Positions 1-64,000 of a DNA stretch of 64,000 nucleotides are shown here, piece by piece (within the stretch, counting starts at the first letter, position 1; each line of letters opens with the position of its first letter). Source of the DNA: Halobacteria archaeon HArc-gm2 (GTDB lineage Archaea > Halobacteriota > Halobacteria > Halobacteriales > Haloarculaceae); the NCBI GenBank assembly GCA_025517465.1, contig JAOPKE010000003.1:124001-188000 (forward strand). Reading direction: 5' to 3'. The notes below the pieces were generated by a model. The model worked only from the letters and a program-made list of their open reading frames with translations. It made no database searches and was not told where the DNA came from. The position numbers and the translations under genes are program-made.

Positions 1-339
1 GTCCTGATCGAGGGCGGCGAAGGCCAGCAGCTCAACCGGTTTATCAACGCCTTCGGCCAGGATTCGGACGGGAACCTCTACGTCCTCGCCAGCCGCACGG
101 GGCGGATCACCGGCGACGGCGGCGAGGTGTACCGGCTCGTCCCGGCCGGTGACGGCGACCAGATCAGCCAGCCGGAGATGGAGACGCCGATGCCCGGAGC
201 CGACGATGGCGGTGAAGGTGCAGGCGAGAGTGCGGGCAACGAGACGACGAACGAGTCGGCGGGCACCGAGGCGGGGAACGAGACGACGGCTACCGAGACG
301 ATATCGACCGACCAGACGCGGACGACGGAGGGGATCTAG
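1..339 (+). CDS. C-terminal end of a PQQ-dependent sugar dehydrogenase-like protein (partial)
   Basis: The reading frame is open from the first base, so the start lies off the left edge. The first 45 or so residues include [12 protein letters not shown] and a GGEVYRLVP segment, which resemble the last beta-propeller blade of glucose/sorbosone (PQQ-dependent) dehydrogenases. These are usually secreted in haloarchaea. The last 60 residues are a low-complexity Gly/Asn/Glu/Thr tail with several NET sequons, suited to an extracellular glycosylated protein. No C-terminal sorting motif is seen. It ends with TAG and overlaps the convergent tgtA by 4 bp. The family call rests on the tail only. Confidence 0.55.
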
Positions 340-1823
340 CTGGACGAATCGCCGTCCCGTCGCTCGGCGAGGTTCCGAACCTCGACCCGGTCGGGCACCC
401 GGTCCAGCGCCGACGGCGGCCAGCGGTCGTGGCCGAGCGTGAACTCGGCGTCGGGGTTCAGTTCGACGAGTCGGGCGAGCCCGTCGGCCGCCGCCTGGTA
501 GGCCTGCGGTTCGAGCGCCTCCGGCACCTCCGCCGTGAAGGGGTACGTCTCGCTCAACTCCCGAGGATAGGGACCGAACGGCGCGGCGATGCGCCAGTTC
601 TCGTCGAACTCGTCGCCCCGGCTCCCCTCGGTGACGAACACGTCGCCGGAGAGGTCGAACCGGTCGAGGCGACGGTGGTGACGCACGACTTCGGGCCGGC
701 GGGCGCTCTCCGTCGAGAGGTAGAAGAACGTGTCCTTGGAGACGGGATCAGTCTCCTCCAGCTGGTCGGCGTGGTGGAGTAAGGTGCGGTACCCGTCGAG
801 CATGTCCGGGTGGGCGCGGGCGCGCGACTCGACGAGTTCCAGCAGGTCGCCGTCGCGGATGGCCTGCTTGATCGTTCGAATCTCGCCGTAGGTGACGTGG
901 AGGTTGTGGCGGGCGAGCAGTTCCTCCGTCTCCCGGTCGCTCATCTTCCGCAGGGCCTCGGGCGTGTACTCGGCGCAGACCGGGCACTGACACGGGAAGT
1001 ACTCCATGTCGTCGAGGTGCTCGGTTCCTCGGACGGTGAGGTAGCGCCCGTCGCGGGCGTACAGCGCGTAGGCGGCCGAATCGAACAGGTCACAGCCGAG
1101 CGCGACGGCCAGCGCGAACATCATCGGGTGGCCCGCGCCGAAGAGGTGCACAGGCCTATCCTCGCCGAGGCCGCGTTTGCAAGCGGCGACGACGTCGACC
1201 AGGTCGGCGTAGCGGTACTCGTTCATCAGCGGGACGACGGCGCCCAGCGGGAAGACGTCCAGCGAGGTGCCGTCGGCGTGTTCGGCGGCGGCCTCCCGGA
1301 GGTCGGGGTAGGTCGACCCCTGGACCGGCGCCGTGACGAGCATCTCGCCGACGTCGACGGTCTCGGCGAGTTCGAGGCGCTCCTGCGTGGTCTGGAGTTC
1401 CTCCTCGGCCTGCTCGCGCTCGACGTCTGGCGGTGTCGGGATGTCCACCGGCGTCCCGATGTCGCTCCCGATGTCGTGCTGGAACTGCAGAATCTCCTCG
1501 GTGGTGACGGTGATGTCTCCGTACTCGGCGAGCTGGAACGACCCGGAGTCGGTCATGATCGCCCCCGAAAAGTCCAGCAGGTCGTGGAGGCCCTGTTCCA
1601 GCGCTGGCTCGCGCAGGTCGTCGCTTCCGTGGAGGACGTAGCTGTTGGTGATCAGGATCTCGGCACCGAACTCGGATTCGAGGGTCGCCGGCGACACGGT
1701 CTGGACGTGGGGGTTGACGACCGGGAGGAGTGCGGGGGTCTCGACCGTGACGCCGCGACGGGGAACGGTGAGTTCGCCCAGCCGCCCCGCGGCGTCGTAG
1801 TGGCGGACCTCGAAGTGACTCAT
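336..1823 (-). CDS. tgtA: tRNA-guanine(15) transglycosylase, archaeosine pathway
   Basis: The enzyme swaps guanine-15 of the tRNA D-loop for preQ0, the first tRNA step of archaeosine synthesis. The 495-residue protein begins [10 protein letters not shown]. It carries the TGT active-site block TDSGSFQ (Asp92) and the zinc site Cys278-x-Cys280-x2-Cys283 with a His near 306-309. The length fits the haloarchaeal form, in which the C-terminal PUA part is a separate gene (TgtA2/ArcS), not present in this window. It stops with TAG, so TAG is a normal stop codon here. It is convergent with the sugar dehydrogenase tail. Confidence 0.95.
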
Positions 1824-1886
1824 TGGATAGTTTGGGGGCGAGTGGACGCCTAAGGATTGCGTTCTCTGGGCCGGTTGCGACGTGGC

Positions 1887-1991
1887 TCAGAACTCGGTCC
1901 AGTCGACGACGGGGACGTCGTCGATGCGGTCGAAGTGGTCGACGTTGGCACGGTCGATGTTGTCAAGGACCGACGTATCACAGCGATTCAT
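1887..1991 (-). pseudogene. VapC PIN toxin with most of its middle deleted
   Basis: A 34-residue frame begins MNRCDTSVLDN and ends DDVPVVDWTEF. The first part matches a PIN N-terminus with its first catalytic Asp (CDTSVL). The second matches a PIN C-terminus (NVDHFDRID...VVDW). About 90 residues that normally lie between are missing, apparently by an in-frame internal deletion. It sits 12 bp downstream of vapB on the same strand, where the toxin of a VapBC operon belongs. The second and third acidic residues of the active site are lost, so RNase activity is not expected. It is too short to be found by ordinary gene calling. Confidence 0.7.
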
Positions 1992-2003
1992 CGTCACTCC
2001 GCG

Positions 2004-2204
2004 TTAGCCTTCCCGGCTCAGCTGTCCGATATCGTCCTTCACCGCTTCCTGCGTCTCCGGGTCAAGGACGCTTGCACCCGTGACGTCTGCGAGCTTTCCG
2101 TCGTCATCGAGCCGATCCCTGATGACGTCGCTGAAACTCCGATCCCCCTTCTCGCGTTTCAACGCTCGATAGACGTCGTCGTCGATCTCGATGTGCTTGC
2201 TCAT
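2004..2204 (-). CDS. vapB: VapB-family antitoxin
   Basis: A 66-residue acidic protein starting MSKHIEIDDDVYRALK. It matches the DUF217/VapB type of archaeal antitoxin: a short N-terminal DNA-binding beta strand (HIEIDDDVY), then SFSDVIRDRL, then an acidic tail that would wrap the toxin. An in-frame ATG nine bases upstream (2213) is an alternative start. Its toxin partner downstream is internally deleted, so VapB is now an orphan. It may still repress its own promoter (inference). The AT-rich stretch just upstream (2214-2250) probably holds that promoter. Confidence 0.75.
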   Translation of the reverse strand: MSKHIEIDDDVYRALKREKGDRSFSDVIRDRLDDDGKLADVTGASVLDPETQEAVKDDIGQLSREG

Positions 2205-2275
2205 GATGTGCATATAGTGGTTTTACGCAAAGAGTTTTCAAACGAGTACAGCGCCATCGACTCTCACGGACGTAA

Positions 2276-2542
2276 TCACCCGTACAGGATGTCGTCGATG
2301 TCGTCTTCCTCTGTTTCGACGCCGGAGTCGAACATACCGGACCGGGCGGCTTCCCTCTCCGCTTCGGAGAGCGGGACGGTCGAGGCTCGGAATGAGTTCA
2401 CGACATAGGATTCCGAGGCCTCTTCGACGAGCTGTCCCAGTAGCTCCTCTAGCGTGACGTCCTGCCCCGTTCGCTCTCGGACTACCGCCTGGAGTTCTTC
2501 CAGACGTGACTTCGTGTCCGCATCCACTTCGACCGTCGGCAT
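2276..2542 (-). CDS. Orphan antitoxin of a PIN-toxin pair
   Basis: An 88-residue protein starting MPTVEVDADTKSRLEEL and ending EEDDIDDILYG. This is the pattern of haloarchaeal antitoxins found upstream of PIN toxins: a short N-terminal strand, a middle helical region, and an acidic Gly-terminated tail. The start at 2542 matches that pattern; the frame stays open upstream into the neighbouring repeat, which would add unrelated residues. The toxin that should overlap or follow its 3' end is absent, since the next gene is vapB 60 bp away. Its function without a toxin is unknown. Confidence 0.6.
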   Translation of the reverse strand: MPTVEVDADTKSRLEELQAVVRERTGQDVTLEELLGQLVEEASESYVVNSFRASTVPLSEAEREAARSGMFDSGVETEEDDIDDILYG

Positions 2543-2684
2543 ACGATTCAGTAACGCTTGCTGCTGGATTAATCTACCCTTGGTGACTTCGGTGGCTGAT
2601 GGTTGGTTCGCCATCATTCTGCTCGGTACAGATGAAAGACATAGCGATCTGGGGGTTTTCGGCGATATAGCTGTGAGTGCGAGG

Positions 2685-3173
2685 TTCAACAACTCGAAAG
2701 CCCTCGGCGCGCTGGGGTCGCGCGACCCGCCCTGCGCTCCTCGACTTCGTCTGCGGTGCTTGCGGGGTCGTGCTTCCCCCACCCCGCCTCGCCCTTTCAG
2801 TCCTCCAGGCACTGCATAGCTCGCGCGGCCTCGCTCCGTTCGGCCCGCGCTCGTGATTGACCCCCCACTCCTCCCCAGATTCGGGCCCTCCGGCCCGAAT
2901 CACGCTTCCGGAACGCCCCGCACCCGCCGGGCCGGGAGTGAGTGGCCGAGCAATAGCGAGGCCCTCACGACCTGGGGAAGGGCAGGGCTGCAGTGCGGCC
3001 CTTGGAGGACTGAAAGGACGAGCGTGTTTCCGGGAACCTGGACGACGCAAGCACCGCAGGCGGAGTCCTCGTGAGCGAAGCGAACGAGGGCTCGTCAGAG
3101 CTTGCCTCTGACGGCTGCCGAGGAGCACAGCGAGTCCCGGGACCGGAAACGTGCGAGGGCTTTCTGAGTGTTG
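2685..3173. repeat. Long palindromic element, copy A (complete)
   Basis: About 490 bp built as nested inverted arms around a central hairpin. Outer arm: CGAAAGCCCTCGGC at 2695-2708, answered by GAGGGCTTTCT at 3155-3165. Second arm: CTGCGGTGCTTGCG at 2751-2764, answered at 3046-3059. Third arm: CGCCCTTTCAGTCCTCCAGG at 2790-2809, answered by GGAGGACTGAAAGGACGAG at 3004-3022. The centre, 2878-2901, is a perfect hairpin with a TCC loop followed by CACGCTTCC. Open frames across it differ between copies and look accidental. I cannot name the element. Confidence 0.85.
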
Positions 3174-3265
3174 TCGCGCCAGTCCCTTCCAACGAAAAGT
3201 CGCAGAACCATCCGCTCACTTCACACCATGCAGAACACAGAGAAAACGGCTGCCGTGTGCTCACT

Positions 3266-3790
3266 TCATGTCACGAGCTCACGCAAGTAGTCACGCAGGT
3301 CCTCGATGGGCGTTCGGGGGCAGGCCATCAGCGTGGACATCGTCTCCGAGTCGATGCTCGACCCGGAGACCGTGACAGTGGTCGTTGTGTCGTTGCAGTC
3401 GAACCAGATCGGCGTGACCTCGATGACCTCCGTCTCCTCGCCCTGCTGGAACGTTATCGTATAGCTATCCTCGTAGTCGATGGTGCCGTTCACCCTGGCC
3501 CCGGAACCGAGTTCGAACGTCCGCCGAAAGACGAGCGTGTCGTCGCGTTCGATCCGCAGGTCGACGGTCTCGGACTCGTTCCCCGTGTTGCGGATCACCA
3601 GCTCGATGGGTTCCTCGGCCCTGCCGAGGTTCGAGTCGACGGCGAGGAACTCGACGGTCGTCTGGTTCGTGACCTGCTGTGTCGTCGTCTCGTTGGGGGC
3701 CGGCGTGGTGGGTCCGTCTGCGAGGCCTGCGCTACACCCCGAAAGCAGTGCGGACAGCGCGATCAGCAGGAGGAGGATCCTTTCTTTCAC
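3266..3790 (-). CDS. Secreted lipoprotein, unknown function
   Basis: A 174-residue protein. The GTG at 3790 is chosen because it places KERILLLLIALSALLSGCSAG at the N-terminus, a short signal peptide ending in the lipobox LSGC; an upstream extension would bury it. After the lipid-modified Cys come a Thr/Asn-rich linker with NQT/NET sequons and a beta-rich domain with the pattern EPIELVIRNTGNESETVDL, like the immunoglobulin-fold CARDB-type domains of haloarchaeal lipoproteins. Two Cys residues (FDCND and MACPR) could form a disulfide. It is divergent from the sugar enzyme cluster at 3911. Confidence 0.65.
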   Translation of the reverse strand: MKERILLLLIALSALLSGCSAGLADGPTTPAPNETTTQQVTNQTTVEFLAVDSNLGRAEEPIELVIRNTGNESETVDLRIERDDTLVFRRTFELGSGARVNGTIDYEDSYTITFQQGEETEVIEVTPIWFDCNDTTTTVTVSGSSIDSETMSTLMACPRTPIEDLRDYLRELVT

Positions 3791-3867
3791 ACCGACGGCA
3801 TCGCGACGAAGGCGTATATGCTTCCTGTGAGCGGTCCGTCGCAGAGTCCGAGCGGCCATTCGAGCAG

Positions 3868-3908
3868 AAAATATATATGCGGCCCGTGTTACTCACAATC
3901 TGAGTAAC
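3868..3908 (+). promoter_or_regulatory. TATA box and palindromic operator before the sulfoquinovose synthase gene
   Basis: AAATATATATGC at about 3869-3880 is a strong archaeal TATA box. It is followed by a perfect inverted repeat, GTTACTCA-caatc-TGAGTAAC, at 3888-3908, two bases before the ATG at 3911. Spacing from the TATA box puts the expected transcription start inside the palindrome. A dimeric repressor bound there would block initiation; alternatively the transcript would start within a hairpin. Confidence 0.6.
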
Positions 3909-3910
3909 TA

Positions 3911-5089
3911 ATGACGATCCTCGTAACTGGCGGCGACGGCTACGTCGGGTGGCCCGCCGCACTGCGAATCGCGGACCGGACGGACGACCGAGTGCTGCTC
4001 GTGGACAACTTCGGCCGACGTGAGTGGGTCGAGGAGACGGGCGCGACGAGCGCGACGCCCGTCGCGAGCATCGACGAGCGTCTCGAGGCAGCGCGCGAGG
4101 TTCACGGCCTGGACAACATCTCCTTCGTCGAGGGCGACCTCGTCGAGAAGAGCTTCGTCGACGAACTCCTCCAGGTACACGAACCCGAGACGATCGTCCA
4201 CGCCGCGGCCCAGCCCTCGGCGCCGTACTCCCAGATCAACGGCGAGCGGGCGAACTACACCCAGCACAACAACATGCAGGCGACGCGGAACCTGCTGTGG
4301 GGGCTGGAGGAACACGACCTCACCGACACCCACTTCGTCGAGACGACGACGACGGGCGTCTACGGCGCGCCGGAGTTCCCCATCCCCGAGGGCGGCGCGA
4401 CGATGGAAAATCAGGGCGAGCGCGACGACGTGCCGTTCCCGGCGATGGCCGGATCCTGGTACCACCTCACGAAGTCCCACGACGCGGCCAACATGCGGCT
4501 GGCGCACAAGCAGTTCGACATCCCCGTCTCGGACGTGCGGACGGCCATCGTCTACGGGACCGAAACGGAGGAAACGCGCGAGGACGACCGACTGAAGACG
4601 CGCTTCGACTTCGACTACTACTTTGGCACGGTCACGCACCGCTTCTGCGCCCAGGCCGTCGCCGGCTACCCCGTGACGGTGTACGGCAAAGGTGAACAGC
4701 GCAAGCCCTTCATCTCGCTGGAGGACGCCGTCGAGGGACTCGCCCAGCTCGCCGTCGCCGACCCGGACGACCGCCCGGAGGGCCTCACAGTGTATAACCA
4801 GGTCACGCGCGCGATCAGCATCGTCGAAATCGCCGAGACCATCGCCGACGTCGGGTCGGAGTTCGACCTCGACGTCGACGTCGAGCACTTCGAGAACCCC
4901 CGCGACGAGGACGAGACCCACAAGATGGAGATCGAGGACGACCGCTACGCCGACCTGATCGGCGAGCAGGCCCAGAGCTTCGAGGACGGCGTACAGGACA
5001 TCTTCCGGACGCTCACCCGCTACGCCGACACCATCGAGGCCCACGAGGACCGGTTCCTCCCGGGCGTCCTCGAGGAGTCGGAGGACTGA
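3911..5089 (+). CDS. UDP-sulfoquinovose synthase-like NAD-dependent SDR (SQD1/Agl3 type)
   Basis: The enzyme is expected to turn UDP-glucose plus sulfite into UDP-sulfoquinovose in the cytoplasm. The 392-residue protein has the Rossmann motif GGDGYVGW at 7-14, the family-specific PSAPYS segment near 102-107, a TTTTGVYG strand near 145-152, and the SDR pair Tyr184-x3-Lys188 in YHLTKSHD. GGDGY-GW and the SAPYS loop point to the SQD1 branch and away from GalE. It leads a three-gene run of SDR enzymes (gaps of 6 and 21 bp) and has its own palindromic promoter. The product could feed a sulfated glycan or glycolipid (inference). Confidence 0.75.
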   Translation: MTILVTGGDGYVGWPAALRIADRTDDRVLLVDNFGRREWVEETGATSATPVASIDERLEAAREVHGLDNISFVEGDLVEKSFVDELLQVHEPETIVHAAAQPSAPYSQINGERANYTQHNNMQATRNLLWGLEEHDLTDTHFVETTTTGVYGAPEFPIPEGGATMENQGERDDVPFPAMAGSWYHLTKSHDAANMRLAHKQFDIPVSDVRTAIVYGTETEETREDDRLKTRFDFDYYFGTVTHRFCAQAVAGYPVTVYGKGEQRKPFISLEDAVEGLAQLAVADPDDRPEGLTVYNQVTRAISIVEIAETIADVGSEFDLDVDVEHFENPRDEDETHKMEIEDDRYADLIGEQAQSFEDGVQDIFRTLTRYADTIEAHEDRFLPGVLEESED

Positions 5090-5095
5090 GGCGGG

Positions 5096-6040
5096 ATGGA
5101 CGTCCTGGTCACCGGCGCCTGCGGCTACATCGGGAGCGCGCTCGTCCCGCTGTTGCAGGACGACGAGCGCGTCGACCGCCTCGTGCTGCTGGACAACCTC
5201 TCTGACGGGTCGCCCCGCTCCTTGCTGGGCTCCGTCGGCGACTCCCTGGAGTTCCGCCGCGGCGACGTCCGCGAGTACGGTGACGTCGAGAGCGCGACCC
5301 GGGACGTCGACGCCGTCGTCCACCTCGCGGCCATCACGGGCGCCGCGAGCACCCACGACCGCCGGGAGGAGACGTTCGCGGTGAATTACGACGGCACGGA
5401 GAACGTCCTGACCGCGGCGGGCAAGTTCGGCGTCGACGACGTCGTGCTGGCCTCCTCGTGTAACGTCTACGGCCGCGCGACCAGTACGGACATCGACGAG
5501 ACCACCGACGCCGACCCGATCAACCCCTACGCCGAGACGAAACTCCAGTCCGAGGAACTGCTCGCCGAGTACTGCGAGGAGTTCGGCATGGACGGGACGG
5601 CCCTGCGGATGGCGACCAACTACGGCTACTCGCCGGCGATAAGGTTCAACCTCGTCGTGAACTACTTCGTCTTCCGGGCGCTGACCGGGCGCTCGCTGAC
5701 GGTGTACGGCGACGGCTCGAACTGGCGCCCCTTCGTCCACGTCGAAGACGCCGCCCGCGCGTACGCCCACGCCGCGCTCGAACCCGACCGCTGGGACCAC
5801 CGCGTCTACAACGTCGGGACCAACGACGGCAACTTCCAGATTGCCGACGTCGCCGAGTTGGTCCGCGAGGAAGTGGGGCCGGTCGACGTCACCTACCTGG
5901 AGGACGAACACCCCGGCCCGTCGTACCACGTCAACTTCGACCGACTCGCGGAGACGGGGTTCGAGCCGTCGTGGACGCTCCGCGAGGGCGTTCGCGACCT
6001 GAAACGCCGGTTCGAGAACGGCGCAGCGATCCAGCAGTGA
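5096..6040 (+). CDS. NAD-dependent nucleotide-sugar epimerase/dehydratase (extended SDR)
   Basis: A 314-residue extended short-chain dehydrogenase. The Rossmann motif GACGYIGS lies at 7-14, the Asp ending beta-2 is in LLDNLSDG, VVHLAAITG follows beta-4, and the catalytic set is SSCNVYG then YAETK. YGDGSNWRPFVHVED near 200 is the substrate-loop signature of GalE-like epimerases. It starts 6 bp after the preceding gene and is probably co-transcribed. The exact sugar cannot be told from sequence. Its place between a sulfoquinovose synthase and another SDR suggests one pathway for surface or lipid sugars. Confidence 0.8.
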   Translation: MDVLVTGACGYIGSALVPLLQDDERVDRLVLLDNLSDGSPRSLLGSVGDSLEFRRGDVREYGDVESATRDVDAVVHLAAITGAASTHDRREETFAVNYDGTENVLTAAGKFGVDDVVLASSCNVYGRATSTDIDETTDADPINPYAETKLQSEELLAEYCEEFGMDGTALRMATNYGYSPAIRFNLVVNYFVFRALTGRSLTVYGDGSNWRPFVHVEDAARAYAHAALEPDRWDHRVYNVGTNDGNFQIADVAELVREEVGPVDVTYLEDEHPGPSYHVNFDRLAETGFEPSWTLREGVRDLKRRFENGAAIQQ

Positions 6041-6061
6041 CCGACACACCAGACGATACCA

Positions 6062-7033
6062 ATGACTGACACGCCACACATCGCGATAACCGGTGCCGCG
6101 GGTTACATCGGCAGCCGCGTCGCCAGAGAGATACAGGAGACCCACCCCGACTGGGAACTGACCGCCATCGACAACTTCTACCTCGCCAAGGTCCGCTCCA
6201 TCGGTGACCTGGAAATCGACCACGTCGACATCCGTAACCGGGACCGACTCGAGGCAGCCCTCGACGGCGCCGACGTCGTCCTTCACCTCGCCGCCGTCAG
6301 CGGCGTCGACGACTGCCAGGAGAACCAGGACCTGGCCTACGACGTCAACGTCCAGGGGACCAACAACGTCGCCTGGTTCTGCCGCAAGACCGGCGCCGGC
6401 CTGGTGTTCCCGTTCAGCATGGCCGTCCTCGGCGACCCCGAGGCGTTTCCCATCACCGTCGACCAGCCGCGCGGGCCGATGAACTGGTACGGCCGGACCA
6501 AACTCCTCAGCGAGCGCGCCATCGACACCTTCGCCGATGGGGCGTTCCCCGCCCACCAGTACATGATCTCGAACCTCTACGGCTCCCACGACGTCGACGG
6601 GACCACCGTCTCCAAGGGGACCGTCATCAACTTCTTCGTCTCCCGGGCGAAGGCCGGCGAGGCCCTGACGGTGTACGAGCCGGGGACCCAGTCCCGTAAC
6701 TACGTCCACGTCGTCGACGTCGCCCGCGCGTACGTCCGCAGTTGCGAGCGCCTGCTCGACCAGCTGGCGGCCGGCGAGACGGGCGTCGAGAAGTACGAGG
6801 TCGCCAGCGACGAGGACCCCAGCGTCGAGACGGTGGCCAACCTCGTCGCCGATATCGCCGCCGAGGAGACGGGCGAGCGACCCGAAGTGAAACTCGTCGA
6901 GAATCCGCGGGCCGACGACGAGACGCTGACGGACACCTTCGAGGTGGACACCTCCCGAGCCCGCAACAAGCTTGGCTGGAACGCGGAACGGAACATCGAG
7001 TCGGTCGTCCGGGAAATCTTCGCCGACGAGTAA
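6062..7033 (+). CDS. NAD-dependent nucleotide-sugar epimerase/dehydratase (extended SDR)
   Basis: A 323-residue extended SDR with GAAGYIGS at 10-17, VVLHLAAVSG after beta-4, and a catalytic YGRTK. The Ser/Thr of the usual SS-VYG strand is altered here to FPFSMAVLG. The substrate region TVYEPGTQSRNYVHVVDVA matches the nucleotide-sugar loop of the family. The C-terminal third is unusually acidic. It is the last gene of the three-gene run that starts at 3911 and is followed by a convergent histidine kinase. The substrate is not predictable. Confidence 0.78.
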   Translation: MTDTPHIAITGAAGYIGSRVAREIQETHPDWELTAIDNFYLAKVRSIGDLEIDHVDIRNRDRLEAALDGADVVLHLAAVSGVDDCQENQDLAYDVNVQGTNNVAWFCRKTGAGLVFPFSMAVLGDPEAFPITVDQPRGPMNWYGRTKLLSERAIDTFADGAFPAHQYMISNLYGSHDVDGTTVSKGTVINFFVSRAKAGEALTVYEPGTQSRNYVHVVDVARAYVRSCERLLDQLAAGETGVEKYEVASDEDPSVETVANLVADIAAEETGERPEVKLVENPRADDETLTDTFEVDTSRARNKLGWNAERNIESVVREIFADE

Positions 7034-7061
7034 GCGGAGCCCGCGGCGCTGAGACCACCGC

Positions 7062-8183
7062 TCACCGCGTGATGTCGAACCGGGCGCCGCCCCGGTCGCT
7101 CTCCGTCACGGACACCTCCCACCCGTGAGCATCGGCGATCTGGGAGACGATCGAGAGGCCGTAGCCGGTCCCCTCGTCGGCTGTGGTGTAGCCGCGTTCA
7201 AACACGTTCGCCCGGAGTCCCTCGGGTATCCCGGGCCCGTCGTCCGCAATCCAGAGCCCCGGACGGTCGACTGTGCGGCCGACGCGTACCGTGACCGTCT
7301 CGCCCACCTGCCCGGTGGCGTCCTCCTGAATGTGCGAAGGGGGGCTCGTGGAGCTATGCTCCACGGCGTCTCCGGGAGTATCACGACCGGAGGCTCGTCG
7401 AGCGCCGTGCTCGACGGCGTTCCGGAAGAGGTTCTCGAGCAGTTGCATGAACCTGCTCTCGTCGGCGTCCACCTCCCCCAGGCCGGGGTCGCACTCGAGC
7501 GTCGCCTGGCCCGTGTCCACGTTCTGCCAGGCGGCGCGGACGCAGCGTTCGACGTCGACGAGTTCGGTCTCGCCGATGAGGTGGCCGTCTTTCGAGAGCG
7601 CCAGAATGTCGTCGACGAGGACGTCGATCCGTCGCAGCGATTCGGCGACGCTATCCAATTCCACGACGTCGTGTTCCTCCTGTGCCAGTTTCGTGTATCC
7701 CTGCGCCACCGTGAGCGGGTTCCGGATGTCGTGTGCGAGGATGTCGGCGAACTCGTCGAGGCGCTCCTTCTGGTCGCGGAGCTGTTCCTCACGCCGTCGC
7801 CGTGCGGTGACGTCGCGGATGATGCCCGTGAAGTACTGCTCGCCCCCGTGCTCGTGTTCGCGGAGGCTGATGAGCGTCGGAACCTCGTGGCCGTCTTTGT
7901 GGAGCGCCGGGAGCTCCATTCCGTCCCAGTCGATGTTTCGGTCGCCCGTCTCGACGAACGCCCGGAGCGCCGACGCGTGTACCGGCTGGAGCCGCTCGGG
8001 GATGATCTTCATCTTCGGACTCCCGATCAGTTCCGCCGGCGTATACCCCAGAATGTCCTCGATGGCGGCGTTCGCGTAGACGATTTCGCTGTCCTCGTCT
8101 ATCGTCAACATCCCCTCGGCGGCGTTCTCGGCGAGCGTCCGATAGAAGTCGTCGACGACGTCGTGGGGGATGTCCGGCTCCAT
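7062..8183 (-). CDS. PAS-domain sensor histidine kinase (soluble)
   Basis: A 373-residue cytoplasmic kinase with no membrane segment. A PAS domain fills about 10-125 (DEDSEIVYANAAIEDILGY) with its PAC tail (GIIRDVTARRRRE). The dimerisation H-box is AHDIRNPLTVAQGY with the phospho-His. The ATPase domain has N-box ENLFRNAVEHGA, G1 IADDGPGIPEG and G2 GTGYGLSIV. A Ser/Thr/Pro-rich insert sits between the N and G1 boxes. No receiver gene is adjacent, which is usual for haloarchaeal orphan kinases. The sensed signal is unknown. Confidence 0.85.
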   Translation of the reverse strand: MEPDIPHDVVDDFYRTLAENAAEGMLTIDEDSEIVYANAAIEDILGYTPAELIGSPKMKIIPERLQPVHASALRAFVETGDRNIDWDGMELPALHKDGHEVPTLISLREHEHGGEQYFTGIIRDVTARRRREEQLRDQKERLDEFADILAHDIRNPLTVAQGYTKLAQEEHDVVELDSVAESLRRIDVLVDDILALSKDGHLIGETELVDVERCVRAAWQNVDTGQATLECDPGLGEVDADESRFMQLLENLFRNAVEHGARRASGRDTPGDAVEHSSTSPPSHIQEDATGQVGETVTVRVGRTVDRPGLWIADDGPGIPEGLRANVFERGYTTADEGTGYGLSIVSQIADAHGWEVSVTESDRGGARFDITR

Positions 8184-8376
8184 TCTCTCGTTGTAGACTC
8201 GACGGACTACGATGGGTTAACCCTTCCCGAGAGTTCTCACGTTTTGAAATGGGCGGTGGACTCGTTCGACCCGGGCGTCTACCGCCTTCCCTTCGATGCT
8301 GCCGCTTCGACGCCCTGGAACTGCACGCAGACTACGTAGCCGAAGATTGACACCATTCGGGACTGAACCGGGGGAT

Positions 8377-8799
8377 ATGTCCGCCATCTCTCGCAGCCTC
8401 CGGACCCCTCACGCCCTCGCCGCGTTCGGCGGTCTCGGCTATGCGGCCGCACTCTTCTGGTGGTTCTCCTCGAGGGGCCTCCACTTCTCGTCGCCGGACC
8501 CCGTGACGACGGCTATCGGGTTCGGGTACAGCGTGGGCGGCCTCTTCCTCCTGGGCGCCGTCCCCCTGTACCTGCTCGTGCGCTTCTCGCTCGTCACGCC
8601 CGTGCTCGCGACGGGCTGGACTCTCGGAAACACCGTCTATCAACACCTCTACGGGACGCACCTCCACCCGCTGAGTTCGTACCTGATCGTCTGGCCGCTG
8701 CTGTTCGGCCTGGCCGTCCTGCCGGGGGCCGTCGAAGCGCTGGTCCGGCTCGGACTCGACCGCGGGTTCGACCGGTTCGGACTTCGGCCGCTGGTGTGA
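8377..8799 (+). CDS. Small integral membrane protein, unknown
   Basis: A 140-residue hydrophobic protein starting MSAISRSLRTPHALAAF. Three to four membrane segments can be seen, including GYAAALFWWFSS, SVGGLFLLGAVPLYLLV and YLIVWPLLFGLAVLPG. The ATG at 8377 is chosen because the frame upstream is Arg-rich and non-hydrophobic. A conserved-looking loop NTVYQHLYGTHLHP carries several His residues, which could bind metal, but no family is recognised. It stands alone between a divergent kinase gene and an SGNH hydrolase gene. Confidence 0.6.
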   Translation: MSAISRSLRTPHALAAFGGLGYAAALFWWFSSRGLHFSSPDPVTTAIGFGYSVGGLFLLGAVPLYLLVRFSLVTPVLATGWTLGNTVYQHLYGTHLHPLSSYLIVWPLLFGLAVLPGAVEALVRLGLDRGFDRFGLRPLV

Positions 8800-8883
8800 C
8801 GTGTAGTCGAAGCGCTGCTCTGACGACGGTCGTCGGGCCTCACGTGTCAGTACCACTATGGTCCAGCACAGAAATCTGCCACT

Positions 8884-9900
8884 GTGACCCACGACGAGTT
8901 CCCCGGCGTCGCGCTCCACAACGTCGCCGAGACGGCCACGGCGCCCTGGAGTCCAGATGGCCACCGGCTCCGCCGCGTTCCCGCGGCACTCGGAAAGAGA
9001 CTCAACGTCGACGCCCGCGAGCGGATGGGCTACCCGACGAACGCCGAACTCCGCTTCGTCCCCGAAACCGACGACGCCTCTGTGCGGGTGACGGTCTCGG
9101 CGCAGGGGAGAACTGTGCTCCACCCGTTCTGGGGTGGTTTTCAGGGCGAGGAACCGATCGAGTTCGGCCCTGTCCCGAAGACCATCGAACTGACCGTCCC
9201 TGACCGAATCAGTGCGCTCGACGACGCAGTGGCGACGGGCGCGTTCGACCCGCGCGTCTGTCGCCTGCGCTTCGACGCCTGGGAACCCGTCGCCGTCCAC
9301 GACGTCGCGGGGGCGTGCCGACCGCCGACGGACGACGAACTCCCGGACACGCAGTACCTCACACACGGGACGTCCATCACCGAGGGCGCCGCGGCCTCCG
9401 CCGCCCACCTCACCTACGTCTCGCGGGTCGCCCGTCGTCTCGGCGTCGACCCGGTCAACCTCGGGGCGTCGGGGTCGGCCTTCTGCGAACCGGCGATGGC
9501 CGAGTACCTCGCGGACCGAGACGACTGGGACGTGGCGACGCTCGCGCTGTCGGTCAACATGGCCAACCGCGGCTTCACCGAGAAACAGTTCGACGAGCGC
9601 GTCCACGCCTTCGTCCGGACCGTCGCCGAATCGAACCCCGGGAAGCCGGTCGTCTGCGTGACGCTGTTTCCCTACCACGAGGACCTGGTGCGGGACGGCG
9701 ACCGAGAGCGCGCGGCCGCGTTCCGGTCGTCGCTCCGCTCGGCCGTCGAGTCGTGTGCGACCGACAACGTACACCTCGTCGAGGGCCCCGACCTCATGGA
9801 CGCGACCGGCCTGACGACGGACCTGCTCCACCCCGGCGACGCGGGGATGGAGGCCATCGGGCGCGGGCTCGCCGAAGAAGTTCGTCCGCTGCTCGACTGA
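8884..9900 (+). CDS. SGNH/GDSL-type esterase or hydrolase
   Basis: A 338-residue protein read from a GTG start. After a beta-rich N-terminal domain (about 1-150), the SGNH blocks appear in order: HGTSITEG carries block I with the catalytic Ser, LGASGSAF gives the block II Gly, LSVNMAN gives the block III Asn, and DLLHPGDAG gives the block V Asp and His. There is no signal peptide, so it probably acts in the cytoplasm. The N-terminal domain plus SGNH layout resembles carbohydrate esterases, but the substrate is unknown. Confidence 0.75.
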   Translation: MTHDEFPGVALHNVAETATAPWSPDGHRLRRVPAALGKRLNVDARERMGYPTNAELRFVPETDDASVRVTVSAQGRTVLHPFWGGFQGEEPIEFGPVPKTIELTVPDRISALDDAVATGAFDPRVCRLRFDAWEPVAVHDVAGACRPPTDDELPDTQYLTHGTSITEGAAASAAHLTYVSRVARRLGVDPVNLGASGSAFCEPAMAEYLADRDDWDVATLALSVNMANRGFTEKQFDERVHAFVRTVAESNPGKPVVCVTLFPYHEDLVRDGDRERAAAFRSSLRSAVESCATDNVHLVEGPDLMDATGLTTDLLHPGDAGMEAIGRGLAEEVRPLLD

Positions 9901-9939
9901 GGCCCTTCACCCCCGCTGGGGCGCCGCGCTGGCGAGTGC

Positions 9940-10692
9940 TCAGCGGCCGATAGTCCCCTGCCGCGTAATGGGTGCGTCCGGATCGACGAGGAAGGCGACC
10001 ACCAGCGCGTCATCCCGCGCCGTGATTGTCAGTCCCTCGTCGTCGACGAGCAGCCCGCTCTCTCCCTCCTCGAAGCGCGCGTCGGCGGCCTCGACTGCCC
10101 CCTCGAACACGTAGAAGTACGCGTCCCGCCCCGCCATCTCGGGAAGCGCGACGCTGGCGCCCTCGTCGATCCGGGCGTCGAAGCAGTCGACCTCGTTACG
10201 AACGGACAGGGGCGCGTCGGACCCTTCCGGGCCGAAGAGGTGGCGCCACTCGTCGGCGACGGGGTCCGGGACGGGTTCGTGCTGGATCTGCGGTTCCAGG
10301 TCGAGGCTGTGCGGTCGGACGAATATCTGGAGCATCCGGAGCGGCGGGTCGTCGGCGAGCGTGCGCTCCTCGTGCCAGAATTCGGTGCCCGCGCCCATCA
10401 CCATCAGGTGGTCGGAGTCGGTGACGAGTTTGTTCCCCTCGCCGTCGTCGTGGCGCATGACGCCGGCCGGGACCCACGAGATGATCTCCTCGTTCCGGTG
10501 TGGGTGCATCGAGATGAGCGTGTCGGGGTCCATGAACGACTCGACGACGGTCGCGAGCGGGCCGTAGCCGTGGTCGTCGTGGTCCGGGCGGTTCCGACCG
10601 GGGAAGTTGAAGTGCGTCCTGAACTTGCCCTGATCCTGTATCACGTCCGTTCGCGGCGCTTTGTAGAGTTTCTCTCGGGTGTCTGCTTCCAT
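9940..10692 (-). CDS. Pirin-family bicupin protein
   Basis: A 250-residue protein. The start at 10692 gives MEADTREKLYKAPRTDV; the open frame upstream is unrelated. The N-terminal cupin has SMHPHRNEEIISWV with metal-ligand His residues, then GVMRHDDGEGN and MGAGTEFWHEE, the classic pirin metal-site pattern. The C-terminal half is the second, metal-free cupin. Pirins include quercetinase-like dioxygenases and redox or transcription cofactors, so the actual role is open. It is convergent with the SGNH hydrolase gene, 39 bp away. Confidence 0.85.
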   Translation of the reverse strand: MEADTREKLYKAPRTDVIQDQGKFRTHFNFPGRNRPDHDDHGYGPLATVVESFMDPDTLISMHPHRNEEIISWVPAGVMRHDDGEGNKLVTDSDHLMVMGAGTEFWHEERTLADDPPLRMLQIFVRPHSLDLEPQIQHEPVPDPVADEWRHLFGPEGSDAPLSVRNEVDCFDARIDEGASVALPEMAGRDAYFYVFEGAVEAADARFEEGESGLLVDDEGLTITARDDALVVAFLVDPDAPITRQGTIGR

Positions 10693-10890
10693 TGTCGGTA
10701 CTACGTGCCGGACGCCTTTGACGGTCCCGGCGTCACGAACGCGAGCAGGTGGCGTCGATGCCGCCAAAAGCACACTCGGTTGACAAATCGAGCGCCGTCT
10801 CACAGACGCGTCTCGTCACGATCGGCGAGGAACCCCGGCCAGGTCCGGCGGTCGTCGGCCGGAGAGCCACCCCTGGACTTATTTCGCCCG

Positions 10891-11241
10891 ATGGAGACGC
10901 CGGATCATATGGTTCCCGACAGAAGCGGTGGAAGCGCTGCGGATAGTGGATCGGTGACGGACGGTGGAGCGGCCGCCGGAATCGACGAGGCCGCCCTCTA
11001 CACCGTCGTCAGGAAGGCCGTCGAGGACGCCATCCTCGGCGTCATCGGCACCGTCCTCCTGGTGGGTGTCGCCTTCGTGATCGCGTACGTCGGGCTACTC
11101 GGCGTGCTGGCCTCAGCCGGGTCCACTGGAGCCGGGTTGGCGGGCGTCGCAGTCGGCGTTGCCCTGATCGCCATCGGTCTCTACCTCGCCGCGGCGACGC
11201 TCGAACTGATCCCGCCGATCCGCGAATGGGGTGGCGAGTGA
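10891..11241 (+). CDS. Two-TM membrane protein, unknown
   Basis: A 116-residue protein with a Gly/Ser/Asp-rich N-terminal 30 residues, an amphipathic segment (EAALYTVVRKAVEDAI), and two hydrophobic helices (GTVLLVGVAFVIAYVGLLG and AGVAVGVALIAIGLYLAAA). It starts at 10891 or at the in-frame ATG at 10909; the sequence GACTTATTTCG some 15-20 bp before the first ATG is promoter-like. No family is recognised. It is divergent from the pirin gene and convergent with the aldolase gene. Confidence 0.5.
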   Translation: METPDHMVPDRSGGSAADSGSVTDGGAAAGIDEAALYTVVRKAVEDAILGVIGTVLLVGVAFVIAYVGLLGVLASAGSTGAGLAGVAVGVALIAIGLYLAAATLELIPPIREWGGE

Positions 11242-11289
11242 CGGGCGTTCGCTAGAAACCGCCGCTCGACGCTGGCTCGCACCGACTCC

Positions 11290-12087
11290 TCACTCCCAGA
11301 CGTCGTCGACGCGCTTCCCGTCGTGGACGATGCCGTTCAACGCCTCGACGACGGCCTGCGGGTCCTCGGTCTGCCAGACGGAGCGGCCGATGACCGGACC
11401 GCGCGCGCCACAGCCGACGGCTTCCTCGATGTCGCCGAGCATCGCCCGCGTCGACCCGGACGCCGGGCCGCCCAGCACGGTGACGGGGACCGGCGAAGCG
11501 TCCACGAGGTCGGCGTAGGAGTCGGGTTCGCCAGTGTACGGCGCCTTCAGGACGTCGGCGCCGATCTCCCAGGCGATGCGGCAGGCGTCGGCGACGTACT
11601 CCGGGTCGGTCTCCAGGGGCTCCGGAACCCTGCTCCCCCAGCCGACGGGTTCGACGACGAGCGGGACGCCGGTGCCACGGAGTTGCTCCGCGAGGTCGGC
11701 GACGGCCTCGATGTTTTGCCGAAAGAGGTCGCGGTCCTCGCGGCCGAAGACGAGGACGGTCTTGACGCCGACGGGGTCCAGTTCGAGTAGCGCGTCGACG
11801 TCGAAGGGCTGGGTCCAGATGTCCATCGCCTCGTCGCGGCCCGGCCGGGTCGAGAAGGTGACGACGTCCGCCGTGACGAGCAGGTCCGCCTCGGAGTTCT
11901 CGAACCGGTCAGAATACCGGCGGGCGAAGTGGGGCCCGACGAGGACGCCGTCGGGGTCGCCCGCGAGGACGGCGGAAAGCGTCGCGCCGGCGTCCTCGAA
12001 CCCCTCCAGCGCGCCCATGCCGAGGCCGTGGTCCAGGGCGATGACGACTGCGTTGCCCGACTCCGTGTCGAAGAGGTCGTAGCTCAT
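11290..12087 (-). CDS. Class I aldolase of the DhnA / DeoC-LacD superfamily
   Basis: A 265-residue TIM-barrel aldolase starting MSYDLFDTESGNAVVIALDHG. The ALDHGLGMG segment after the first strand is typical of archaeal class I fructose-bisphosphate aldolases and of 2-amino-3,7-dideoxy-threo-hept-6-ulosonate (ADH) synthase. The Schiff-base Lys is in DVLKAPYTG, and VLGGPASGS near the C-terminus forms the phosphate-binding loop. Sequence alone does not separate glycolytic aldolase from ADH synthase of aromatic amino acid synthesis, and no aro or fbp gene is adjacent. Confidence 0.75.
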   Translation of the reverse strand: MSYDLFDTESGNAVVIALDHGLGMGALEGFEDAGATLSAVLAGDPDGVLVGPHFARRYSDRFENSEADLLVTADVVTFSTRPGRDEAMDIWTQPFDVDALLELDPVGVKTVLVFGREDRDLFRQNIEAVADLAEQLRGTGVPLVVEPVGWGSRVPEPLETDPEYVADACRIAWEIGADVLKAPYTGEPDSYADLVDASPVPVTVLGGPASGSTRAMLGDIEEAVGCGARGPVIGRSVWQTEDPQAVVEALNGIVHDGKRVDDVWE

Positions 12088-12149
12088 GGGCGTGGAGTGG
12101 AATGGAACAGGAAGGAAGGTATCGGTTCGGAGATCCGGGCGGCAGAAAA

Positions 12150-12581
12150 CTACGCGTCGTCCCGTTCTTGAAACCACTGGGCGACCGCCTGCTGGAACTG
12201 TTCGAACCAGTGGATATCGCTGTGGAGTACGTCGTAGACGATGTCGTGATCCACGTCACCGTACCGGTGCGCGAGGATGTTCCGGAATCCCACCGCCTCC
12301 TCCAATCGTGCCTGCGTCTCGTCCGAGATGATTCCGGCAACACTGAGGGCCTCGATTTCCTTCTTCGAGGTTCCACTCGGTGAGAGGTCTTCGGACGCTC
12401 GGATGTGTTGAGCGAGGTCGATACAGGACTGCACGAGATTCATCAACGTTCGCTCGACTGCCCGTTGTATCACGACGTCGTTCACGTACTTCTCCTTGGA
12501 CATCCCACGCATCTGCTTCAGGTCCTCGGTGTACTCGTTGATGTGTCGGAGTTTGTCGACGACGATCTCCTCGTCGACCAT
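12150..12581 (-). CDS. hepT: HepT-type toxin (HEPN RNase) of an MntA-HepT pair
   Basis: A 143-residue helical DUF86/HEPN protein. The HEPN catalytic motif R-x4-H-x-Y is intact as RNILAHRY (Arg100, His105, Tyr107). In this family the toxin cleaves RNA and is silenced when its partner adenylylates the Tyr. The ATG follows the TAG stop of mntA directly, so the two are translationally linked. This is the only complete MntA-HepT pair here; a decayed second one lies at 34.7-35.6 kb. Confidence 0.88.
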   Translation of the reverse strand: MVDEEIVVDKLRHINEYTEDLKQMRGMSKEKYVNDVVIQRAVERTLMNLVQSCIDLAQHIRASEDLSPSGTSKKEIEALSVAGIISDETQARLEEAVGFRNILAHRYGDVDHDIVYDVLHSDIHWFEQFQQAVAQWFQERDDA

Positions 12582-13016
12582 CTAGATATCTCCCCGGGCG
12601 AGTCGGTCGATGAACGCTTGGTCGGCCGCTTCCCGTGCGGCTGACGACGACTCGTATTCGGCCTCGATCTGGGTCCGGTACTCGTCGATGGTCTGTTCGT
12701 CACCGACGAGACGGACGCCATCCCGGAGGGCCGCGTGTGCGACAGGAGTCGGCGACGAAGCGATGTCACTGACGTCGACGAAGCCGTCGGCATACTCCTG
12801 GAGCGCCGCGTCGATACGGTTGCGTCGACGGAATCGCTCGTGTGAATCCATGCCGTCGGGGAATCGAAGGGCGACGTCGACGTCCGAGGACGAGTCGGCA
12901 GTTCCGCGCGCGTACGAGCCGAACAGGACGGCGAACACGACGTCCTCCTCGCCGAGATATTCGCGCATCCCTGCGACATCCACGCCGACGATGGTCGGCT
13001 CCCCTGGCTCGTCCAT
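12582..13016 (-). CDS. mntA: MntA antitoxin, minimal nucleotidyltransferase
   Basis: A 144-residue polymerase-beta-fold protein. The signature G-S-x10-D-x-D is complete: Gly33-Ser34 in FGSYARG and Asp45, Asp47 in SDVDVAL. Members of this family protect cells by adding AMP to the Tyr of HepT. The second half is helical and acidic. It is the first gene of the pair; an AATATATT box at about 13036-13043 with the start at 13016 gives the spacing of a leaderless archaeal transcript. Confidence 0.88.
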   Translation of the reverse strand: MDEPGEPTIVGVDVAGMREYLGEEDVVFAVLFGSYARGTADSSSDVDVALRFPDGMDSHERFRRRNRIDAALQEYADGFVDVSDIASSPTPVAHAALRDGVRLVGDEQTIDEYRTQIEAEYESSSAAREAADQAFIDRLARGDI

Positions 13017-13076
13017 ACGCCGGGATTATCGCCCCTGGGTAATATATTCAGTGTCCGTTCGGAAATCCGGGCGGCG

Positions 13077-13655
13077 TTACTCGTCCTCGAACAGCGCGTA
13101 GTAGAGCACGGCGAACGCGGACCGGCCGTCCTGGAGGTCACCGGTGCGCACGCTCTCGACGAGGTCGTCGAAGGACGCCGTGTCGACCCGGATGGACTCG
13201 TTGTCGTCGAGTCGCTGCTCGGCCGTCGGTTCACAGTCGTGAGCGACGAAGTAGTGGAAGTACGAATCCGCGAACCCGTTGGCCGGTTCGACGCTGGTGA
13301 GGTGTTCCATCGCGCCGGCCTCGTGGCCTGTCTCCTCGACCAGTTCGCGGTGGGCGGCGGCGGTCGGGTCGTCGTCCTCGGGCTCGATGCTGCCCGCGGG
13401 CAGGCCGCGATTGACGCGCTCGACGGGCTGGCGCCACTCGTCGATGACGACGACGTCGCCGTCGGGCGTGAACGGAAGGATAACGACGGCCTCGCTCTCC
13501 GAGAGGTAGTCGAACTCCGCCGTGGTGCCGTCCGGGAGTCGAACCGACTGGTTGAAGATATCGAACCCGTCGCAGGTGTAGGCGGTCTCCGTGGCGAGCG
13601 TCTCCCAGGCGAGGTCCTCGCCGTTCGGTCCGTCGGCGACGTCTCGGTCGGTCAT
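13077..13655 (-). CDS. NUDIX hydrolase, ADP-ribose pyrophosphatase-like
   Basis: A 192-residue NUDIX protein. The NUDIX box lies around 95-120, running from GLPAGSIE to HRELVEETG. The catalytic REL-EE-G core is complete, but the loop before it (EPEDDDPTAAA) is about one residue longer than the textbook spacing. An upstream DEWRQPVERVNRGLPAG stretch is typical of ADP-sugar pyrophosphatases. The likely role is cleavage of ADP-ribose or related nucleotide sugars in the cytoplasm. It stands alone. Confidence 0.85.
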   Translation of the reverse strand: MTDRDVADGPNGEDLAWETLATETAYTCDGFDIFNQSVRLPDGTTAEFDYLSESEAVVILPFTPDGDVVVIDEWRQPVERVNRGLPAGSIEPEDDDPTAAAHRELVEETGHEAGAMEHLTSVEPANGFADSYFHYFVAHDCEPTAEQRLDDNESIRVDTASFDDLVESVRTGDLQDGRSAFAVLYYALFEDE

Positions 13656-13710
13656 GGGGGTATCTGGCCGGCCCAGGAGGTTAAGCGTCGATGATCCGCG
13701 GTGAGCGTGG

Positions 13711-14610
13711 TCAGTCCGACCCGGTTCGGCCCACGTCGACCACGTTGTCGGCGCCGGTCTGGGCCACGACGGCGTAGTCTTCGACGGTCGGGTTCTTCAC
13801 GGTGTATGCCAGCAGGCTGGAGAAACCGTTCGGACCGGGGTGGAGACCGATACCGCTCCCGGCGCCGACGAGTCCCGGGGGCTCCGCGTCGAGCGTCTCG
13901 CGCCACCACGCCCGGTCGAAGAAGAGGTCGGCCATGTCCATGTGCTTGGCCTCGTGGGTGAAACACCGACCGTCGTTCCGGAGCACGGGCCAGAGGTGTT
14001 CGAGCGCCGTCTCCGCGGACGCTCGCAGACCCACGTCGAGGAAGGCGGAGACGCAGGGTTCGTCGAACCCCGGCATCGTCTCCTCGAAGTACCCCGGGTG
14101 GAACACCACGGCGCCGGGGTCGCCGTAGGCGACGACGTTGGCCTCCACCTCGTCGATGGTCGCGTCCCAGGAATTCTCCTCGTAGGCGTGGACCCGCGCG
14201 GAGTCGACGACCAGGTGCGTCTCGTCCTCGGCCGTCGGTTCGGGCATCCCCTCGAAGGAGTCGAACACGTGGAGTGTGCGGCCACACAGCCCCGCCACGA
14301 GCGAGAGGTTGGCGGTGCTACCGCCCTTGAAGCAGCCGCACTCGACGACGCAGCCGTCGACATCCGGGGGAACCTCGAGGATGGCGGCCGCCATCACCAG
14401 ATGTTCGACGAAACTCGACCCGGTCGGGATCTGCCAGTTGTTCCGTACCATCCGCGCCGCGAGGACGAGTTTCGACGCGAGGCCGACGTCGTACGCCGCG
14501 CCGGTGTCCGGGTCGAAGTAGTCGGCGAGGATGATCGGCAGTGACGCGGCGGCTATCGCGAGGCGGTACGCGCGGGCCACCGCGCGACGCGCGTCTGTCG
14601 TGTCGAACAT
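13711..14610 (-). CDS. TylF/MycF-family SAM-dependent O-methyltransferase
   Basis: A 299-residue protein. The SAM-binding motif VVECGCFKGGSTANLS and the following HVFDSFEGMPEP are the hallmarks of TylF-type macrocin O-methyltransferases, which methylate sugar hydroxyls. The metal-binding acidic residues probably include the Asp of FLDVGLR. The N-terminal 60 residues are moderately hydrophobic. Archaeal members are often linked to glycan decoration, and the window is rich in sugar enzymes, but no acceptor can be assigned. Confidence 0.78.
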   Translation of the reverse strand: MFDTTDARRAVARAYRLAIAAASLPIILADYFDPDTGAAYDVGLASKLVLAARMVRNNWQIPTGSSFVEHLVMAAAILEVPPDVDGCVVECGCFKGGSTANLSLVAGLCGRTLHVFDSFEGMPEPTAEDETHLVVDSARVHAYEENSWDATIDEVEANVVAYGDPGAVVFHPGYFEETMPGFDEPCVSAFLDVGLRASAETALEHLWPVLRNDGRCFTHEAKHMDMADLFFDRAWWRETLDAEPPGLVGAGSGIGLHPGPNGFSSLLAYTVKNPTVEDYAVVAQTGADNVVDVGRTGSD

Positions 14611-14694
14611 GGTTCGGTGAAACCCGCCCCCATCTGTTTGTTATAGGCGCTGTACCGATCGTATGTAGCACGTACTTCGGCGTCCGTCGACCGC

Positions 14695-15846
14695 TCACGT
14701 CGTGTCGCGTTCGACGAACGTGCCCGTCCAGTTCGTCGGGACGTCGACGGGCCGCCCGTCCAGTGTCCACGACGAGTCGGAGAGCGGCAGGGGCCGGACC
14801 GCGAGCGATTTGCGTCGGCTGCGAAGCCACGACAGCGGCGGCCGGTCGTCGGGCCTGAACCCCAGTCGGTGGAGGATCGCCGGGCTGGTCGCGCCCGCGC
14901 TGACGGCGACGAGCGTCGAGTCCGCGTGGTCCCGGGTCACCGCTCCGAAGAGTGACGTGGCGGTGCCCATCAGCGAAGCGTCGCCTGGCAGCGGCAGGAC
15001 GTCTGCGACCTGCGTGACGGTGGCGCCGTCGGCGAGCGTGCGGGTCCGCGCGACGAGCGCGGCGACGACGGTTCCGCCGCGGCTGGCGAGGTAGGTCGTT
15101 CGTGACCACGCCGGGCTCCCGAACCGCCACCTGAGGAGCTCCTCGTCGCGGAGCACGTGGAACCTGCCCGGCACGCGGCGGTCGTAGAGCGACGCGAGGG
15201 TCGCGCAGGGGACGCCTCGCCGGGACTGCACGTCGACGTCGGACCGTCCGGACGCGTGAGTCCCGGTTCGCCGCACCGACCTGACCAACGGTCGGAGGGT
15301 CCGGCGAGCGAGCTCTCTGGCCGGTCCGTCGAACCGCTCTGCGAAGAGGCGAGCCGGGTCCTGGACGCGGTAGTACGTCACTTGCGGGCCGAGCGTCCGC
15401 CAGCCGAGTTTCTCGTAGCCGGGCCGGGCCGCGTCGTTGGGGAAGTTGAACAGTAACGCGGGATCCTCGTCCGCGTACGTCGCGATCGCTCGCCTCGTCA
15501 TCCGGCTGAAGAGACCCCGCCGCCGGTGATCTGGGTGGACCATCGTATCGCTCGGTTGCAGCGCGTCGACGACCGACTCGCCGGCGCGTATTCGAAAGGC
15601 CATGAACGGGCGCGCACCGACGATCTCGCCGTCGTATTCGGTCACGAACATCGGCACGTGGCCCACGATCGGGTTGGACGCGTACTTCCAGTCGAACCAG
15701 TCCTCACCCCGGTCCCGGCCCCAGACGGTCCGGTCGAGGGCGAGGACTCCGTCCCTGTCCTCGGAGCGAAATTCACGCACTGTATACGAATCCCCCGGCC
15801 CACGTTTCCGGTCCACATCTGTGGCGCCAACCATCGGTACCCTCAT
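14695..15846 (-). CDS. GNAT-family N-acyltransferase, two-domain
   Basis: A 383-residue protein. The ATG at 15846 is chosen because an AATACATATT box lies about 25 bp upstream, fitting a leaderless start; 15834 is an alternative. The N-terminal GNAT domain begins YTVREFRSEDRDGVLALDR and has the acyl-CoA motif MVHPDHRRRGLFSRMTR. The C-terminal half repeats a weaker GNAT-like fold. This layout resembles Eis-like or FemAB-like acyltransferases used on surface polymers. The acceptor is unknown. It lies 84 bp downstream of the TylF-type methyltransferase gene on the same strand. Confidence 0.7.
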   Translation of the reverse strand: MRVPMVGATDVDRKRGPGDSYTVREFRSEDRDGVLALDRTVWGRDRGEDWFDWKYASNPIVGHVPMFVTEYDGEIVGARPFMAFRIRAGESVVDALQPSDTMVHPDHRRRGLFSRMTRRAIATYADEDPALLFNFPNDAARPGYEKLGWRTLGPQVTYYRVQDPARLFAERFDGPARELARRTLRPLVRSVRRTGTHASGRSDVDVQSRRGVPCATLASLYDRRVPGRFHVLRDEELLRWRFGSPAWSRTTYLASRGGTVVAALVARTRTLADGATVTQVADVLPLPGDASLMGTATSLFGAVTRDHADSTLVAVSAGATSPAILHRLGFRPDDRPPLSWLRSRRKSLAVRPLPLSDSSWTLDGRPVDVPTNWTGTFVERDTT

Positions 15847-16172
15847 CCTCTGTCCGCCAGCAGTTTCAATATGTATTGCACAATACGGCAACAGGTTTCC
15901 ATTACTTGGGTAAGGCAGTCGTACCACGGGGACGACGGGTGCCGTTGGCACGAACGAGCGGCTGGTAGCGGTCGGTCGTCGGGTACCGGTTCGTCGTGGA
16001 CGGTTCACGGCACGCGCCGCCCTGCTGGCCACGCCCGTTTCCATCTCTCGCCGCATCGACGTCGTAGCCGCCGTTCCGGCGCCGACGTGATCGGACCTCG
16101 TCGACTCGACTGCGTGGCCCGTCGAGGAGGCGCCCGCGACTCGTTCACGCAGTCGAGGCCGGGGACGCTTTT
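15847..16172. other. Intergenic region between divergent genes
   Basis: About 325 bp separate the GNAT gene from the metzincin-like gene. I see a TATA-like AATACATATT for the leftward gene at about 15868-15877 and a CGCTTTTGTG stretch just before the rightward GTG. The rest is GC-rich with open frames but no recognisable gene. Confidence 0.5.
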
Positions 16173-17432
16173 GTGTCGTCAGTCCGAAATGACGGCGTGC
16201 TCGGGGCAACGTCTGATGACGGCGCAGCGAGAGCCGACGCGGGCGAGGGTGACGTCGTCGTCGACGTCGGCCTGCTGGTCGCCCATTCCCCCCGGAGCGG
16301 CGGCGTCGACCTCGCGGGCTTCGCCGACCGGGCTGCCCGGGACGTCGTCGGCGAACTGGCGTCGGCGACGGACGCGAGCTGGCGGTTCCACGCGGAAGAG
16401 CCCGAGGAGCTGTCCGATTACGACGCCCGCTACCCCTCCGAGTTCCTGGAGGATGCGGCACTGCGGATGGTGGAGGGACCCTACGACCTGGTCGTCGTCG
16501 TCACCGACGTCCCGCTGCTCTCGCGGCGCGAGCGGCGCGTGCCCGGGCTGGCCTCGCCGCTGGGACGCGTCGCGGTCGTCTCGACGCGAACGCTGCGGCT
16601 GTCGCCGCGCGACCAGCCGCGACGGTCGCTCGACGACGCGGCGGTGCGCTGGAACGGCGCGGCGCTGGTGCTCCACCAGATCGGGCACGTCCTCGGTGCG
16701 GGCCACGACGAGGGCGGCGACGCTGCGATGGCGCCGTTCACGTTCGACGCCGAACGGGACGGCGTCCCGCGGTTCGACGCGACGCTGAGCAGACAGTTCC
16801 GCCGCGAGGCGGGCCGGATACCCGAGGAGGAGACCGACGCCCGCGGCCCCCTCGGCCGGCTGTGGTTCTACCTCGTCAGCGTCGCCCGGAACCCGGGGGA
16901 GGTAGCCGCCGCAGTGGTCAGGAGCCGGGCGCTCGCGCTGCCGCTGTCGCTACCGAAGCTGTCGACGGCGGCGCTCGTGCCGACGCTCGTCGTCGTCTTC
17001 AGCGCCGAGACGTGGGACGTCGGGCTGAACATCACCGACGGCACCGCGGCGCTGTTCGCCGTCGGGTCCATCCTGCTCGCGGCCGTCTACCTCCTCTTCT
17101 CGCACAACCTGCTGTTCCCCCGCGGGCGCCAGCAGGTGCTCACCGAACACGTCGCGCTGGTGAACGTCGCCGTCTTCTGCATCCTCGTCCTCGCCATGGT
17201 CGGGCTCTACCTGCTGGTCGGGGTGATCATGCTCACCATCGAGTACGTCGTCTTCCCGCCGAACCTGATGACGAACTGGCCGAGCCTGGAGGACCCGACC
17301 GTCGGCGTCGTCGAACTCGTCCGCATCGCGGGCTTTATCGCCACCATCGGCGTCCTCTCGGGGGCGCTCGGCGGCGGCCTGGAGAAACAGACGATCCTCC
17401 GGCATCTGGTCCTGTTCAACGACCGACCGTGA
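16173..17432 (+). CDS. Metzincin-like membrane protein with Gln in place of the catalytic Glu
   Basis: A 419-residue protein from a GTG start. The N-terminal 200 residues resemble archaemetzincin-type zinc peptidases: a VVVVTDVPLLSR strand, GRVAVVSTR, then HQIGHVLGAGH at 168-178, which fits H-x3-H-x2-G-x2-H. All three His ligands are present, but the Glu that should follow the first His is Gln169. The C-terminal 200 residues hold about five hydrophobic helices, so the domain is probably tethered to the membrane. With Gln there, ordinary peptidase activity is doubtful; a zinc-binding or regulatory role is possible (inference). Confidence 0.6.
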   Translation: MSSVRNDGVLGATSDDGAARADAGEGDVVVDVGLLVAHSPRSGGVDLAGFADRAARDVVGELASATDASWRFHAEEPEELSDYDARYPSEFLEDAALRMVEGPYDLVVVVTDVPLLSRRERRVPGLASPLGRVAVVSTRTLRLSPRDQPRRSLDDAAVRWNGAALVLHQIGHVLGAGHDEGGDAAMAPFTFDAERDGVPRFDATLSRQFRREAGRIPEEETDARGPLGRLWFYLVSVARNPGEVAAAVVRSRALALPLSLPKLSTAALVPTLVVVFSAETWDVGLNITDGTAALFAVGSILLAAVYLLFSHNLLFPRGRQQVLTEHVALVNVAVFCILVLAMVGLYLLVGVIMLTIEYVVFPPNLMTNWPSLEDPTVGVVELVRIAGFIATIGVLSGALGGGLEKQTILRHLVLFNDRP

Positions 17433-17543
17433 GGTGATTTTCGTCGTAGGGGTCGTCGTGTCGGCCCGTCGTTCGTTCATGGTCAGTAGAGATCGAGGAC
17501 TGAGCGAATAGTGGCGTCGGGTTCGGCGCTTATAGCACGAACT

Positions 17544-18071
17544 CAAACAACTCGAAAGCCCTCGGCGCGCTCTCTGGAATCGGAATCGAGACCGCAAACA
17601 CTTCGAAAGCCCTCGGCGCGCTCGCCTCGCGCGGCTCGCTGTCGTTCGAGCGAGCGGAGCTCTCTCGTGATGACGAAAGGCGCGCAGCGCCTTTCGAACC
17701 ACGCTCCTCGCTCCGCTGCGGTGCTTACGTCGCCGTGCTTCGGCCAGTGCACCTCGCCCTTTCAGTCCACCAGGAAACTTCGTCGCTCGCGCGATAAAAC
17801 GCGCTCGCGATTAGTTCCGCCAAACCTCCCCGGATTCGCGCCGTCCGGCGCGAATCACGCTTCCTGACCGCTCCGCAACCGCACAGCGGTCGGCCGGGAG
17901 CGCGTTTCATCGCGCGACCAGGGGAAGGGCTGGGCTGCGGTGCTGTGCTGACCTGGAGGACTGAAAGGGCGAGGTGCGGTCCGGGAACCCCGGACCTCTA
18001 AGCACCGCAGCGGAGCGAGGAGCGCAGGAGGTCCGCGGGACCGGAGCGCGCCGAGGGCTTTCTGGTTGTCA
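17544..18071. repeat. Long palindromic element, copy B (complete, left end doubled)
   Basis: About 528 bp with the same nested plan as copy A. Outer arm CGAAAGCCCTCGGCGCGCT occurs twice at the left (17553-17571 and 17604-17622) and once at the right (AGCGCGCCGAGGGCTTTCT, 18045-18063). Second arm: 17711-17727 with 18000-18016. Third arm: CTCGCCCTTTCAGTCC at 17753-17768 with GGACTGAAAGGGCGAG at 17958-17973. An extra inner pair, about 17788-17805 with 17899-17916, matches 17 of 18. The central hairpin at 17833-17856 keeps the TCC loop and is followed by CACGCTTCC. No gene is seen between 17433 and 18162. Confidence 0.85.
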
Positions 18072-18162
18072 GCGGTCTCATTTCTTCCAGCACTATCCCA
18101 CCAAACCACCCACTCACTACACACACCTCTCCAACAGCCACTCTCAGCCGACCTCGTCCCGG

Positions 18163-19332
18163 CTACTTCACCTTGTTGCGGAGGCCCTGGAAGAAGGGGC
18201 CGGGGTCGTCGAGGTTGAGGTAGTCGAAGTGGGGCTCCGAGAGGCAGGAGGCGGCTATCTCCCAGGCCGTCCCGGCCAGCGACGGCCGCTGGACGAGCGG
18301 CGAGTCGTCGGTGAGGATGCTCAGGAGGTAGCCCAGTTCACCGTGGAGCAGGTGGCTCCCGACGCCGATCTCGTAGTCCGGGTCGATCTCGTCGGCCCGG
18401 TCCATCGCCTGGAGCCAGTAGTAGCCCGGGAAGTCGACGCCGGCCCGGACGGTCGAGGGCAGGGACTGCCACATCCGGGGGTTGATCTCCGTGAGGACGA
18501 ACTCGCCGGTGCGCTCGTCGCGCATGTACTCGATGCAGGCCAGGCCGTGCCAGTTCAGGTGGCTGAGCAGGTCGTCGGCGACGGCGTCGAGTTCGGGGAT
18601 GTCGGTGGACCGGCGGTAGACGCCGCCGCCGCCGGTGTAGGAGTTGCCCCGGATCTGGTGGTGCTGGAAGGTGGCCAGCGCCTCGCCGTGGTCGTACAGC
18701 CCGGCGAACATGTACTCCTCGTCGTAGGGGACGAACTCCTGGACCACGGGGTCGTGTTGGTACTCCTCGCGGATCGCGCCGGGGTCCGGTTCGGCGCCGG
18801 GCTGGAGGTGTTTGACCGCCTTGACGACGGCGGACTCCCCCGGGTCGAGGTGGTCGACGTAGTCGTCGACGACCAGATTGTACCGGGACTTGACGATGAG
18901 GTCCGGCCCCCAGTCGTCGACGTCGGAGAGGCGACGCGTCTCTGGCACCGGCACGCCCGCCGCCTCGGCCGCCTCAGCGAGGCGCAGGCGGTCGTGGACG
19001 GTCCGTAGCTGGTCGAACGACGGGACGGGCAGTGAGACGTGCTCCTCGAACTCCTCGCGGTAGCGCGAGAGGACGTAGCCGTCCTCCGGCCGGATCGGGA
19101 TGATCGTTCCGACCGTCGGCCGCTCGGCCAGTTCGAGCAGCGCGTCCCGGTAGGCCAGCAGGTCCGCTTTCGGCGGCGGCAGGTCGACGGACTCGTCGCA
19201 GTACCGCGACGCCGCTGCCGGGACGGCCTCCTTCTCCGAGGCGACGATGGTCCGGACGCCCCGCTCCGAGAGCGACCTGACACAGACGTAACTCTGGGCC
19301 TCGTGCCCGGTCGGAATGACGACGGCGTTCAC
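18163..19332 (-). CDS. ATP-grasp carboxylate-amine ligase-like protein
   Basis: A 389-residue ATP-grasp protein. The GTG at 19332 is chosen because it gives NAVVIPTGHEAQSY as the first strand and has a GAGGAG ribosome site about 12 bp upstream; the longer frame adds a charged, unrelated leader. The middle has PDLIVKSRYNL (ATP lysine), VQEFVPYDEEYMFAG and a Gly-rich loop GNSYTGGGG. The C-terminal part has EINPRMWQSLP with the metal-binding Glu-Asn pair. Such enzymes join a carboxylate to an amine via an acyl phosphate. The substrate is unknown. Its 3' end abuts copy B of the palindrome. Confidence 0.78.
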   Translation of the reverse strand: MNAVVIPTGHEAQSYVCVRSLSERGVRTIVASEKEAVPAAASRYCDESVDLPPPKADLLAYRDALLELAERPTVGTIIPIRPEDGYVLSRYREEFEEHVSLPVPSFDQLRTVHDRLRLAEAAEAAGVPVPETRRLSDVDDWGPDLIVKSRYNLVVDDYVDHLDPGESAVVKAVKHLQPGAEPDPGAIREEYQHDPVVQEFVPYDEEYMFAGLYDHGEALATFQHHQIRGNSYTGGGGVYRRSTDIPELDAVADDLLSHLNWHGLACIEYMRDERTGEFVLTEINPRMWQSLPSTVRAGVDFPGYYWLQAMDRADEIDPDYEIGVGSHLLHGELGYLLSILTDDSPLVQRPSLAGTAWEIAASCLSEPHFDYLNLDDPGPFFQGLRNKVK

Positions 19333-19542
19333 CCTTCGGTTCTCCTCATGTCGGCAGTGAGGCGTGCGCTCGGGATTAGTATGCTCTCCTGAAGATTCGC
19401 CGGCGGTGTCTAGAGCCACCTTACCGGAGACGCTAGATGGATTCAGTGCCGACGCGGCCGCTTCCGTACCAGTCGACCGTCTGCCGGTTTCTCCGGCCGC
19501 TAGAGAGCGGCTACTGCCCCGTGTTGCTGTTCCCGCGTGCCG

Positions 19543-20142
19543 TCAGTAGCTGGTGTACCGGTCGGTGTCGAGGTAGTTGTGCGCGACGACGATGGCGTGG
19601 TCTGCGTGGATGGCTTTGGGCCCCAGGGAGAGCCGCTGGTCGGCGACGTCGTCGAGGAGCGCGCTCTCGGCGTCCGTGAAGTCGTGGTGGTCCGAGAGGA
19701 CGAACACCGGGTCGGTCGGCGGGTCGACGTCGACGGCGGGGTCGCCGTTCTCGTGGAGCTGGACGACGGTCCCCCCCTGTGCGGCACTCTCCACGGTCGC
19801 CTCGAACCCCATCCGGGAGAGCGAGACCCCCGGCGACGTCTCGACCGGGACGTGACCGATGGCCTCCTCGCGTTCTTCGAGGGCGTTCCGGACCCGCGCC
19901 GCCGTCGAGCGCTCGTCGGGGTTGAAGTTCCGGAGCGCGCCCCCGTCGAAGGTGACGGTGTACTCGTCGGCGAGGACGAGGTGGACGCGGACGTCCTCCC
20001 GGAGGCCGTGGGAGAGCACGAGCGCGCTCGTGACACAGCGCGCCAGCAGGTCGAGGCGTCCCGCGCCACCTGGGAGGTCGTCGAGGGAGAACTCCGGTGT
20101 CGTCGGGACGTCGTGGCCGGTGACGACGAACTGTCGGCTCAT
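19543..20142 (-). CDS. trmY: tRNA (pseudouridine(54)-N1)-methyltransferase
   Basis: A 199-residue SPOUT-class methyltransferase that makes N1-methylpseudouridine at position 54 in the tRNA T-loop. The start MSRQFVVTGHDVPTTPEFSL and the LLARCVTSALVLSHG segment are typical of TrmY. The SAM knot is formed by VFVLSDHHDF and the LSLGPKAIHADHAIVVAHNYLD region at the C-terminus. The length matches the family. It is divergent from the AbrB-like gene at 20239. Confidence 0.92.
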   Translation of the reverse strand: MSRQFVVTGHDVPTTPEFSLDDLPGGAGRLDLLARCVTSALVLSHGLREDVRVHLVLADEYTVTFDGGALRNFNPDERSTAARVRNALEEREEAIGHVPVETSPGVSLSRMGFEATVESAAQGGTVVQLHENGDPAVDVDPPTDPVFVLSDHHDFTDAESALLDDVADQRLSLGPKAIHADHAIVVAHNYLDTDRYTSY

Positions 20143-20238
20143 GGCTGTAGGCGTCGGACTGTGTACTTAGGTGTATTGACGTTCGTTCCGGACACATGTG
20201 GCGTAACACGCTTCGGAGAAGCGCTCGCACCGAGGAGT

Positions 20239-20499
20239 ATGACAAGACCAGAGACCACGGTCAGCGAAGGGTGGTTCGTCACAGTTCCCGAAGCAGTTCG
20301 TCGCCGTCTCGACATCGAGCCAGGCGACAAGCTACGCTGGGACGTCGACGAATCGGGTAACCTCTCTGTGGAGATCGTGCGACAGCGACACGGCGCATTC
20401 GAAGGAGACGACCTGAAGGCACCCATGGGCGGCGACGGCATCGAAACGCACGATATCCCCGGGAACGAGGCCGATTCCACGCTCTCGGAGGATTCCTGA
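20239..20499 (+). CDS. AbrB/SpoVT-like DNA-binding protein, antitoxin type
   Basis: An 86-residue protein starting MTRPETTVSEGWFVTVPEAV. It shows the swapped-hairpin AbrB pattern: a strand with VTVPEAVRRRLDIEPGDKL, then LRWDVDESGNLSVEIV. The acidic C-terminal tail resembles the toxin-binding part of haloarchaeal AbrB antitoxins. No PIN or other toxin frame follows in the next 310 bp, so it is either an orphan antitoxin or a free regulator. Confidence 0.7.
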   Translation: MTRPETTVSEGWFVTVPEAVRRRLDIEPGDKLRWDVDESGNLSVEIVRQRHGAFEGDDLKAPMGGDGIETHDIPGNEADSTLSEDS

Positions 20500-20813
20500 G
20501 TTCTGGTCCTCTGTCGTTTCTGAACGAATCGTGCACATCCAGCCGAGACGAGATCCTCGCGACATTCTATCCAGTAGGACGACCTTTCTCACCGCGGCCA
20601 CCGATCTGTCGCGCGACACCAGATTTCTAGACGGAGCCAGCGCGACGCCGAAGATAATCCCGCGTTAGTCGCGTAAGGGCACTCTATAACTAACCACGAA
20701 GTTCCCAATAGGGGCCTACGGGCTTGCGGTTTCGTCTGCGAACTCGGTTGGCTTAACGAGGGTGGATACACGAGGGAGCGCCAGATGATTTACACCGATA
20801 CACTGCCGACACT
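20500..20813. other. Intergenic region, no gene seen
   Basis: About 310 bp after the AbrB-like gene. I found no recognisable coding remnant on either strand where a toxin partner might have been. GATTTACACCGA at about 20785-20796 is a plausible TATA region for the DUF4129 gene, whose ATG is at 20814. Confidence 0.45.
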
Positions 20814-21596
20814 ATGAACCGGGAAACGGGCGCGTGGCTCGCGGTCGCCCTCCTCTCTATCAGCGCGATGGGCGTCTCGGCGACGACGCTGGAGTCGACC
20901 ATGTCGACGGACGCCAACGACGTCATCGACCTGGACTACGACCAGGTGCCCATCGGGCAGGACACCGCCTCGGACGTGATGGACGAAATCGAGGGGGACG
21001 AGCAGGAGGGTGAGCCCGCGAGCGCGACGAACGCGGACGCGAATGGGCAACGCGACGCGACGAGCAGCAAGCCGGCGGAGAGCCAGTCCCAGCAACGGCA
21101 ACAGCAGCGAGAGCAGCAGCAGGACGAGAGCGGCGAGCAGGGCCTTGAACCGATGTCACTGCTCGACCGGCTCCTGGCCCTGCTGATGGCCCTGTTGCCG
21201 TACCTGCTGGTCCTCGCCGCCGTGCTGGGTGCGGCCGGAATCGCGTATCGATACCGGGATCGGCTGCTGGCCGCGTTCGCGGATCCGGACGACGAGGAAG
21301 ATGGCGAAGGCCCCGCACCTGCAGCCCAGTCGGACCCGCGGGAGGGCTCGCCCGCTCACGCCGTCGAACGCGCGTGGCTCGGGATGGTCAGCCGCCTCGA
21401 CCTCGATCGTCCAGGAACGATGACGACCAGCGAGTGTGCGAGCGCCGCCATCGAGGCCGGGCTGGACAGGGAGGCCGTGAAGCGACTCACCGAGACGTAC
21501 GAGGAAGTCCGCTACGGCGGCCGTCCCGTCACTGCCCAGCGCGAAGAGACCGCCCAGCAGAGTCGGGACCGACTCGACGCCGGAGGTGGGACCTGA
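20814..21596 (+). CDS. DUF4129-domain membrane protein
   Basis: A 260-residue protein with an N-terminal hydrophobic segment (WLAVALLSISAMGVS), an acidic and then Gln-rich linker (residues 45-110, with QQRQQQREQQQ), one strong membrane helix (LLALLMALLPYLLVLAAVLGA), and a cytoplasmic DUF4129 domain with the typical AWLGMVSRLDL...TMTTSECA...VKRLTETYEEVRYGG pattern. It opens a four-gene overlapping operon with a DUF58 gene. Such operons usually work with a MoxR ATPase in cell-surface or chaperone functions; no moxR is in view. Confidence 0.75.
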   Translation: MNRETGAWLAVALLSISAMGVSATTLESTMSTDANDVIDLDYDQVPIGQDTASDVMDEIEGDEQEGEPASATNADANGQRDATSSKPAESQSQQRQQQREQQQDESGEQGLEPMSLLDRLLALLMALLPYLLVLAAVLGAAGIAYRYRDRLLAAFADPDDEEDGEGPAPAAQSDPREGSPAHAVERAWLGMVSRLDLDRPGTMTTSECASAAIEAGLDREAVKRLTETYEEVRYGGRPVTAQREETAQQSRDRLDAGGGT

Positions 21597-22201
21597 TGGC
21601 ACTCACGCGCAAAGCGCCGGCCGCCGCAGGAATCTTCCTGCTGGTTCTCGGCATCCTCGCCGTCCTCTCGCCCGCCGTCGCGGGACTGATCCCCATCGGG
21701 CCGGCCCTGGCGCTCGCCGGCAACGACTACGTGCTGGTTGCCGTCCTCGCCGTGCCCGCGCTCGCCGCCGTCGTGGGCCTCGTCCTCTCGCGGACGACGA
21801 CGGGCGTCTCGGAGGCGACGCCGCCCCCCGTCGAAGGAACGGACCCAGCCTCGCCCGGCCGCGACGTCGACGACGCGCTCGGGTCGCTCCCGTTCCTGCG
21901 CGTGATCGATACGCACCGACGTGTCCACGCGCGCGTCCGGGCCGCCGCCGTCGATGCCGTCGCCGAAGCGTACCGGTGCTCCCGGCCCGACGCCCGCGAC
22001 CGCATCGAATCGGGCAAGTGGACCGACGACCAGGCCGCCGCGGCGTTCCTCGCCGACGACGAACTCGACCCGCCCGGACTCGCGGGGCGCCTCGCCACGC
22101 GTCTCCGCCGGGACGACTGGTTCCGCCGGCGCGTCGACGCGACGGTGGCCGCGCTCGAACGGCTGGAGGGGGAGTCGGGGATGGAGGGTGAGTCGGCGTG
22201 A
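21596..22201 (+). CDS. DUF58-operon membrane protein (probably DUF7269)
   Basis: A 201-residue protein with two N-terminal membrane helices (AGIFLLVLGILAVLSP and LVAVLAVPALAAVVGLVL), a Pro/Thr-rich linker and a cytoplasmic helical domain with DARDRIESGKWTDDQAAAAFL. Its ATG overlaps the stop of the DUF4129 gene and its end overlaps the DUF58 start, so all are translated from one message. I believe haloarchaeal proteins in this position are filed as DUF7269; the biochemical role is unknown. Confidence 0.65.
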   Translation: MALTRKAPAAAGIFLLVLGILAVLSPAVAGLIPIGPALALAGNDYVLVAVLAVPALAAVVGLVLSRTTTGVSEATPPPVEGTDPASPGRDVDDALGSLPFLRVIDTHRRVHARVRAAAVDAVAEAYRCSRPDARDRIESGKWTDDQAAAAFLADDELDPPGLAGRLATRLRRDDWFRRRVDATVAALERLEGESGMEGESA

Positions 22202-23628
22202 GCGACGTTCGCACCACTGGTCGCTGGCGCGGCGTCGTCGCGCTCTCGCTGTTCGCGGGCGCCGTCGGCCTCCTCGCCCAGCGCCCCAGCCTGCTGTTGC
22301 TCGCCTCTGTCGGCGTCGGCTACGCCGTCTACCCGCGGCTCGTCCCGGAACCGCCCGAACCCGACCTCGCCGTCGAGCGGACGATATCGGAGCGGACGCC
22401 CGCACACGGGGAGTCGGTCGACGTCGCGGTCACCGTCCGCAACGAGGGCGACCGGTGGCTCACCGACCTCCGCGTCGTCGACGGCGTGCCCGCCCTGCTC
22501 CCCGTCGTCGACGGGACGCCGCGGCGCGCCACGGCGCTCGGCCCCGGCGAGGAGACGACCATCGAGTACGCCGTCGAGGGTCGCGAGGGGAAACACCGGT
22601 TCGAACCCTCGACCGTGCTCACGCGGGACCTCGGCGGCGCGACGGAGCGGACGACGACCGTCCACGAGTCGACGGTGATCGACTGCGGCGTCTCGGTCCC
22701 CCAGGCCGCCCTGCGGGACCTGACCCGCCGCCGGACCGGCGAACTCGTCACCGACGACGGGGGGAGCGGGCTGGAGTTCCATCGCATGCGCGAGTATCGC
22801 CGCGGCGACCCGGTGAAACGGATCGACTGGCGACGCTTCGCCAGCGGTGGCGACCTGACGACCGTCGAGTTCCGGGAGGAACAGGCCGCCGCGGTCGTGC
22901 TCTGCGTCGACGTCGGGACGTCCACCGCACCGGACGAACCGGGAGCGTCGCCGACCGCCCACGCCGTCGCCCGGAGCGTCGCCGCGGCCGACCGCCTGGC
23001 CGCCGCGCTCGCCGACGCCAACCACGAGTTCGGCCTCGCCGCGCTCGGCCCGGAGCCCTGCTGGCTCCCCCTCGGCGTCGGCAAGAGCCACCTGGCCCAT
23101 CTCCGTCAGTTGCTCGACGCCGACCCCGCGTTCGCGCCGTCGACAGTCGCTGGCAACCAGGACGACGCGCTGGACCGCGTCGTCTCGCCCGAATTCGAGA
23201 GCAGGGACGTCGCGCCCGAGGTGAACGACACCCAAGTGGGGCCCACGGTGGACCAGCCCGGGACCGCCGGCGCCGAACCCGCGCTCTCCGACGGTGGCCG
23301 GCTGGTGGACGGCGCGACGAGCGGGCGCGACCGCCAGACCGCCGAACTCCGTGAGCGACTCGGGGGTAACACGCAGATTACGCTGCTGAGCCCACTGGCC
23401 GACGACGACGTCGTCGGGACGGTGCGGACCCTGGAGGCCGCCGGCCACCCAGTCACCGTCGTCAGCCCGGACACGACGGCCGGGGAGACGGTCGGGAACC
23501 GCCTGGCCGCGCGCGAACGGACGACGCGGATCCAGGCGCTCCGCCGCCTCGGCGTCCCCGTCGTCGACTGGCAGACCGGCGACCACCTCGGCAACGCACT
23601 CGCGAAAACTATGGAGCGATACAGATGA
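22198..23628 (+). CDS. DUF58-domain protein
   Basis: A 476-residue protein from a GTG start inside the preceding gene's end. Two short membrane helices near 15-50 are followed by a beta-sandwich region (residues 60-170) and the DUF58 signature EFHRMREYRRGDPVKRIDWR near 197-216. A vWA-like domain follows (VVLCVDVGTS). An acidic linker near 340-380 separates the last alpha/beta part. DUF58 proteins work with MoxR AAA+ ATPases in assembly or stress functions. Start and stop codons of the neighbouring genes overlap. Confidence 0.85.
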   Translation: MSDVRTTGRWRGVVALSLFAGAVGLLAQRPSLLLLASVGVGYAVYPRLVPEPPEPDLAVERTISERTPAHGESVDVAVTVRNEGDRWLTDLRVVDGVPALLPVVDGTPRRATALGPGEETTIEYAVEGREGKHRFEPSTVLTRDLGGATERTTTVHESTVIDCGVSVPQAALRDLTRRRTGELVTDDGGSGLEFHRMREYRRGDPVKRIDWRRFASGGDLTTVEFREEQAAAVVLCVDVGTSTAPDEPGASPTAHAVARSVAAADRLAAALADANHEFGLAALGPEPCWLPLGVGKSHLAHLRQLLDADPAFAPSTVAGNQDDALDRVVSPEFESRDVAPEVNDTQVGPTVDQPGTAGAEPALSDGGRLVDGATSGRDRQTAELRERLGGNTQITLLSPLADDDVVGTVRTLEAAGHPVTVVSPDTTAGETVGNRLAARERTTRIQALRRLGVPVVDWQTGDHLGNALAKTMERYR

Positions 23629-24329
23629 CGTCGCTGGCTGCCTCGCGTGACCTGCTCGACCGACCGACTGCGCCCGGCGCGCTGCTGGCGATGCTTGCTG
23701 GATTCGCCGCCGTCGCGCTGCTGATCGAGGGTGCCGGCCAGTGGCAGGCGCTCGTCGTCGACATCGTCGGCCTGGCGCTCTGTGCCGGTGGCTACGTGGC
23801 GTGGCAGCGCGGGCAGAAGGTTCCAGGGTCGCTCGCGGCGCTCGCGGGCGGCGTGCTCGTTCTCGTGGCGCTCGCGCTGGCCGTCTCCCAGCCGGAGGCG
23901 ATGACGGAACGACTGGAGCTACTACCTGGATTGCTCGGTCTCGCGGTGCTGCTGGCAGGGCTGTTGCCCGTCCGAGCGGGCTGGGAGCGCAGGCTCGTGA
24001 CCACCGGGGCCGCGTTCCTGTTCGTCGGCGTCGTCACGAGCGGCGTCGTCCGCGGTGCCTCGGAGATTCAGTTGCTGGCCGCCGGCGTCGCGTCGGTGCT
24101 CGCCTGGGACCTCGGTGAGCAGGCCGTCTCGCTGGGCGGCCAGGTCGGGCGACGTGCGCAGACCCATCGGGCAGAACTGGTCCACGCTGGCGGGAGTCTA
24201 CTTGCTGGAGTCGCGATTCTGGCGGTGACGGTAGGTGTCGCTGCGCTGGACGTGCAGGGCCTGTCGCTGGCTGGCTTCGCCGTGTTGCTGGTCGCCGGGT
24301 TCGCGCTGGTCGTGGCGACGCGGCAGTGA
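23625..24329 (+). CDS. DUF58-operon polytopic membrane protein (probably DUF7519)
   Basis: A 234-residue protein that is almost all hydrophobic, with about seven membrane helices and few charges. Its ATG overlaps the stop of the DUF58 gene. It is the last gene of the operon that starts at 20814. I believe proteins in this place are grouped as DUF7519; nothing in the sequence points to transport or catalysis. Confidence 0.65.
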   Translation: MTSLAASRDLLDRPTAPGALLAMLAGFAAVALLIEGAGQWQALVVDIVGLALCAGGYVAWQRGQKVPGSLAALAGGVLVLVALALAVSQPEAMTERLELLPGLLGLAVLLAGLLPVRAGWERRLVTTGAAFLFVGVVTSGVVRGASEIQLLAAGVASVLAWDLGEQAVSLGGQVGRRAQTHRAELVHAGGSLLAGVAILAVTVGVAALDVQGLSLAGFAVLLVAGFALVVATRQ

Positions 24330-24466
24330 GGACTTCGCTGTTCGCGCCGGCCCCCGAGACTCCGGTGGCGGGTCGCGCGGTCCACCTGATCGTCGTCGCG
24401 TACTTCGTTCTCAGATCGCGGGAACGCGGACATCGTTTCAAATAGGCCCGCTGCGACTGTACAGAT

Positions 24467-24724
24467 ATGAGTTCAGCACTCGATCGACCCCTGTCAGAGG
24501 ACCCGCCCGTTCGCCCGGAGCGAGTGATGCCGCTCGTCGCGGCCGTCGTGACCGGTCTCGCCGGCCTGCTCGTGGCCGTCGGCCTCCTCTCGCTGTGGCC
24601 CACGCTGGCCAGAACGGTCGCCGGGTCGGTGTCGCCGCTGGCGCTGGCGATCCCGCTCTTCGGGGCGCTGCTCGTCCTGGTCGTGGTCGCGTCGGCGCGA
24701 ACCCGGCCGCGACGGACGCGGTAA
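24467..24724 (+). CDS. Small two-TM membrane protein, unknown
   Basis: An 85-residue protein with a short polar N-terminus and two hydrophobic helices (MPLVAAVVTGLAGLLVAVGLL and PLALAIPLFGALLVLVVVASA), ending in an Arg-rich tail that would lie in the cytoplasm. The start codon follows an ATAGG-containing stretch. It sits 137 bp downstream of the DUF58 operon and may have its own promoter. No family is recognised. Confidence 0.5.
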   Translation: MSSALDRPLSEDPPVRPERVMPLVAAVVTGLAGLLVAVGLLSLWPTLARTVAGSVSPLALAIPLFGALLVLVVVASARTRPRRTR

Positions 24725-24866
24725 GCTGACGAACAACTGGCTGCAGGTAGCGGCTCTTTTCGGCGCAATTCGTTCGGGGATCGTTCGCGAATTCGCTGTT
24801 CCGTCCGATTCTGGCGGCACCCGACTGCGAAGTGAGTCCGTGGCCCTGGACCGGGGGAACCGGTCG

Positions 24867-25547
24867 TCAGGCCGTTCGCCGACTGGCCCAGTAGAGTGCG
24901 CCAGCAGTGACGACGAACAGGAGCGTCGAGAGGTCGTAGGCCACGCCCGGAACAGTCGATGCGAGCGGCGATCCCACGCCGACGAGGATCGCCGCGAAGG
25001 CCGCGCCGACGGGCCACAGGCAGCCGACGCAGGTAGCGACGCCGAGGAGACCAGCGAGGGCGGTCCGGGAGCCCGAGAGCACGAGCGTGTACACGAGTAC
25101 CGCGAGCGCGGCGTACCCGACGACCTCGAACGGGAGGACTGCGAGGTGGACGAACTCGGTCGTGTAGAACAGCGCCGGTCCCCAGCCGGGCGAGAGCCAG
25201 ACGACGGACGGTGACATCGACATCCCGCCGTGGCGGATCAGCCCGCCTGCGACGGCCAGGACGAGGAAGTAGCCGAGGGCGAGCGTACCTGCAGCGAGGC
25301 GCCGTCGCCAGGACGCACTTACGGTCGGTCGACGGAGCAGAACCCAGGCGCCGACGTTTATCCAGACGAACGGGTAGAGCGTGTAGCGGAGCGCGACGAC
25401 GGCGGTGTCGGTCAGGTGGAGATACACCCCGAGCATCGTGAGTTCGACGACGAGCAGCGCGCTGACCGCGCTGACCGTAGCGGAGCGACCGAGCGGCAGC
25501 GATGGACCGACCGATCGGTCGACGGCAGTCGCCACGGGGTCAGGCAC
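24867..25547 (-). CDS. Polytopic membrane protein linked to the cba oxidase genes
   Basis: A 226-residue protein with about six membrane helices. A CVGCLWPV motif (GVATCVGCLWPVG) near residues 175-187 places a Cys-x2-Cys pair at a helix end, which could bind copper or form a disulfide. It overlaps the small gene at 25540 by 8 bp and is last in the leftward respiratory operon, so a role in oxidase assembly or haem/copper supply is inferred. I believe such proteins are filed as DUF7546, but I am not certain. Confidence 0.65.
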   Translation of the reverse strand: MPDPVATAVDRSVGPSLPLGRSATVSAVSALLVVELTMLGVYLHLTDTAVVALRYTLYPFVWINVGAWVLLRRPTVSASWRRRLAAGTLALGYFLVLAVAGGLIRHGGMSMSPSVVWLSPGWGPALFYTTEFVHLAVLPFEVVGYAALAVLVYTLVLSGSRTALAGLLGVATCVGCLWPVGAAFAAILVGVGSPLASTVPGVAYDLSTLLFVVTAGALYWASRRTA

Positions 25548-25761
25548 CTCCCGTGTGGTCGTCGGCGGTCGTCCCGGCGCGGAGGTTCCACGCGGTGACG
25601 GCGAGGAGGACTGCCATCACGAGCCCCGTCACGGCGACGAGGTACTGACCGACCGAGAGGGAGACGCCGAACAGGGCCGCGAGCGTCCGGAACTCGACGA
25701 TGACCGGAACGAGGAACGCGAGGATGACGAGCAGGCCGGCCCGGGAGATTCGCCCGCTCAC
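25540..25761 (-). CDS. Small two-TM protein of the cba oxidase operon
   Basis: A 73-residue protein with two membrane helices (GLLVILAFLVPVIVEF and YLVAVTGLVMAVLLAV). The GTG at 25761 shares four bases with the stop of the oxidase subunit I gene (GTGA overlap). That tight coupling decides the start and suggests a structural or assembly subunit. No known family is recognised from this sequence. Confidence 0.65.
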   Translation of the reverse strand: MSGRISRAGLLVILAFLVPVIVEFRTLAALFGVSLSVGQYLVAVTGLVMAVLLAVTAWNLRAGTTADDHTGGA

Positions 25762-27482
25762 GTGACCACCTCCAGCCAGGACAGCACCACGGGATACGAT
25801 TCGGTTCCCGGCCCGAACAACCCGCCGTCGGCGACGATGGCGCCGATCGGCAGGCTGTAGGCCAGCAGGACGAGCAACAGTGCGATAGCCACCCACAGGG
25901 AGAGGTTGTCAAGCACTTCGGGGGAGTCCTCCGGACCGGAGAGCGCCGGGGGAAGGGACCGGTCGACGGTACCCTCCATCGGGTCTTCCAGTAGCGAGAT
26001 GATGAGGTTACCCAGGAAGAGCACGACGGAGACGAACAGCAGCGTCCCGCCGATGGCGACCTGGGCGTCGAGTTCGGCGACGCTGCTGAGGCCGGCGTCG
26101 AAGGCGAACCCGTCGTACTGGGGTTCGGCCGTCCGGCGCGGGATGCCGACGAGCCCGGCGCGGTGCATCGCGTTCGACATCAGCACCATGCCGACGAACC
26201 ACATGACGACCTGGAACAGACCGATGGTCCGACTGTACAGCCGTCGGCGGGTCAACTGCGGTAACAGCCAGTAGGTCGCCGCCATGAACGTCAGGGCGAC
26301 GGCCGTGCCGACGGTGAGGTGGAAGTGGCCGGGAACCCACAGCGTGTTGTGGATGAGGTAGTTGATGTTCATCCCGGCGTTGACCATCCCCGAGAAGCCG
26401 CCGGCGGCGAACATCAGGCCTGCCAGCGCCATGCCGGTGAAGGCCGGGTCGCGCCACGGTAACGCACCGAGCCACGAGAGGTAACCCTCACCACCGCGCT
26501 GGCGAGCGCCGTGTTCCATGCTCGCCACGACGGTGAACGCGGTCAGCAGGCTCGGGAGCAGCAGGAACATCGTGTTCGTCATCGCGATGAACTTGAACCC
26601 CTCCGCGATGCCGGGGTCGAGGTACTGGTGGTGTATCCCGACCGGCGTCGACAGGATCAGGAACAGCACGAAGACGACGCGTGCGAGCGGGTCGCTGAAC
26701 AGCCGTCCGCCGGAGATGGACGGTAACACGGTGTACCACAGCAGGTAGGCCGGCATCAGCCAGAAGTACACCACCGGGTGGCCGAAGTACCAGAACAGCG
26801 TCCGCGTCAGCAGCGGGTTCACCTGGTCGATGATCCCGAGCGACCACGGGAGCAGGAAGAAGACGACGGAGATGGCGACCCCGATGGTCGCGATGTACCA
26901 CATCAGCATCGAGGTCAGCACCATGAACGTCTGGAGCGGGATGCGGCCGTCGTTCTCGCTGCGCCAGATCCACCACGAGCGGAACCAGTCGAAGCCCGCG
27001 AGCCACGTCCCGATGATGAACACCGCGAGTCCCGCGTAGAAGAGCGGGTGTGCCTGGAGCGGCGCGTAGAACGTGAAGAGCACGTCCGCGCTGATCGGGA
27101 TCGAATCGACGAACCCGCCGAGGATGGCGACGCCGGCCAGCACCGTGCCCGCGACCATCGTCAGGTACCAGGCCCAGGTGAAGCGGATGTTCTCGACCGG
27201 CCTGTCGAGACTCCGGGTCACCGCCCACGTGAACAGTCCGACGAGGAAGAAGATAGTGAAGGAGATGACGAGCAACACGCCGTGCAGCGTGAGGACCGTG
27301 TAGTAGTCCGCCGAGTCGATGAACCGGACGTAGCCGACCCGGTGGAGCGCCTGGACGATGCCTGCCAGCGCGCCGATGCCGAGCGCGACGAACGCGCTCC
27401 ACAGCGACGCCCGGACCACCTGGGCTTCGTCGGGGAACCGGTCGAGGAACAGTTCTTCGCCCGGCAGTTCTTCGCTCGTCAC
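25758..27482 (-). CDS. cbaA: cba (b(o/a)3)-type cytochrome c oxidase subunit I
   Basis: A 574-residue haem-copper oxidase subunit with about 13-14 membrane helices. The type-B sequence GHPVVYFWLMPAYLLWY (in place of GHPEVY) contains the CuB His and the linked Tyr. The other CuB ligands are the two His of STPVGIHHQYLDP, and WVPGHFHLTVG contains the high-spin and low-spin haem ligands. It reduces O2 to water and pumps protons. It overlaps subunit II upstream and a small membrane gene downstream by 4 bp each. Confidence 0.95.
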   Translation of the reverse strand: MTSEELPGEELFLDRFPDEAQVVRASLWSAFVALGIGALAGIVQALHRVGYVRFIDSADYYTVLTLHGVLLVISFTIFFLVGLFTWAVTRSLDRPVENIRFTWAWYLTMVAGTVLAGVAILGGFVDSIPISADVLFTFYAPLQAHPLFYAGLAVFIIGTWLAGFDWFRSWWIWRSENDGRIPLQTFMVLTSMLMWYIATIGVAISVVFFLLPWSLGIIDQVNPLLTRTLFWYFGHPVVYFWLMPAYLLWYTVLPSISGGRLFSDPLARVVFVLFLILSTPVGIHHQYLDPGIAEGFKFIAMTNTMFLLLPSLLTAFTVVASMEHGARQRGGEGYLSWLGALPWRDPAFTGMALAGLMFAAGGFSGMVNAGMNINYLIHNTLWVPGHFHLTVGTAVALTFMAATYWLLPQLTRRRLYSRTIGLFQVVMWFVGMVLMSNAMHRAGLVGIPRRTAEPQYDGFAFDAGLSSVAELDAQVAIGGTLLFVSVVLFLGNLIISLLEDPMEGTVDRSLPPALSGPEDSPEVLDNLSLWVAIALLLVLLAYSLPIGAIVADGGLFGPGTESYPVVLSWLEVVT

Positions 27483-27979
27483 GCGTCGTCACCTCCGTAC
27501 TCGTCTTCGGGAACGACGACGAGTTTGCCCTCCATGTCGTGGTGCCCCTGCCCGCAGTACTCGTTGCAGATGATGCCGTACTCGGCGGGCTCGTCGAAGT
27601 CGACGGTGATCTTTGCGACCTGTCCGGGAATGACCATCGTGTTGACGTTCGTCCCGACGACCTGGAACCCGTGGATCACGTCCGCGGACGTCACGTAGAA
27701 CGTCACGCGGCTATCGGCCGGCACCCGGATGGGGTCGGGCTGGTACATGAACTGGCGGGCGACGACGGTCACCTCGTACTCGCCGTCCCCGACCCGTTCG
27801 ACGCCCGGTTCGCCGAACCGCTCGTTCTCCGAGAGGGACGTGGAGTCGACGGTCCCGCCGGAGGCGTCGACCATCGCGATGCCCGCGCCGGCGGCACCGT
27901 AGACGACCGTCGCGATGAAGCCGACGATGAGGAACAGCGACGCCACGAGCCATATCTTCTCGTACGTGTGGACGTTCAT
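27479..27979 (-). CDS. cbaB: cba-type oxidase subunit II, CuA protein
   Basis: A 166-residue protein with one N-terminal membrane helix (WLVASLFLIVGFIATVVYG) and an extracellular cupredoxin domain. The CuA site is complete: His in VIHGFQV and the CNEYCGQGHHDM segment with two Cys, His and Met. It takes electrons from a blue copper protein or cytochrome and passes them to subunit I. The start at 27979 overlaps the stop of the small upstream subunit gene. Confidence 0.95.
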   Translation of the reverse strand: MNVHTYEKIWLVASLFLIVGFIATVVYGAAGAGIAMVDASGGTVDSTSLSENERFGEPGVERVGDGEYEVTVVARQFMYQPDPIRVPADSRVTFYVTSADVIHGFQVVGTNVNTMVIPGQVAKITVDFDEPAEYGIICNEYCGQGHHDMEGKLVVVPEDEYGGDDA

Positions 27980-28134
27980 CCTACCACCGTCGGCCCGTTG
28001 CCGAGGAACTCGACGAAGTAGGTGAGGACCCACATCCCGACGAGGATGAGAAAGTACACCGTGATGAGGGTGAGCGTCCCGACCGGGTCGAACTCGTCGT
28101 GTCCGATTTCCTTTAGTTCTCTGTCTGTTGCCAT
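27976..28134 (-). CDS. Small one-TM subunit opening the cba oxidase operon
   Basis: A 52-residue protein (MATDRELKEIGHDEFDPVG, then one helix TLITVYFLILVGMWVLTYFV). A single-helix protein just before subunit II is found in ba3-type oxidase operons and is usually taken as a small structural subunit (subunit IIa / CbaD-like). Its stop overlaps the cbaB start by 4 bp. It is the first gene of the leftward operon and faces the shared promoter near 28.2 kb, with a leader of about 50-75 bases. Confidence 0.7.
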   Translation of the reverse strand: MATDRELKEIGHDEFDPVGTLTLITVYFLILVGMWVLTYFVEFLGNGPTVVG

Positions 28135-28204
28135 TCGTTTCTGCTGAGTAGCTTGGGGGGTGAGTGGAAATACGGTCTGCCTGTTCCCGGCAACTGAGAC
28201 CAGC

Positions 28205-28222
28205 CAGCCCCTTTTTATGAGC
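28205..28222. promoter_or_regulatory. Shared TATA region of two divergent operons
   Basis: CCCTTTTTATGAG on the plus strand reads CTCATAAAAAGGG on the minus strand, so both strands present a TATA-like run. The rightward ATG at 28242 lies about 26 bp away, fitting a leaderless start. The leftward oxidase operon would begin with a longer leader. One element could set expression of both oxidase and copper-handling genes. Confidence 0.5.
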
Positions 28223-28241
28223 GCGCCCCTAACCGCGACTG

Positions 28242-28427
28242 ATGGAACTGACACCGCGTCTCGGTGCGACTGTCGGGCTGCTGTCACTTATCCCGGTGGC
28301 CGTCTTCGCGCTGTCACGGGGCGAGCTGTACGTCGGGATCGCGCTGGTGAACGTCCTGCTGATCGTGGGTAGCCTCTACGTCGCGTTCACGCCGGTGAAC
28401 GGTCACGAACCGGATGGCGCAGTCTGA
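28242..28427 (+). CDS. Small two-TM membrane protein
   Basis: A 61-residue protein with two hydrophobic helices (LGATVGLLSLIPVAVFALS and VGIALVNVLLIVGSLYVAF). It is the first gene of the rightward copper operon and overlaps the next gene by 14 bp. The position, with oxidase genes on one side and a copper ATPase on the other, suggests a role in oxidase assembly (inference). The family is not recognised. Confidence 0.6.
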   Translation: MELTPRLGATVGLLSLIPVAVFALSRGELYVGIALVNVLLIVGSLYVAFTPVNGHEPDGAV

Positions 28428-29220
28428 CACGTGGCTGCTCGCCGCGGACCTGATGGGCGCCGACCTGCCGGTGTTCCTCGTCGTCGGCGTCCTCGCGGGC
28501 GCCCACTGTCTGGGGATGTGCGGTCCGCTGGTGACGCTGTACGGCGACCACGTCGACGCGTCCCGCGACCGTCGTCGCACAGGCCACCTGACCCTCCGGG
28601 CCGTTCGCCAGCACGTGCTGTTCAACCTCGGGCGAGCGAGTAGCTACGCGCTCGTCGGCGCGGCCGCCGGCTTGCTCGGCGCTGTCGTCTTCGATTCGGC
28701 CGCCGCCGTCCAGGGGGTCGGTGACGGTCTCCGCGGCGCCGTCGGCGTCCTCGTCGGGATGCTCGTCGTCGCCGTCGGCGTCTCGTACCTGCTCGGTGGC
28801 GCGGGCGCGCTCCACCGGTTCGTCCCCGGCGGCGGGCCGTTCGGACGACTCGTCACCGTGGCGACGAACCGCGTCGACCGCCTGGCCGCCGGGCCTGGCA
28901 TCGCCGGCCTCGGCGCCCTCCACGGCCTGTTCCCCTGTCCGATCATCTACCCGGCCTACCTGTACGCCTTCGCGGTCGGCGACCCCGTTCGCGGTGGGCT
29001 GTCGCTCCTCGTCCTCGGTCTCGGCACCGTTCCCACGCTGCTGCTGTACGGCCTGTTCCTCGACGCCGTCGGGGTCGCCCACCGCCGTCGTCTCCACCGT
29101 GCGCTCGGCGTCGCGTTCGTCGTCCTGGGCTACCTCCTCCTCGCCCACGGCCTGATGCTGTTCGGCGTCCACGTGCCCCACCCGACCATCCCACACCGAT
29201 CACTCTCCCATGTCCTGTAG
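28414..29220 (+). CDS. TauE/SafE-like (DsbD/CcdA-type) membrane protein
   Basis: A 268-residue membrane protein with about six helices. The first carries GAHCLGMCGPLV, a Cys-x3-Cys motif shared with the DsbD-like 'sulfite exporter TauE/SafE' (CcoH-related) proteins next to copper ATPases. A second motif, GLFPCPIIYPAYLYAFAVG, has a Pro-Cys-Pro in the matching half. Such proteins move reducing power or copper during oxidase assembly. It overlaps its neighbours on both sides (14 and 11 bp), so it is co-translated with the P-type ATPase. Confidence 0.8.
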   Translation: MAQSDTWLLAADLMGADLPVFLVVGVLAGAHCLGMCGPLVTLYGDHVDASRDRRRTGHLTLRAVRQHVLFNLGRASSYALVGAAAGLLGAVVFDSAAAVQGVGDGLRGAVGVLVGMLVVAVGVSYLLGGAGALHRFVPGGGPFGRLVTVATNRVDRLAAGPGIAGLGALHGLFPCPIIYPAYLYAFAVGDPVRGGLSLLVLGLGTVPTLLLYGLFLDAVGVAHRRRLHRALGVAFVVLGYLLLAHGLMLFGVHVPHPTIPHRSLSHVL

Positions 29221-31519
29221 GCTCTGTGAATTGCCGACGCCCGACCCGCCCGTGACCGCCCCCGACGTCGACGGCGCGTTCTGTTGTCGGGGCTGTCTCG
29301 AGGTCCAGCGCCGGCTCGGGGACGAGGCCCGGGCCGCGCTCGACGACCGCGACGACGACGACGGCGCCGCGACGGTCCCGGCGGGCTGCGAGCAGGGCTT
29401 CCTCGCGGTCGAGGGGATGCACTGTTCGACCTGCGAGGTGTTCGTCGAGTCGCTCGGCCGCGACGTCGAGGGCGTCGAGGCGGTCGAGGCGAGCTACGCG
29501 ACGGAACTCGCCAGGGTCGTCTACGACCCCGAATCGGTCGACTTCGACGCCCTCCCGGACCGGTTGACGGGCTACGGATACGAGGCCCGGCACCCCGACG
29601 CGGACCGCAGTCCGGACGAGGACGGGCTCGTCCGCTTCCTCGTCGGCGGGGGGCTCTTCGGGATGATGGCGATGCTGTGGTACGTCCTCTTCCTGTATCC
29701 GACCTACTTCGGCTATCCACCGCTCGTCGAGTTCGGCGGCCTCGACTTCGTCTACATCGCGGCCAACGTCTGGGCGTTCACGTCGATCGTGCTGTTCTAC
29801 ACCGGCTTTCCGCTGTTGCGCGGCGCGTACGTCAGTCTCCGGTCCTGGCGACCGAACACCGACCTGCTCGTATCGCTGGCCGCCGTCGGCGCCTACGTCT
29901 ACAGCACGCTCGCGATGGTCCTCGGACGGACGGAACTGTACTTCGACGTGACCATCGCGATCGTGCTCGTGGTGACCGCGGGCACGCAGTACGAATCGCG
30001 GGTCAAACGACGGGCGACCGACCTCCTCTCGGAGCTGACCCGTCTCCAGGTCGACGAGGCCACTCGCCATCCCGACGGTGAGACGGTCCCCGTCGAGACG
30101 GTCTCGCCCGGCGACCGACTGCTGGTCCGGCCCGGCGAGCGAGTTCCGGTCGACGGGACCGTCGTCGAGAACACCGCGGCGGTCGACGAGGCGCTGGTGA
30201 CCGGCGAGTCACTCCCGCGCCGGAAGGAGCCCGGTGACGACGTCCGCGGCGGCACCGTCGTCACCGACGCCCCGCTCGTGGTCCGGGCCGGGGACGAGGT
30301 GACGAGCACGCTCGACCGCCTCGTGGAACTCCTCTGGCGTATCCAGAGCGCCCGTCCCGGCGCCCAGCGGCTCGCCGACCGACTCGCGACCGTGTTCGTC
30401 CCCCTCGTCGTCTCCCTGGCCGTCCTCGTGGCCGGCTGGCTGCTGGCGACCGGCGCGAGTACGACGACCGCCCTCCTGACGGGGCTGACGGTCCTCGTCG
30501 TCTCCTGCCCGTGTGCGCTGGGGCTGGCGACGCCGCTCGCCGTCGCAACCGGCACCCGGACGGCCGCCGAGCGGAACGTCGTGGTCACCACGCCCGCGCT
30601 GTTCGAGACGGCGCCCGACGTCGACACGGTCGTCTTCGACAAGACCGGTACGCTGACCACGGGCTCGATGCGCCTGCTGAACGCGACGGCACCGGACGCC
30701 GACGCGACGAAACTCCTGCAGCGGGCCGCTGCCCTCGAACGCTACTCGGCCCATCCCATCGCGACGGCGGTCGTCGCGGCCGTCGACGACCCGCCGGAGG
30801 CAGTCGACGTATCACAAGGCGACCGGTCCGTGACGGGAACCGTCGACGACGAGCGCGTCGTCGTCGGCCACCCGTCGGCGTTCGAGACGCGCGGTTGGAC
30901 CATCCCTGCCTCCCTCGTCGAACGGGCCGACGAGGTCAGAGCCGACGGGTCGGTCCCCGTCGTCGTCGGCTGGGACGGCCGGGCCAGGGGCGTGCTCGCC
31001 GTCGGGGACGAGATGCGGGCCGAGTGGTCGGCTGTCGCCGAGTCACTCGCCGACCGCGACGTCGTCGTGCTGACCGGCGACGAGGGAGCGGCCGCCGACC
31101 GACTCCGCGACGACCCCGGTGTCGACCGCGTCTTCGCCGGCGTCAAGCCCGAGGCCAAGGCCGCCACGGTCCGGCGCCTCCGCGCCGAGGGGACGGTGGC
31201 GATGGTAGGCGACGGGAGCAACGACGCGCCCGCGCTCGCGGAGGCCGACGTCGGCATCGCGATGGCCAGCGGCACGGAACTGGCCACCGAGGCCGCCGAC
31301 GCAGTCGTCCTCGACGACGACCTGCGCGCCGTGCGGGCGACGTTCGACCTCGCTTCGGCCACGAACCGTCGCATCCGGACCAACCTCGCGTGGGCGTTCG
31401 GCTACAACGCCGTCGCCATCCCCCTGGCCGTCGCCGGGTTGCTCAACCCGCTGTTCGCCGCGGCCGCGATGGCGTCGAGTAGCCTGCTCGTCGTGCTCAA
31501 CTCCTCGCGGTCGCTGTGA
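29210..31519 (+). CDS. Heavy-metal (copper) P1B-type ATPase, CcoI/CopA-like
   Basis: A 769-residue ATP-driven copper pump. The N-terminus has a Cys-rich stretch (CRLCELP and FCCRGCLEV), then an HMA domain with GMHCSTC (Cys72, Cys75). Membrane copper site: CPC at 433-435. Phosphorylation loop: DKTGTLT with Asp477. Hinge: GDGSNDAPALAEADVG. The extra N-terminal CCRGC region and the TauE/SafE partner are typical of the CcoI branch, which supplies copper to haem-copper oxidases, as opposed to simple detoxification. The cba oxidase genes lie just upstream in the other direction. Confidence 0.92.
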   Translation: MSCRLCELPTPDPPVTAPDVDGAFCCRGCLEVQRRLGDEARAALDDRDDDDGAATVPAGCEQGFLAVEGMHCSTCEVFVESLGRDVEGVEAVEASYATELARVVYDPESVDFDALPDRLTGYGYEARHPDADRSPDEDGLVRFLVGGGLFGMMAMLWYVLFLYPTYFGYPPLVEFGGLDFVYIAANVWAFTSIVLFYTGFPLLRGAYVSLRSWRPNTDLLVSLAAVGAYVYSTLAMVLGRTELYFDVTIAIVLVVTAGTQYESRVKRRATDLLSELTRLQVDEATRHPDGETVPVETVSPGDRLLVRPGERVPVDGTVVENTAAVDEALVTGESLPRRKEPGDDVRGGTVVTDAPLVVRAGDEVTSTLDRLVELLWRIQSARPGAQRLADRLATVFVPLVVSLAVLVAGWLLATGASTTTALLTGLTVLVVSCPCALGLATPLAVATGTRTAAERNVVVTTPALFETAPDVDTVVFDKTGTLTTGSMRLLNATAPDADATKLLQRAAALERYSAHPIATAVVAAVDDPPEAVDVSQGDRSVTGTVDDERVVVGHPSAFETRGWTIPASLVERADEVRADGSVPVVVGWDGRARGVLAVGDEMRAEWSAVAESLADRDVVVLTGDEGAAADRLRDDPGVDRVFAGVKPEAKAATVRRLRAEGTVAMVGDGSNDAPALAEADVGIAMASGTELATEAADAVVLDDDLRAVRATFDLASATNRRIRTNLAWAFGYNAVAIPLAVAGLLNPLFAAAAMASSSLLVVLNSSRSL

Positions 31520-31680
31520 GCGAGTGATTTCGGGTGTCTCCCTGTCGCGTCCGAGACGGCCGCTCCCACACCACCTCGCCAGTGGCCATCGGCGCCCGTC
31601 CGCGGTGTCTGGTCTTTTCACCGGCCGGTGTCCGTCACCACAGCCACTCCGCAGGCGGTGACGACGTCGGCCGCCTCCGC

Positions 31681-31950
31681 CTACAGCTTCTCGGCGCTCC
31701 GGGCCTGCTTGGCCCGCCGGCTCGCCTGATCCTGGCGGTTCTCGGCCGCGTTGACGAGCGAATCCGGCAGGTCGTCGCTGGCCTCCGCGAGGCGCTGTTC
31801 CGCCCGTTCGAGCCGGTCGGCGACCGCTTGGAGCTGTCTGTCCGCGTTCCCGCGGTCACCCTGGAGGGCCGAACAGCCAGCGAGTGAGGTGGCGCCTGTG
31901 GCTGCGAGTGTGCCGAGGAGGGTTCGGCGGTCGAGGTTCTGTTCACTCAT
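31681..31950 (-). CDS. Tat-exported lipoprotein, short
   Basis: An 89-residue protein. The N-terminus has the twin-arginine motif LDRRTLLGTLAATGATSLAGC with lipobox LAGC, so it is expected to be exported folded and lipid-anchored. The mature part is one charged helix (QLQAVADRLERAEQRLAEASDDL), probably coiled-coil. No domain is recognised. Nothing else is seen in the flanking gaps 31520-31680 and 31951-32139. Confidence 0.65.
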   Translation of the reverse strand: MSEQNLDRRTLLGTLAATGATSLAGCSALQGDRGNADRQLQAVADRLERAEQRLAEASDDLPDSLVNAAENRQDQASRRAKQARSAEKL

Positions 31951-32139
31951 CAGCAGAGAGCTGATGGGAGGGAGTATCGATCGCGAGTGAATGCATTACC
32001 CAACGACGGCTAGACGCGGGGAAAGGTCTTCTGGCAGTCGGGCAGTGGGGTGATTCTGGTCACCGAGACCGGGCGCGCGAACGACACACGGGCCTCCGGA
32101 GCCCCCGGCCCGACGAGTGTCGCGGACGGCCCGACCGCG

Positions 32140-33270
32140 TCACGTCGGCGGTGGCTCGCGCCGGACCTCGGTCACCTCGTAGCCGAACGTCGTGAACCCG
32201 ACGGCGGCGACCACCATGGCGCCCACCAGCAGGACACTCCGGAACTCGCTGCCCGTGGCGTTCAGGTGACCTGCGCCGGCGGGGACCGACAGGACCGCCG
32301 TCAGGACCACGGACAGGAGCATCACCGCGACGAGGACAAGCACCTCCACACGTATCGCCCAGACGAACGACTGCGTCGCGCCCCGGCCGGTGGCGTTCGC
32401 GGCGCCGCCGTGCGCGAGGCGGGAGAGCAGTCGACGGCCGGCCGTCCGACGGCGACAGGCCGCGGGCTGGAGTCGAGACAACAGGAGGAAGCGGTTGACC
32501 CCGCCGAGGCCCGCGGCGGCGAGCGCGAACGCCACCTTCACCGCGAGGACGACGCCGTAGTCGGAGGCCCGCACCGTCGTCGCCCCGGGCAGGTGCCAGA
32601 CGGCGATGAGCAGGCCGGCGACGCTGGCCAGCGTGACGCCGCCGACGGCGATGGGCGAGAACGACCGGATCGCTCGCGCCACCGCCCGACGTCTCGCGTC
32701 CTCGTCGACGGCCCGGAGCACCGGCGGACAGACCGTCGTGAGCGCGACGAGGCCGCCGGTCCAGACCGCCGCACCGGCCATGTGTCCGAACTTGAGCGCG
32801 ATCGCGACGCGGGCGTCGGGAACGACGGTCGAGTACCCCGACGCACAGACGGCCAGCAGGACGAGGACGCCGCCGGCGGTGGCACCCCGGAGCCACCATC
32901 GACGCGGCACCACGACGAAGCCCACGATGCCGACGAGCGCGACCAGACCGAGCCCCAGGGTGACCGCCGTCTGGGCGACCCAGACCGCCCCCCACTCGGT
33001 CGCCAGGAGCGCACGGCCCCCGTCGGCCGAGAGGGGGAGCCCGCCGGAGTTCGTCGCGAGTAACAGCGCGGTGGCGGCGGCGAACGCGGTCAGCGCCGGG
33101 ACCCCCACGAGCAGCAGGACCAGACGGTCGACGACGGTCGTCCTGACGTCTTCCGCGTCGGCCAGCGGGTACACCACCAGCTCCGCCGTCGGTGGTCCCC
33201 CCACCAGGACGACGACTGCGAGCAGCAGCGTTCCACGGAGCGGCGCGGTGAGTTGCGAGGCGAGTTCCAT
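32140..33270 (-). CDS. CopD-family copper resistance/import membrane protein
   Basis: A 376-residue membrane protein with about nine helices. The CopD-type pattern is seen in ALKFGHMAGAAVWTGGLVAL, with His and Met on one helix, then RAIRSFSPIAVGGVTLASVAG and VKVAFALAAAGLGGVNRFLL. CopD proteins move copper across the membrane, often with CopC. No copC gene is in view. Its place about 600 bp past the copper ATPase gene, on the opposite strand, fits a local copper-handling cluster. Confidence 0.75.
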   Translation of the reverse strand: MELASQLTAPLRGTLLLAVVVLVGGPPTAELVVYPLADAEDVRTTVVDRLVLLLVGVPALTAFAAATALLLATNSGGLPLSADGGRALLATEWGAVWVAQTAVTLGLGLVALVGIVGFVVVPRRWWLRGATAGGVLVLLAVCASGYSTVVPDARVAIALKFGHMAGAAVWTGGLVALTTVCPPVLRAVDEDARRRAVARAIRSFSPIAVGGVTLASVAGLLIAVWHLPGATTVRASDYGVVLAVKVAFALAAAGLGGVNRFLLLSRLQPAACRRRTAGRRLLSRLAHGGAANATGRGATQSFVWAIRVEVLVLVAVMLLSVVLTAVLSVPAGAGHLNATGSEFRSVLLVGAMVVAAVGFTTFGYEVTEVRREPPPT

Positions 33271-33649
33271 CGTGGTATCCGGTTCGTGTCCGTCGCGCGG
33301 CCCGGTCTCGACGGGGTGGTCGTGATCGACGACGGCGCAGGTCCGCGAATCGCTGTCGGCGTCGTCGCGTCGGGCGGCGTCACCGGTGGTGACCAGACGT
33401 CACGCGACGTTGCGGATCGTTCGAACGCCGACGACTGGCCGTCGCGCGTGGCGCTCCCCCCGTTAGTGTACGGCACCGTTGCGCGCCACGTCCGCGATTC
33501 GAGCGGGCCGGCTCGGACCCCCGCAATATCTTTCGAGTTTTGTAGAAATTAAAGTTATGAATATTAGATCGTATATAATATCTAAATGCGAAAGAAGGGG
33601 AGTGGCGCCGGCGTCGCTGGCGTCCCCCTGGCCCGTACTGGTCGCAGGG
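33271..33649. other. Intergenic region with an AT-rich patch
   Basis: About 380 bp upstream of copD. The stretch 33530-33590 is strikingly AT-rich for this genome and contains GTATATAATAT plus the short inverted repeat TTAGAT...ATCTAA (33564-33585), which looks like a promoter. A 35-codon frame follows at 33587 but resembles nothing I know. The rest holds no recognisable gene. Confidence 0.45.
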
Positions 33650-33834
33650 CTACGGTGAGGGAAGTAGCGTCGTCGATCGGCCCGCGGATGTAGCGGGGCG
33701 TCCGGCAGCGTCTCGCTCGCGCGTCGCTAGCGAGGAACAGGCAGGGCAGGCGTGGAGTTCGTCGTCGTTCCGGACCTGACGCGGTAGTACTGCGGCGAGC
33801 ACGTCTCGCCGCAGTTATCGCAGGCCGAGCTCAC
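33650..33834 (-). pseudogene. Frameshifted small zinc-finger protein gene
   Basis: From a GTG at 33834 the frame reads SSACDNCGETCSPQYYRV and then runs into unrelated residues and TAG at 33727. Shifting frame near 33776 restores RNDDELHACPACSSLATRE, giving a second Cys-x2-Cys pair. Joined, this is a four-Cys zinc finger like the short haloarchaeal DUF7563-type proteins. One small indel therefore seems to have broken it. A perfect 11-bp inverted repeat, ACTGCGGCGAG/CTCGCCGCAGT, lies inside (33789-33815). Confidence 0.5.
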
Positions 33835-33972
33835 GCGACCCACTCCGAAAACCGAAATCGGCGTATACGTGTCTGAGAAGCCTGAAAACGGGAATACGCT
33901 ATGAGCCGGCGCGGATGTAGAACCGGAGGCAGACGGTCGCCCTCACTCCGTTCGGCCGCTGCGACTGCCAGG

Positions 33973-33997
33973 GTTCGAATCTGCGTGCCCACTTCTT
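33973..33997 (+). other. Inverted partial copy of the tRNA-Pro 3' end
   Basis: TTCGAATCTGCG followed by GCCCACTTCT (33974-33996) matches the T-loop, T-stem and 3' flank of the tRNA gene at 34046-34118, but on the opposite strand; only the acceptor differs by a short gap. The 5' part of a tRNA is absent, so this is a fragment. Such 3' pieces are what integrating elements carry as attachment sites. Confidence 0.5.
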
Positions 33998-34045
33998 CGC
34001 AACGACTACTCGTCACTGACGCTCCTCGTATTGCGTTGAGAGAAG

Positions 34046-34118
34046 TGGGCCGGCGCAGATTCGAACTGCGGTTACGGCCACCCGAAGGCCGAAGGATACC
34101 AAGCTACCCCACCGGCCC
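34046..34118 (-). tRNA. tRNA-Pro (anticodon CGG)
   Basis: The minus strand folds into a full cloverleaf. Acceptor GGGCCGG pairs with CCGGCCC; the D-stem is GGGU/AUCC; the anticodon stem CGGCC/GGCCG holds the loop UUCGGGU with anticodon CGG; the variable loop is short; the T-stem CGCAG/CUGCG holds loop UUCGAAU. The discriminator is A and CCA is not encoded. No intron is seen. It reads Pro codon CCG, which is common in this GC-rich genome. Confidence 0.92.
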
Positions 34119-34281
34119 GTGTGGTAGCAGTTAGTGCAATGTGAGGCCGAGTTTTAACGGTTCCGAAACCGTCCATTGGCCAGGTCCGATTGCGGGACAC
34201 GAACCATACCGTACGCCCGCAGCTCGCGAGTCGCGCCCCCATTACGAGAGAGATGAGCGGCGTCGCGTCGAGGACCTACAT

Positions 34282-34605
34282 TCACAGGTCCTCAATGTCG
34301 TCGTCGAGGTGGTCGCCCGATACCCACGTACTATCACCTTCCTTCGCTACTTGGACGAAGTCCCAGACCGAAACGCCGGCGAGATCGGCAGCGTTAGTGA
34401 ACGTGGTCCTGCCCTCCCCCAAATGTTCTAGGGCCTGTTCGCGACGCTAGTTCTCGAGTCCTTCGGTGAGGAGTTTTCGGACGGCCGAACGCTGGTCGAG
34501 ATGTTCTTCATCGACGTATCTTTCTAACTCGGCTTCGAGTTCGTCAGGCATCTGGACTGATATCGTCTCCATTGCATTTGCGTCAAGTGCGTCGTATATA
34601 GACAT
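34282..34605 (-). pseudogene. UPF0175-family antitoxin gene with an in-frame TAG
   Basis: The frame begins MSIYDALDANAMETISVQMP, continues with DELEAELERYVDEEHL and LRKLLTEGLE-like residues, then meets TAG at 34447-34449 after codon 52. The same frame goes on with RREQALEHLGEGRTTFTNAA and a GVSVWDFVQVAKE helix to TGA. In intact UPF0175 proteins a Trp usually stands before RRE, so TGG to TAG is the likely single change. The N-terminal DNA-binding part may still be made. Confidence 0.7.
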
Positions 34606-34668
34606 TTTTGCAGTCCAGTCTGGCTGTCAGAATCTTCTAGTAGTGAATCGGCTTGGGTATAGGACCGG

Positions 34669-35127
34669 TTACTTGCCGTCGAAGGTGAGATACTCGTCGA
34701 CTGCTTCGACGAATTCCACGTACTGGGCGAGATCGTTTTGCAGGGCGTCGAATACGATGTCGTCGTTTACGATGGGTCCGTACGTATGTACGAGGACGTC
34801 TCGAAAGCCGACAGCAGTCCGCAATCGATCGGCGAGGCCCGCGTCGATGATCCCTTCGTTTTCGAGAGCGGTGACACGCGCCTTCCGTCGTTCGGGAACG
34901 TCAGCGCGTTCCTGTTTACAGAGCTCCGACGAGATATCGAGTACCGCTTCGGCCAACTTCTCGAACTTCCGCTCGATCGCGTCTCGCCGATCCTGTTGGT
35001 CGGGCGCGACCTATTCTTCACGCGATAACTATTGATACTCGCGGAGACGTATTACATTCCGCTCGATATCCTCGATAGCGTCGGCGATTCGGTTGGCCCG
35101 GTCCGGAGGGAGGTCGTCGGCACTCAT
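34669..35127 (-). pseudogene. HepT-like HEPN toxin gene with two in-frame TAG codons
   Basis: From the ATG at 35127 the frame reads MSADDLPPDRANRIADAIED...RLREYQ, then TAG (codon 33), then LSREE, then TAG (codon 39), then VAPDQQDRRDAIERKFEKLA and on to the end at 34669. The whole matches HepT/DUF86. The catalytic R-x4-H-x-Y survives as RDVLVHTY. The two stops lie in a segment that reads ...QSLSREEY... in relatives, so the second replaced Tyr. Internal starts could make only an N-truncated protein. The gene follows the nucleotidyltransferase by 28 bp. Confidence 0.75.
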
Positions 35128-35155
35128 CGTCCCCGTTGCCGAGCTCCCACTGATT

Positions 35156-35593
35156 TCACGAGAATCCCTCGCGGAGTCGACTGGCCGCGGCTGTGACTCG
35201 CTTTCTCGCATTTTCGACTGACGGCTCGTCACCTGTGAGTCGCCGTTCGAGCGTTTCCAGCCGTTCCTCGGAACCGAGGACGAGGACACCGTCGTCGAAC
35301 ACGACGCTCGCAAACGGCGGGGAAGTCGAATGAACGTCGACGAGGTCCACCGGCCGTTCGATCTCGTCTTCCAGCGTCGAGTAGAGGTCGAGATACACTG
35401 CCGCGTACCCCTCGTCTGTCGGGCGGTACTCACTGAACTCGATAGCGATATCGAGGTCAGCGGGGTCCGCGTCTGGTTGTACAGTGAATCCGAAGAGTAC
35501 CGCTAGACCGACTCCATGGGCAGCTAGCACATCACGGAGACACTCGAGTTCGTCGCCGGTGAGTGCGACTCTCTCCTCGTCGAACCCGGGCAT
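35156..35593 (-). CDS. MntA-like nucleotidyltransferase with Phe replacing the motif Ser
   Basis: A 145-residue polymerase-beta-fold antitoxin (start MPGFDEERVALTGDEL; an in-frame ATG at 35614 is possible). The metal pair is kept in PADLDIAIEF, but the G-S signature reads LFGFTVQP, so the Ser needed to hold the ATP phosphates is Phe36. The frame itself is intact. With its HepT partner broken, selection for AMP transfer has probably lapsed. Compare the intact pair at 12.2-13.0 kb. Confidence 0.7.
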   Translation of the reverse strand: MPGFDEERVALTGDELECLRDVLAAHGVGLAVLFGFTVQPDADPADLDIAIEFSEYRPTDEGYAAVYLDLYSTLEDEIERPVDLVDVHSTSPPFASVVFDDGVLVLGSEERLETLERRLTGDEPSVENARKRVTAAASRLREGFS

Positions 35594-35755
35594 ATGCGAA
35601 TGTTTGGAGGGCATTTGTTTATAGATTTCTCACAGGCGGTGCTCCGGCTAACCGGTCGTCGGAACGGATCCCCTCGACAGGAATCATCACGCCCCGGCCC
35701 AGGTAGGCTCGAATTGCGACGACCCGTCCACGGCGATACGTGTGCGAGTTCCTCG

Positions 35756-35950
35756 TCAGAAGAATGACACCATATCAGACATCGTAAACAGGTAGATGTC
35801 GTCGCGTTCCGTTGCTGCATCCCGCAAGTCCGACGTAAATCCAGACCTCGAGAAGAGAGCGCAGGCCACCAGTAGCTGGCGTTCATCCCCCCGTGGTACG
35901 AGGAGGCCCACGCCCGTTCTGACGCTCTGTCGATCAGTATGCGTGCGATA
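35756..35950 (-). pseudogene. C-terminal remnant of an archaeal ATPase (DUF234 type)
   Basis: About 64 codons read ...VRTGVGLLVPRGDERQLLVA, then CALFSRSGFTSDLRDAATER and DDIYLFTMSDMVSFF to a TGA. The FSRSGFT-LR-AA-ERDD-LF pattern is what I recall from the C-terminus of archaeal AAA ATPases with a DUF234 nuclease-like tail. There is no start, and the frame is closed upstream at 35953. A perfect 14-bp palindrome, ATGATCGCGATCAT (35953-35966), sits exactly at the break. I see no other gene in 35594-36052. Confidence 0.5.
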
Positions 35951-36052
35951 ATATGATCGCGATCATAACGGGCTCATCAGTTGGGGTGATACCGCTGTGC
36001 CCCTGCGAGAGGTACTGTTGAGTATGTGCGGGGAGACGAGACTGATGGTATA

Positions 36053-36412
36053 GCAAACACGTCGAAAGCCCTCGGCTTGCTTCGCGGCGCAGCCGCGAAG
36101 GTATAGAAGGTCGGCGGAAGCCGACCTTCCGCTCGCGCGCCCTGAGCGGGATATCCTCGCTCCTCCGTCGCTCGGATAGGGCCCGACTCAGCCCCCGCGA
36201 CCGGCCTCGTGGTCCGAGAGACCTTCGGTCTCTCGTCATCACGAAAGAGCGAAGCTCTTTCGAACGACCCTTTCATTCCTCCAGGGACAGCTATCGCTCG
36301 CGCGGCCATCGGCACGCGCTCCCGAATGAACTCCCCGCTCCTCCCCGAACCCGCCGCGTCCGCGGCGGGTCACGCTTCCTTGCCGCTCAGCAACTGCCCG
36401 GCTGTGGCCGGC
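36053..36412. repeat. Long palindromic element, copy C (left half and centre only)
   Basis: It starts CAAACACGTCGAAAGCCCTCGG like the left ends of copies A and B, carries several internal hairpins (GCTTCGCGGCGCAGCCGCGAAG-type), then the third arm CCCTTTCATTCCTCCAGG (36278-36295), the CTCCCC box, the central hairpin ACCCGCCGCG-TCC-GCGGCGGGT (36349-36370) and CACGCTTCC. The right arms are missing; the sequence runs into gene 36503 after unrelated bases. The missing right half resembles copy D at 52540. Confidence 0.8.
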
Positions 36413-36502
36413 AATCGTTCGGCCAGCGCTCGTCGATTCGACGGCTTTCCCGGTCGGATTGCACTGCGCCGTCTCGACGTGGGAAGACGCGCCTCCGCGG
36501 GG

Positions 36503-37390
36503 TCACAGGTGCCCGTAGCCCTTCCGTTCGAGTTCCGCGTCCAGTTCGACGTGCATCGCCTCGACGGTCCCCTCGGCGAATCGCTGGCCCGTCATCGCGC
36601 CCGAGATTTCCGCGATTTCGGCGTGCCAGTCGCGTACGGTCGACGCGAGGTCAGCCAGGAGGTCCTCGGCCGTCTCGTCGGACCCGTCGACGTCCGCGAC
36701 GACCTGCCAGCCGGGCTGGAAATTTTCGAGGACGTATCCCCGCTCCGCGAACTGGATCGCGAAGCGCTCGCAGACGGCGCCGAATCCGGTTTCGATGCTG
36801 AGCAGCGGGATGACGTGGACGACGTCGTCACGGTCCTCTAACGCGCGGAGATCCGCGACGGGCACGGCGGTGTCGGGGAGGACCGAACCGAGTGGGTCTG
36901 GGAGGGCTTCGTTATCAACGGTCTCGGTTCTGTGCGTCGGCTCGTATTGGTCGACGGCGTCGCCCTTCCCGTTCACGACCCCCGGTTCCGCGTCGCTCGG
37001 TTCGTCATTCAATATCTCTTTCAGGATAGCGTAGAAGCGCCACTCGTCGCCGTAGTCGTAGACGTAACAGATCCGGTCGTACTGTTCGAGCCCGAGCTGT
37101 CGGGTCAGCTCGCCGATGGTGACGGCGCCCGCGTTCTCGGTCCTCTGGGGGCCTGTCAACAGGTTGGGGCCGGACGACTCTTCGTACTCTCGTGGACTCT
37201 GGTAGACGACGTCGCTGTTCCAGTAGTCCTCGTCGGTCCCGACGAACCACAGGTGATCCTGGCCGAGTCCGACGGCGGCGTTGATCGCCGTCTGGAACTC
37301 GGCGATCGTCCTGTCTGCCCCGACGACGATGTCCCGCCAGAGCGCAGTCGGATCCCGGTCGAACTTGACCCGGAAGCGATAGGCGGTCAT
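36503..37390 (-). CDS. pRiA4b ORF-3-like domain protein
   Basis: A 295-residue acidic protein. The N-terminal 130 residues match the plasmid pRiA4b ORF-3 family (PF07929): YRFRVKFDRDPTALWRDI, a Leu/Phe-rich AAVGLGQDHLWFV segment, and CYVYDYGDEWRFYAI. The rest (140-295) is acidic and helical with no known domain. The family is spread by plasmids and islands and has no established function. It is the first gene inside the segment bounded by half-elements C and D. Confidence 0.8.
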   Translation of the reverse strand: MTAYRFRVKFDRDPTALWRDIVVGADRTIAEFQTAINAAVGLGQDHLWFVGTDEDYWNSDVVYQSPREYEESSGPNLLTGPQRTENAGAVTIGELTRQLGLEQYDRICYVYDYGDEWRFYAILKEILNDEPSDAEPGVVNGKGDAVDQYEPTHRTETVDNEALPDPLGSVLPDTAVPVADLRALEDRDDVVHVIPLLSIETGFGAVCERFAIQFAERGYVLENFQPGWQVVADVDGSDETAEDLLADLASTVRDWHAEIAEISGAMTGQRFAEGTVEAMHVELDAELERKGYGHL

Positions 37391-37575
37391 GTGTTGACGG
37401 TCGAATGAGTTTTCCGTAATCGTTTCGGCGCAACGTTACTTCCCGCGTCGGTCATCACCTGCCAGCGGGGGTAGCACCAGCCGCTTACGGAACTGGAATC
37501 CCGGGAACCCGTTAGACTGTCCCCAGGCGGGCACCGTTCCGGGGTATTTTTCACTCCATCCCGATACCCTCCCGT

Positions 37576-38565
37576 ATGAATATCTTAGTCACCGGCGGCG
37601 CGGGGTTCATCGGCGGTCACCTCGCCGAACAGTTCCTGCGGGAGGGCCACGACGTCAACGTTCTCGACGTGATGCACCCGTACTACGACCTGCGGATCAA
37701 GGAGCACACGCTGGACATCCACCGCGATGTTGCGGAATCTGAGGGCCGTGAGTACGAGTTCGTCGAGGGCGACGTCCGAGACGCAGATCTCGTGGACGAA
37801 CTCGTTTCGGACGCTGACTACGTCTACCACCAGGCCGGTCGTGCGGGCGTCCGTGACAGCGTTGCGGAGCCTCGTGAGTACCACGAGGTGAACGTCGACG
37901 GGACGCTGAATATTCTGGACGCGGCCCGTGCCAATGGCGTGGAGCGCGTGATAATGGCTTCGTCCTCGTCCGTCTACGGCGGTCACGAGGAGTTCATTCC
38001 CTTTTCCGAGAGCGACCCGACGATGCCCGTGAGTCCCTACGGCGCGTCGAAGCTTGCCGCCGAGCGCTACGCCGGTGCCTACCACGAGGTGTACGACCTG
38101 CCGACGGTCGCGCTGCGGTACTTCACCGTGTACGGGCCGCGCATGCGCCCGAACATGGCCATCTCCAACTTCGTCTCGCGGTGTATGAACGGCGACGCGC
38201 CGGTGGTGTACGGGGACGGCTCGCAGACGCGTGACTTCACCTACGTCGAGGACGTCGTCGGCGCGAATCTGTCGTTGCTAGATACCGACGTTGCGGACGG
38301 TGAGGCTATGAACATCGGTTCGACGGACAACATCGCTATCAAGACGCTGGCCGAGGAGGTTCGCGACCAGCTGGCGCCTGGACTTGAGTTGGAGTTCGCC
38401 GAGCGATACGAGTCGGACGCCGAACACACCCACGCCGATACATCTCGGGCTGCTGAGTTATTAGGGTACGAACCGAGCCATACGATTCGAGAGGGTGTAG
38501 GGAAGTTCGTCGAGTGGTACGAAGCGAATCGGGAGTGGTACGAGCCGCTGGTGTTGTCGTCGTAA
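37576..38565 (+). CDS. UDP-sugar 4-epimerase-like SDR
   Basis: A 329-residue extended SDR: GGAGFIGG at 7-14, YVYHQAGRAGVRDSV after beta-4, SSSSVYG, and the catalytic YGASK. The substrate loop YGDGSQTRDFTYVEDVV is typical of UDP-glucose/UDP-GlcNAc 4-epimerases and related decarboxylases. It opens the glycan island and has its own promoter; a GGTATTTTTC box at about 37541-37550 lies near 30 bp from the ATG. The likely role is to supply a UDP-hexose or UDP-HexNAc for the glycosyltransferases downstream. Confidence 0.85.
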   Translation: MNILVTGGAGFIGGHLAEQFLREGHDVNVLDVMHPYYDLRIKEHTLDIHRDVAESEGREYEFVEGDVRDADLVDELVSDADYVYHQAGRAGVRDSVAEPREYHEVNVDGTLNILDAARANGVERVIMASSSSVYGGHEEFIPFSESDPTMPVSPYGASKLAAERYAGAYHEVYDLPTVALRYFTVYGPRMRPNMAISNFVSRCMNGDAPVVYGDGSQTRDFTYVEDVVGANLSLLDTDVADGEAMNIGSTDNIAIKTLAEEVRDQLAPGLELEFAERYESDAEHTHADTSRAAELLGYEPSHTIREGVGKFVEWYEANREWYEPLVLSS

Positions 38566-38603
38566 GCTCTGACCATCGCCACGTTGAAATCCACCGCAGC
38601 GAG

Positions 38604-39725
38604 ATGGAGAGACGAATGCGAATCCTCCGAGTCGCCCAGCACCTCTATCCCGACACCAAGGGCGGCGGGCAGTATCACGTCCACGCAATGAGTCGCGACC
38701 AGGCGGCGATGGGGCACGATGTGACTGTGCTTACGACGCGGGTAGATGCTGACCAGCCTCGCATCGAGGAGACGGACGGATATACCGTGGTGCGGGTTCC
38801 GAAGGGAGTGACCGTCGCCGGAAATCAGATTTCGCTGTCAGTGGCCCGATACCTGTGGGGGGCTGGCAGCGAGGAGTTCGACGTGATCCACGCCCACTCA
38901 CACCTGTACTTCTCGACGAACCTGGCAGCGTTGAAGCGCCGCTTCGAGGATATTCCGCTGGCGATCACGAACCACGGCCTGTACTCGCAGTCCGCCCCTC
39001 AGTGGGTGTTCGGGTGGTACCTAAAGACGCTCGGCCGGTGGACCTTCAATCAAGCCGATGTCGTGTTTTGCTACACTGACACTGACCGGGAGCGGGTGCG
39101 CGACTTGGGCGTGACCAGCCGGATCGAAGTCGTCTCCAACGGCATCGACACCGACCGGTTCACGCCGGATGGCCCGACGAGCGAGTTGATCGCGGCCGAC
39201 GGGCCGATCGTGCTCTTCGTGGGCCGACTGGTCGAAGGTAAGCGGCCTGAAGACGCCATTCGGGCCGCCTCACAGGTTCGAGGACGTCGATCTGACGTGG
39301 AACTGTACCTGTGTGGCGACGGCCCGTTGCGGGACGAAGTGGTCGAACTCGCCGGCGAGCTCGAGATCGACGACGCCACCCATTTCCTCGGTCACATCCC
39401 CTATGACGAGATGCCGAAGGTGTACCGCAGTGGGGACGTGCTGATTCTTCCGAGCCGGGCCGAAGGCGTCCCGCGGACCGTGCTGGAAGCGATGGCCTCC
39501 AACGTTCCGGTGATATCGAGCCGACTGGAACAGACAGCGGGTATCGTCGAGTGCAGCGGCGAAACCGTCGAGATAGGAAACGTCGAGGGATACGCTGCAT
39601 CGCTCGAACGTCTTCTTGCTGCTGATAGTACAAGGGAGCAATCGTCCCGCCAAACAGTAACGAGTGAATATAATTGGGAGCGAACCGTTCGCAGGACGAC
39701 AGACCACCTTTTGGAATTGCTATAG
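38604..39725 (+). CDS. Glycosyltransferase family 4 (GT-B)
   Basis: A 373-residue retaining glycosyltransferase. The N-domain starts RILRVAQHLYPDTKGGGQYH with the Gly-rich loop; VIHAHSHLYF is in the middle; the C-domain opens with PIVLFVGRLVEGKRPEDAI. The donor-binding E-x7-E is in AEGVPRTVLEAMASNVPV. Starts at 38604 or 38616 are equally good. It lies 38 bp after the epimerase gene. It would add one sugar to a lipid-linked glycan at the inner face of the membrane; donor and acceptor are not predictable. Confidence 0.85.
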   Translation: MERRMRILRVAQHLYPDTKGGGQYHVHAMSRDQAAMGHDVTVLTTRVDADQPRIEETDGYTVVRVPKGVTVAGNQISLSVARYLWGAGSEEFDVIHAHSHLYFSTNLAALKRRFEDIPLAITNHGLYSQSAPQWVFGWYLKTLGRWTFNQADVVFCYTDTDRERVRDLGVTSRIEVVSNGIDTDRFTPDGPTSELIAADGPIVLFVGRLVEGKRPEDAIRAASQVRGRRSDVELYLCGDGPLRDEVVELAGELEIDDATHFLGHIPYDEMPKVYRSGDVLILPSRAEGVPRTVLEAMASNVPVISSRLEQTAGIVECSGETVEIGNVEGYAASLERLLAADSTREQSSRQTVTSEYNWERTVRRTTDHLLELL

Positions 39726-39809
39726 CAAATCAGTCTTTTGCAAAGGCTCCGTACTCATAGTTGAGTGCTGAAGATATATACAGGAACCTCCGAAATCCGA
39801 TATTCAATG

Positions 39810-41156
39810 CTACTCATACTCTGCGATGACTATTCTCTTTGAATCCGTCGCGACTCGCCGAAGATATCGAACAGGAGCCCGGTCCGTGAAGGCGAAAACC
39901 GCCGCAGCGGTCGTTCCGACTGCCAACCAGAAGCTACTGTACGCGAGCCCCGAGGCGAACTGGAGTTCAACGAGTATCGCTATATACCCGGCCAAGAGTG
40001 TCACAGAAATCGCGAGCGAACTATTATCGAGCGCTCGATTCGAGAGGAGACGGACAAGCTCAAGCGCCGGGAGTAGGTGAATAGCGACGAACGGAACGAA
40101 CCCGAGCAATCCGGATTGAACAAGCGTATTCGCGTAGAGATTGTGTAACACGTGCGAATGGCCGTACATTTCCATATTGTATATGACGAATGCTCCTTTG
40201 CCGACGCCGAGCAAGGGGTTTCGGATGATTATCGTCATTGCCACCTGTAGCTGTTCGAGTCTGACAAACACCGTCGCCGGTTTGACTGCGACAAGCAGCG
40301 GGAGGAGCACGCCAAGTACCGCGAGCGCGCCCGTTCCGGCCAAGAACCCCAGGAGGACTAACCGCCTTGGTCGATCCCGATATCGCAGTGCGATCGTGAG
40401 AAAGAGGAGAGCCGAGACGAGCACTAAGCAGGCGAGCCACGTGCTACGGGACTGCGTGACGACGACCGCAGTTCCTATCACGCCCGCCGCGATCATGGCG
40501 ACTGAACGCTGGATCCGGAAGACTTCAGGCTGCGCCGAGGCTACGATGGCGGTTGCGAATCCAAGGGAGACGTACGCGCCGAACCGACCGTAGATGTCGA
40601 ACACGCCGGACGACCGGGCGAATGGGAGTGTTATCCCGGCTATCGTCCGCCCCGTTTCACTCACCGTCGTCGGGTCGAAAACCACCACTCCAAATCCTTG
40701 GAAGAGCACGGTAAGCGATGCGCCGACCGCGCCTACGACTAGAACCCGGAGGACCCCGCGTATGCGGTCAACTGTCGTCAGAGTGCCCAGACAAAGCAGG
40801 AATAACGCGACGTGTTGTGTCCTAGTAAATAGCGCTCTCAAGGCGTCAGCCGGAATCTGAGCGATGACTATAGATATGACGCCCGATACGACGAACAACA
40901 GGCTGAAGATGACATACAAAGCTGCACTCCTTGACAGTTCCAGACGCCCGAACCCCGGCCTCCAACTCCGAGCGGAGATCGTAATAGCCGCTACCAGCAA
41001 CACGAGATCGAACAGGGAGACAAAGCCGATGACGGTCTCGAACTCGATTACGCTATCCAGCGGAATCAAAAGCGCGACCAGATAGAGGGTTCGTTCGACC
41101 GGGAGAGTGACGCAGACTGCGAGGAGGGCCGTGACGAGGAGAAGTGAAACCAGCAT
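39810..41156 (-). CDS. O-antigen ligase/polymerase-like membrane protein (Wzy/WaaL type)
   Basis: A 448-residue protein with about 11-12 membrane helices. The large loop with HVLHNLYANTLVQSGLLG near 350 is the Wzy_C (O-antigen ligase) signature, including the His and Asn. An Arg in VTQSRSTWLA is also typical. In bacteria such proteins join or polymerise lipid-linked repeat units outside the membrane; here it would use dolichol- or polyprenol-linked glycans made by the neighbours. It is transcribed against both flanking glycosyltransferase genes. Confidence 0.82.
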   Translation of the reverse strand: MLVSLLLVTALLAVCVTLPVERTLYLVALLIPLDSVIEFETVIGFVSLFDLVLLVAAITISARSWRPGFGRLELSRSAALYVIFSLLFVVSGVISIVIAQIPADALRALFTRTQHVALFLLCLGTLTTVDRIRGVLRVLVVGAVGASLTVLFQGFGVVVFDPTTVSETGRTIAGITLPFARSSGVFDIYGRFGAYVSLGFATAIVASAQPEVFRIQRSVAMIAAGVIGTAVVVTQSRSTWLACLVLVSALLFLTIALRYRDRPRRLVLLGFLAGTGALAVLGVLLPLLVAVKPATVFVRLEQLQVAMTIIIRNPLLGVGKGAFVIYNMEMYGHSHVLHNLYANTLVQSGLLGFVPFVAIHLLPALELVRLLSNRALDNSSLAISVTLLAGYIAILVELQFASGLAYSSFWLAVGTTAAAVFAFTDRAPVRYLRRVATDSKRIVIAEYE

Positions 41157-41300
41157 AACCCGATACTATGTAATTAGAAATGCGCCAATTAAACCTGCCT
41201 ATTCATGGTCTATCAGCGGCGCGGTATAGTGGAATTGACACCAGCCGGTACGTCGTCAAGAACGAAACTCTCCTATAGTCGTCTTCGCTTCGTTCATTCG

Positions 41301-42527
41301 ATGAGGCTGTTGCTCCTCACCGATATTCAGTACCCCTGCGATCATCTCCCGTTTCCCGCCAACGTGTTCAACGTCCGGTTCACGGAACGCGGACACGAAT
41401 TGATCTGGGTTATGAGGTCAGGTGAGGACCACTCGTTGACCGAGCGAATGGAGTGGAACGGAAACGTCGTCTATACACTTCCCGACCGTGAGTACGACCC
41501 GAAGCGAATAGTCTACCGATACGTAACGGGTCGACTAGACTCTCATCCGGTGCTCGACATCGTACAGTCGACCGGTCCGGTAGACGGAGTGTACGTCCGG
41601 AATGACCTCTCTATGGCTCTCGTCGCGACCGTCCTCTCGCGGAGCGACTCGATCCCATATTTCCACCGGATCTCTCACCTGAAGGCGGAGACGGAGATTC
41701 ACCGAGCGAGGGCCGGCCTCGTCGATTCCCGCACAAGTAGTTACCTTAGAGGAACGCTTGGGCGGCAAGTCAGGAGACACGTCTGTAACAACGCTGACCT
41801 CGTGGTCCCAATCAGCGATTCGATGGCTGGTTATCTCCGGGACTGTGGGTATCGGAGCCCGCTTTCGACGGTTACCACCGGGGTCGATTGTCGCCGAGAC
41901 GTCCAGAGCCCAGCTACCAAGTTTCGGTCCGAGTACGGGATCCGGGACGACCAGTCCCTCCTCGTTTATATCGGATCCTTAGGTCCGGAGCGACATCCCA
42001 GCTTCCTTGTCGATGTCCTCGCAGCGATACCTGAGAGTGCGGATGTCAAACTCGCCGTCATCGGCGGGAAACACGAAGAACGTCTCGACACAATCCGCGC
42101 ATACGCCGCAGATCTTGAAGTTGACGACCGGCTCGTTTTCACGGGCTGGATCTCGGACCAGACGACAATCGAACGCGGGATCGCCACTGCTGACGTTGCA
42201 CTTTCGCCGCTCCCGCCCGACGTTCCGAGTCTCTATCACAGTTCGCCGGTAAAGGTAAACGAATACCTCAGACAGGAGACGGCAGTCGTCGGAACCGACA
42301 TCCCCGACCATCGGTGGGTTCTGGATCAGTCGAACGGCGGTTGCTGCGTCGAGTATGATGTGAACTCGTTCGCAGGTGCCATCACCGACCTCCTGTCAGA
42401 CCCGGAACGCCGAGCGAGGATGGGTCGTAACGGTCGACGGTTCATCGAACAGACCCGTTGCTATGACGTATTGACCGACCAGTTGCTCGATGCCTTCGCG
42501 GACACGACTGGCGATCAGTGGTCCTGA
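41301..42527 (+). CDS. Glycosyltransferase family 4-like
   Basis: A 408-residue GT-B enzyme. The ATG at 41301 (MRLLLLTDIQYPCDHLPFP) gives a proper first Rossmann strand; residues before it are unlike the family. The C-domain begins SLLVYIGSLGPERHPSFLVD, and the donor site includes SPVKVNEYLRQETAVVGTDI with a conserved Glu. EQTRCYDVLTDQL closes the protein. It is alone in its orientation between the Wzy-like gene and the leftward rml operon; donor and acceptor are unknown. Confidence 0.8.
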   Translation: MRLLLLTDIQYPCDHLPFPANVFNVRFTERGHELIWVMRSGEDHSLTERMEWNGNVVYTLPDREYDPKRIVYRYVTGRLDSHPVLDIVQSTGPVDGVYVRNDLSMALVATVLSRSDSIPYFHRISHLKAETEIHRARAGLVDSRTSSYLRGTLGRQVRRHVCNNADLVVPISDSMAGYLRDCGYRSPLSTVTTGVDCRRDVQSPATKFRSEYGIRDDQSLLVYIGSLGPERHPSFLVDVLAAIPESADVKLAVIGGKHEERLDTIRAYAADLEVDDRLVFTGWISDQTTIERGIATADVALSPLPPDVPSLYHSSPVKVNEYLRQETAVVGTDIPDHRWVLDQSNGGCCVEYDVNSFAGAITDLLSDPERRARMGRNGRRFIEQTRCYDVLTDQLLDAFADTTGDQWS

Positions 42528-42540
42528 CGCAGTCCGAACG

Positions 42541-43446
42541 TTATCGGTAGAGGGCCCGCTTGAGGCGTTGTTTCGCCTGTAATGAAATTCGGAATCCGGT
42601 GTTCCCGAATAGGCACGCTGCGTAGTGGTACCACGCAAGATAGTTGGTCGGATCGACGCGTATCGCGCGGCCGAAATTTCGGCGAGCGCCGGCAAGGTCG
42701 TCATTGCGTGCATTGGCAAACGCGCGGCTCGAGTAAATGCGGGAACGACCTGCCTGTGTCATTTTCTCTCCGTGCTTTTCGAGCAATCGATTCTGGCCCG
42801 CGATCCGGCTGTTCACGTCGTCGCTTATCTGATCTGCACCATGGTGATACTTCACGAGCGGTCGATCGATACCTTGTAGTGAATACCGCTCGAGCAGGCG
42901 GATGAAGTACTCGATATCCTGCGCAGCGGGCATCTCCTCGTCGAGCGGCCCGACTTCTGTGAAAACCTCTGATCGCAACGTCACTGTCGAAAAGCCGCCA
43001 ACGATGTTTTCCGCGATTACCTGGTCCTGGGTGATGTATCCGTCCGGTGCTTCCGATATCGTGAAGACTGACCCGTTACGAACGTGCTCGAATGCCGTGA
43101 ATGCCCCGGCACAGGAAGTGTCCGTGTTCGAGAGGCGTTTGACGACGACTTCGAGATGGGTGGGATAGAACTCATCGTCCGAATCGAGAAACGAAATGAA
43201 GTCTCCCTCTGACGCGCTAATTCCGGTATTTCGCGCCGAATTCGCCCCTTGATTCTCCTCCAGACGGACGTACTCAACGCGCTCGTCATCGTATCCGGTG
43301 ACGACTGACTGGGTCTCGTCGGTCGAACAGTCGTCGACGACGATCAGTTCGAAATCAGTCATCGTCTGGGCAAATACGCTGTCGATTGCCCGCCCCAGGA
43401 CATCAGCGCGGTTATGGGTCGGGATGACGACACTCACCAGTGCCAT
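42541..43446 (-). CDS. Glycosyltransferase family 2 (GT-A)
   Basis: A 301-residue inverting GT-A enzyme: SVVIPTHNRADVLGRAI at the start, VVDDCSTDET with the nucleotide-binding Asp, and FLDSDDEFYP as the DXD metal site. AQDIEYFIRLLERY holds the likely catalytic base. The last 60 residues form TPR-like helices (AFANARNDDLAGARRNFGRA and LAWYHYAACLFGN). It is the last gene of the leftward operon that starts at 48012, 16 bp after rmlB. Confidence 0.88.
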   Translation of the reverse strand: MALVSVVIPTHNRADVLGRAIDSVFAQTMTDFELIVVDDCSTDETQSVVTGYDDERVEYVRLEENQGANSARNTGISASEGDFISFLDSDDEFYPTHLEVVVKRLSNTDTSCAGAFTAFEHVRNGSVFTISEAPDGYITQDQVIAENIVGGFSTVTLRSEVFTEVGPLDEEMPAAQDIEYFIRLLERYSLQGIDRPLVKYHHGADQISDDVNSRIAGQNRLLEKHGEKMTQAGRSRIYSSRAFANARNDDLAGARRNFGRAIRVDPTNYLAWYHYAACLFGNTGFRISLQAKQRLKRALYR

Positions 43447-43462
43447 GTGCTCGTGATCCCCA

Positions 43463-44416
43463 CTAGTTCTGTTCCACGTTCCGTCGGTCTTCGAGATAAT
43501 ACTCTATTGTCTTCTCAAGACCATCTTCGAACGACCACTTCGGCTCCCAGCCGAGCGTCTGAATTTTCTCCGTGTTGAGGGCATACCGCTGGTCATGGCT
43601 TGGCCGGTCTTCGACGAATTCGATCTGGTCCTCCGACGCACCGACCGCGTCCACAACCGCCTTCGCCACTTTGAGGTTCGACAGTTCGATTCCGCTACCA
43701 ACGTTGTACGTCTGCCCGGGTTCGCCGTCAGTCAGGACGCGGTAAAGTGCCCGGCAGTTATCGTGGACGTACAGCCACTCACGGACGTTTGAACCGTCAC
43801 CGTAGATGGGAAGCGGTTCGCCCGCGTCTGCGCGGGTGATGAATTTGGGGATAAGTTTCTCCGGGTGCTGTCTCGGTCCGAAATTGTTAGAGGAACGGGT
43901 TATGAGCACGGGCAGCCCGTGGGTCGTCATATAACTGCGCGCGAGGAGGTCCGAACCCGCTTTTGTCGCCGCATATGGATTTCTAGGGTCGAGCCTGTCG
44001 GTTTCACTGAACGTGCCGTCCATAATCTCGCCGTACACTTCGTCAGTCGAAACGTGGACGAACCGTTCGATGTCGGCCTCCGCGGCGGCCTCTAGCAGTG
44101 TCTGTGTCCCAACCACATTCGTCGACGCAAACGCGGTTGCGTCGTCGATAGATCGATCGACATGCGATTCGGCAGCAAAGTGGACGACGACGTCGGCGTT
44201 CCCGACGAGTTCATTCACTCGCTTCCCGTCTCTGATATCCGCTTCGACGAACGTGTGGCGGGGAGACTTGAGCGCCTGTCCGAGATTATCTTTCGATCCC
44301 GCGTAGGTCAGGGTGTCGAGGGTGGTCACCGCGTGCTCTGTCTCTTTGAGCACGTATCTGACGAAATTGGAGCCGATGAATCCGGCCCCACCGGTAACGA
44401 GTAACTTCCAGGTCAT
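43463..44416 (-). CDS. rmlB: dTDP-glucose 4,6-dehydratase
   Basis: A 317-residue SDR starting MTWKLLVTGGAGFIGSNFVR. FAAESHVDRSIDD and the active-site STDEVYGEI (Asp-Glu pair used for dehydration) are diagnostic for RmlB, as are YAATKAGSDLLARSY and NNFGPRQHPEKLIP. It makes dTDP-4-keto-6-deoxyglucose, the branch point to dTDP-rhamnose or aminodeoxysugars. No rmlC or rmlD gene is in the window, and a DegT aminotransferase is in the same operon, so the amino-sugar route is more likely. Confidence 0.93.
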   Translation of the reverse strand: MTWKLLVTGGAGFIGSNFVRYVLKETEHAVTTLDTLTYAGSKDNLGQALKSPRHTFVEADIRDGKRVNELVGNADVVVHFAAESHVDRSIDDATAFASTNVVGTQTLLEAAAEADIERFVHVSTDEVYGEIMDGTFSETDRLDPRNPYAATKAGSDLLARSYMTTHGLPVLITRSSNNFGPRQHPEKLIPKFITRADAGEPLPIYGDGSNVREWLYVHDNCRALYRVLTDGEPGQTYNVGSGIELSNLKVAKAVVDAVGASEDQIEFVEDRPSHDQRYALNTEKIQTLGWEPKWSFEDGLEKTIEYYLEDRRNVEQN

Positions 44417-44456
44417 TGGCAGACCGTCGCAATCGATGTCGTTGACTGTTCGGACA

Positions 44457-44636
44457 TTATATCGAGTACTCGTTTCTATTCTCAAAGAAGTGCTCCCGTT
44501 CGTCGGCCGCGAGATCTTCGAACTGGAGGACACTCTGGCAGTTAAGGCCGGGGCACTTCATCACGCGACGCTGCTCTAGCTCGTTGGCTGCGACGATCGT
44601 CCCACATCGGTCACAAGTGAGTGTAAATATCTTCAT
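44457..44636 (-). CDS. 59-residue zinc-ribbon protein between rmlA and rmlB
   Basis: ATG at 44636 overlaps the rmlA stop (ATGA). The product starts MKIFTLTCDRCGTIVAANEL and goes on with RRVMKCPGLNCQSVLQFEDL, then an acidic tail ending ENRNEYSI before TAA. Two Cys pairs, Cys-x2-Cys and Cys-x4-Cys, 20 residues apart, form a rubredoxin-like zinc ribbon. The 4-bp overlap upstream and 40-bp gap to rmlB show it belongs to the operon. Its role is unknown; an accessory or regulatory factor is possible. It is below common gene-length cut-offs. Confidence 0.7.
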   Translation of the reverse strand: MKIFTLTCDRCGTIVAANELEQRRVMKCPGLNCQSVLQFEDLAADEREHFFENRNEYSI

Positions 44637-45706
44637 AGTTTCACGTCTGAATGTTCGCCGATCACGAGCCGGTGTCCGTCCGGAAGCAGGCCGTCGGCGC
44701 TGCCGATCGCCACACCGCGCCCAATAAGACTATCGATGATCTTCTCGTCGGTCGAAATTTCGGCGTTTCCGATAATGACGCTGTTTTCCAGGTGAGCGCC
44801 ATGGATCGTCGTTTCCGACCCAACAGACGTGTAGGGGCCGACATACGTTCCCGGTCCGATTTCCGAGTCGGGGCCGATTGAAGCCGGGCCTCTGACGACC
44901 GCTCCATTCCGGATCACGCTGCTCTCGTCGAGGTCCACATCACCTCGAATCTCGGCCCCTACTTCGACTGTTCCGTCTGTCGAACTTGTCTGATCGTCGA
45001 GAACGAGTCGGTTTGCCTCGAGGATGTCCTCTGGCTTGCCTGTGTCTTTCCACCAGCCTTCTACTACGTGCGAATCGATGTCGTGTCCGTATTCGAGCAG
45101 CGACTGGATTGCGTCCGTGATTTCGAGTTCACCTCGCCAGGACGGGTCCAAATCTTCGATGACATCGAATACCGCCGGTGAGAACACGTAAATTCCGATC
45201 AGAGCTAGATCACTAGGTGGCTCGTCGGGCTTTTCGACTAGGCGGGTGATCATGCCGGACTCGTCGACGTCGGCGACGCCGAATTGCTCCGGATGCTCGA
45301 CGGGCTGCAGTGCGATTCCGGCAGCGACATCCCGTTCTCGAAACCCATCGACGAGCTCGTCGATGCCCTGCTTGAGGATGTTGTCCCCGAGGTAGACCAC
45401 GAAGTCGTCCCCGTCGACGAAATCACGAGCGCAGCCGACGGCGTGTGATAGGCCGAGCGGGTTACCTTGGATGATATACGTGATGTCAACGTCCAGCGAA
45501 CCACCGTCGCCGAGCGTTTCTTGGATGGTTTCCCGGCCTTTATTTCCCAGGACAAGGCCGATATCCGTAATTCCGGCCTCTCTGAGATCTTCGATGGCGT
45601 ACTCGATGACGGGTTTGTTCGCGACGGGGACCAACTGCTTCGGTCCAGTGTGCGTAATTGGTCGAAGGCGAGTACCTCGACCGCCGGCGAGAATGAGCCC
45701 CTTCAT
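44633..45706 (-). CDS. rmlA: Glucose-1-phosphate thymidylyltransferase, long form
   Basis: A 357-residue nucleotidyltransferase. The signature GGRGTRLRPIT at 8-18 is followed by PKQLVPVANKP, YLGDNILKQG (metal Asp) and EKPDEPPSDLALIGIY. The C-terminal 110 residues form a left-handed beta-helix (repeats such as VVRGPASIGPDSEIGPGTYV). This is the long archaeal type, unlike the short bacterial RmlA, and is related to AglF-like enzymes. It makes dTDP- (or UDP-) glucose for RmlB two genes downstream. Confidence 0.9.
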   Translation of the reverse strand: MKGLILAGGRGTRLRPITHTGPKQLVPVANKPVIEYAIEDLREAGITDIGLVLGNKGRETIQETLGDGGSLDVDITYIIQGNPLGLSHAVGCARDFVDGDDFVVYLGDNILKQGIDELVDGFRERDVAAGIALQPVEHPEQFGVADVDESGMITRLVEKPDEPPSDLALIGIYVFSPAVFDVIEDLDPSWRGELEITDAIQSLLEYGHDIDSHVVEGWWKDTGKPEDILEANRLVLDDQTSSTDGTVEVGAEIRGDVDLDESSVIRNGAVVRGPASIGPDSEIGPGTYVGPYTSVGSETTIHGAHLENSVIIGNAEISTDEKIIDSLIGRGVAIGSADGLLPDGHRLVIGEHSDVKL

Positions 45707-45748
45707 TCGTTCCTACTTGGAAAACTGGATGTGTGAATATAACCCTTC

Positions 45749-46888
45749 TCACTCCACGAGGTCATCATACCTTTGTTCGAGTTGCTCTGCTAGTCGGTCG
45801 ATGTCATGCCGCCGTTCCATGTTCTGCCGTCCGACGCGCCCCATAGCTGCCATCCGTTCGGGGTCCGCTCCGAACTCACGGAGTGCACCAGCTAGCGACT
45901 CAACGTCCCCCGGCGTTACCAGCAAGCCGGCGGAGCCATCTTCGACCACGTACGGGATGTCCGCATGCGTCGTCGCGACGACCGGTTTCCCGCTTGCTTG
46001 GGCCTCAAGGAGGACTGTCGGGGCGCCACCTTCCGAGTCGCCGGTCGATGCCCGCTTGCTCGGCGCCAGTAGCAGGTCGCAGTTCCTGACCTCCTTTAGA
46101 TACGATTCGTAGTCTAGGTAGCCGGTAAAAGTGACCTTCTGACCGACCCCTTGGCGTTCGGCGACGTCTCTGAGGTCGGCCTCGGTGTATCCGCCGTCTT
46201 GACCGCCCACGATCCGTAATTCTGCGGATTCGTCCTCGAATGCATCAGCGAACGCCAGGATTCCGTCTGGCATGCCCTTTTTCTCGACGAAGCGACCGAC
46301 CATGAGTATACGGAACGTGTTGTCGACCGACGGATACTGCGGCTCAATGCGGGTGGTATCGATGGCGATCCGCTGGAGCGAGACCTTCTCCTCTGGGCAA
46401 CCGAGCTGCACGAGTTTTTCTCGCATCGATGGCCCCTCCACTAGAAAGCGGTCACCGATTTCAAATAGTTCCAAATAGCTCGCGCGGAGCGTGTCGTTAC
46501 CTTGGACGAGCTGGGAGGCGTCGTACCCGTAAAAGGAGGTGACGAGCGGTCGATCTGGGGCTCGTTGTTCGGTAAGCCTGAGCCCCATCGGGCCAAAGTG
46601 TGCGTGCAGGACGTCCGGATCTGCCTGCCTAATTACGTTTCGATAAAACGTGCGCTCTAGTCCGTATATATCGAACTTCTCAAGCGCGCCATAGAGCCAG
46701 AATCGAGGATTCATTCGGGAGAGATCCGTTAATACGTATCGGGGATCAAAGGGGAACCGGTCGAGGTGTCGACTCCGGGCAGCTGCGACGAACGGGTCGT
46801 ATCTGTCGTGGTTCTTTAGGTACTGGTAGATGAACGTCTGGGTCGGTTTCAGGTACGTGCCGACGAAGTGGCCGACAGTCCGTCTCAT
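45749..46888 (-). CDS. Glycosyltransferase family 4 (GT-B)
   Basis: A 379-residue GT-B enzyme starting MRRTVGHFVGTYLKPTQTFI. The middle has DVLHAHFGPMGLRLTEQ, the C-domain opens with FRILMVGRFVEKKGMPDGI, and the donor site is SEGGAPTVLLEAQASGKPVV. The TFIYQYL opening and HAHFGPMG are typical of colanic acid/exopolysaccharide transferases of the WcaL/AmsK group. It shares a 4-bp overlap with the DegT gene and is second in the leftward operon. Confidence 0.86.
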   Translation of the reverse strand: MRRTVGHFVGTYLKPTQTFIYQYLKNHDRYDPFVAAARSRHLDRFPFDPRYVLTDLSRMNPRFWLYGALEKFDIYGLERTFYRNVIRQADPDVLHAHFGPMGLRLTEQRAPDRPLVTSFYGYDASQLVQGNDTLRASYLELFEIGDRFLVEGPSMREKLVQLGCPEEKVSLQRIAIDTTRIEPQYPSVDNTFRILMVGRFVEKKGMPDGILAFADAFEDESAELRIVGGQDGGYTEADLRDVAERQGVGQKVTFTGYLDYESYLKEVRNCDLLLAPSKRASTGDSEGGAPTVLLEAQASGKPVVATTHADIPYVVEDGSAGLLVTPGDVESLAGALREFGADPERMAAMGRVGRQNMERRHDIDRLAEQLEQRYDDLVE

Positions 46889-48012
46889 CGCTCGGTGACG
46901 TGGAGTGTCTCGATCACTCGCTGCTGGTCCCTCTCGCTCATTTTCGGGTACATAGGTATCGAGATGATCCGGTTATAGAGTTCTGTAGCGATGGCGTATT
47001 CTCCCCCGACGCCATCGTAGTACGTCAGTTCCGAAATCGGCGGGTAGTGGACCCCGCTCACGATATTCCGCTCGGTGAGTCGATCGTACAGTTCGTTCCT
47101 GGTGAGTGGATACCCGTCGCCGACCTGAACGACGAACAGGTGGAAAACGTGTTCCGTGTTGGATTCGTCCCCATACCAGTATAGCCCCTCGATTCCCTCG
47201 ATTGCGTTGCGATATCGCTGTGCGACTTGACGCCGACTCTCGTTCATCTCGTCGAGTCGCTCTAGTTGGCTGAGCCCCATCGCAGCCTGGAACTCGCTCA
47301 TCCGAAAGTTGAATCCGAGACCATCGACGTCGTATCCCCAGTTGTCCCGTTTTTCGTCCGGGGACTTCGTCTGGTGATGGTTTCTGAGCTTCCGAATCCT
47401 TTCCGCGAGTTGTTGGTCGTTCGTGACTACCATCCCTCCCTCGCCCGTCGTCACGTTCTTCGTCGCGTAGAAACTGTAGCAACCGGCGTCCCCCCACGAT
47501 CCGACTGGCTTCCCTTCGATGGTCGCCCCGGGCGCGTGCGCGCAGTCTTCGACGACTGCGGCCTCATGTTGTTCGGCGAGCTTCGTTATCGCTTGCATGT
47601 CGGCTGGGAGTCCGTAGAGGTGGACCGGGATGACTGCGGTCACGTCGTATGTTTCCAGCAGTCGCCGTAGACTATCCGGATCCATGTTCCCGTTCGAAGT
47701 CACGTCGCAGAGAACCACCTCGCCACCGAGCAGACGAACCACGTTTGCTGTGGCGGAGAACGTCATCGCGGGCACGACGACGGTATCCTCCTCACCGACG
47801 CCAAGCGCCCGAAGACAGGCGTACAACGCAGACGTACAGGAGTTGACAGCGACTCCGTGTTCAGTCGCGTGCGCCCCCGAAAACTCCTCTTCGAACGCTC
47901 GCGTCTTCGGACCGAGCGTCAGCCACCCGGACGCCAGCACTTCTCGGATCCCCTCAATAACCTCGTCCCCAATCACGTTTTCCGGCTTATACAAGGGGAC
48001 TTCATTTACCAT
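46885..48012 (-). CDS. DegT/DnrJ/EryC1/StrS-family sugar aminotransferase
   Basis: A 375-residue PLP enzyme starting MVNEVPLYKPENVIGDEV. The N-terminal motif SGWLTLGPKTRAFEEEF, the PLP phosphate site SCTSALYACLRA, AVVEDCAHAPGA with the ring-binding Asp, and YSFYATKNVTTGEGG with the Schiff-base Lys are all present. It would transfer an amino group from Glu to a dTDP-4-keto-6-deoxysugar. It is first in a six-gene leftward operon; AATAAC at 48037-48042, about 25 bp before the ATG, is a likely TATA region read on the minus strand. Confidence 0.92.
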   Translation of the reverse strand: MVNEVPLYKPENVIGDEVIEGIREVLASGWLTLGPKTRAFEEEFSGAHATEHGVAVNSCTSALYACLRALGVGEEDTVVVPAMTFSATANVVRLLGGEVVLCDVTSNGNMDPDSLRRLLETYDVTAVIPVHLYGLPADMQAITKLAEQHEAAVVEDCAHAPGATIEGKPVGSWGDAGCYSFYATKNVTTGEGGMVVTNDQQLAERIRKLRNHHQTKSPDEKRDNWGYDVDGLGFNFRMSEFQAAMGLSQLERLDEMNESRRQVAQRYRNAIEGIEGLYWYGDESNTEHVFHLFVVQVGDGYPLTRNELYDRLTERNIVSGVHYPPISELTYYDGVGGEYAIATELYNRIISIPMYPKMSERDQQRVIETLHVTER

Positions 48013-48562
48013 GTCAAAGGCCCAACCAGCAGCGCCAATAACGCTTTCGAAGTTGCTAACTGCGGTTACTCATTTTACCGAGATTCATCAAATGTCACGG
48101 TGTTCACTCACGGTCCACAAGAGCCAATTTGATCCGGCCATTAGCATCACAAAATGGACGATATCTGGCAGAGGCGCCATGAAATTCGGCCGCTTTACCC
48201 CCTTTCTCTTAACTAAATATGATCGGAGAATCGTTATCTTCTGTTCAGGTGGTTTGTGGGTATGTTGTCCCCAGCGACAAATCGATCTGAATTGTTCAAA
48301 CCACAAATATATGAAAAGGCCGGCGTGAAAAGTGGGGGGTTACATAAGCTGTGGACGGACGTGGCGCAACCTGTCACACCTTTATGCGTGTCGCAGAGTC
48401 TAGGGGGAAGATATACGACCAAGAAGGTTCTGGCCTGGGCTTACTACCGAATTTCTAGCGAATGTCCCTTCCTATAGCCTGAGCGAGAATAGCACATTCA
48501 AAGCCGCTGCCCGAGAGTGAACAAATCAAAATAAATTAATAATCCCCTGACGACTGGCAAGT
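48013..48562. other. AT-rich intergenic region between divergent glycan genes
   Basis: About 550 bp, clearly lower in GC than the rest. It holds a likely promoter for the leftward aminotransferase operon (near 48037) and AAATAAATTAATAA at 48529-48542, a strong TATA region for the acyltransferase gene at 48563. I found no convincing gene, RNA or repeat in the remainder; the short open frames have no family resemblance. Confidence 0.5.
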
Positions 48563-49114
48563 ATGCGCGGTTTGTTGAAGGCAGTCCTCACGCGGGCTAT
48601 GGCACTCCTCGGGGTTCAATTTGCGATTTTTTATGCTCGTAATCCGCTGTTTCCCTCATTGACTACTGAACTTCTCAGCCAACATGGGGCCGAGATCGGG
48701 GAGGGGGCGAGGATTAAACGGACATTTTACATTGACAATGCTGTTAATGATCAAAATTCAGCAGGTGATTTTAGCCATTTGACCGTCGGATCAAATACAT
48801 ATATTGGAGATCAGGTTTATGTTGACTTAGCAGATGAGGTTCGTATCGGCGAAGATGTAACTGTTGGCGGGCAGACTTCATTTGTTACACATGCTGACTG
48901 TAATCGGTCACCGTGGATAGCAAAGCAGTATCCACGTGAGCAGGGCCCGGTCATTGTTGAGCCTGGTTCATGGATTGGCTTTGGATCGTCGATTATGCAC
49001 AACGTCACAGTTGCAGAGGAGTCACTCGTTGCATCCGGTGCGGTACTCCGTGACGACACTGAAGGCCGGACGGTCTATGGTGGCGTGCCTGCGGAGAAAA
49101 TTGGTGAAATCTAA
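48563..49114 (+). CDS. Left-handed beta-helix acyltransferase (hexapeptide family)
   Basis: A 183-residue acyltransferase of the maltose/galactoside acetyltransferase type. A hydrophobic N-terminus (AVLTRAMALLGVQFAIFYA) is followed by hexapeptide turns (GSNTYIGDQVYVDLADEVRI, VTVGGQTSFVTHADC) and the usual ending GAVLRDDTEGRTVYGGVPAE. The catalytic His is in FVTHADC. Base composition is AT-rich compared with most of the window. It could acetylate the 4-amino sugar made by RmlAB and the aminotransferase, as in N-acetylviosamine synthesis (inference). Confidence 0.8.
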   Translation: MRGLLKAVLTRAMALLGVQFAIFYARNPLFPSLTTELLSQHGAEIGEGARIKRTFYIDNAVNDQNSAGDFSHLTVGSNTYIGDQVYVDLADEVRIGEDVTVGGQTSFVTHADCNRSPWIAKQYPREQGPVIVEPGSWIGFGSSIMHNVTVAEESLVASGAVLRDDTEGRTVYGGVPAEKIGEI

Positions 49115-50607
49115 ATAGATTCGAAAATTTCTCGGAAGATTGTGTATGGATCGTAGTCGGTCGCTTTTGCGATAAAAGCCATATATGAGAGGTACACCAC
49201 AACGCCGACTGCGATCAAAGCAGCAAGCTTCCCGGCGCCTTTGAGCGGAACCCCGTAGCGACCAATCGCCCAGACCACACCGAACAACGCAGTGCTACCC
49301 AGTACTGGATGAATGACAAGCGCAGTAATTGACGTGATGTCGGCCTCTATGAATGATGAGACAAGGCTCAAGTGCATTGGGAGCACAGTAATTGAACTGA
49401 CTATTATTACCCCAGCAACGCCTAATAAGCCGAAATTCGTCGCAGCAGGGTATATGCCAATAACAATGATGGCTGTTTGTATTGCCTGTAACTTAACTTC
49501 AACATCCGGTCGGCCAAGCGATTTATACACCGGCCCGATACTTGCCCCAAAACTCCTCAATGCGCCCCAGATTGCCAGCAGCTGCATAATTGGGATGACC
49601 GGCTGCCATTGGGAACCTAACACGATCGGGACAAACTGTGGCGTCACGGCGATGATGCCAGCGGCCATCGGAAAAGCGATTATTGTTGATAGTTCTACAG
49701 TCCGGAAATAGCCCTCCCGAAGCTTCGCAATGTTTGTCTGCACCTTGGAGAAGGCGGGGAAGGCGACCCGTGAAATGACGTGTGTAACCTCGGTCGCTGG
49801 TGCGTTGGAAAATCGGTATGCGATCTGATAGAAACCGAGTGATGTTGCAGTGAAGAACCACCCAACAAAGGCATCATCGCCCTGGCCATATAGGAAGACA
49901 AGAATTGAGGACGCGAAGATCCATTTTCCGAAGTCAAACATCTCCTTGCCGTACTCCCAGTTGAATTCAATACTTGGGCGATACTCGTGGATTCCGTATG
50001 AAAGTACGAGTTTGGCAAAATTTGCCGCAACGATGCCTGCGACAAGCGCCCAGACGCTACGGAATACAAGCGCCATGACGGTTGCGACGACCAATTTGAG
50101 CAGGCTGCTCCCAACCTGATACACAAACTCTTTGTCGAAATTTAGATCCTTCCGGAAATACACGACCGCCGGGTTTTGTAGACTGAGTATCAATGGCGTT
50201 ATTCCAATAACCCGAATGAGACGCTCGGCTTGTGGTTCACCGAAAAAAGTTGCGAGATAAGGGGCTACAACGAAAGCGAAGCCGAATATCACGGCTCCGC
50301 GGACAATTTTCATCACCCACAAGGTGCTGAGGTAAGAATCGATATTCTCCTTCTCAAGTTGTATGAGTGCCTGATCGAACCCGAGCTGGGACATTTTCCT
50401 CAGAGCAGCAACAACCAGAAGAGCGATACCAAACAGCCCAAACGCATTCGGTGAGAGTAATCGTGCGAGAATAAGGATATTTAATATCTGCAGAATCCTA
50501 TCGCTAACGTTGATACCTGCTACCCAGATGCCGCTCTGAATAGCCTGCTCCTGCGTTGACCCCCCCGTAGTGATACGATGATAGAGGTCTCGAAATGTAT
50601 CGAGCAT
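49111..50607 (-). CDS. Polysaccharide flippase (Wzx-like, MOP superfamily)
   Basis: A 498-residue membrane protein with about 12-14 helices. The start TGGSTQEQAIQSGIWVAGIN and LARLLSPNAFGLFGIALLVV are typical of Wzx/O-antigen flippases. The second half has LLAIWGALRSFGASIGPVYK. It should turn lipid-linked oligosaccharides from the inner to the outer face of the membrane. GC content is lower than in neighbouring genes, as in the acyltransferase gene with which it overlaps 4 bp tail to tail. Confidence 0.85.
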   Translation of the reverse strand: MLDTFRDLYHRITTGGSTQEQAIQSGIWVAGINVSDRILQILNILILARLLSPNAFGLFGIALLVVAALRKMSQLGFDQALIQLEKENIDSYLSTLWVMKIVRGAVIFGFAFVVAPYLATFFGEPQAERLIRVIGITPLILSLQNPAVVYFRKDLNFDKEFVYQVGSSLLKLVVATVMALVFRSVWALVAGIVAANFAKLVLSYGIHEYRPSIEFNWEYGKEMFDFGKWIFASSILVFLYGQGDDAFVGWFFTATSLGFYQIAYRFSNAPATEVTHVISRVAFPAFSKVQTNIAKLREGYFRTVELSTIIAFPMAAGIIAVTPQFVPIVLGSQWQPVIPIMQLLAIWGALRSFGASIGPVYKSLGRPDVEVKLQAIQTAIIVIGIYPAATNFGLLGVAGVIIVSSITVLPMHLSLVSSFIEADITSITALVIHPVLGSTALFGVVWAIGRYGVPLKGAGKLAALIAVGVVVYLSYMAFIAKATDYDPYTIFREIFESI

Positions 50608-50840
50608 TGATTCCTGCTTTTACCCCTTAACGGCTAATAACTCACGTTCCCCAGTAAATACCGGCATCCATTCAGGTACTGAGTGTACACTGGTAACAAA
50701 TTCAACGTCCACATCATCATTGATCGCAGGGTCGGTAATTGATATGTATACCTCGTGAAACTCACCGACGAATTGACTGTACGAATCTTGCTTCCTGTCC
50801 GCAACTAGGGTTACTCACGGTCTAAGCCGACAGATTTTGA
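50608..50840. other. Intergenic region upstream of the flippase gene
   Basis: About 230 bp of mixed, AT-rich sequence. It should hold the leftward flippase promoter; ATTAGCCGTTAAGG at about 50627-50640 (plus strand TTAACGGCTAAT) is a candidate. No gene is recognisable. Confidence 0.4.
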
Positions 50841-51035
50841 GTCTACGAGACGCTCAAGGAGGCCGGTCATCCCGACTGCAAATGCGTCGCCCACTACGAC
50901 GGCAAATACGCCGCCGACGGAGTTCACATTTCCGGGTCGCTGTTGGTCACGTTCGATAGCCATCCGATGGATAATCGTGGTCCAAGTAACGTCACGCTCC
51001 CACAGCGCTTATTACCTCGTTCCAACCTCAATTGA
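50841..51035 (+). pseudogene. Possible 3' remnant of a gene
   Basis: A stop-to-stop frame of 64 codons reads VYETLKEAGHPDCKCVAHYD, then GKYAADGVHISGSLLVTFDS and on to TGA, with no start codon in a sensible place. The KYAADGVHISGSLL pattern looks like the C-terminal end of a real enzyme (I am reminded of sulfatase-like proteins) but I cannot name it. The GC content is higher than in the region just upstream, also pointing to a coding past. Confidence 0.3.
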
Positions 51036-51038
51036 CCA

Positions 51039-52466
51039 ATGGGAACGGGCTTGCGGTACCGGATTCTCGCTGTCGCTGGCGCGATAGCACTCACTGCTGT
51101 CGCCATCAGTGTTGCAAACCATCCGTTCGTTCAGACCTTCGTCACCTCCCTTCCAGTTCTCGAGAACCTCAAGCCGGTTACCAAGACCAACGGCGATCTC
51201 ATCGACGAGATATTCACGACCTCGATCATCATTCTTGCGGCTCTCTGGCCGTTATTCAAACCACAGCCACGTCGAATCCTCGACGCCATCGCGCTGACGC
51301 ACAAGCGGACGTTCCTGGCCGCGACGGCGCTGGCGACCATCGGATACTTCGACTGGTCGACACGCCTCCCGCGAACCACGCTAATAACGACCGTCGCAAT
51401 CCTCGGCGTCGTTCTCCCTATCTGGTTCGTCACCATACGTCGGCGTCCGCTTTCGCCGACGCGAGCCGTCATCGTCGGTGACGATCGCGCGACCATCGAA
51501 CGACTCTACGACGCCGCCGAGATGCCTATTCTCGGATACGTATCACCTGCGACTGTCACGCCCGACGACGGTCCGGCTATCACCGCTCGCGTCACAGACG
51601 GCGGCGTCACGACGGACACTGTCCCGGCCCGTTCCAGACTCGGCGGACTCGCCAAACTCGAAAACGTGCTCGTCGAACACGACGTCGACACCGTCCTCCT
51701 GGCATTCGATACGCCCGACCGCGAGGAGTTCTTCGGGACGCTCGCGACTTGCCACCGCCACGGCGTTCGAGCCTTCGTCCACCGCGACCACGCAGACCGC
51801 GTACTCGTTGCCGAATCGACCGGTGAGGAACTCGTCAACACCGACCTCGAACCGTGGGACTGGCAGGACTACGCCGTCAAGCGACTCTTCGACGCCGTCT
51901 TCGCCGCAACGGGCATCGTCCTCCTCGCACCCGTGATGGTCCTCATCGCAGTCGCCATCAAACTCGGTTCCCCGGGACCGATCCTCTACAGCCAGCGTCG
52001 GACGGCTGAATTCGGTGAGACGTTCACCGTCTACAAGTTCCGGACCATGACCGACGGGAAGGAGGACGTCCGGCCCTCGGAGGACGGCGAGAACCACCGC
52101 ATCACCAGAATCGGCCGCGTCCTCCGGAAGACCCACCTCGACGAGATCCCCCAGCTCTTTGCCATCCTCAAAGGCGACATGAGCGTCGTGGGACCCCGCG
52201 CGGTCTGGACCGACGAAGAACACCATCTGGAACAGTCGGTGAGCAACTGGCGCAAGCGCTGGTTCGTCAAACCGGGCCTCACCGGCCTCGCCCAGATCAA
52301 CGGCGTCTCCAGTACGGACCCCGACCGAAAGCTCCGCTACGACATCGAGTACATCCGCCAGCAGTCGTTCTGGTTCGACCTGAAGATCGTCACCCGACAG
52401 ATCTACGGCGTCGTCGTCGACGCCGCGTCCATCGTCTTCGGCTGGTCGGACGAGGACGAGGTGTAA
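51039..52466 (+). CDS. Polyprenyl-phosphate sugar-1-phosphate transferase (initiating enzyme)
   Basis: A 475-residue protein of the WbaP/WcaJ type. N-terminal membrane helices are followed by a CoA-binding-like domain (RAVIVGDDRATIERLYDAAE) and the bacterial sugar transferase domain (PF02397). That domain has KRLFDAVFAATGIVLLAPVM, YSQRRTAEFGETFTVYKFRT, the catalytic Asp-Glu of HLDEIPQLFAILKGDMSVVG, and PGLTGLAQINGVSS. It places the first sugar phosphate on the lipid carrier. A CGCTTATTACC box at 51005-51015 lies about 28 bp before the ATG. It closes the glycan island. Confidence 0.9.
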   Translation: MGTGLRYRILAVAGAIALTAVAISVANHPFVQTFVTSLPVLENLKPVTKTNGDLIDEIFTTSIIILAALWPLFKPQPRRILDAIALTHKRTFLAATALATIGYFDWSTRLPRTTLITTVAILGVVLPIWFVTIRRRPLSPTRAVIVGDDRATIERLYDAAEMPILGYVSPATVTPDDGPAITARVTDGGVTTDTVPARSRLGGLAKLENVLVEHDVDTVLLAFDTPDREEFFGTLATCHRHGVRAFVHRDHADRVLVAESTGEELVNTDLEPWDWQDYAVKRLFDAVFAATGIVLLAPVMVLIAVAIKLGSPGPILYSQRRTAEFGETFTVYKFRTMTDGKEDVRPSEDGENHRITRIGRVLRKTHLDEIPQLFAILKGDMSVVGPRAVWTDEEHHLEQSVSNWRKRWFVKPGLTGLAQINGVSSTDPDRKLRYDIEYIRQQSFWFDLKIVTRQIYGVVVDAASIVFGWSDEDEV

Positions 52467-52539
52467 ATGGTGTGGGTAAGTTCCAATTGAATCTACAGTC
52501 TATCTTTCCGCCATCTACCTGCAAGTCGATCGAAAGGAT

Positions 52540-52661
52540 CCCTGGTGGACTGAAAGGGCGAGACGCGGTCGGCGAAGGCAGGCGAAGTAAGCACGCGAAC
52601 GGAGTGAGCGCGCGCAGCGAGCCTCCCGAGCCGAGCGCGCCGAGGGCTTTCTCCGTGTTTG
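52540..52661. repeat. Long palindromic element, copy D (right half only)
   Basis: It begins exactly with the third right arm, CCCTGGTGGACTGAAAGGGC, then GAG, continues with AAGTAAGCACGCGAACGGAG (the second-arm position) and ends with GAGCGCGCCGAGGGCTTTCT followed by CCGTGTTTG. Centre and left arms are missing. It lies 74 bp after the last glycan gene. Its arms are complementary to those of copy C at 36.1 kb, so C and D could be the two parts of one element. Confidence 0.8.
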
Positions 52662-52726
52662 CGGTAGGTGCGTCGCTTCCTGCGAGTTCGCTCTATCGTA
52701 TTCCACCCGATGATCGCCGGTACTGA

Positions 52727-53149
52727 CTACACTTCGGCCTTATCGGACGAGGGCTCGTCGTCGACGAGCGGGACGGCGATGTCGACCTCGATGCGCTCGT
52801 ACGGGACGATAGGTTGAGTCGACTGTCCCGGCCCGCTGTCCGCTAATTCGATGACGTCCAGGAGCGCTAACTGTTTGAGGTCGCCGTGGACGTCAGAAAC
52901 GTCACGGTCGACGATTCGGGCGGTCTCGCGCATGCTTTCCGGTTCGTGCTCGGCGATGGCACGGACCAACGAGAGCCGCATCGGTGACAGGTGTTCGACG
53001 AGGTCGTCGTAGGAACCGAAGCTCAGGACGCGCCGATCTCCCCATTGCTCGACGTCGTCCTCGTCGTCGGTCGACGCGTCGTCGAGCTGCCGGAGCGTTT
53101 CCTCTCGCAGGGAGTCGCGGTCTCCGATCGTGATGTGGAGCGTGGTCAT
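52727..53149 (-). CDS. HVO_A0114-family winged-helix regulator, antitoxin of a TumE-type pair
   Basis: A 140-residue protein. After an N-terminal acidic part (LDDASTDDEDDVEQW) comes a winged helix: LSPMRLSLVRAIAEHEPESM, then RETARIVDRDVSDVHGDLKQ and LALLDVIEL. The C-terminal PIVPYERIEVDIAVPLVDDE is typical of the HVO_A0114 family. It follows the TumE-like gene by 38 bp on the same strand; in such pairs this protein neutralises the toxin and represses the operon. The palindrome at 53526-53546 is a likely binding site. Confidence 0.82.
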   Translation of the reverse strand: MTTLHITIGDRDSLREETLRQLDDASTDDEDDVEQWGDRRVLSFGSYDDLVEHLSPMRLSLVRAIAEHEPESMRETARIVDRDVSDVHGDLKQLALLDVIELADSGPGQSTQPIVPYERIEVDIAVPLVDDEPSSDKAEV

Positions 53150-53187
53150 GGGTGCGTTGGTAGCAGGTTGGTGACTCGGGGCCGTTA

Positions 53188-53505
53188 TCAGTATCGACGG
53201 GGCGGGTCGCCACCGGCGGCGTTCCAGTACGCGTCCGCTTCGCCCCAGAATCGCACGATGAGTGGTTCGATCCCGGGGAATTCGATCGTACTCTGGTCTG
53301 CCCCGACTTGCCGTTCGTGTCCTTTCGTGGATTCGTGGGCGTTGTCGTAGCGGAGGAGATCCAGGCCGTCAGTCGTTCCCAGGTGGAATTTGTAGTCCCA
53401 CCCAGACGGATATTTGTCGAGCTGATCCGTCTCGCGAACGGTCACCGACTCGACCAACCCGTCTTCGACGTGGGTGTAGTTGGCCCGAGTCGAGTAGCCT
53501 GCCAT
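53188..53505 (-). CDS. TumE-like (DUF6516) toxin
   Basis: A 105-residue protein starting MAGYSTRANYTHVEDGLVES. The pattern LDKYPSGWDYKFHLGT, LLRYDNAHE-KGHERQV and PLIVRFWGEADAYW matches the DUF6516/TumE family of toxins. The RYDNAHE and KGHERQ motifs hold conserved His residues. It lies upstream of its partner antitoxin, the less common order, with a palindromic site just before its start. The frame is intact, so this is one of only two apparently complete TA pairs in the window. Confidence 0.78.
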   Translation of the reverse strand: MAGYSTRANYTHVEDGLVESVTVRETDQLDKYPSGWDYKFHLGTTDGLDLLRYDNAHESTKGHERQVGADQSTIEFPGIEPLIVRFWGEADAYWNAAGGDPPRRY

Positions 53506-53525
53506 CCCTACCCGTTGGTTCCTCT

Positions 53526-53556
53526 CCCAACAGAAAAACTGTTGGGGTATTATCCA
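53526..53556 (-). promoter_or_regulatory. Palindromic operator and TATA region of the TumE pair
   Basis: A perfect inverted repeat, CCCAACAG-AAAAA-CTGTTGGG, at 53526-53546 lies 20 bp before the toxin ATG. Directly upstream on the minus strand is GGATAATACC, a TATA-like run. The repeat therefore covers the expected transcription start. It is well placed for repression by the winged-helix antitoxin. Confidence 0.55.
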
Positions 53557-53745
53557 ACGGTCGCGGTTCCTGACCGGTAATCAGATACAACGCTCCATTC
53601 ACTACGTCACATCGAGTTGCGGGTCAATGCCGATGGGAGCCCCTCTTCGCAATTGCACCACGAATACTACCGGCACTCACACTCCCAACTCCCCTCCAAC
53701 ACTCGAACACAACGACTTTCACAGGCTACTCCAACCAAACGCATA

Positions 53746-54525
53746 ATGGAGATACTCGACGAGAAGGGGCGCCTGTTCGGCGTCGTCAACGTCGTCGACG
53801 CCCTGGTCGTGCTGCTGGTCCTCGCCGTCGTGGCTGCGGGCGTCGCGCTGGTCGTTGGGGGACAGAACTCACCCGACGCTGGCGGGACGAACGACACAGA
53901 TTCCGAATCCACGCGATACGCGACGCTCTCCTACATCGTCCCCTACGAGAGTTCCGCCGCGACGCTCCAGGATAACGACACGGTACGATTCGTCGACGGC
54001 GGGGAGTACTACAACGTCAGCGACGTCTACCGGAGCTTCACGCCCAGTGGGTCGGTCCACGTCGTCACCACGGTCGCATACGACGAGGAGTTCACCGCGA
54101 ACGGTAACCAGCTGTACGGCGGCCAGTCCACGCAACTGACCACCGGATCCTATCGCGTTACCGCCAACACCGTCGCCGTCAACCAGTCGACGGCGTCGAT
54201 ACCCACCCAGCAAGTTCCCGTCGTCCTGTCGGCGAACGTCACCTCGTCGGTCGCCCAGGCCGTCGCGGAGGGCCAGGAGGCGACCATCGGTAACGAGACC
54301 GTCGCCACCGTCGAGTCAGTCCGACGCGGTGAGACCAACGGCGACCGTCAGCAGGTGTGGCTCGGCGTCGAACTGCGTGCCTGGGACCGAACGACTGGCC
54401 CCGTCTTCGACGGCCAGTCGCTCCGCGTCGACAACCCGGTCACCGTCGTCACGGACACGGTCGTCGTCCGCGGCCGGCTCCACGAAGTCGGCACGACGGA
54501 GCTTCCCGAACCAGCCGACAGCTAA
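53746..54525 (+). CDS. DUF4330-domain membrane-anchored protein
   Basis: A 259-residue protein starting MEILDEKGRLFGVVNVVDAL, which is the DUF4330 opening. One membrane helix (LVVLLVLAVVAAGVALVVGG) is followed by an extracellular beta-rich domain with Asn sequons (NDT, NVS, NQS, NVT). The start at 53746 gives this pattern; the longer frame adds a His/Arg-rich leader. In haloarchaea DUF4330 genes sit beside oligosaccharyltransferase genes, as here. Function is unknown. Confidence 0.8.
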   Translation: MEILDEKGRLFGVVNVVDALVVLLVLAVVAAGVALVVGGQNSPDAGGTNDTDSESTRYATLSYIVPYESSAATLQDNDTVRFVDGGEYYNVSDVYRSFTPSGSVHVVTTVAYDEEFTANGNQLYGGQSTQLTTGSYRVTANTVAVNQSTASIPTQQVPVVLSANVTSSVAQAVAEGQEATIGNETVATVESVRRGETNGDRQQVWLGVELRAWDRTTGPVFDGQSLRVDNPVTVVTDTVVVRGRLHEVGTTELPEPADS

Positions 54526-54557
54526 CGCGTCACGTCCACTGCCGAACCACGGTCATC

Positions 54558-55115
54558 ATGATCGGCCACTACTACGAGCAATCGAAAGTTCACTCGGTCG
54601 TCCAGCGACTGGGAGACGCCGGAACGAACCTGGACGACGCCTATCACAGGTCCGTCCTCGGACGAAGCGTCGACCGACTCGCCGAGATAACTCGCCAGTC
54701 CTACCTCTTTCGCTGGCTGACCGCCGAGCCAGACCCGGACGTCATCGTCATCGACCTCCGGGAGACGTGGACCGTCGGGCCCGTCATCGCCGTCCTCGAC
54801 TGGTTCGCGCCCCACGCCGCTCGCTCATGGGACGGGTCGGTCGTCCGGACCACAACGGAGCGAACGGCCACCGCGTTCCGGGCAGCGCCGGTTCAGCTAA
54901 CGAGTGCATTGCTCCTCGGCGTGCTCGCCATCCAGTTCGTCCTCTCCTGGAACAGCGCTAGCGACACCACGCTCGCGGGCCTCTGTTTCCTCGCCGCGTT
55001 CGCTATCGTCGGTCTGCGCGTCGACTGGACGTGGGACGAGCTCGTCGAAAGCAAAATAGGCAAACTCGCGACGGCGCTGCTCGTCCCGCCAGATCTCCCA
55101 GAGGACGAGAACTGA
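54558..55115 (+). CDS. Two-TM haloarchaeal protein beside the STT3 gene, unknown
   Basis: A 185-residue protein starting MIGHYYEQSKVHSVVQRLG. The N-terminal half is polar with DPDVIVIDLRETWTVGPVIA; the C-terminal half has two hydrophobic helices (LTSALLLGVLAIQFVLSW and TLAGLCFLAAFAIVGLRVDW). It lies 32 bp after the DUF4330 gene and probably shares its transcript. No family is recognised. The position suggests a link to glycosylation or the cell envelope. Confidence 0.65.
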   Translation: MIGHYYEQSKVHSVVQRLGDAGTNLDDAYHRSVLGRSVDRLAEITRQSYLFRWLTAEPDPDVIVIDLRETWTVGPVIAVLDWFAPHAARSWDGSVVRTTTERTATAFRAAPVQLTSALLLGVLAIQFVLSWNSASDTTLAGLCFLAAFAIVGLRVDWTWDELVESKIGKLATALLVPPDLPEDEN

Positions 55116-55163
55116 GTTCTAGCCGGAGGGGGCAATGGCGTCGCTCCCACCGAGAGACGTAGG

Positions 55164-55370
55164 GTGGAGAGGGACGAGTCGTCTCAGCAGAAACGGCTAT
55201 TCGGTTGGTTGACGCTAGCCCGACGTGTGGTCGACGACGAGGTCCGCCAGCTATACGAGCGGTACCAGTCCGCCGAGAGCGACGAGGAACGGCACGAAAT
55301 CGCCCTCGAAATGGGCAAACTCGACGGACGACGCCACGCGGATATTTACACCGCGCTCGAAGACGAATAA
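55164..55370 (+). CDS. Small helical acidic protein
   Basis: A 68-residue protein from a GTG start. It is almost all charged helix (VVDDEVRQLYERYQSAESDE, then ERHEIALEMGKLDGRRHADI). No domain is recognised. The 48-bp gap to the upstream gene and the regular codon pattern support a real gene, but the GTG start is not certain. Confidence 0.5.
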   Translation: MERDESSQQKRLFGWLTLARRVVDDEVRQLYERYQSAESDEERHEIALEMGKLDGRRHADIYTALEDE

Positions 55371-55443
55371 CGTTCATCGGCGCTGGCCACTCGGGGGGAG
55401 CATCGATAGTATTCTAGAGGACCCGCTGCAGCACGAAACCCGG

Positions 55444-55456
55444 TGACTTTATTCTC
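55444..55456 (+). promoter_or_regulatory. TATA region of the STT3-like gene
   Basis: GACTTTATTCTCG lies about 25-30 bp before the ATG at 55478. That spacing fits a leaderless archaeal transcript for the large gene downstream. It gives the gene a promoter independent of the DUF4330 group. Confidence 0.45.
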
Positions 55457-55477
55457 GCGAGCGGACAGCACACGCAC

Positions 55478-57811
55478 ATGACAGACGCGGGCGGCCCGGC
55501 CGAGCTCCTGGACGAGCGTCCCGACCTGGCCGACCCCCTCGAAGCAGTTCTCGCCGTCGACGACCACGAGGACACCTGGTCGTTCGACGACGTCCCGGTC
55601 GACTCCGGACCCTTCGGCGAGCTCGTCTCGCGCGGCGTGGTCGAGAGCGCCGGCGACGACTACCGGGTCGCCGACCCCGCCGCCGCCCGCGCGGCCCTGA
55701 ACGGTGACGCGGGCGCGGTCACCACCGACGCCGAGGACGCGTCGGGCCGCGCCGCCCCCTCGTTCGAACTCCCGACCACCACCATCGACCGGACATCGGC
55801 CGCCATCGTCGCCGCGGCCATCGCCTTCGTCGGGCTCGTCCGCGCCCACCCGATACAGTCCGTCTACCGCGACGGGAACGTCGTCCTCTCCGGCAACGAC
55901 CCGTACTACTACCGCTACTGGGTCGAGCAGGCGCTGGCCCCCGGTGAGAGCATTCTCGACCTGAGCGCGCTGGCGACGCTTCCCAACGCCGTCCAGAAGG
56001 GGGAACCGCTCACGGTGGCGACGCTGTGGTGGGTCTCCGAACTCCTGGGCGGTACCCCCGACGTCGCCGGCCACGTCCTCGCGTGGTATCCCGTCGTCTC
56101 GGCCGTCGTCACGGCCGCGATGGTCTACCTCGTCGCGGTGTGGGTGACCGACGACAGGCGCGTCGGCGTCGCTGCCGTCCTCATGTTCGCCCTCATCCCG
56201 GGCCACGCACTGCGAACGAGCCTGGGCTTCGCCGACCACCACGCCTTCGACTTCCCGTGGCTCGCCGCGACCGCGCTGTGTCTCGTCGCACTCGCGCGGA
56301 CGGAGAGCCAGAACCTTCGAGCGCCGCGCACGTGGGCCGTGAGCGCCGCACTGGGCATCGCTATCGCCGCCCAGACGCTGGCCTGGGAAGCGGGCCCGCT
56401 CCTCGTACTCACAGTCGGTCTCGTCGTCGTCGCGAAGGCGCTCGCCGACGTCCACGCGAGCCGCTCACCGCTCCGTCAGGGCGTTCCGATCGTCGTCGGG
56501 ATACTCACCGGGGCCGCGCTCGCTGCGCTCGTCCACGTCGTCGTGGGCTGGCACACGCAGCAGGTCGCGTTCGCCCCCGCGTTGCTGTTCGTCGGGGCCG
56601 TCGGCGCGCTCCTGGCCGCCGAGGCCGTCCAGCGAACCACCGGCGACGTCCGGCACCTGGCCGCCGTCGACGCGGTCGGCGCCGTCGTCGGCTTCCTCCT
56701 CTTCCGGGCCGCGCTCCCCGAGTACTGGACGCGCCTCCAGAGCGAACTGGACCGACTCTTCAGGAGCGACAGCATCGCCGAGACGGCCGGGCTGCTCTCC
56801 CCGGACTCGTTCGGCTTTCTCTACCTGTTCGGCTTCGCGCTCGCGCTCGCGCTCCCGTTCATGGCCATGGGTGCCTGGCGCGCGGTCGACGACGACCGCT
56901 GGCTCGTCGCGAGCGTCTACGGCTGGTACTTCTTCCTGCTCGCGACGTTCCAGGTCCGCTTCGTCGGCGAACTGGCGGCCTTCGCCGCCGTCTTCGCGGG
57001 CTACGGCTTCGTCTGGGTCGCCGCCTGGATCGACGCCGCGGGCCCGATCGGCGACCGCGTCGAACGTCTGCGCCTACCAAATCGCACCCAGCTCGGGACG
57101 CTGGTCCTGCTCTTCGTCCTCGTCGCCAGTCTCGGCATCGTCCAGGTCCCGGTCAAGACGAGCCAGGTGACCATCACCGACGATACGTATCACACCTCGC
57201 AGTTCCTCGCCGAGCACTCGGCCGACCTCGGCCAGGCGTACCCCGACAACTACGTCCTCAGCGAGTGGGGGCAGAACCGCCACTACAACTACTTCGTCAG
57301 CGGCGAGTCCCGGAGCTACGGCTACGCGCAGTCGAACTACGACCGATTCATCCGGAGTCCGAACCCCGACGAGTCCTACGACCGGCTGGAGGGCCGCGTC
57401 GGCTACGTCGTCCTCGACCCGACGCGCAACATCGGCGTTCGAACCGCACACTCGCGACTGACCGAAACGTACGGCAGCGCCACCGACACACGCCCCGGCC
57501 TCGCACACTACCGCGCGCTCTACGTCGCCCCGGGCGAGTCGCGCGTCGCCTACGCCGTCGTCCCCGGTGCGACGGTGACGGGGAACGCCTCGGCCAACGC
57601 GACCGTCTCACTCGCGACAGACGTCTCTCTCCCGAACGCCGAGTTCACCTACGAGCGCCAGACGACGGCGAATGCCGACGGGACCTACAGCGTCCCGGTG
57701 GCCCACCCTGGGACGTATCGAGTGGTGGCCGACGGCGAGACGCGCGAGGTGACGGTGAGCGAGTCGGCAGTGCGGAACGGAACGACGGTGTCCGGTTCGC
57801 GGGCCGAGTGA
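55478..57811 (+). CDS. STT3/AglB-like oligosaccharyltransferase with atypical catalytic motif
   Basis: A 777-residue membrane protein. Residues 1-75 look like a winged-helix module (FDDVPVDSGPFGELVSRGVV). Then come about 13 helices with the STT3 motifs SGNDPYYYRYWVEQ (first Asp motif) and GFADHHAFDFPWL (the DHH-type second motif). The soluble C-terminal domain should carry WWDXG, but the matching place reads VLSEWGQNRHYNYF (Glu596-Trp-Gly-Gln-Asn600). AglB moves lipid-linked glycans to Asn of S-layer proteins. This may be a divergent paralogue with changed sequon recognition. It lies about 3 kb from the glycan island. Confidence 0.75.
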   Translation: MTDAGGPAELLDERPDLADPLEAVLAVDDHEDTWSFDDVPVDSGPFGELVSRGVVESAGDDYRVADPAAARAALNGDAGAVTTDAEDASGRAAPSFELPTTTIDRTSAAIVAAAIAFVGLVRAHPIQSVYRDGNVVLSGNDPYYYRYWVEQALAPGESILDLSALATLPNAVQKGEPLTVATLWWVSELLGGTPDVAGHVLAWYPVVSAVVTAAMVYLVAVWVTDDRRVGVAAVLMFALIPGHALRTSLGFADHHAFDFPWLAATALCLVALARTESQNLRAPRTWAVSAALGIAIAAQTLAWEAGPLLVLTVGLVVVAKALADVHASRSPLRQGVPIVVGILTGAALAALVHVVVGWHTQQVAFAPALLFVGAVGALLAAEAVQRTTGDVRHLAAVDAVGAVVGFLLFRAALPEYWTRLQSELDRLFRSDSIAETAGLLSPDSFGFLYLFGFALALALPFMAMGAWRAVDDDRWLVASVYGWYFFLLATFQVRFVGELAAFAAVFAGYGFVWVAAWIDAAGPIGDRVERLRLPNRTQLGTLVLLFVLVASLGIVQVPVKTSQVTITDDTYHTSQFLAEHSADLGQAYPDNYVLSEWGQNRHYNYFVSGESRSYGYAQSNYDRFIRSPNPDESYDRLEGRVGYVVLDPTRNIGVRTAHSRLTETYGSATDTRPGLAHYRALYVAPGESRVAYAVVPGATVTGNASANATVSLATDVSLPNAEFTYERQTTANADGTYSVPVAHPGTYRVVADGETREVTVSESAVRNGTTVSGSRAE

Positions 57812-57933
57812 ACGGCGCCTCTCGCTCGGCGCGTTCGACTGGTCACCACGTCCGGAAATCCGCCTGACGCGAGCGTTATCACCGATGAAAAATCGGCAGT
57901 CAGCTTTAGGCCGCCCGCTACCGGACCCGACGT

Positions 57934-59511
57934 ATGAAAGACTGGTCGAACGAGTTCGGGCACGGAGCGATGAACGCCCGGCTCGACGTCGACGCCCTCG
58001 TCGACGAGTGCGGGCTTGACGAACGGGAGATCGCGTGGCGCAAGGAGTTCGTCGGATTCGACGAGACGGACGAACGACACCTCTCGAATCTGGAGTCGAC
58101 GTTCCGTGACCACACCGAGGAGATCGCCGACGAGTTCTACGAGAACCTCACCGGTCACGACCAGACGACGGCGATCTTCGGCCGGTCCGAGAAAGGCCTC
58201 GAACAGCTCAAACGGACCCAGTCGGCCTACCTCGTGACGCTCGCCAGCGGCGAGTACGGCATGGACTACTTCAGGGACCGGGCCCGCATCGGGAAGATCC
58301 ACGACATGCTGGAGATGCCGATGAAACACTACGTCGGCCAGTACGGCGTCTACTACGACCTCGTCTTCCCGCTGCTGTTCGACCGCGTCGAGGATCGGCT
58401 GGTCGAGCGGCTGACGGGGGAGGACGGCGCCGCCGCGGGCGAGGACGGACCGCTCGCGAGTGACGGCGGTGCCGTCGCCGCGCAGGCCGACGCGGGTCCG
58501 TCGGTCCGGTCGACCGTCCGCGACGAACTGGACCGGGGGCTCGAAGAGATGCTCGCCGTGTTGCGTATCATCAACCTGGACATGCAGGTGGTCGCGGACA
58601 CGTACATCCACTCGTACAGTCAGGAACTGGAGGCGTCGATCGAACAGCGGGAGGCACTGATGCGCGAGGTAGAGCGGGACCTGGCCCAGCCGATCGAGGG
58701 CCTGCACGAGTCGGCCACTGACGTGGCTGACAGCGCCGACGAGATCACCGCACTCGCGGCGTCACAGGCCGAGTCGATGGCCGACGTCGGGAGCGAGGTC
58801 GGGAACATGAGCGCGACAGTCGAGGAGATCGCCGCCACTGCGGACGAAGTCGCAGCAACCAGCGAACGCGCCGAGGAACTGGCCTCGGACGGCCGTGCGG
58901 CTGCGACGGAAGCCATCGAAGTGATGGAACGGGTGACGGGGTCCTCACAGGACGTCGTCGCGGACGTCGACAGGCTCCACGAACGCATCGACGAGATCGA
59001 CGAAATCGTCGAGGTGATCAACGACATCGCAGATCAGACGAACATGCTCGCGCTCAACGCGTCCATCGAGGCCGCCAGGGCGGGTGAAGCGGGCGACGGC
59101 TTCGCCGTCGTCGCCGACGAGGTCAAGAGCCTCGCGGAAGAATCCCAGGAACACGCCGGGGAGATCGAGGGGATGGTCGACGACATCAAGGCCGAGACGA
59201 CCAGCGCCGTCGAGAGTCTCGAGGAAACGACCGACGAGGTGGACCGGGGGATGGCACAGGTCGAATCCGCCATGGAGACGCTCCAGGACATCGCCGACGC
59301 CGTCGCCGAGGCGTCCCAGGGCATTCGCGAGGTCTCAGACGCGACCGACGACCAGGCCGCGTCGACGGAGGAAGTCGCGAGCATGGCCGACGAACTCGTC
59401 GCACAGGCCGACCGCGTCGCCGACGAGATCGAGTCTGTCGCCGCGGCCAACGAGGAACAGACCGTGAAAGTGAGTGAGATCCGCGAGACCGTCGACCGAC
59501 TGACCGAGTGA
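57934..59511 (+). CDS. hemAT: HemAT globin-coupled aerotaxis transducer
   Basis: A 525-residue soluble chemoreceptor. Residues 25-175 form a globin-like sensor; [11 protein letters not shown] puts the likely haem-binding His at 123. A variable acidic linker (145-210) leads into the methyl-accepting helical bundle. The signalling hairpin tip is [20 protein letters not shown] followed by [18 protein letters not shown]. No membrane segment is present. It senses O2 and signals to CheA to steer swimming. A TTTAGGCC run at about 57905 may be part of its promoter. Confidence 0.95.
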
Positions 59512-59523
59512 CCCGTCGGCGCC

Positions 59524-59650
59524 TACTCCACGGTGACGCTCTTCGCCAGGTTCCGCGGCTTGTCGATGGAGCGCCCGAGGAAGTTCGCGGTGTGGTAGCT
59601 CGCAAGTTGCAACTGGACGTTGGCGAGCGACGCAGCGGCCCGACGAGGCG
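59524..59650 (-). pseudogene. Detached 3' fragment of glmS
   Basis: The minus strand reads SLANVQLQLASYHTANFLGR, then SIDKPRNLAKSVTVE and TAG. This is the C-terminus of glutamine-fructose-6-phosphate transaminase, as in the gene at 62767. The DNA is nearly identical to that gene over its middle (CTTCGCCAGGTTCCGCGGCT and beyond) but differs at several third positions and in the stop codon. It lies between hemAT and the IS200/IS605 left end, about 3.2 kb from the real gene and in the same orientation. Confidence 0.85.
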
Positions 59651-59819
59651 CGGTTGTGCTGCTCTTAACGACTGGATTTTACAGCGGTATCGAGGCGAAA
59701 GCCCACCCCTAAAGGGGTGGGATGAAGCCGACAACTGGGAATCTATCCACATCCGTAGGCATGACTGGGGTTAGACAATTAAGTAACATCTATAGGTGTG
59801 GGAATTCTATATATTGACG

Positions 59820-60209
59820 ATGCCTCGTGGGTTCGACAGGGAACGTACCTCGGTTCACAAACTCCAGTACCACTTCATCTGGTGTCCGAAGTACCGCAAG
59901 TCGGTACTGACTGGCGAGGTACGCGACCGTCTCGAAGCACTCATCGAGGAGAAAACCGACGAACTCGACCTCGAAATCTTGGAGTTGGCGATTCGCTCTG
60001 ACCACGTCCACCTGTTTATCACGGGCGACCCGACGCTCGCTCCGAACAAGATAATGCAACAGGTCAAGGGCTATTCTTCTCGCCACCTCCGCGACGAGTT
60101 CGATTTCGGCCTGCCGTCGCTGTGGACGCGCTCGTACTTCGTCTCGAGTGCGGGCGACGTATCCAGCGAGGTCATCGAGGAGTACATCGACGCCCAAGCA
60201 GGGGAATAG
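59820..60209 (+). CDS. tnpA: IS200/IS605 TnpA transposase (HUH, Y1)
   Basis: A 129-residue single-strand DNA transposase. The HUH motif is in DHVHLFI (His62, His64), and the single catalytic Tyr is in EEYIDAQAGE near the end. The core LQYHFIWCPKYRKSVLTGEV is typical. The ATG at 59820 is preferred; an in-frame GTG at 59796 would add eight residues. It appears intact. Its stop TAG is followed at once by tnpB. Confidence 0.92.
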   Translation: MPRGFDRERTSVHKLQYHFIWCPKYRKSVLTGEVRDRLEALIEEKTDELDLEILELAIRSDHVHLFITGDPTLAPNKIMQQVKGYSSRHLRDEFDFGLPSLWTRSYFVSSAGDVSSEVIEEYIDAQAGE

Positions 60210-60211
60210 CC

Positions 60212-61366
60212 ATGCAACGGAACGTCTCGACCACGGTGCGGGTCAAACTCCACTCGCTCACCACCAGGAAGGCTGACCTGCTCGCCCGGGAGTACGAGGC
60301 GTTCCAGACCGCGGTTCACGGCGGAGACGCCGACCTCTACTCTGCGACCGACCAGCAGGCGTCGAAGGTTCAGCGACAGAAAGACCCGAACTCCGACACC
60401 GAACAACCCGTCGTGCTTCGCAACGACGTGTTCGACGTATCCCACGACGAGGACACCGTCCTGTCGTCGTGGTGGGTCAGAGTCCCCGTCTACGACCCCG
60501 AACGGGGACGGGGCAACTCCATCTGGTGTCCCGCACACGTCCCTCGGAAGGACGAACAACTCGTCCGTGACGGTAATATTCGGGACAGCGAACTGGTGTA
60601 CCGGAACGGTGACTGGTACGTTCACCTCGTCGTCAAGCGGTCTGTGACCGTCAAAGACGAGTACGACGACGTGCTGGCCATCGACATGGGCGCACGGTGG
60701 GTAGCTACCTGCGCGTTCCTCTCCGACCGCAAAACTACATTCTACGGCGAGGAAGTCCGTCGTATCCGCGAACACTACAAGCAGTTGCGAAAGTCCATCG
60801 GGAAGGCCAAACCCCGACAGGGACAGCAGGTCGTGGAGCGTATCGGTGATGCAGAAGCGCGGAAGGTGGACGACCGCCTCCACAAGATTGCTCGACAGAT
60901 CGTGGACGACGCCGACGAACGGAACGCAGTCATCGTCGTGGGCGACCTCGGTGGCATCCGCAAGGACAACGACAAGGGACGGTACGTCAACGACAAGACC
61001 CACAAGATGCCGTTCGCCCGCCTGCTCAACTACATCGAGTACAAAGCCCACGGCGCAGGTATCGACGTGCAGTTGGTAGGAGAATACGACACGTCGAAGA
61101 CGTGCAATCGATGTGCCTGCGAAGGTGTCCGAGAGACGCAGGGACGGTTCGAGTGTCCCGAGTGTGGGTTGGACGACAACGCGGACAAGAACGGTGCGCT
61201 GAATATCGGCAAACGAGCCCTGGGCAAGTTCTCAAAACCGCTGTCCGAGGCGGGGGCTGTACTGGCACAGCCCGAAACGCAGGTCATCGTCCATCGTGAC
61301 GACGAACCTGCGAACCTCTCCGTTTCCGTGGGTTCAACCCCCAGTGGGGGAACCCCACGGCTTTAG
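60212..61366 (+). CDS. tnpB: TnpB RNA-guided nuclease of the IS200/IS605 element
   Basis: A 384-residue protein. RuvC-I: LAIDMGARWVATC with the first Asp. RuvC-II: VIVVGDLGGIRKDN, where many TnpB proteins have Glu and this one has Gly-Asp. Zinc finger: CNRCACEG...FECPECG. RuvC-III: DDNADKNGALNI with the last Asp. It lies two bases after tnpA. TnpB cuts DNA next to a short target motif using an RNA made from the element's right end, helping the element persist. The stop codon TAG sits inside the right-end hairpin. Confidence 0.88.
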   Translation: MQRNVSTTVRVKLHSLTTRKADLLAREYEAFQTAVHGGDADLYSATDQQASKVQRQKDPNSDTEQPVVLRNDVFDVSHDEDTVLSSWWVRVPVYDPERGRGNSIWCPAHVPRKDEQLVRDGNIRDSELVYRNGDWYVHLVVKRSVTVKDEYDDVLAIDMGARWVATCAFLSDRKTTFYGEEVRRIREHYKQLRKSIGKAKPRQGQQVVERIGDAEARKVDDRLHKIARQIVDDADERNAVIVVGDLGGIRKDNDKGRYVNDKTHKMPFARLLNYIEYKAHGAGIDVQLVGEYDTSKTCNRCACEGVRETQGRFECPECGLDDNADKNGALNIGKRALGKFSKPLSEAGAVLAQPETQVIVHRDDEPANLSVSVGSTPSGGTPRL

Positions 61367-61376
61367 CCGTGGGAGG
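61240..61376 (+). ncRNA. Predicted reRNA (omega RNA) scaffold of the IS element
   Basis: In this family the guide RNA comes from the 3' part of tnpB and the right end. Here the hairpins CCCCCAGTGGGGG (61338-61350) and CCCACGG...CCGTGGG (61354-61373) form the expected 3' structure, and the guide would be the flanking bases after about 61380. The 5' limit is a guess. Confidence 0.4.
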
Positions 61377-61454
61377 ATGTCAGGTGGCGCACTGTCTGCG
61401 AATGTCCGTACCGACTCGGCCGCTAGGAGGCCCGAGAGTGGTTTCGGCAGGTCA

Positions 61455-61997
61455 TCACAGGCCATCCTCATCGACGAGCCGTTCGTTCAGGAACGCCCGT
61501 CCCTCGATGACGACAGTCGACTCCTCGACGCCCATCGTTGCGAGCACGTCGGCGATCGCCCGCTCGGCAAGTCTGTCGCTGACCAGGACTGCCACGTGTG
61601 ACGACTGGTCGGTCGCGTACTGGTACGCCAGACCAGCGAGGACGGCGTCGGTCGTCTCGACTTCGTCTTACGTGACGTCGTCCGCGGAGAGACTGAAGAT
61701 CCGTTCACGCGTTCTGTCGATCGCGTCGGAGACCTCGGGATCGGTAAAATCGACCTCGGCCCGATCGAGCCAGCCCGCATCTTGCGCCGACCGAAGCCGG
61801 TCACGCTGATATCGGTAGGTCTCCGGACTCTCACCGAGTTCTTCGGCGACGTGGTCGGGGATCCGGACAGCGATGTCTCGCCGAGTGACGTAGCTCTCGA
61901 ACGCCTGGTACTTGTCGTTCGACGGGCCACCCATTGCGAATACGACGCTGGTGTCGACGATCGCGATGCTCCCGCGCGGAAGCTCCGGCCCCTGCAT
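61455..61997 (-). pseudogene. PIN-domain toxin gene interrupted by TAA
   Basis: The frame opens MQGPELPRGSIAIVDTSVVF, with the PIN strand and first Asp, and ends at TAA (61668-61670) after DDVT, codon 109. The same frame continues DEVETTDAVLAGLAYQYATD, then VAVLVSDRLAERAIADVLA to TGA at 61455. The downstream part is a clear PIN C-terminal half with the acidic VSD motif. One base change (for example AAA or GAA to TAA) explains it. It follows its winged-helix partner by 3 bp. Confidence 0.75.
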
Positions 61998-62000
61998 TTC

Positions 62001-62561
62001 TCAGGGCTCCACGTACGGGTCGTACGCGGTCGCGTCTTCGAGGACGTCCTGGAGAGCCGTGATGACGGTCGTTCCCTCGACGGGGTGGACGTCGAGCTTG
62101 TTGGCGGCCGTCCGCTGTGTCATTTCGCCGGCCCTTACGCGGAGCGTATAGTGCAGCGCTGCCGCCAGTTTCGGAATTCCCTGCCGCTCGACGAACACCC
62201 GAATATCCTCGTCGTCGTACTGTCGGCCGATGGCGTCGACGAGCACGGGCGTCGCGACCACTTCGCCGTGATCGGTGTCGACGGTGAGGTGAATCGGTTC
62301 GACGGAGATCCGTGTGGGCGTCTCGTCTTCTTGACGCGTCAGGATGCCCATCTCTTCGAGCTCGCCGACGTACTTGTACGTCGTCGAGTGGGGAACGTCG
62401 AGGTCCTCCTTGACCCTCTCGATAGCGACCGGGCCGTTTCGGAGGACGTAGACGTATAGTCTGGCCAACTGGGGTGTGGTCAGCAGTTCGGCGTAGGTGA
62501 GGACGTCACTGAGTGTCTCCTCGGGGTTGGCGGAGTCAGTGAGCCGATAATCCGTCGACAT
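62001..62561 (-). CDS. Winged-helix regulator paired with a PIN gene (antitoxin-like)
   Basis: A 186-residue protein starting MSTDYRLTDSANPEETLSDV. The winged helix runs about 25-95: LLTTPQLARLYVYVLRNGPV, then VPHSTTYKYVGELEEMGILT. The second half (IHLTVDTDHGEVVATPVLVD and on) is likely the toxin- or effector-binding part; I believe it is the DUF7437 type. An in-frame GTG at 62564 could also start it. A strongly AT-rich promoter region, ATACATATAAT on the minus strand, lies at about 62570-62592. Confidence 0.75.
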   Translation of the reverse strand: MSTDYRLTDSANPEETLSDVLTYAELLTTPQLARLYVYVLRNGPVAIERVKEDLDVPHSTTYKYVGELEEMGILTRQEDETPTRISVEPIHLTVDTDHGEVVATPVLVDAIGRQYDDEDIRVFVERQGIPKLAAALHYTLRVRAGEMTQRTAANKLDVHPVEGTTVITALQDVLEDATAYDPYVEP

Positions 62562-62766
62562 CACGATCCATATTATATGTATTGTGTATTAATCCTTCCG
62601 CTGCCCTGGATTAGTCGTCGAGACACCAGTGGGTTGTGGCAATATCCAGTGGCTCTCTATCGCGTAGCTAGGGTGTTTCGAGCCTGTCTGATGAAATGTC
62701 AGTAGTCACAGCAAGGGCGGGTGTCGAATGGGTGCGCTCACTGGAAAGGGGACGACAGCAGCGTTC

Positions 62767-64000
62767 TTATTCCACTGTCACACTCTTCGCCAGGTTCCGC
62801 GGCTTGTCGATGGAGCGCCCGAGGAAGTTCGCGGTGTGATAGGCCGCCAGCTGGAGCTGGACGTTCGCCAGCACCGCGGCGGCGCGCGGATGAGTCTCCG
62901 GGATGGTCAGGACGTGGTCGGCGTAGCGTTCGATGTCCGACTGGCCGTCGGTGACCGCGACGACGGGGGCGTCACGGGCCTCGACCTCCTTGACGTTGCC
63001 CACGGTCTTGGTCGCCTGCTCGCCGTCGCCGACCGTCGTGGCGAAGACGGGCGTGTCCTCGGTGACCAGGGCGAGGGTGCCGTGTTTCAGTTCGCCCGCG
63101 GCGAAGCCTTCGGCGTGTTTGTACGTTATCTCCTTCATCTTCAGCGCGCCCTCAAGGGCGACGGGGTGCATGTGGCCCCGGCCGATGAAGAAGTACGAGT
63201 CCGCGTCCTGGTAGTGCTCGGCGACTTCCTTCGCGTCGGAGTCGTCGATGAGTTCCTGGACCTGGCCGGGGAGGTCCCGCAGCGCGGCGATGATCTCCCG
63301 GGCCTCGTCGGAGCGCGTCGTCGCCAGCGCGAGCAGGTTGAGCGCGCCGAGCTGGCTGGAGAACGTCTTCGAGGCGGCGACGCCGATCTCCGGGCCGGCG
63401 CGGATGTACAGCGCGTGGTCGCACTCGCGGGCCGCCGTCGAGCCGACGACGTTGGTGACCGCGAGCGTGCGCGCGCCGCGGTGGCGCGCCTCTCGGAGCG
63501 CGGAGAGGGTGTCGGCGGTCTCCCCGCTCTGGGTGACGCCGACGACGAGCGCGTCGCCGATGGGCGGCGGGCTGGTGGCGTATTCGCTGGCGAGGAACGC
63601 CTGGGCGGGGATGCCCGCGGACTGGAACAGCTGGGCGGCGTAGAAGGCCGCGTGGTAGCTCGTGCCGCAGGCGACGAACTGGACGCCCGTTGGCGAGAGG
63701 TCGCCCAGGTCGCCGATGTCGACGGAGGCAGAGAGTTCGTCGACGCGACCGCGCAGGCACTGCCGGAGCGCACGCGGTTGCTCGTGAATCTCCTTGAGCA
63801 TGTAGTGGTCGTAGCCGCTCTTGCCGGTCTCCTCGGGGTCCCAGGAGACGGTGTCGACCGCCTTCTCGACGACGGTGCCGTCGACGTCGGAGACTTCCCA
63901 GCCGTCGGGACTGATGCGGGCGTACTCGCCGTCGTCCAGGTAGACGACCTGGTCGGTGAAATCGCGGAACGCGGGGACGTCGCTGGCGAAAAACGTCGCG
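62767..64000 (-). CDS. glmS: Glutamine-fructose-6-phosphate transaminase, C-terminal part (runs off the edge)
   Basis: The 3' 410 codons are visible; the N-terminal glutaminase domain lies beyond the right edge. Two SIS domains are seen: ACGTSYHAAFYAAQLFQ and VTQSGETADTLSALREA for the first, FIGRGHMHPVALEGALKMKE and AEGFAAGELKHGTLAL for the second. The end KPRNLAKSVTVE is the conserved GlmS C-terminus with the catalytic Lys. It makes glucosamine-6-phosphate, the entry to UDP-GlcNAc used for surface glycans. The gap 62565-62766 holds no gene. Confidence 0.93.
   Translation of the reverse strand, partial: ATFFASDVPAFRDFTDQVVYLDDGEYARISPDGWEVSDVDGTVVEKAVDTVSWDPEETGKSGYDHYMLKEIHEQPRALRQCLRGRVDELSASVDIGDLGDLSPTGVQFVACGTSYHAAFYAAQLFQSAGIPAQAFLASEYATSPPPIGDALVVGVTQSGETADTLSALREARHRGARTLAVTNVVGSTAARECDHALYIRAGPEIGVAASKTFSSQLGALNLLALATTRSDEAREIIAALRDLPGQVQELIDDSDAKEVAEHYQDADSYFFIGRGHMHPVALEGALKMKEITYKHAEGFAAGELKHGTLALVTEDTPVFATTVGDGEQATKTVGNVKEVEARDAPVVAVTDGQSDIERYADHVLTIPETHPRAAAVLANVQLQLAAYHTANFLGRSIDKPRNLAKSVTVE

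Follow-up and report, generated by a model that had tools for sequence, protein, structure and literature searches.

The window analyzed here, a 64,000-nucleotide stretch of haloarchaeal DNA (positions 124001 to 188000 of contig C12 in genome G000, an assembly of 4.25 Mb in 18 contigs), contains two palindromic elements of about half a kilobase, A and B, and raises the question of what is conserved in them and what kind of element they represent. An initial annotation, made from the letters of the window, described them as nested palindromes with long-range pairing between their arms, took their compensatory changes as a sign of selection on structure, and offered a structured RNA, a non-autonomous mobile element, or a nucleoid or termination structure as explanations. 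Our preferred reading, to which we assign a probability of roughly one-half, is that the palindromes belong to a family of repeats in haloarchaea that are non-autonomous, either mobile or recombining, and work like the REP/REPIN elements of bacteria.

The palindromes are inverted pairs of one folded unit

Direct reading found A and B where they had been placed. Both contain the three arms (outer, second, and third), the box CCTCCCC, the central hairpin with its TCC loop, and CACGCTTCC (Table 1). The third copy, C, is there in part, as a degenerate sequence at about 36064 to 36400 that scores 14 bits with the covariance model described below. The third arm, the 12-mer CCCTTTCAGTCC, occurs 156 times in the genome, compared with no occurrence of the same pattern reversed without complementing, and the outer arm occurs 98 times.

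Extracting the occurrences from 1.69 Mb revealed that each half of a palindrome is one unit of about 105 nt, which reads outward as GGACT-GAAAGGG / GGACTGAAAGGG, followed by AAGCACCG, GAGGAGCGCAG, and GGGCTTTC. Units are mostly 101 to 114 nt long and share the foot GG..GAAAGGG. The single unit folds by itself into a rod, where the GGACT foot and a GAAAG/CTTTC basal helix are followed by an internal loop that is G-rich or of the tandem G.A type, a variable helix of about 12 bp in which one T-A pair is almost invariant, an internal loop with GAA, more short helices, an A.A mismatch, and the apical loop. Two subtypes can be distinguished, type I with GAAAGGGCGAG..CGAGGGCTTTC and type II with GAAAGGGGC..GGGGCTTTC. 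Outside each unit lies a conserved tail, NNNTTGTT(N)GCGGT, with more terminal motifs about 45 to 70 nt out. Applied to the 1.69 Mb, the covariance model of the unit, named R1, recovers 197 units (one copy being counted twice in overlapping loci), and it finds five in the window, two each in A and B and the single unit of element D.

Table 1. Elements A to D and their parts, in window coordinates
Feature	Position	Strand	Evidence
Element A: two inverted units flanking a structured center (type I)	2685..3173	.	Direct reading and R1 matches
A left folded unit, reading outward	2696..2803	-	R1 79.5 bits, E 5.5e-17
A center domain: CCTCCCC 2870-2876, hairpin 2878-2901, ACGCTTCC, GGGGAAGGGCAGGGCTGC	2804..3006	+	Direct reading; covarying alignment of 53 centers
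A right folded unit; apical loop holds an additional hairpin module of ~60 nt	3007..3164	+	R1 81.4 bits, E 2e-17
Element B: two inverted units flanking a structured center (type I)	17544..18071	.	Direct reading and R1; syntenic in sister species G064
B 51-bp tandem duplicate of the left unit's outer end	17554..17604	-	Direct reading
B left folded unit; loop double-hairpin module missing in the sister species	17605..17768	-	R1 60.4 bits, E 2.5e-12
B center domain: CCTCCCC 17825-17831, hairpin 17833-17856, ACGCTTCC	17769..17957	+	Direct reading; center alignment
B right folded unit, canonical	17958..18062	+	R1 92.6 bits, E 3.5e-20
Element C: left unit, degenerate, with its outer arm at 36064 and its third arm at 36268-36279, and center (CCTCCCC ~36340, CACGCTTCC ~36371); right unit absent	36064..36400	.	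Cluster at C12:160064; R1 14 bits only
Element D: lone folded unit, ~80 bp downstream of a gene ending at 52466	52547..52651	+	R1 87 bits, E 8.2e-19

The proposal of selection on structure is strongly supported. Among 148 distinct unit sequences, in the alignment fitted to the R1 model, 92.2% of the cells are paired, versus 73.9% after shuffling, and 711 cells are double changes, versus 195 in the shuffles, with none of 500 shuffles reaching the observed value. When partners are shifted by one to three columns, the double-change cells fall to 86 to 120. The helices and their covariation come out the same from an unguided alignment made with MAFFT. G-T pairs outnumber A-C mismatches by 95 to 38 in the unguided alignment and by 156 to 24 in the model-fitted one, indicating that the strand reading GGACT..CTTTC is the one that folds, whether as RNA or in the form of single-stranded DNA.

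Within an element, the two units have an identity of 0.70, compared with 0.72 for random units of the same type. Since paired units are no more alike than random ones, the complementarity across the center is limited to conserved motifs, and the selected pairing lies within each unit. Long-range pairing of nested arms is rejected as unsupported, and A and B each consist instead of a folded unit present twice in inverted orientation. The spacer hairpins between the arms, which were said to differ and still pair, do keep their pairing, but they belong to the unit itself as its internal helices, among them double-hairpin modules that are inserted in its loops and can be exchanged. It is the shape of the unit, not its letters, that is conserved, and the structure is under strong covariation on one defined strand.

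The double-hairpin modules (such as GTGGTTCG..CGTCATCACG..CGAACGACAG and GCGACCGCGAGAGC..GAGGGCACC) recur at fixed loop positions of the units, in the window at 17645 to 17702 and 3060 to 3120. At a given site they are not the same in the two sister species, and the G064 counterpart of C3:91071-91310 is one of the places where they are found.

Covariation on one strand and a preference for G-T pairs are what would be expected of RNA, and the tandem G.A loops and the U-rich TTGTT tail are RNA-like as well. The units might accordingly form a structured RNA family, in which the unit, perhaps together with the center, has its role in RNA form, either within mRNA ends or as a small RNA, with the DNA repeats being its dispersed genes. 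The genomic placement and the distribution of the units, described below, bear on this rival.

Arrangement and genomic placement

Within the 1.69 Mb, 77 inverted pairs of units face outward and 51 units stand alone, with any other orientation seen in just two neighboring pairs. The gap between paired units is 26 to 62 nt for type II (13 pairs) and 155 to 498 nt for type I (64 pairs, most of them at 155 to 255 nt), and in A and B a structured center of about 190 nt lies between the units. The type I center is conserved and structured, comprising CCTCCCC, a hairpin that covaries and has either TCC or TGGC as its loop, ACGCTTCCTGACCG, GGCCGGGAGC, and GGGGAAGGGCAGGGCTGC. An alignment of 53 centers has 94.6% of its cells paired and 175 double changes versus 58 in the shuffled control. 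The central hairpin therefore covaries among the genomic copies as initially described, but its loop is not always TCC, the TGGC variant being common.

Behind about 33 of the 137 type I units, the end of the unit is repeated, usually at 51 bp and in arrays of up to four. Such tandem repeats of the outer end and tail (51 bp, sometimes 54 to 55 bp, in up to four copies) are seen at the outer ends of elements at C17:176342, C13:302150, C18:32685, and others, and in the window at 17554 to 17604. On contig C2 of the same genome, between 12 and 35 kb (L099 and L100), four single type II units in one orientation lie 2 to 16 kb apart, upstream of a gene for an RPA-like protein; this series might represent direct repeats, not inverted pairs. 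Several contig ends fall in or near the outer arm (G000 C1:42, C6:156, C13:1, C16:45, C16:192561, and C17:192522), suggesting that the repeat family probably fragments assemblies and is under-counted.

All but two of the placed pairs are intergenic. Based on gene positions and orientations from a purpose-written gene caller, the genes flanking the pairs are convergent in 25 cases, divergent in 18, and co-directional in 30, so that convergent flanks (25 of 73) are in modest excess over a background of 21%. This excess, the intergenic position, and the conservation of sites between sister species would suit a DNA structural element kept by the host, such as a cruciform or a nucleoid, recombination, or termination site. 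However, the arms of an element complement each other no better than random units, which argues that the cruciform itself is not selected; the family also includes genera that have no units at all, and empty sites occur in the sister species. We consider a host-kept element quite improbable, and the initial suggestion of a nucleoid or termination structure finds little support, the bias toward gene ends being too weak for terminators.

The placement also speaks against the structured RNA family. No conserved promoter sequence is found upstream of the units, every gene orientation occurs, and the shortest centers, with 26 to 37 nt between outward-facing units, leave no space for promoters.

Distribution in haloarchaea

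The 12-mer is present in 21 of the 22 genera of the family. A survey of the class, in which R1 was applied to at most 10 candidates per genome, gave matches in 338 of 391 Halobacteria genomes and in 75 of 84 genera. All 77 matching genomes of a phylum-wide sample belong to the order of the window, and this sample contained no R1 match outside the order or class. With deeper R1 scoring, six genomes of the genus have at least 150 units (the window's own genome, where every candidate scored was a unit), 147, 39, 41, 25, and 14, and two further genera belonging to the family have 0. The core 14-mer also occurs in 69 viral contigs, in which no matching unit was found, and a phage collection yielded no match.

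The search of Rfam 15 (4227 families) with the window and the plasmid loci gave no match at or above a curated score, only chance-level matches below the cut-off, and open-access literature searched by arm sequences and by topic returned chance matches on the arms and no description of the element. No known insertion sequence or protein gene accounts for the elements. The unit appears to be without a covariance model or a published description, which would leave a very widespread non-coding feature of haloarchaea apparently undescribed, and hundreds of natural covarying sequences are now available for one folded strand.

For a host RNA, a copy number that ranges from 0 to at least 150 between related genomes would be odd, and the lack of an Rfam match also counts against the structured RNA family. 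The strand-specific covariation speaks for it, as does the fold that is intact at old sites shared between species, but we regard it as rather unlikely.

Conserved sites with changing occupants

In the comparison with the sister species G064, the syntenic flanks are mostly 85 to 97% identical and most element sites are common to both species, suggesting that movement is not frequent. Empty and filled sites can nevertheless be found. Copies of the window's genome at three sites are missing in G064, namely at C11:206059 (718 bp versus 1), C11:405514 (403 versus -1), and C12:331646 (368 versus 14), with flanks that are 88 to 96% identical. Another apparently empty G064 site retains traces of the outer ends and is probably the deletion of an older element. 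No target-site duplication is definable at the five sites that are empty or nearly empty in G064.

At the shared sites, the unit in G064 is seldom the closest relative of its syntenic counterpart, taking first place among 207 own units in only 1 of 37 cases (median rank 56), and closer copies usually lie elsewhere. For the outer flanks of 120 nt, first rank is reached in 18 of 34 cases, indicating that the shared sites truly correspond. At two sites, the center matches only when it is reversed (0.89 versus 0.02 and 0.81 versus 0.25), and the element at C3:91071-91310 is nearly identical to the inverted G064 copy, except for an added double-hairpin module. Where both sides of a pair differ between the species, pairing is kept in 80 of 93 cases and broken in 13. 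The sites are conserved, while their occupants turn over, sometimes flip, and remain folded. Among the three initial proposals, the non-autonomous mobile element fits best, given these empty, filled, and flipped sites and the swings in copy number. A signature in which the site is kept and the occupant is swapped or flipped offers a handle on structure-dependent mobility or gene conversion in archaea.

Candidate mobilizing enzymes

The window contains, at about 59690 to 61380, an element of the IS200/IS605 type with a TnpB-like gene and a tnpA (Y1) gene at 59850 to 60197, which is the only Y1 gene of the genome. No unit lies beside this gene, and the ends of this one Y1-bearing IS605 element, compared by eye, differ from those of the unit. 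The near-complete genome G144 has 39 third-arm 12-mers and no Y1 gene, most genomes without the 12-mer have Y1, and across 24 genomes the presence of Y1 shows no correlation with unit copy number. On this distribution, a Y1/IS200 transposase is rejected as the mover.

The same observations weigh on the idea that the units descend from a known haloarchaeal element (an IS200/IS605-type PATE, an SMR, or a MITE), as its degenerate ends or as miniature forms of it, and are moved in trans by its transposase. PATEs and small mobile repeats are indeed abundant in Haloquadratum and show “SwitchRepeats” (PMC3119063) as seen here. However, the sole Y1 gene of the genome sits in an ordinary IS200/IS605 element whose ends differ by eye, the distribution of Y1 and the 12-mer is as described for G144 and the 12-mer-free genomes, and in place of a short near-terminal palindrome the unit has the form of a 105-nt rod. 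We judge such a derivation very improbable.

No unit pair enclosing a transposase gene, as an autonomous copy would, was recognized in the 1.69 Mb, where the gene products are unannotated, and no gene family lies beside more than 5 of 86 haloarchaeal loci.

Most of the plasmid records with a match hold a single copy. Several plasmids have a locus in common, composed of a gene for an RPA-like OB-fold protein (about 300 aa, facing away), a conserved GC-rich noncoding region of about 470 nt, and then the unit. Among 30 genomes with one or few units, the RPA-like gene lies within 1.5 kb in 9 and the noncoding region is found in about 12. The genome of the window has the RPA-like gene together with a unit at C2:34.4-35.8 kb and at C12:32.5-34.6 kb, and G063, of the same genus, encodes a protein 100% identical to the query protein from the Halomicrobium urmianum plasmid, which points to Halomicrobium as the genus. 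Two smaller plasmids with the locus also encode primase, primase-associated, and large ATP-binding proteins. Strong RPA-like matches are present in 9 of 14 high-copy genomes versus 1 of 10 genomes without the 12-mer; a full-length gene is absent from the high-copy genomes G023, G028, and G096. The link between the RPA-like gene and the unit is suggestive only, and since the gene is missing from three high-copy genomes, a role as obligatory mover is not supported. A mobilizing enzyme was thus not found among Y1, the RPA-like gene, enclosed genes, or recurrent neighbors.

The noncoding region of about 470 nt is 75 to 90% identical across haloarchaeal families, which is above the expectation for a spacer (L013:3520-3990 of the Halomicrobium urmianum plasmid, L009, L010, L012, L014, L186, and L189 to L191). 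It is possibly a plasmid origin or transfer site, and the conserved plasmid locus as a whole (RPA-like gene, 470-nt region, and unit) is a lead that could prove to be an origin of replication or of transfer. An extra gene for the peptide chain release factor aRF-1 adjoins the RPA-like locus in several plasmids and in the genome of the window (L009:4318-5394, L013:4318-5394, L016:14998-16074, and L400:26118-27194).

A possible mechanism of dispersal and exchange

The reading of the palindromes as non-autonomous mobile or recombining repeats draws on the folded unit with its defined strand, the layout in inverted pairs, the dispersal, the variation in copy number, the polymorphism of sites, and the swapping and inversion of occupants. 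A mechanism that would connect them starts from the folded strand, which may be exposed as single-stranded DNA during replication or transfer. Some enzyme would recognize the exposed fold, and this recognition would disperse the units. In the polyploid haloarchaeal chromosome, ectopic gene conversion and recombination between inverted units could afterwards exchange one unit for another, invert elements, and pass on hairpin modules. The locus of large haloarchaeal plasmids, in which a single copy of the unit lies beside the gene for the RPA-like single-strand-binding protein, may be the source or the vehicle of the family. More tentatively, the units could be self-contained, recognized by their structure, and confined to haloarchaea, where dedicated machinery, possibly plasmid-borne and involving the RPA-like protein, would make intergenic sites into sockets for unit exchange and inversion.

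Comparison with known systems

In the attC sites of integrons, it is the folded single strand and not the sequence that is recognized, and they have covarying stems and conserved unpaired bases. The haloarchaeal units resemble them in the covarying stems, but occur as intergenic inverted pairs or single units without a cassette array. Foldback elements and MITEs have long inverted arms, no coding capacity, and presence/absence polymorphism. The haloarchaeal elements share these features, and their outer tails are conserved. In contrast to foldback elements and MITEs, their arms fold independently and have diverged from each other, and no target duplication is definable at the five sites mentioned above.

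REP and REPIN elements are built from hairpins of 20 to 40 nt with a GTAG or CGTC foot, are linked to RAYT (Y1) transposases, show reported compensatory changes in their hairpins, and are thought to move as a folded single strand (PMC3116915, PMC3733652). The haloarchaeal family is similar in being composed of intergenic high-copy hairpin units, arranged as singlets and as inverted doublets with preferred spacing (here 77 pairs in two spacing classes). It differs in the length of the unit (about 105 nt, with several conserved internal loops), the GGACT foot, the absence of a linked Y1 gene, the restriction to haloarchaea, the lack of mutual pairing between paired units, and the structured 190-nt center of type I. 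As the family lacks both the tag and size of REPINs and a linked RAYT, two defining traits, we class it with dispersed structured repeats and not as a REPIN.

The PATEs of Haloquadratum walsbyi derive from IS605, carry short palindromes near their termini, and lack inverted ends, and the SMRs are about 110 bp long, have inverted ends, and target PATEs (PMC3119063). SwitchRepeats in Haloquadratum are positions where a different or reversed repeat is found, and core deletions there leave the ends behind (PMC3119063). The comparison with PATEs and SMRs is based on their published descriptions. They share with the haloarchaeal unit the nature of transposase-free haloarchaeal mobile repeats in high copy number, and the SwitchRepeats are the closest published parallel to the swaps and flips described here.
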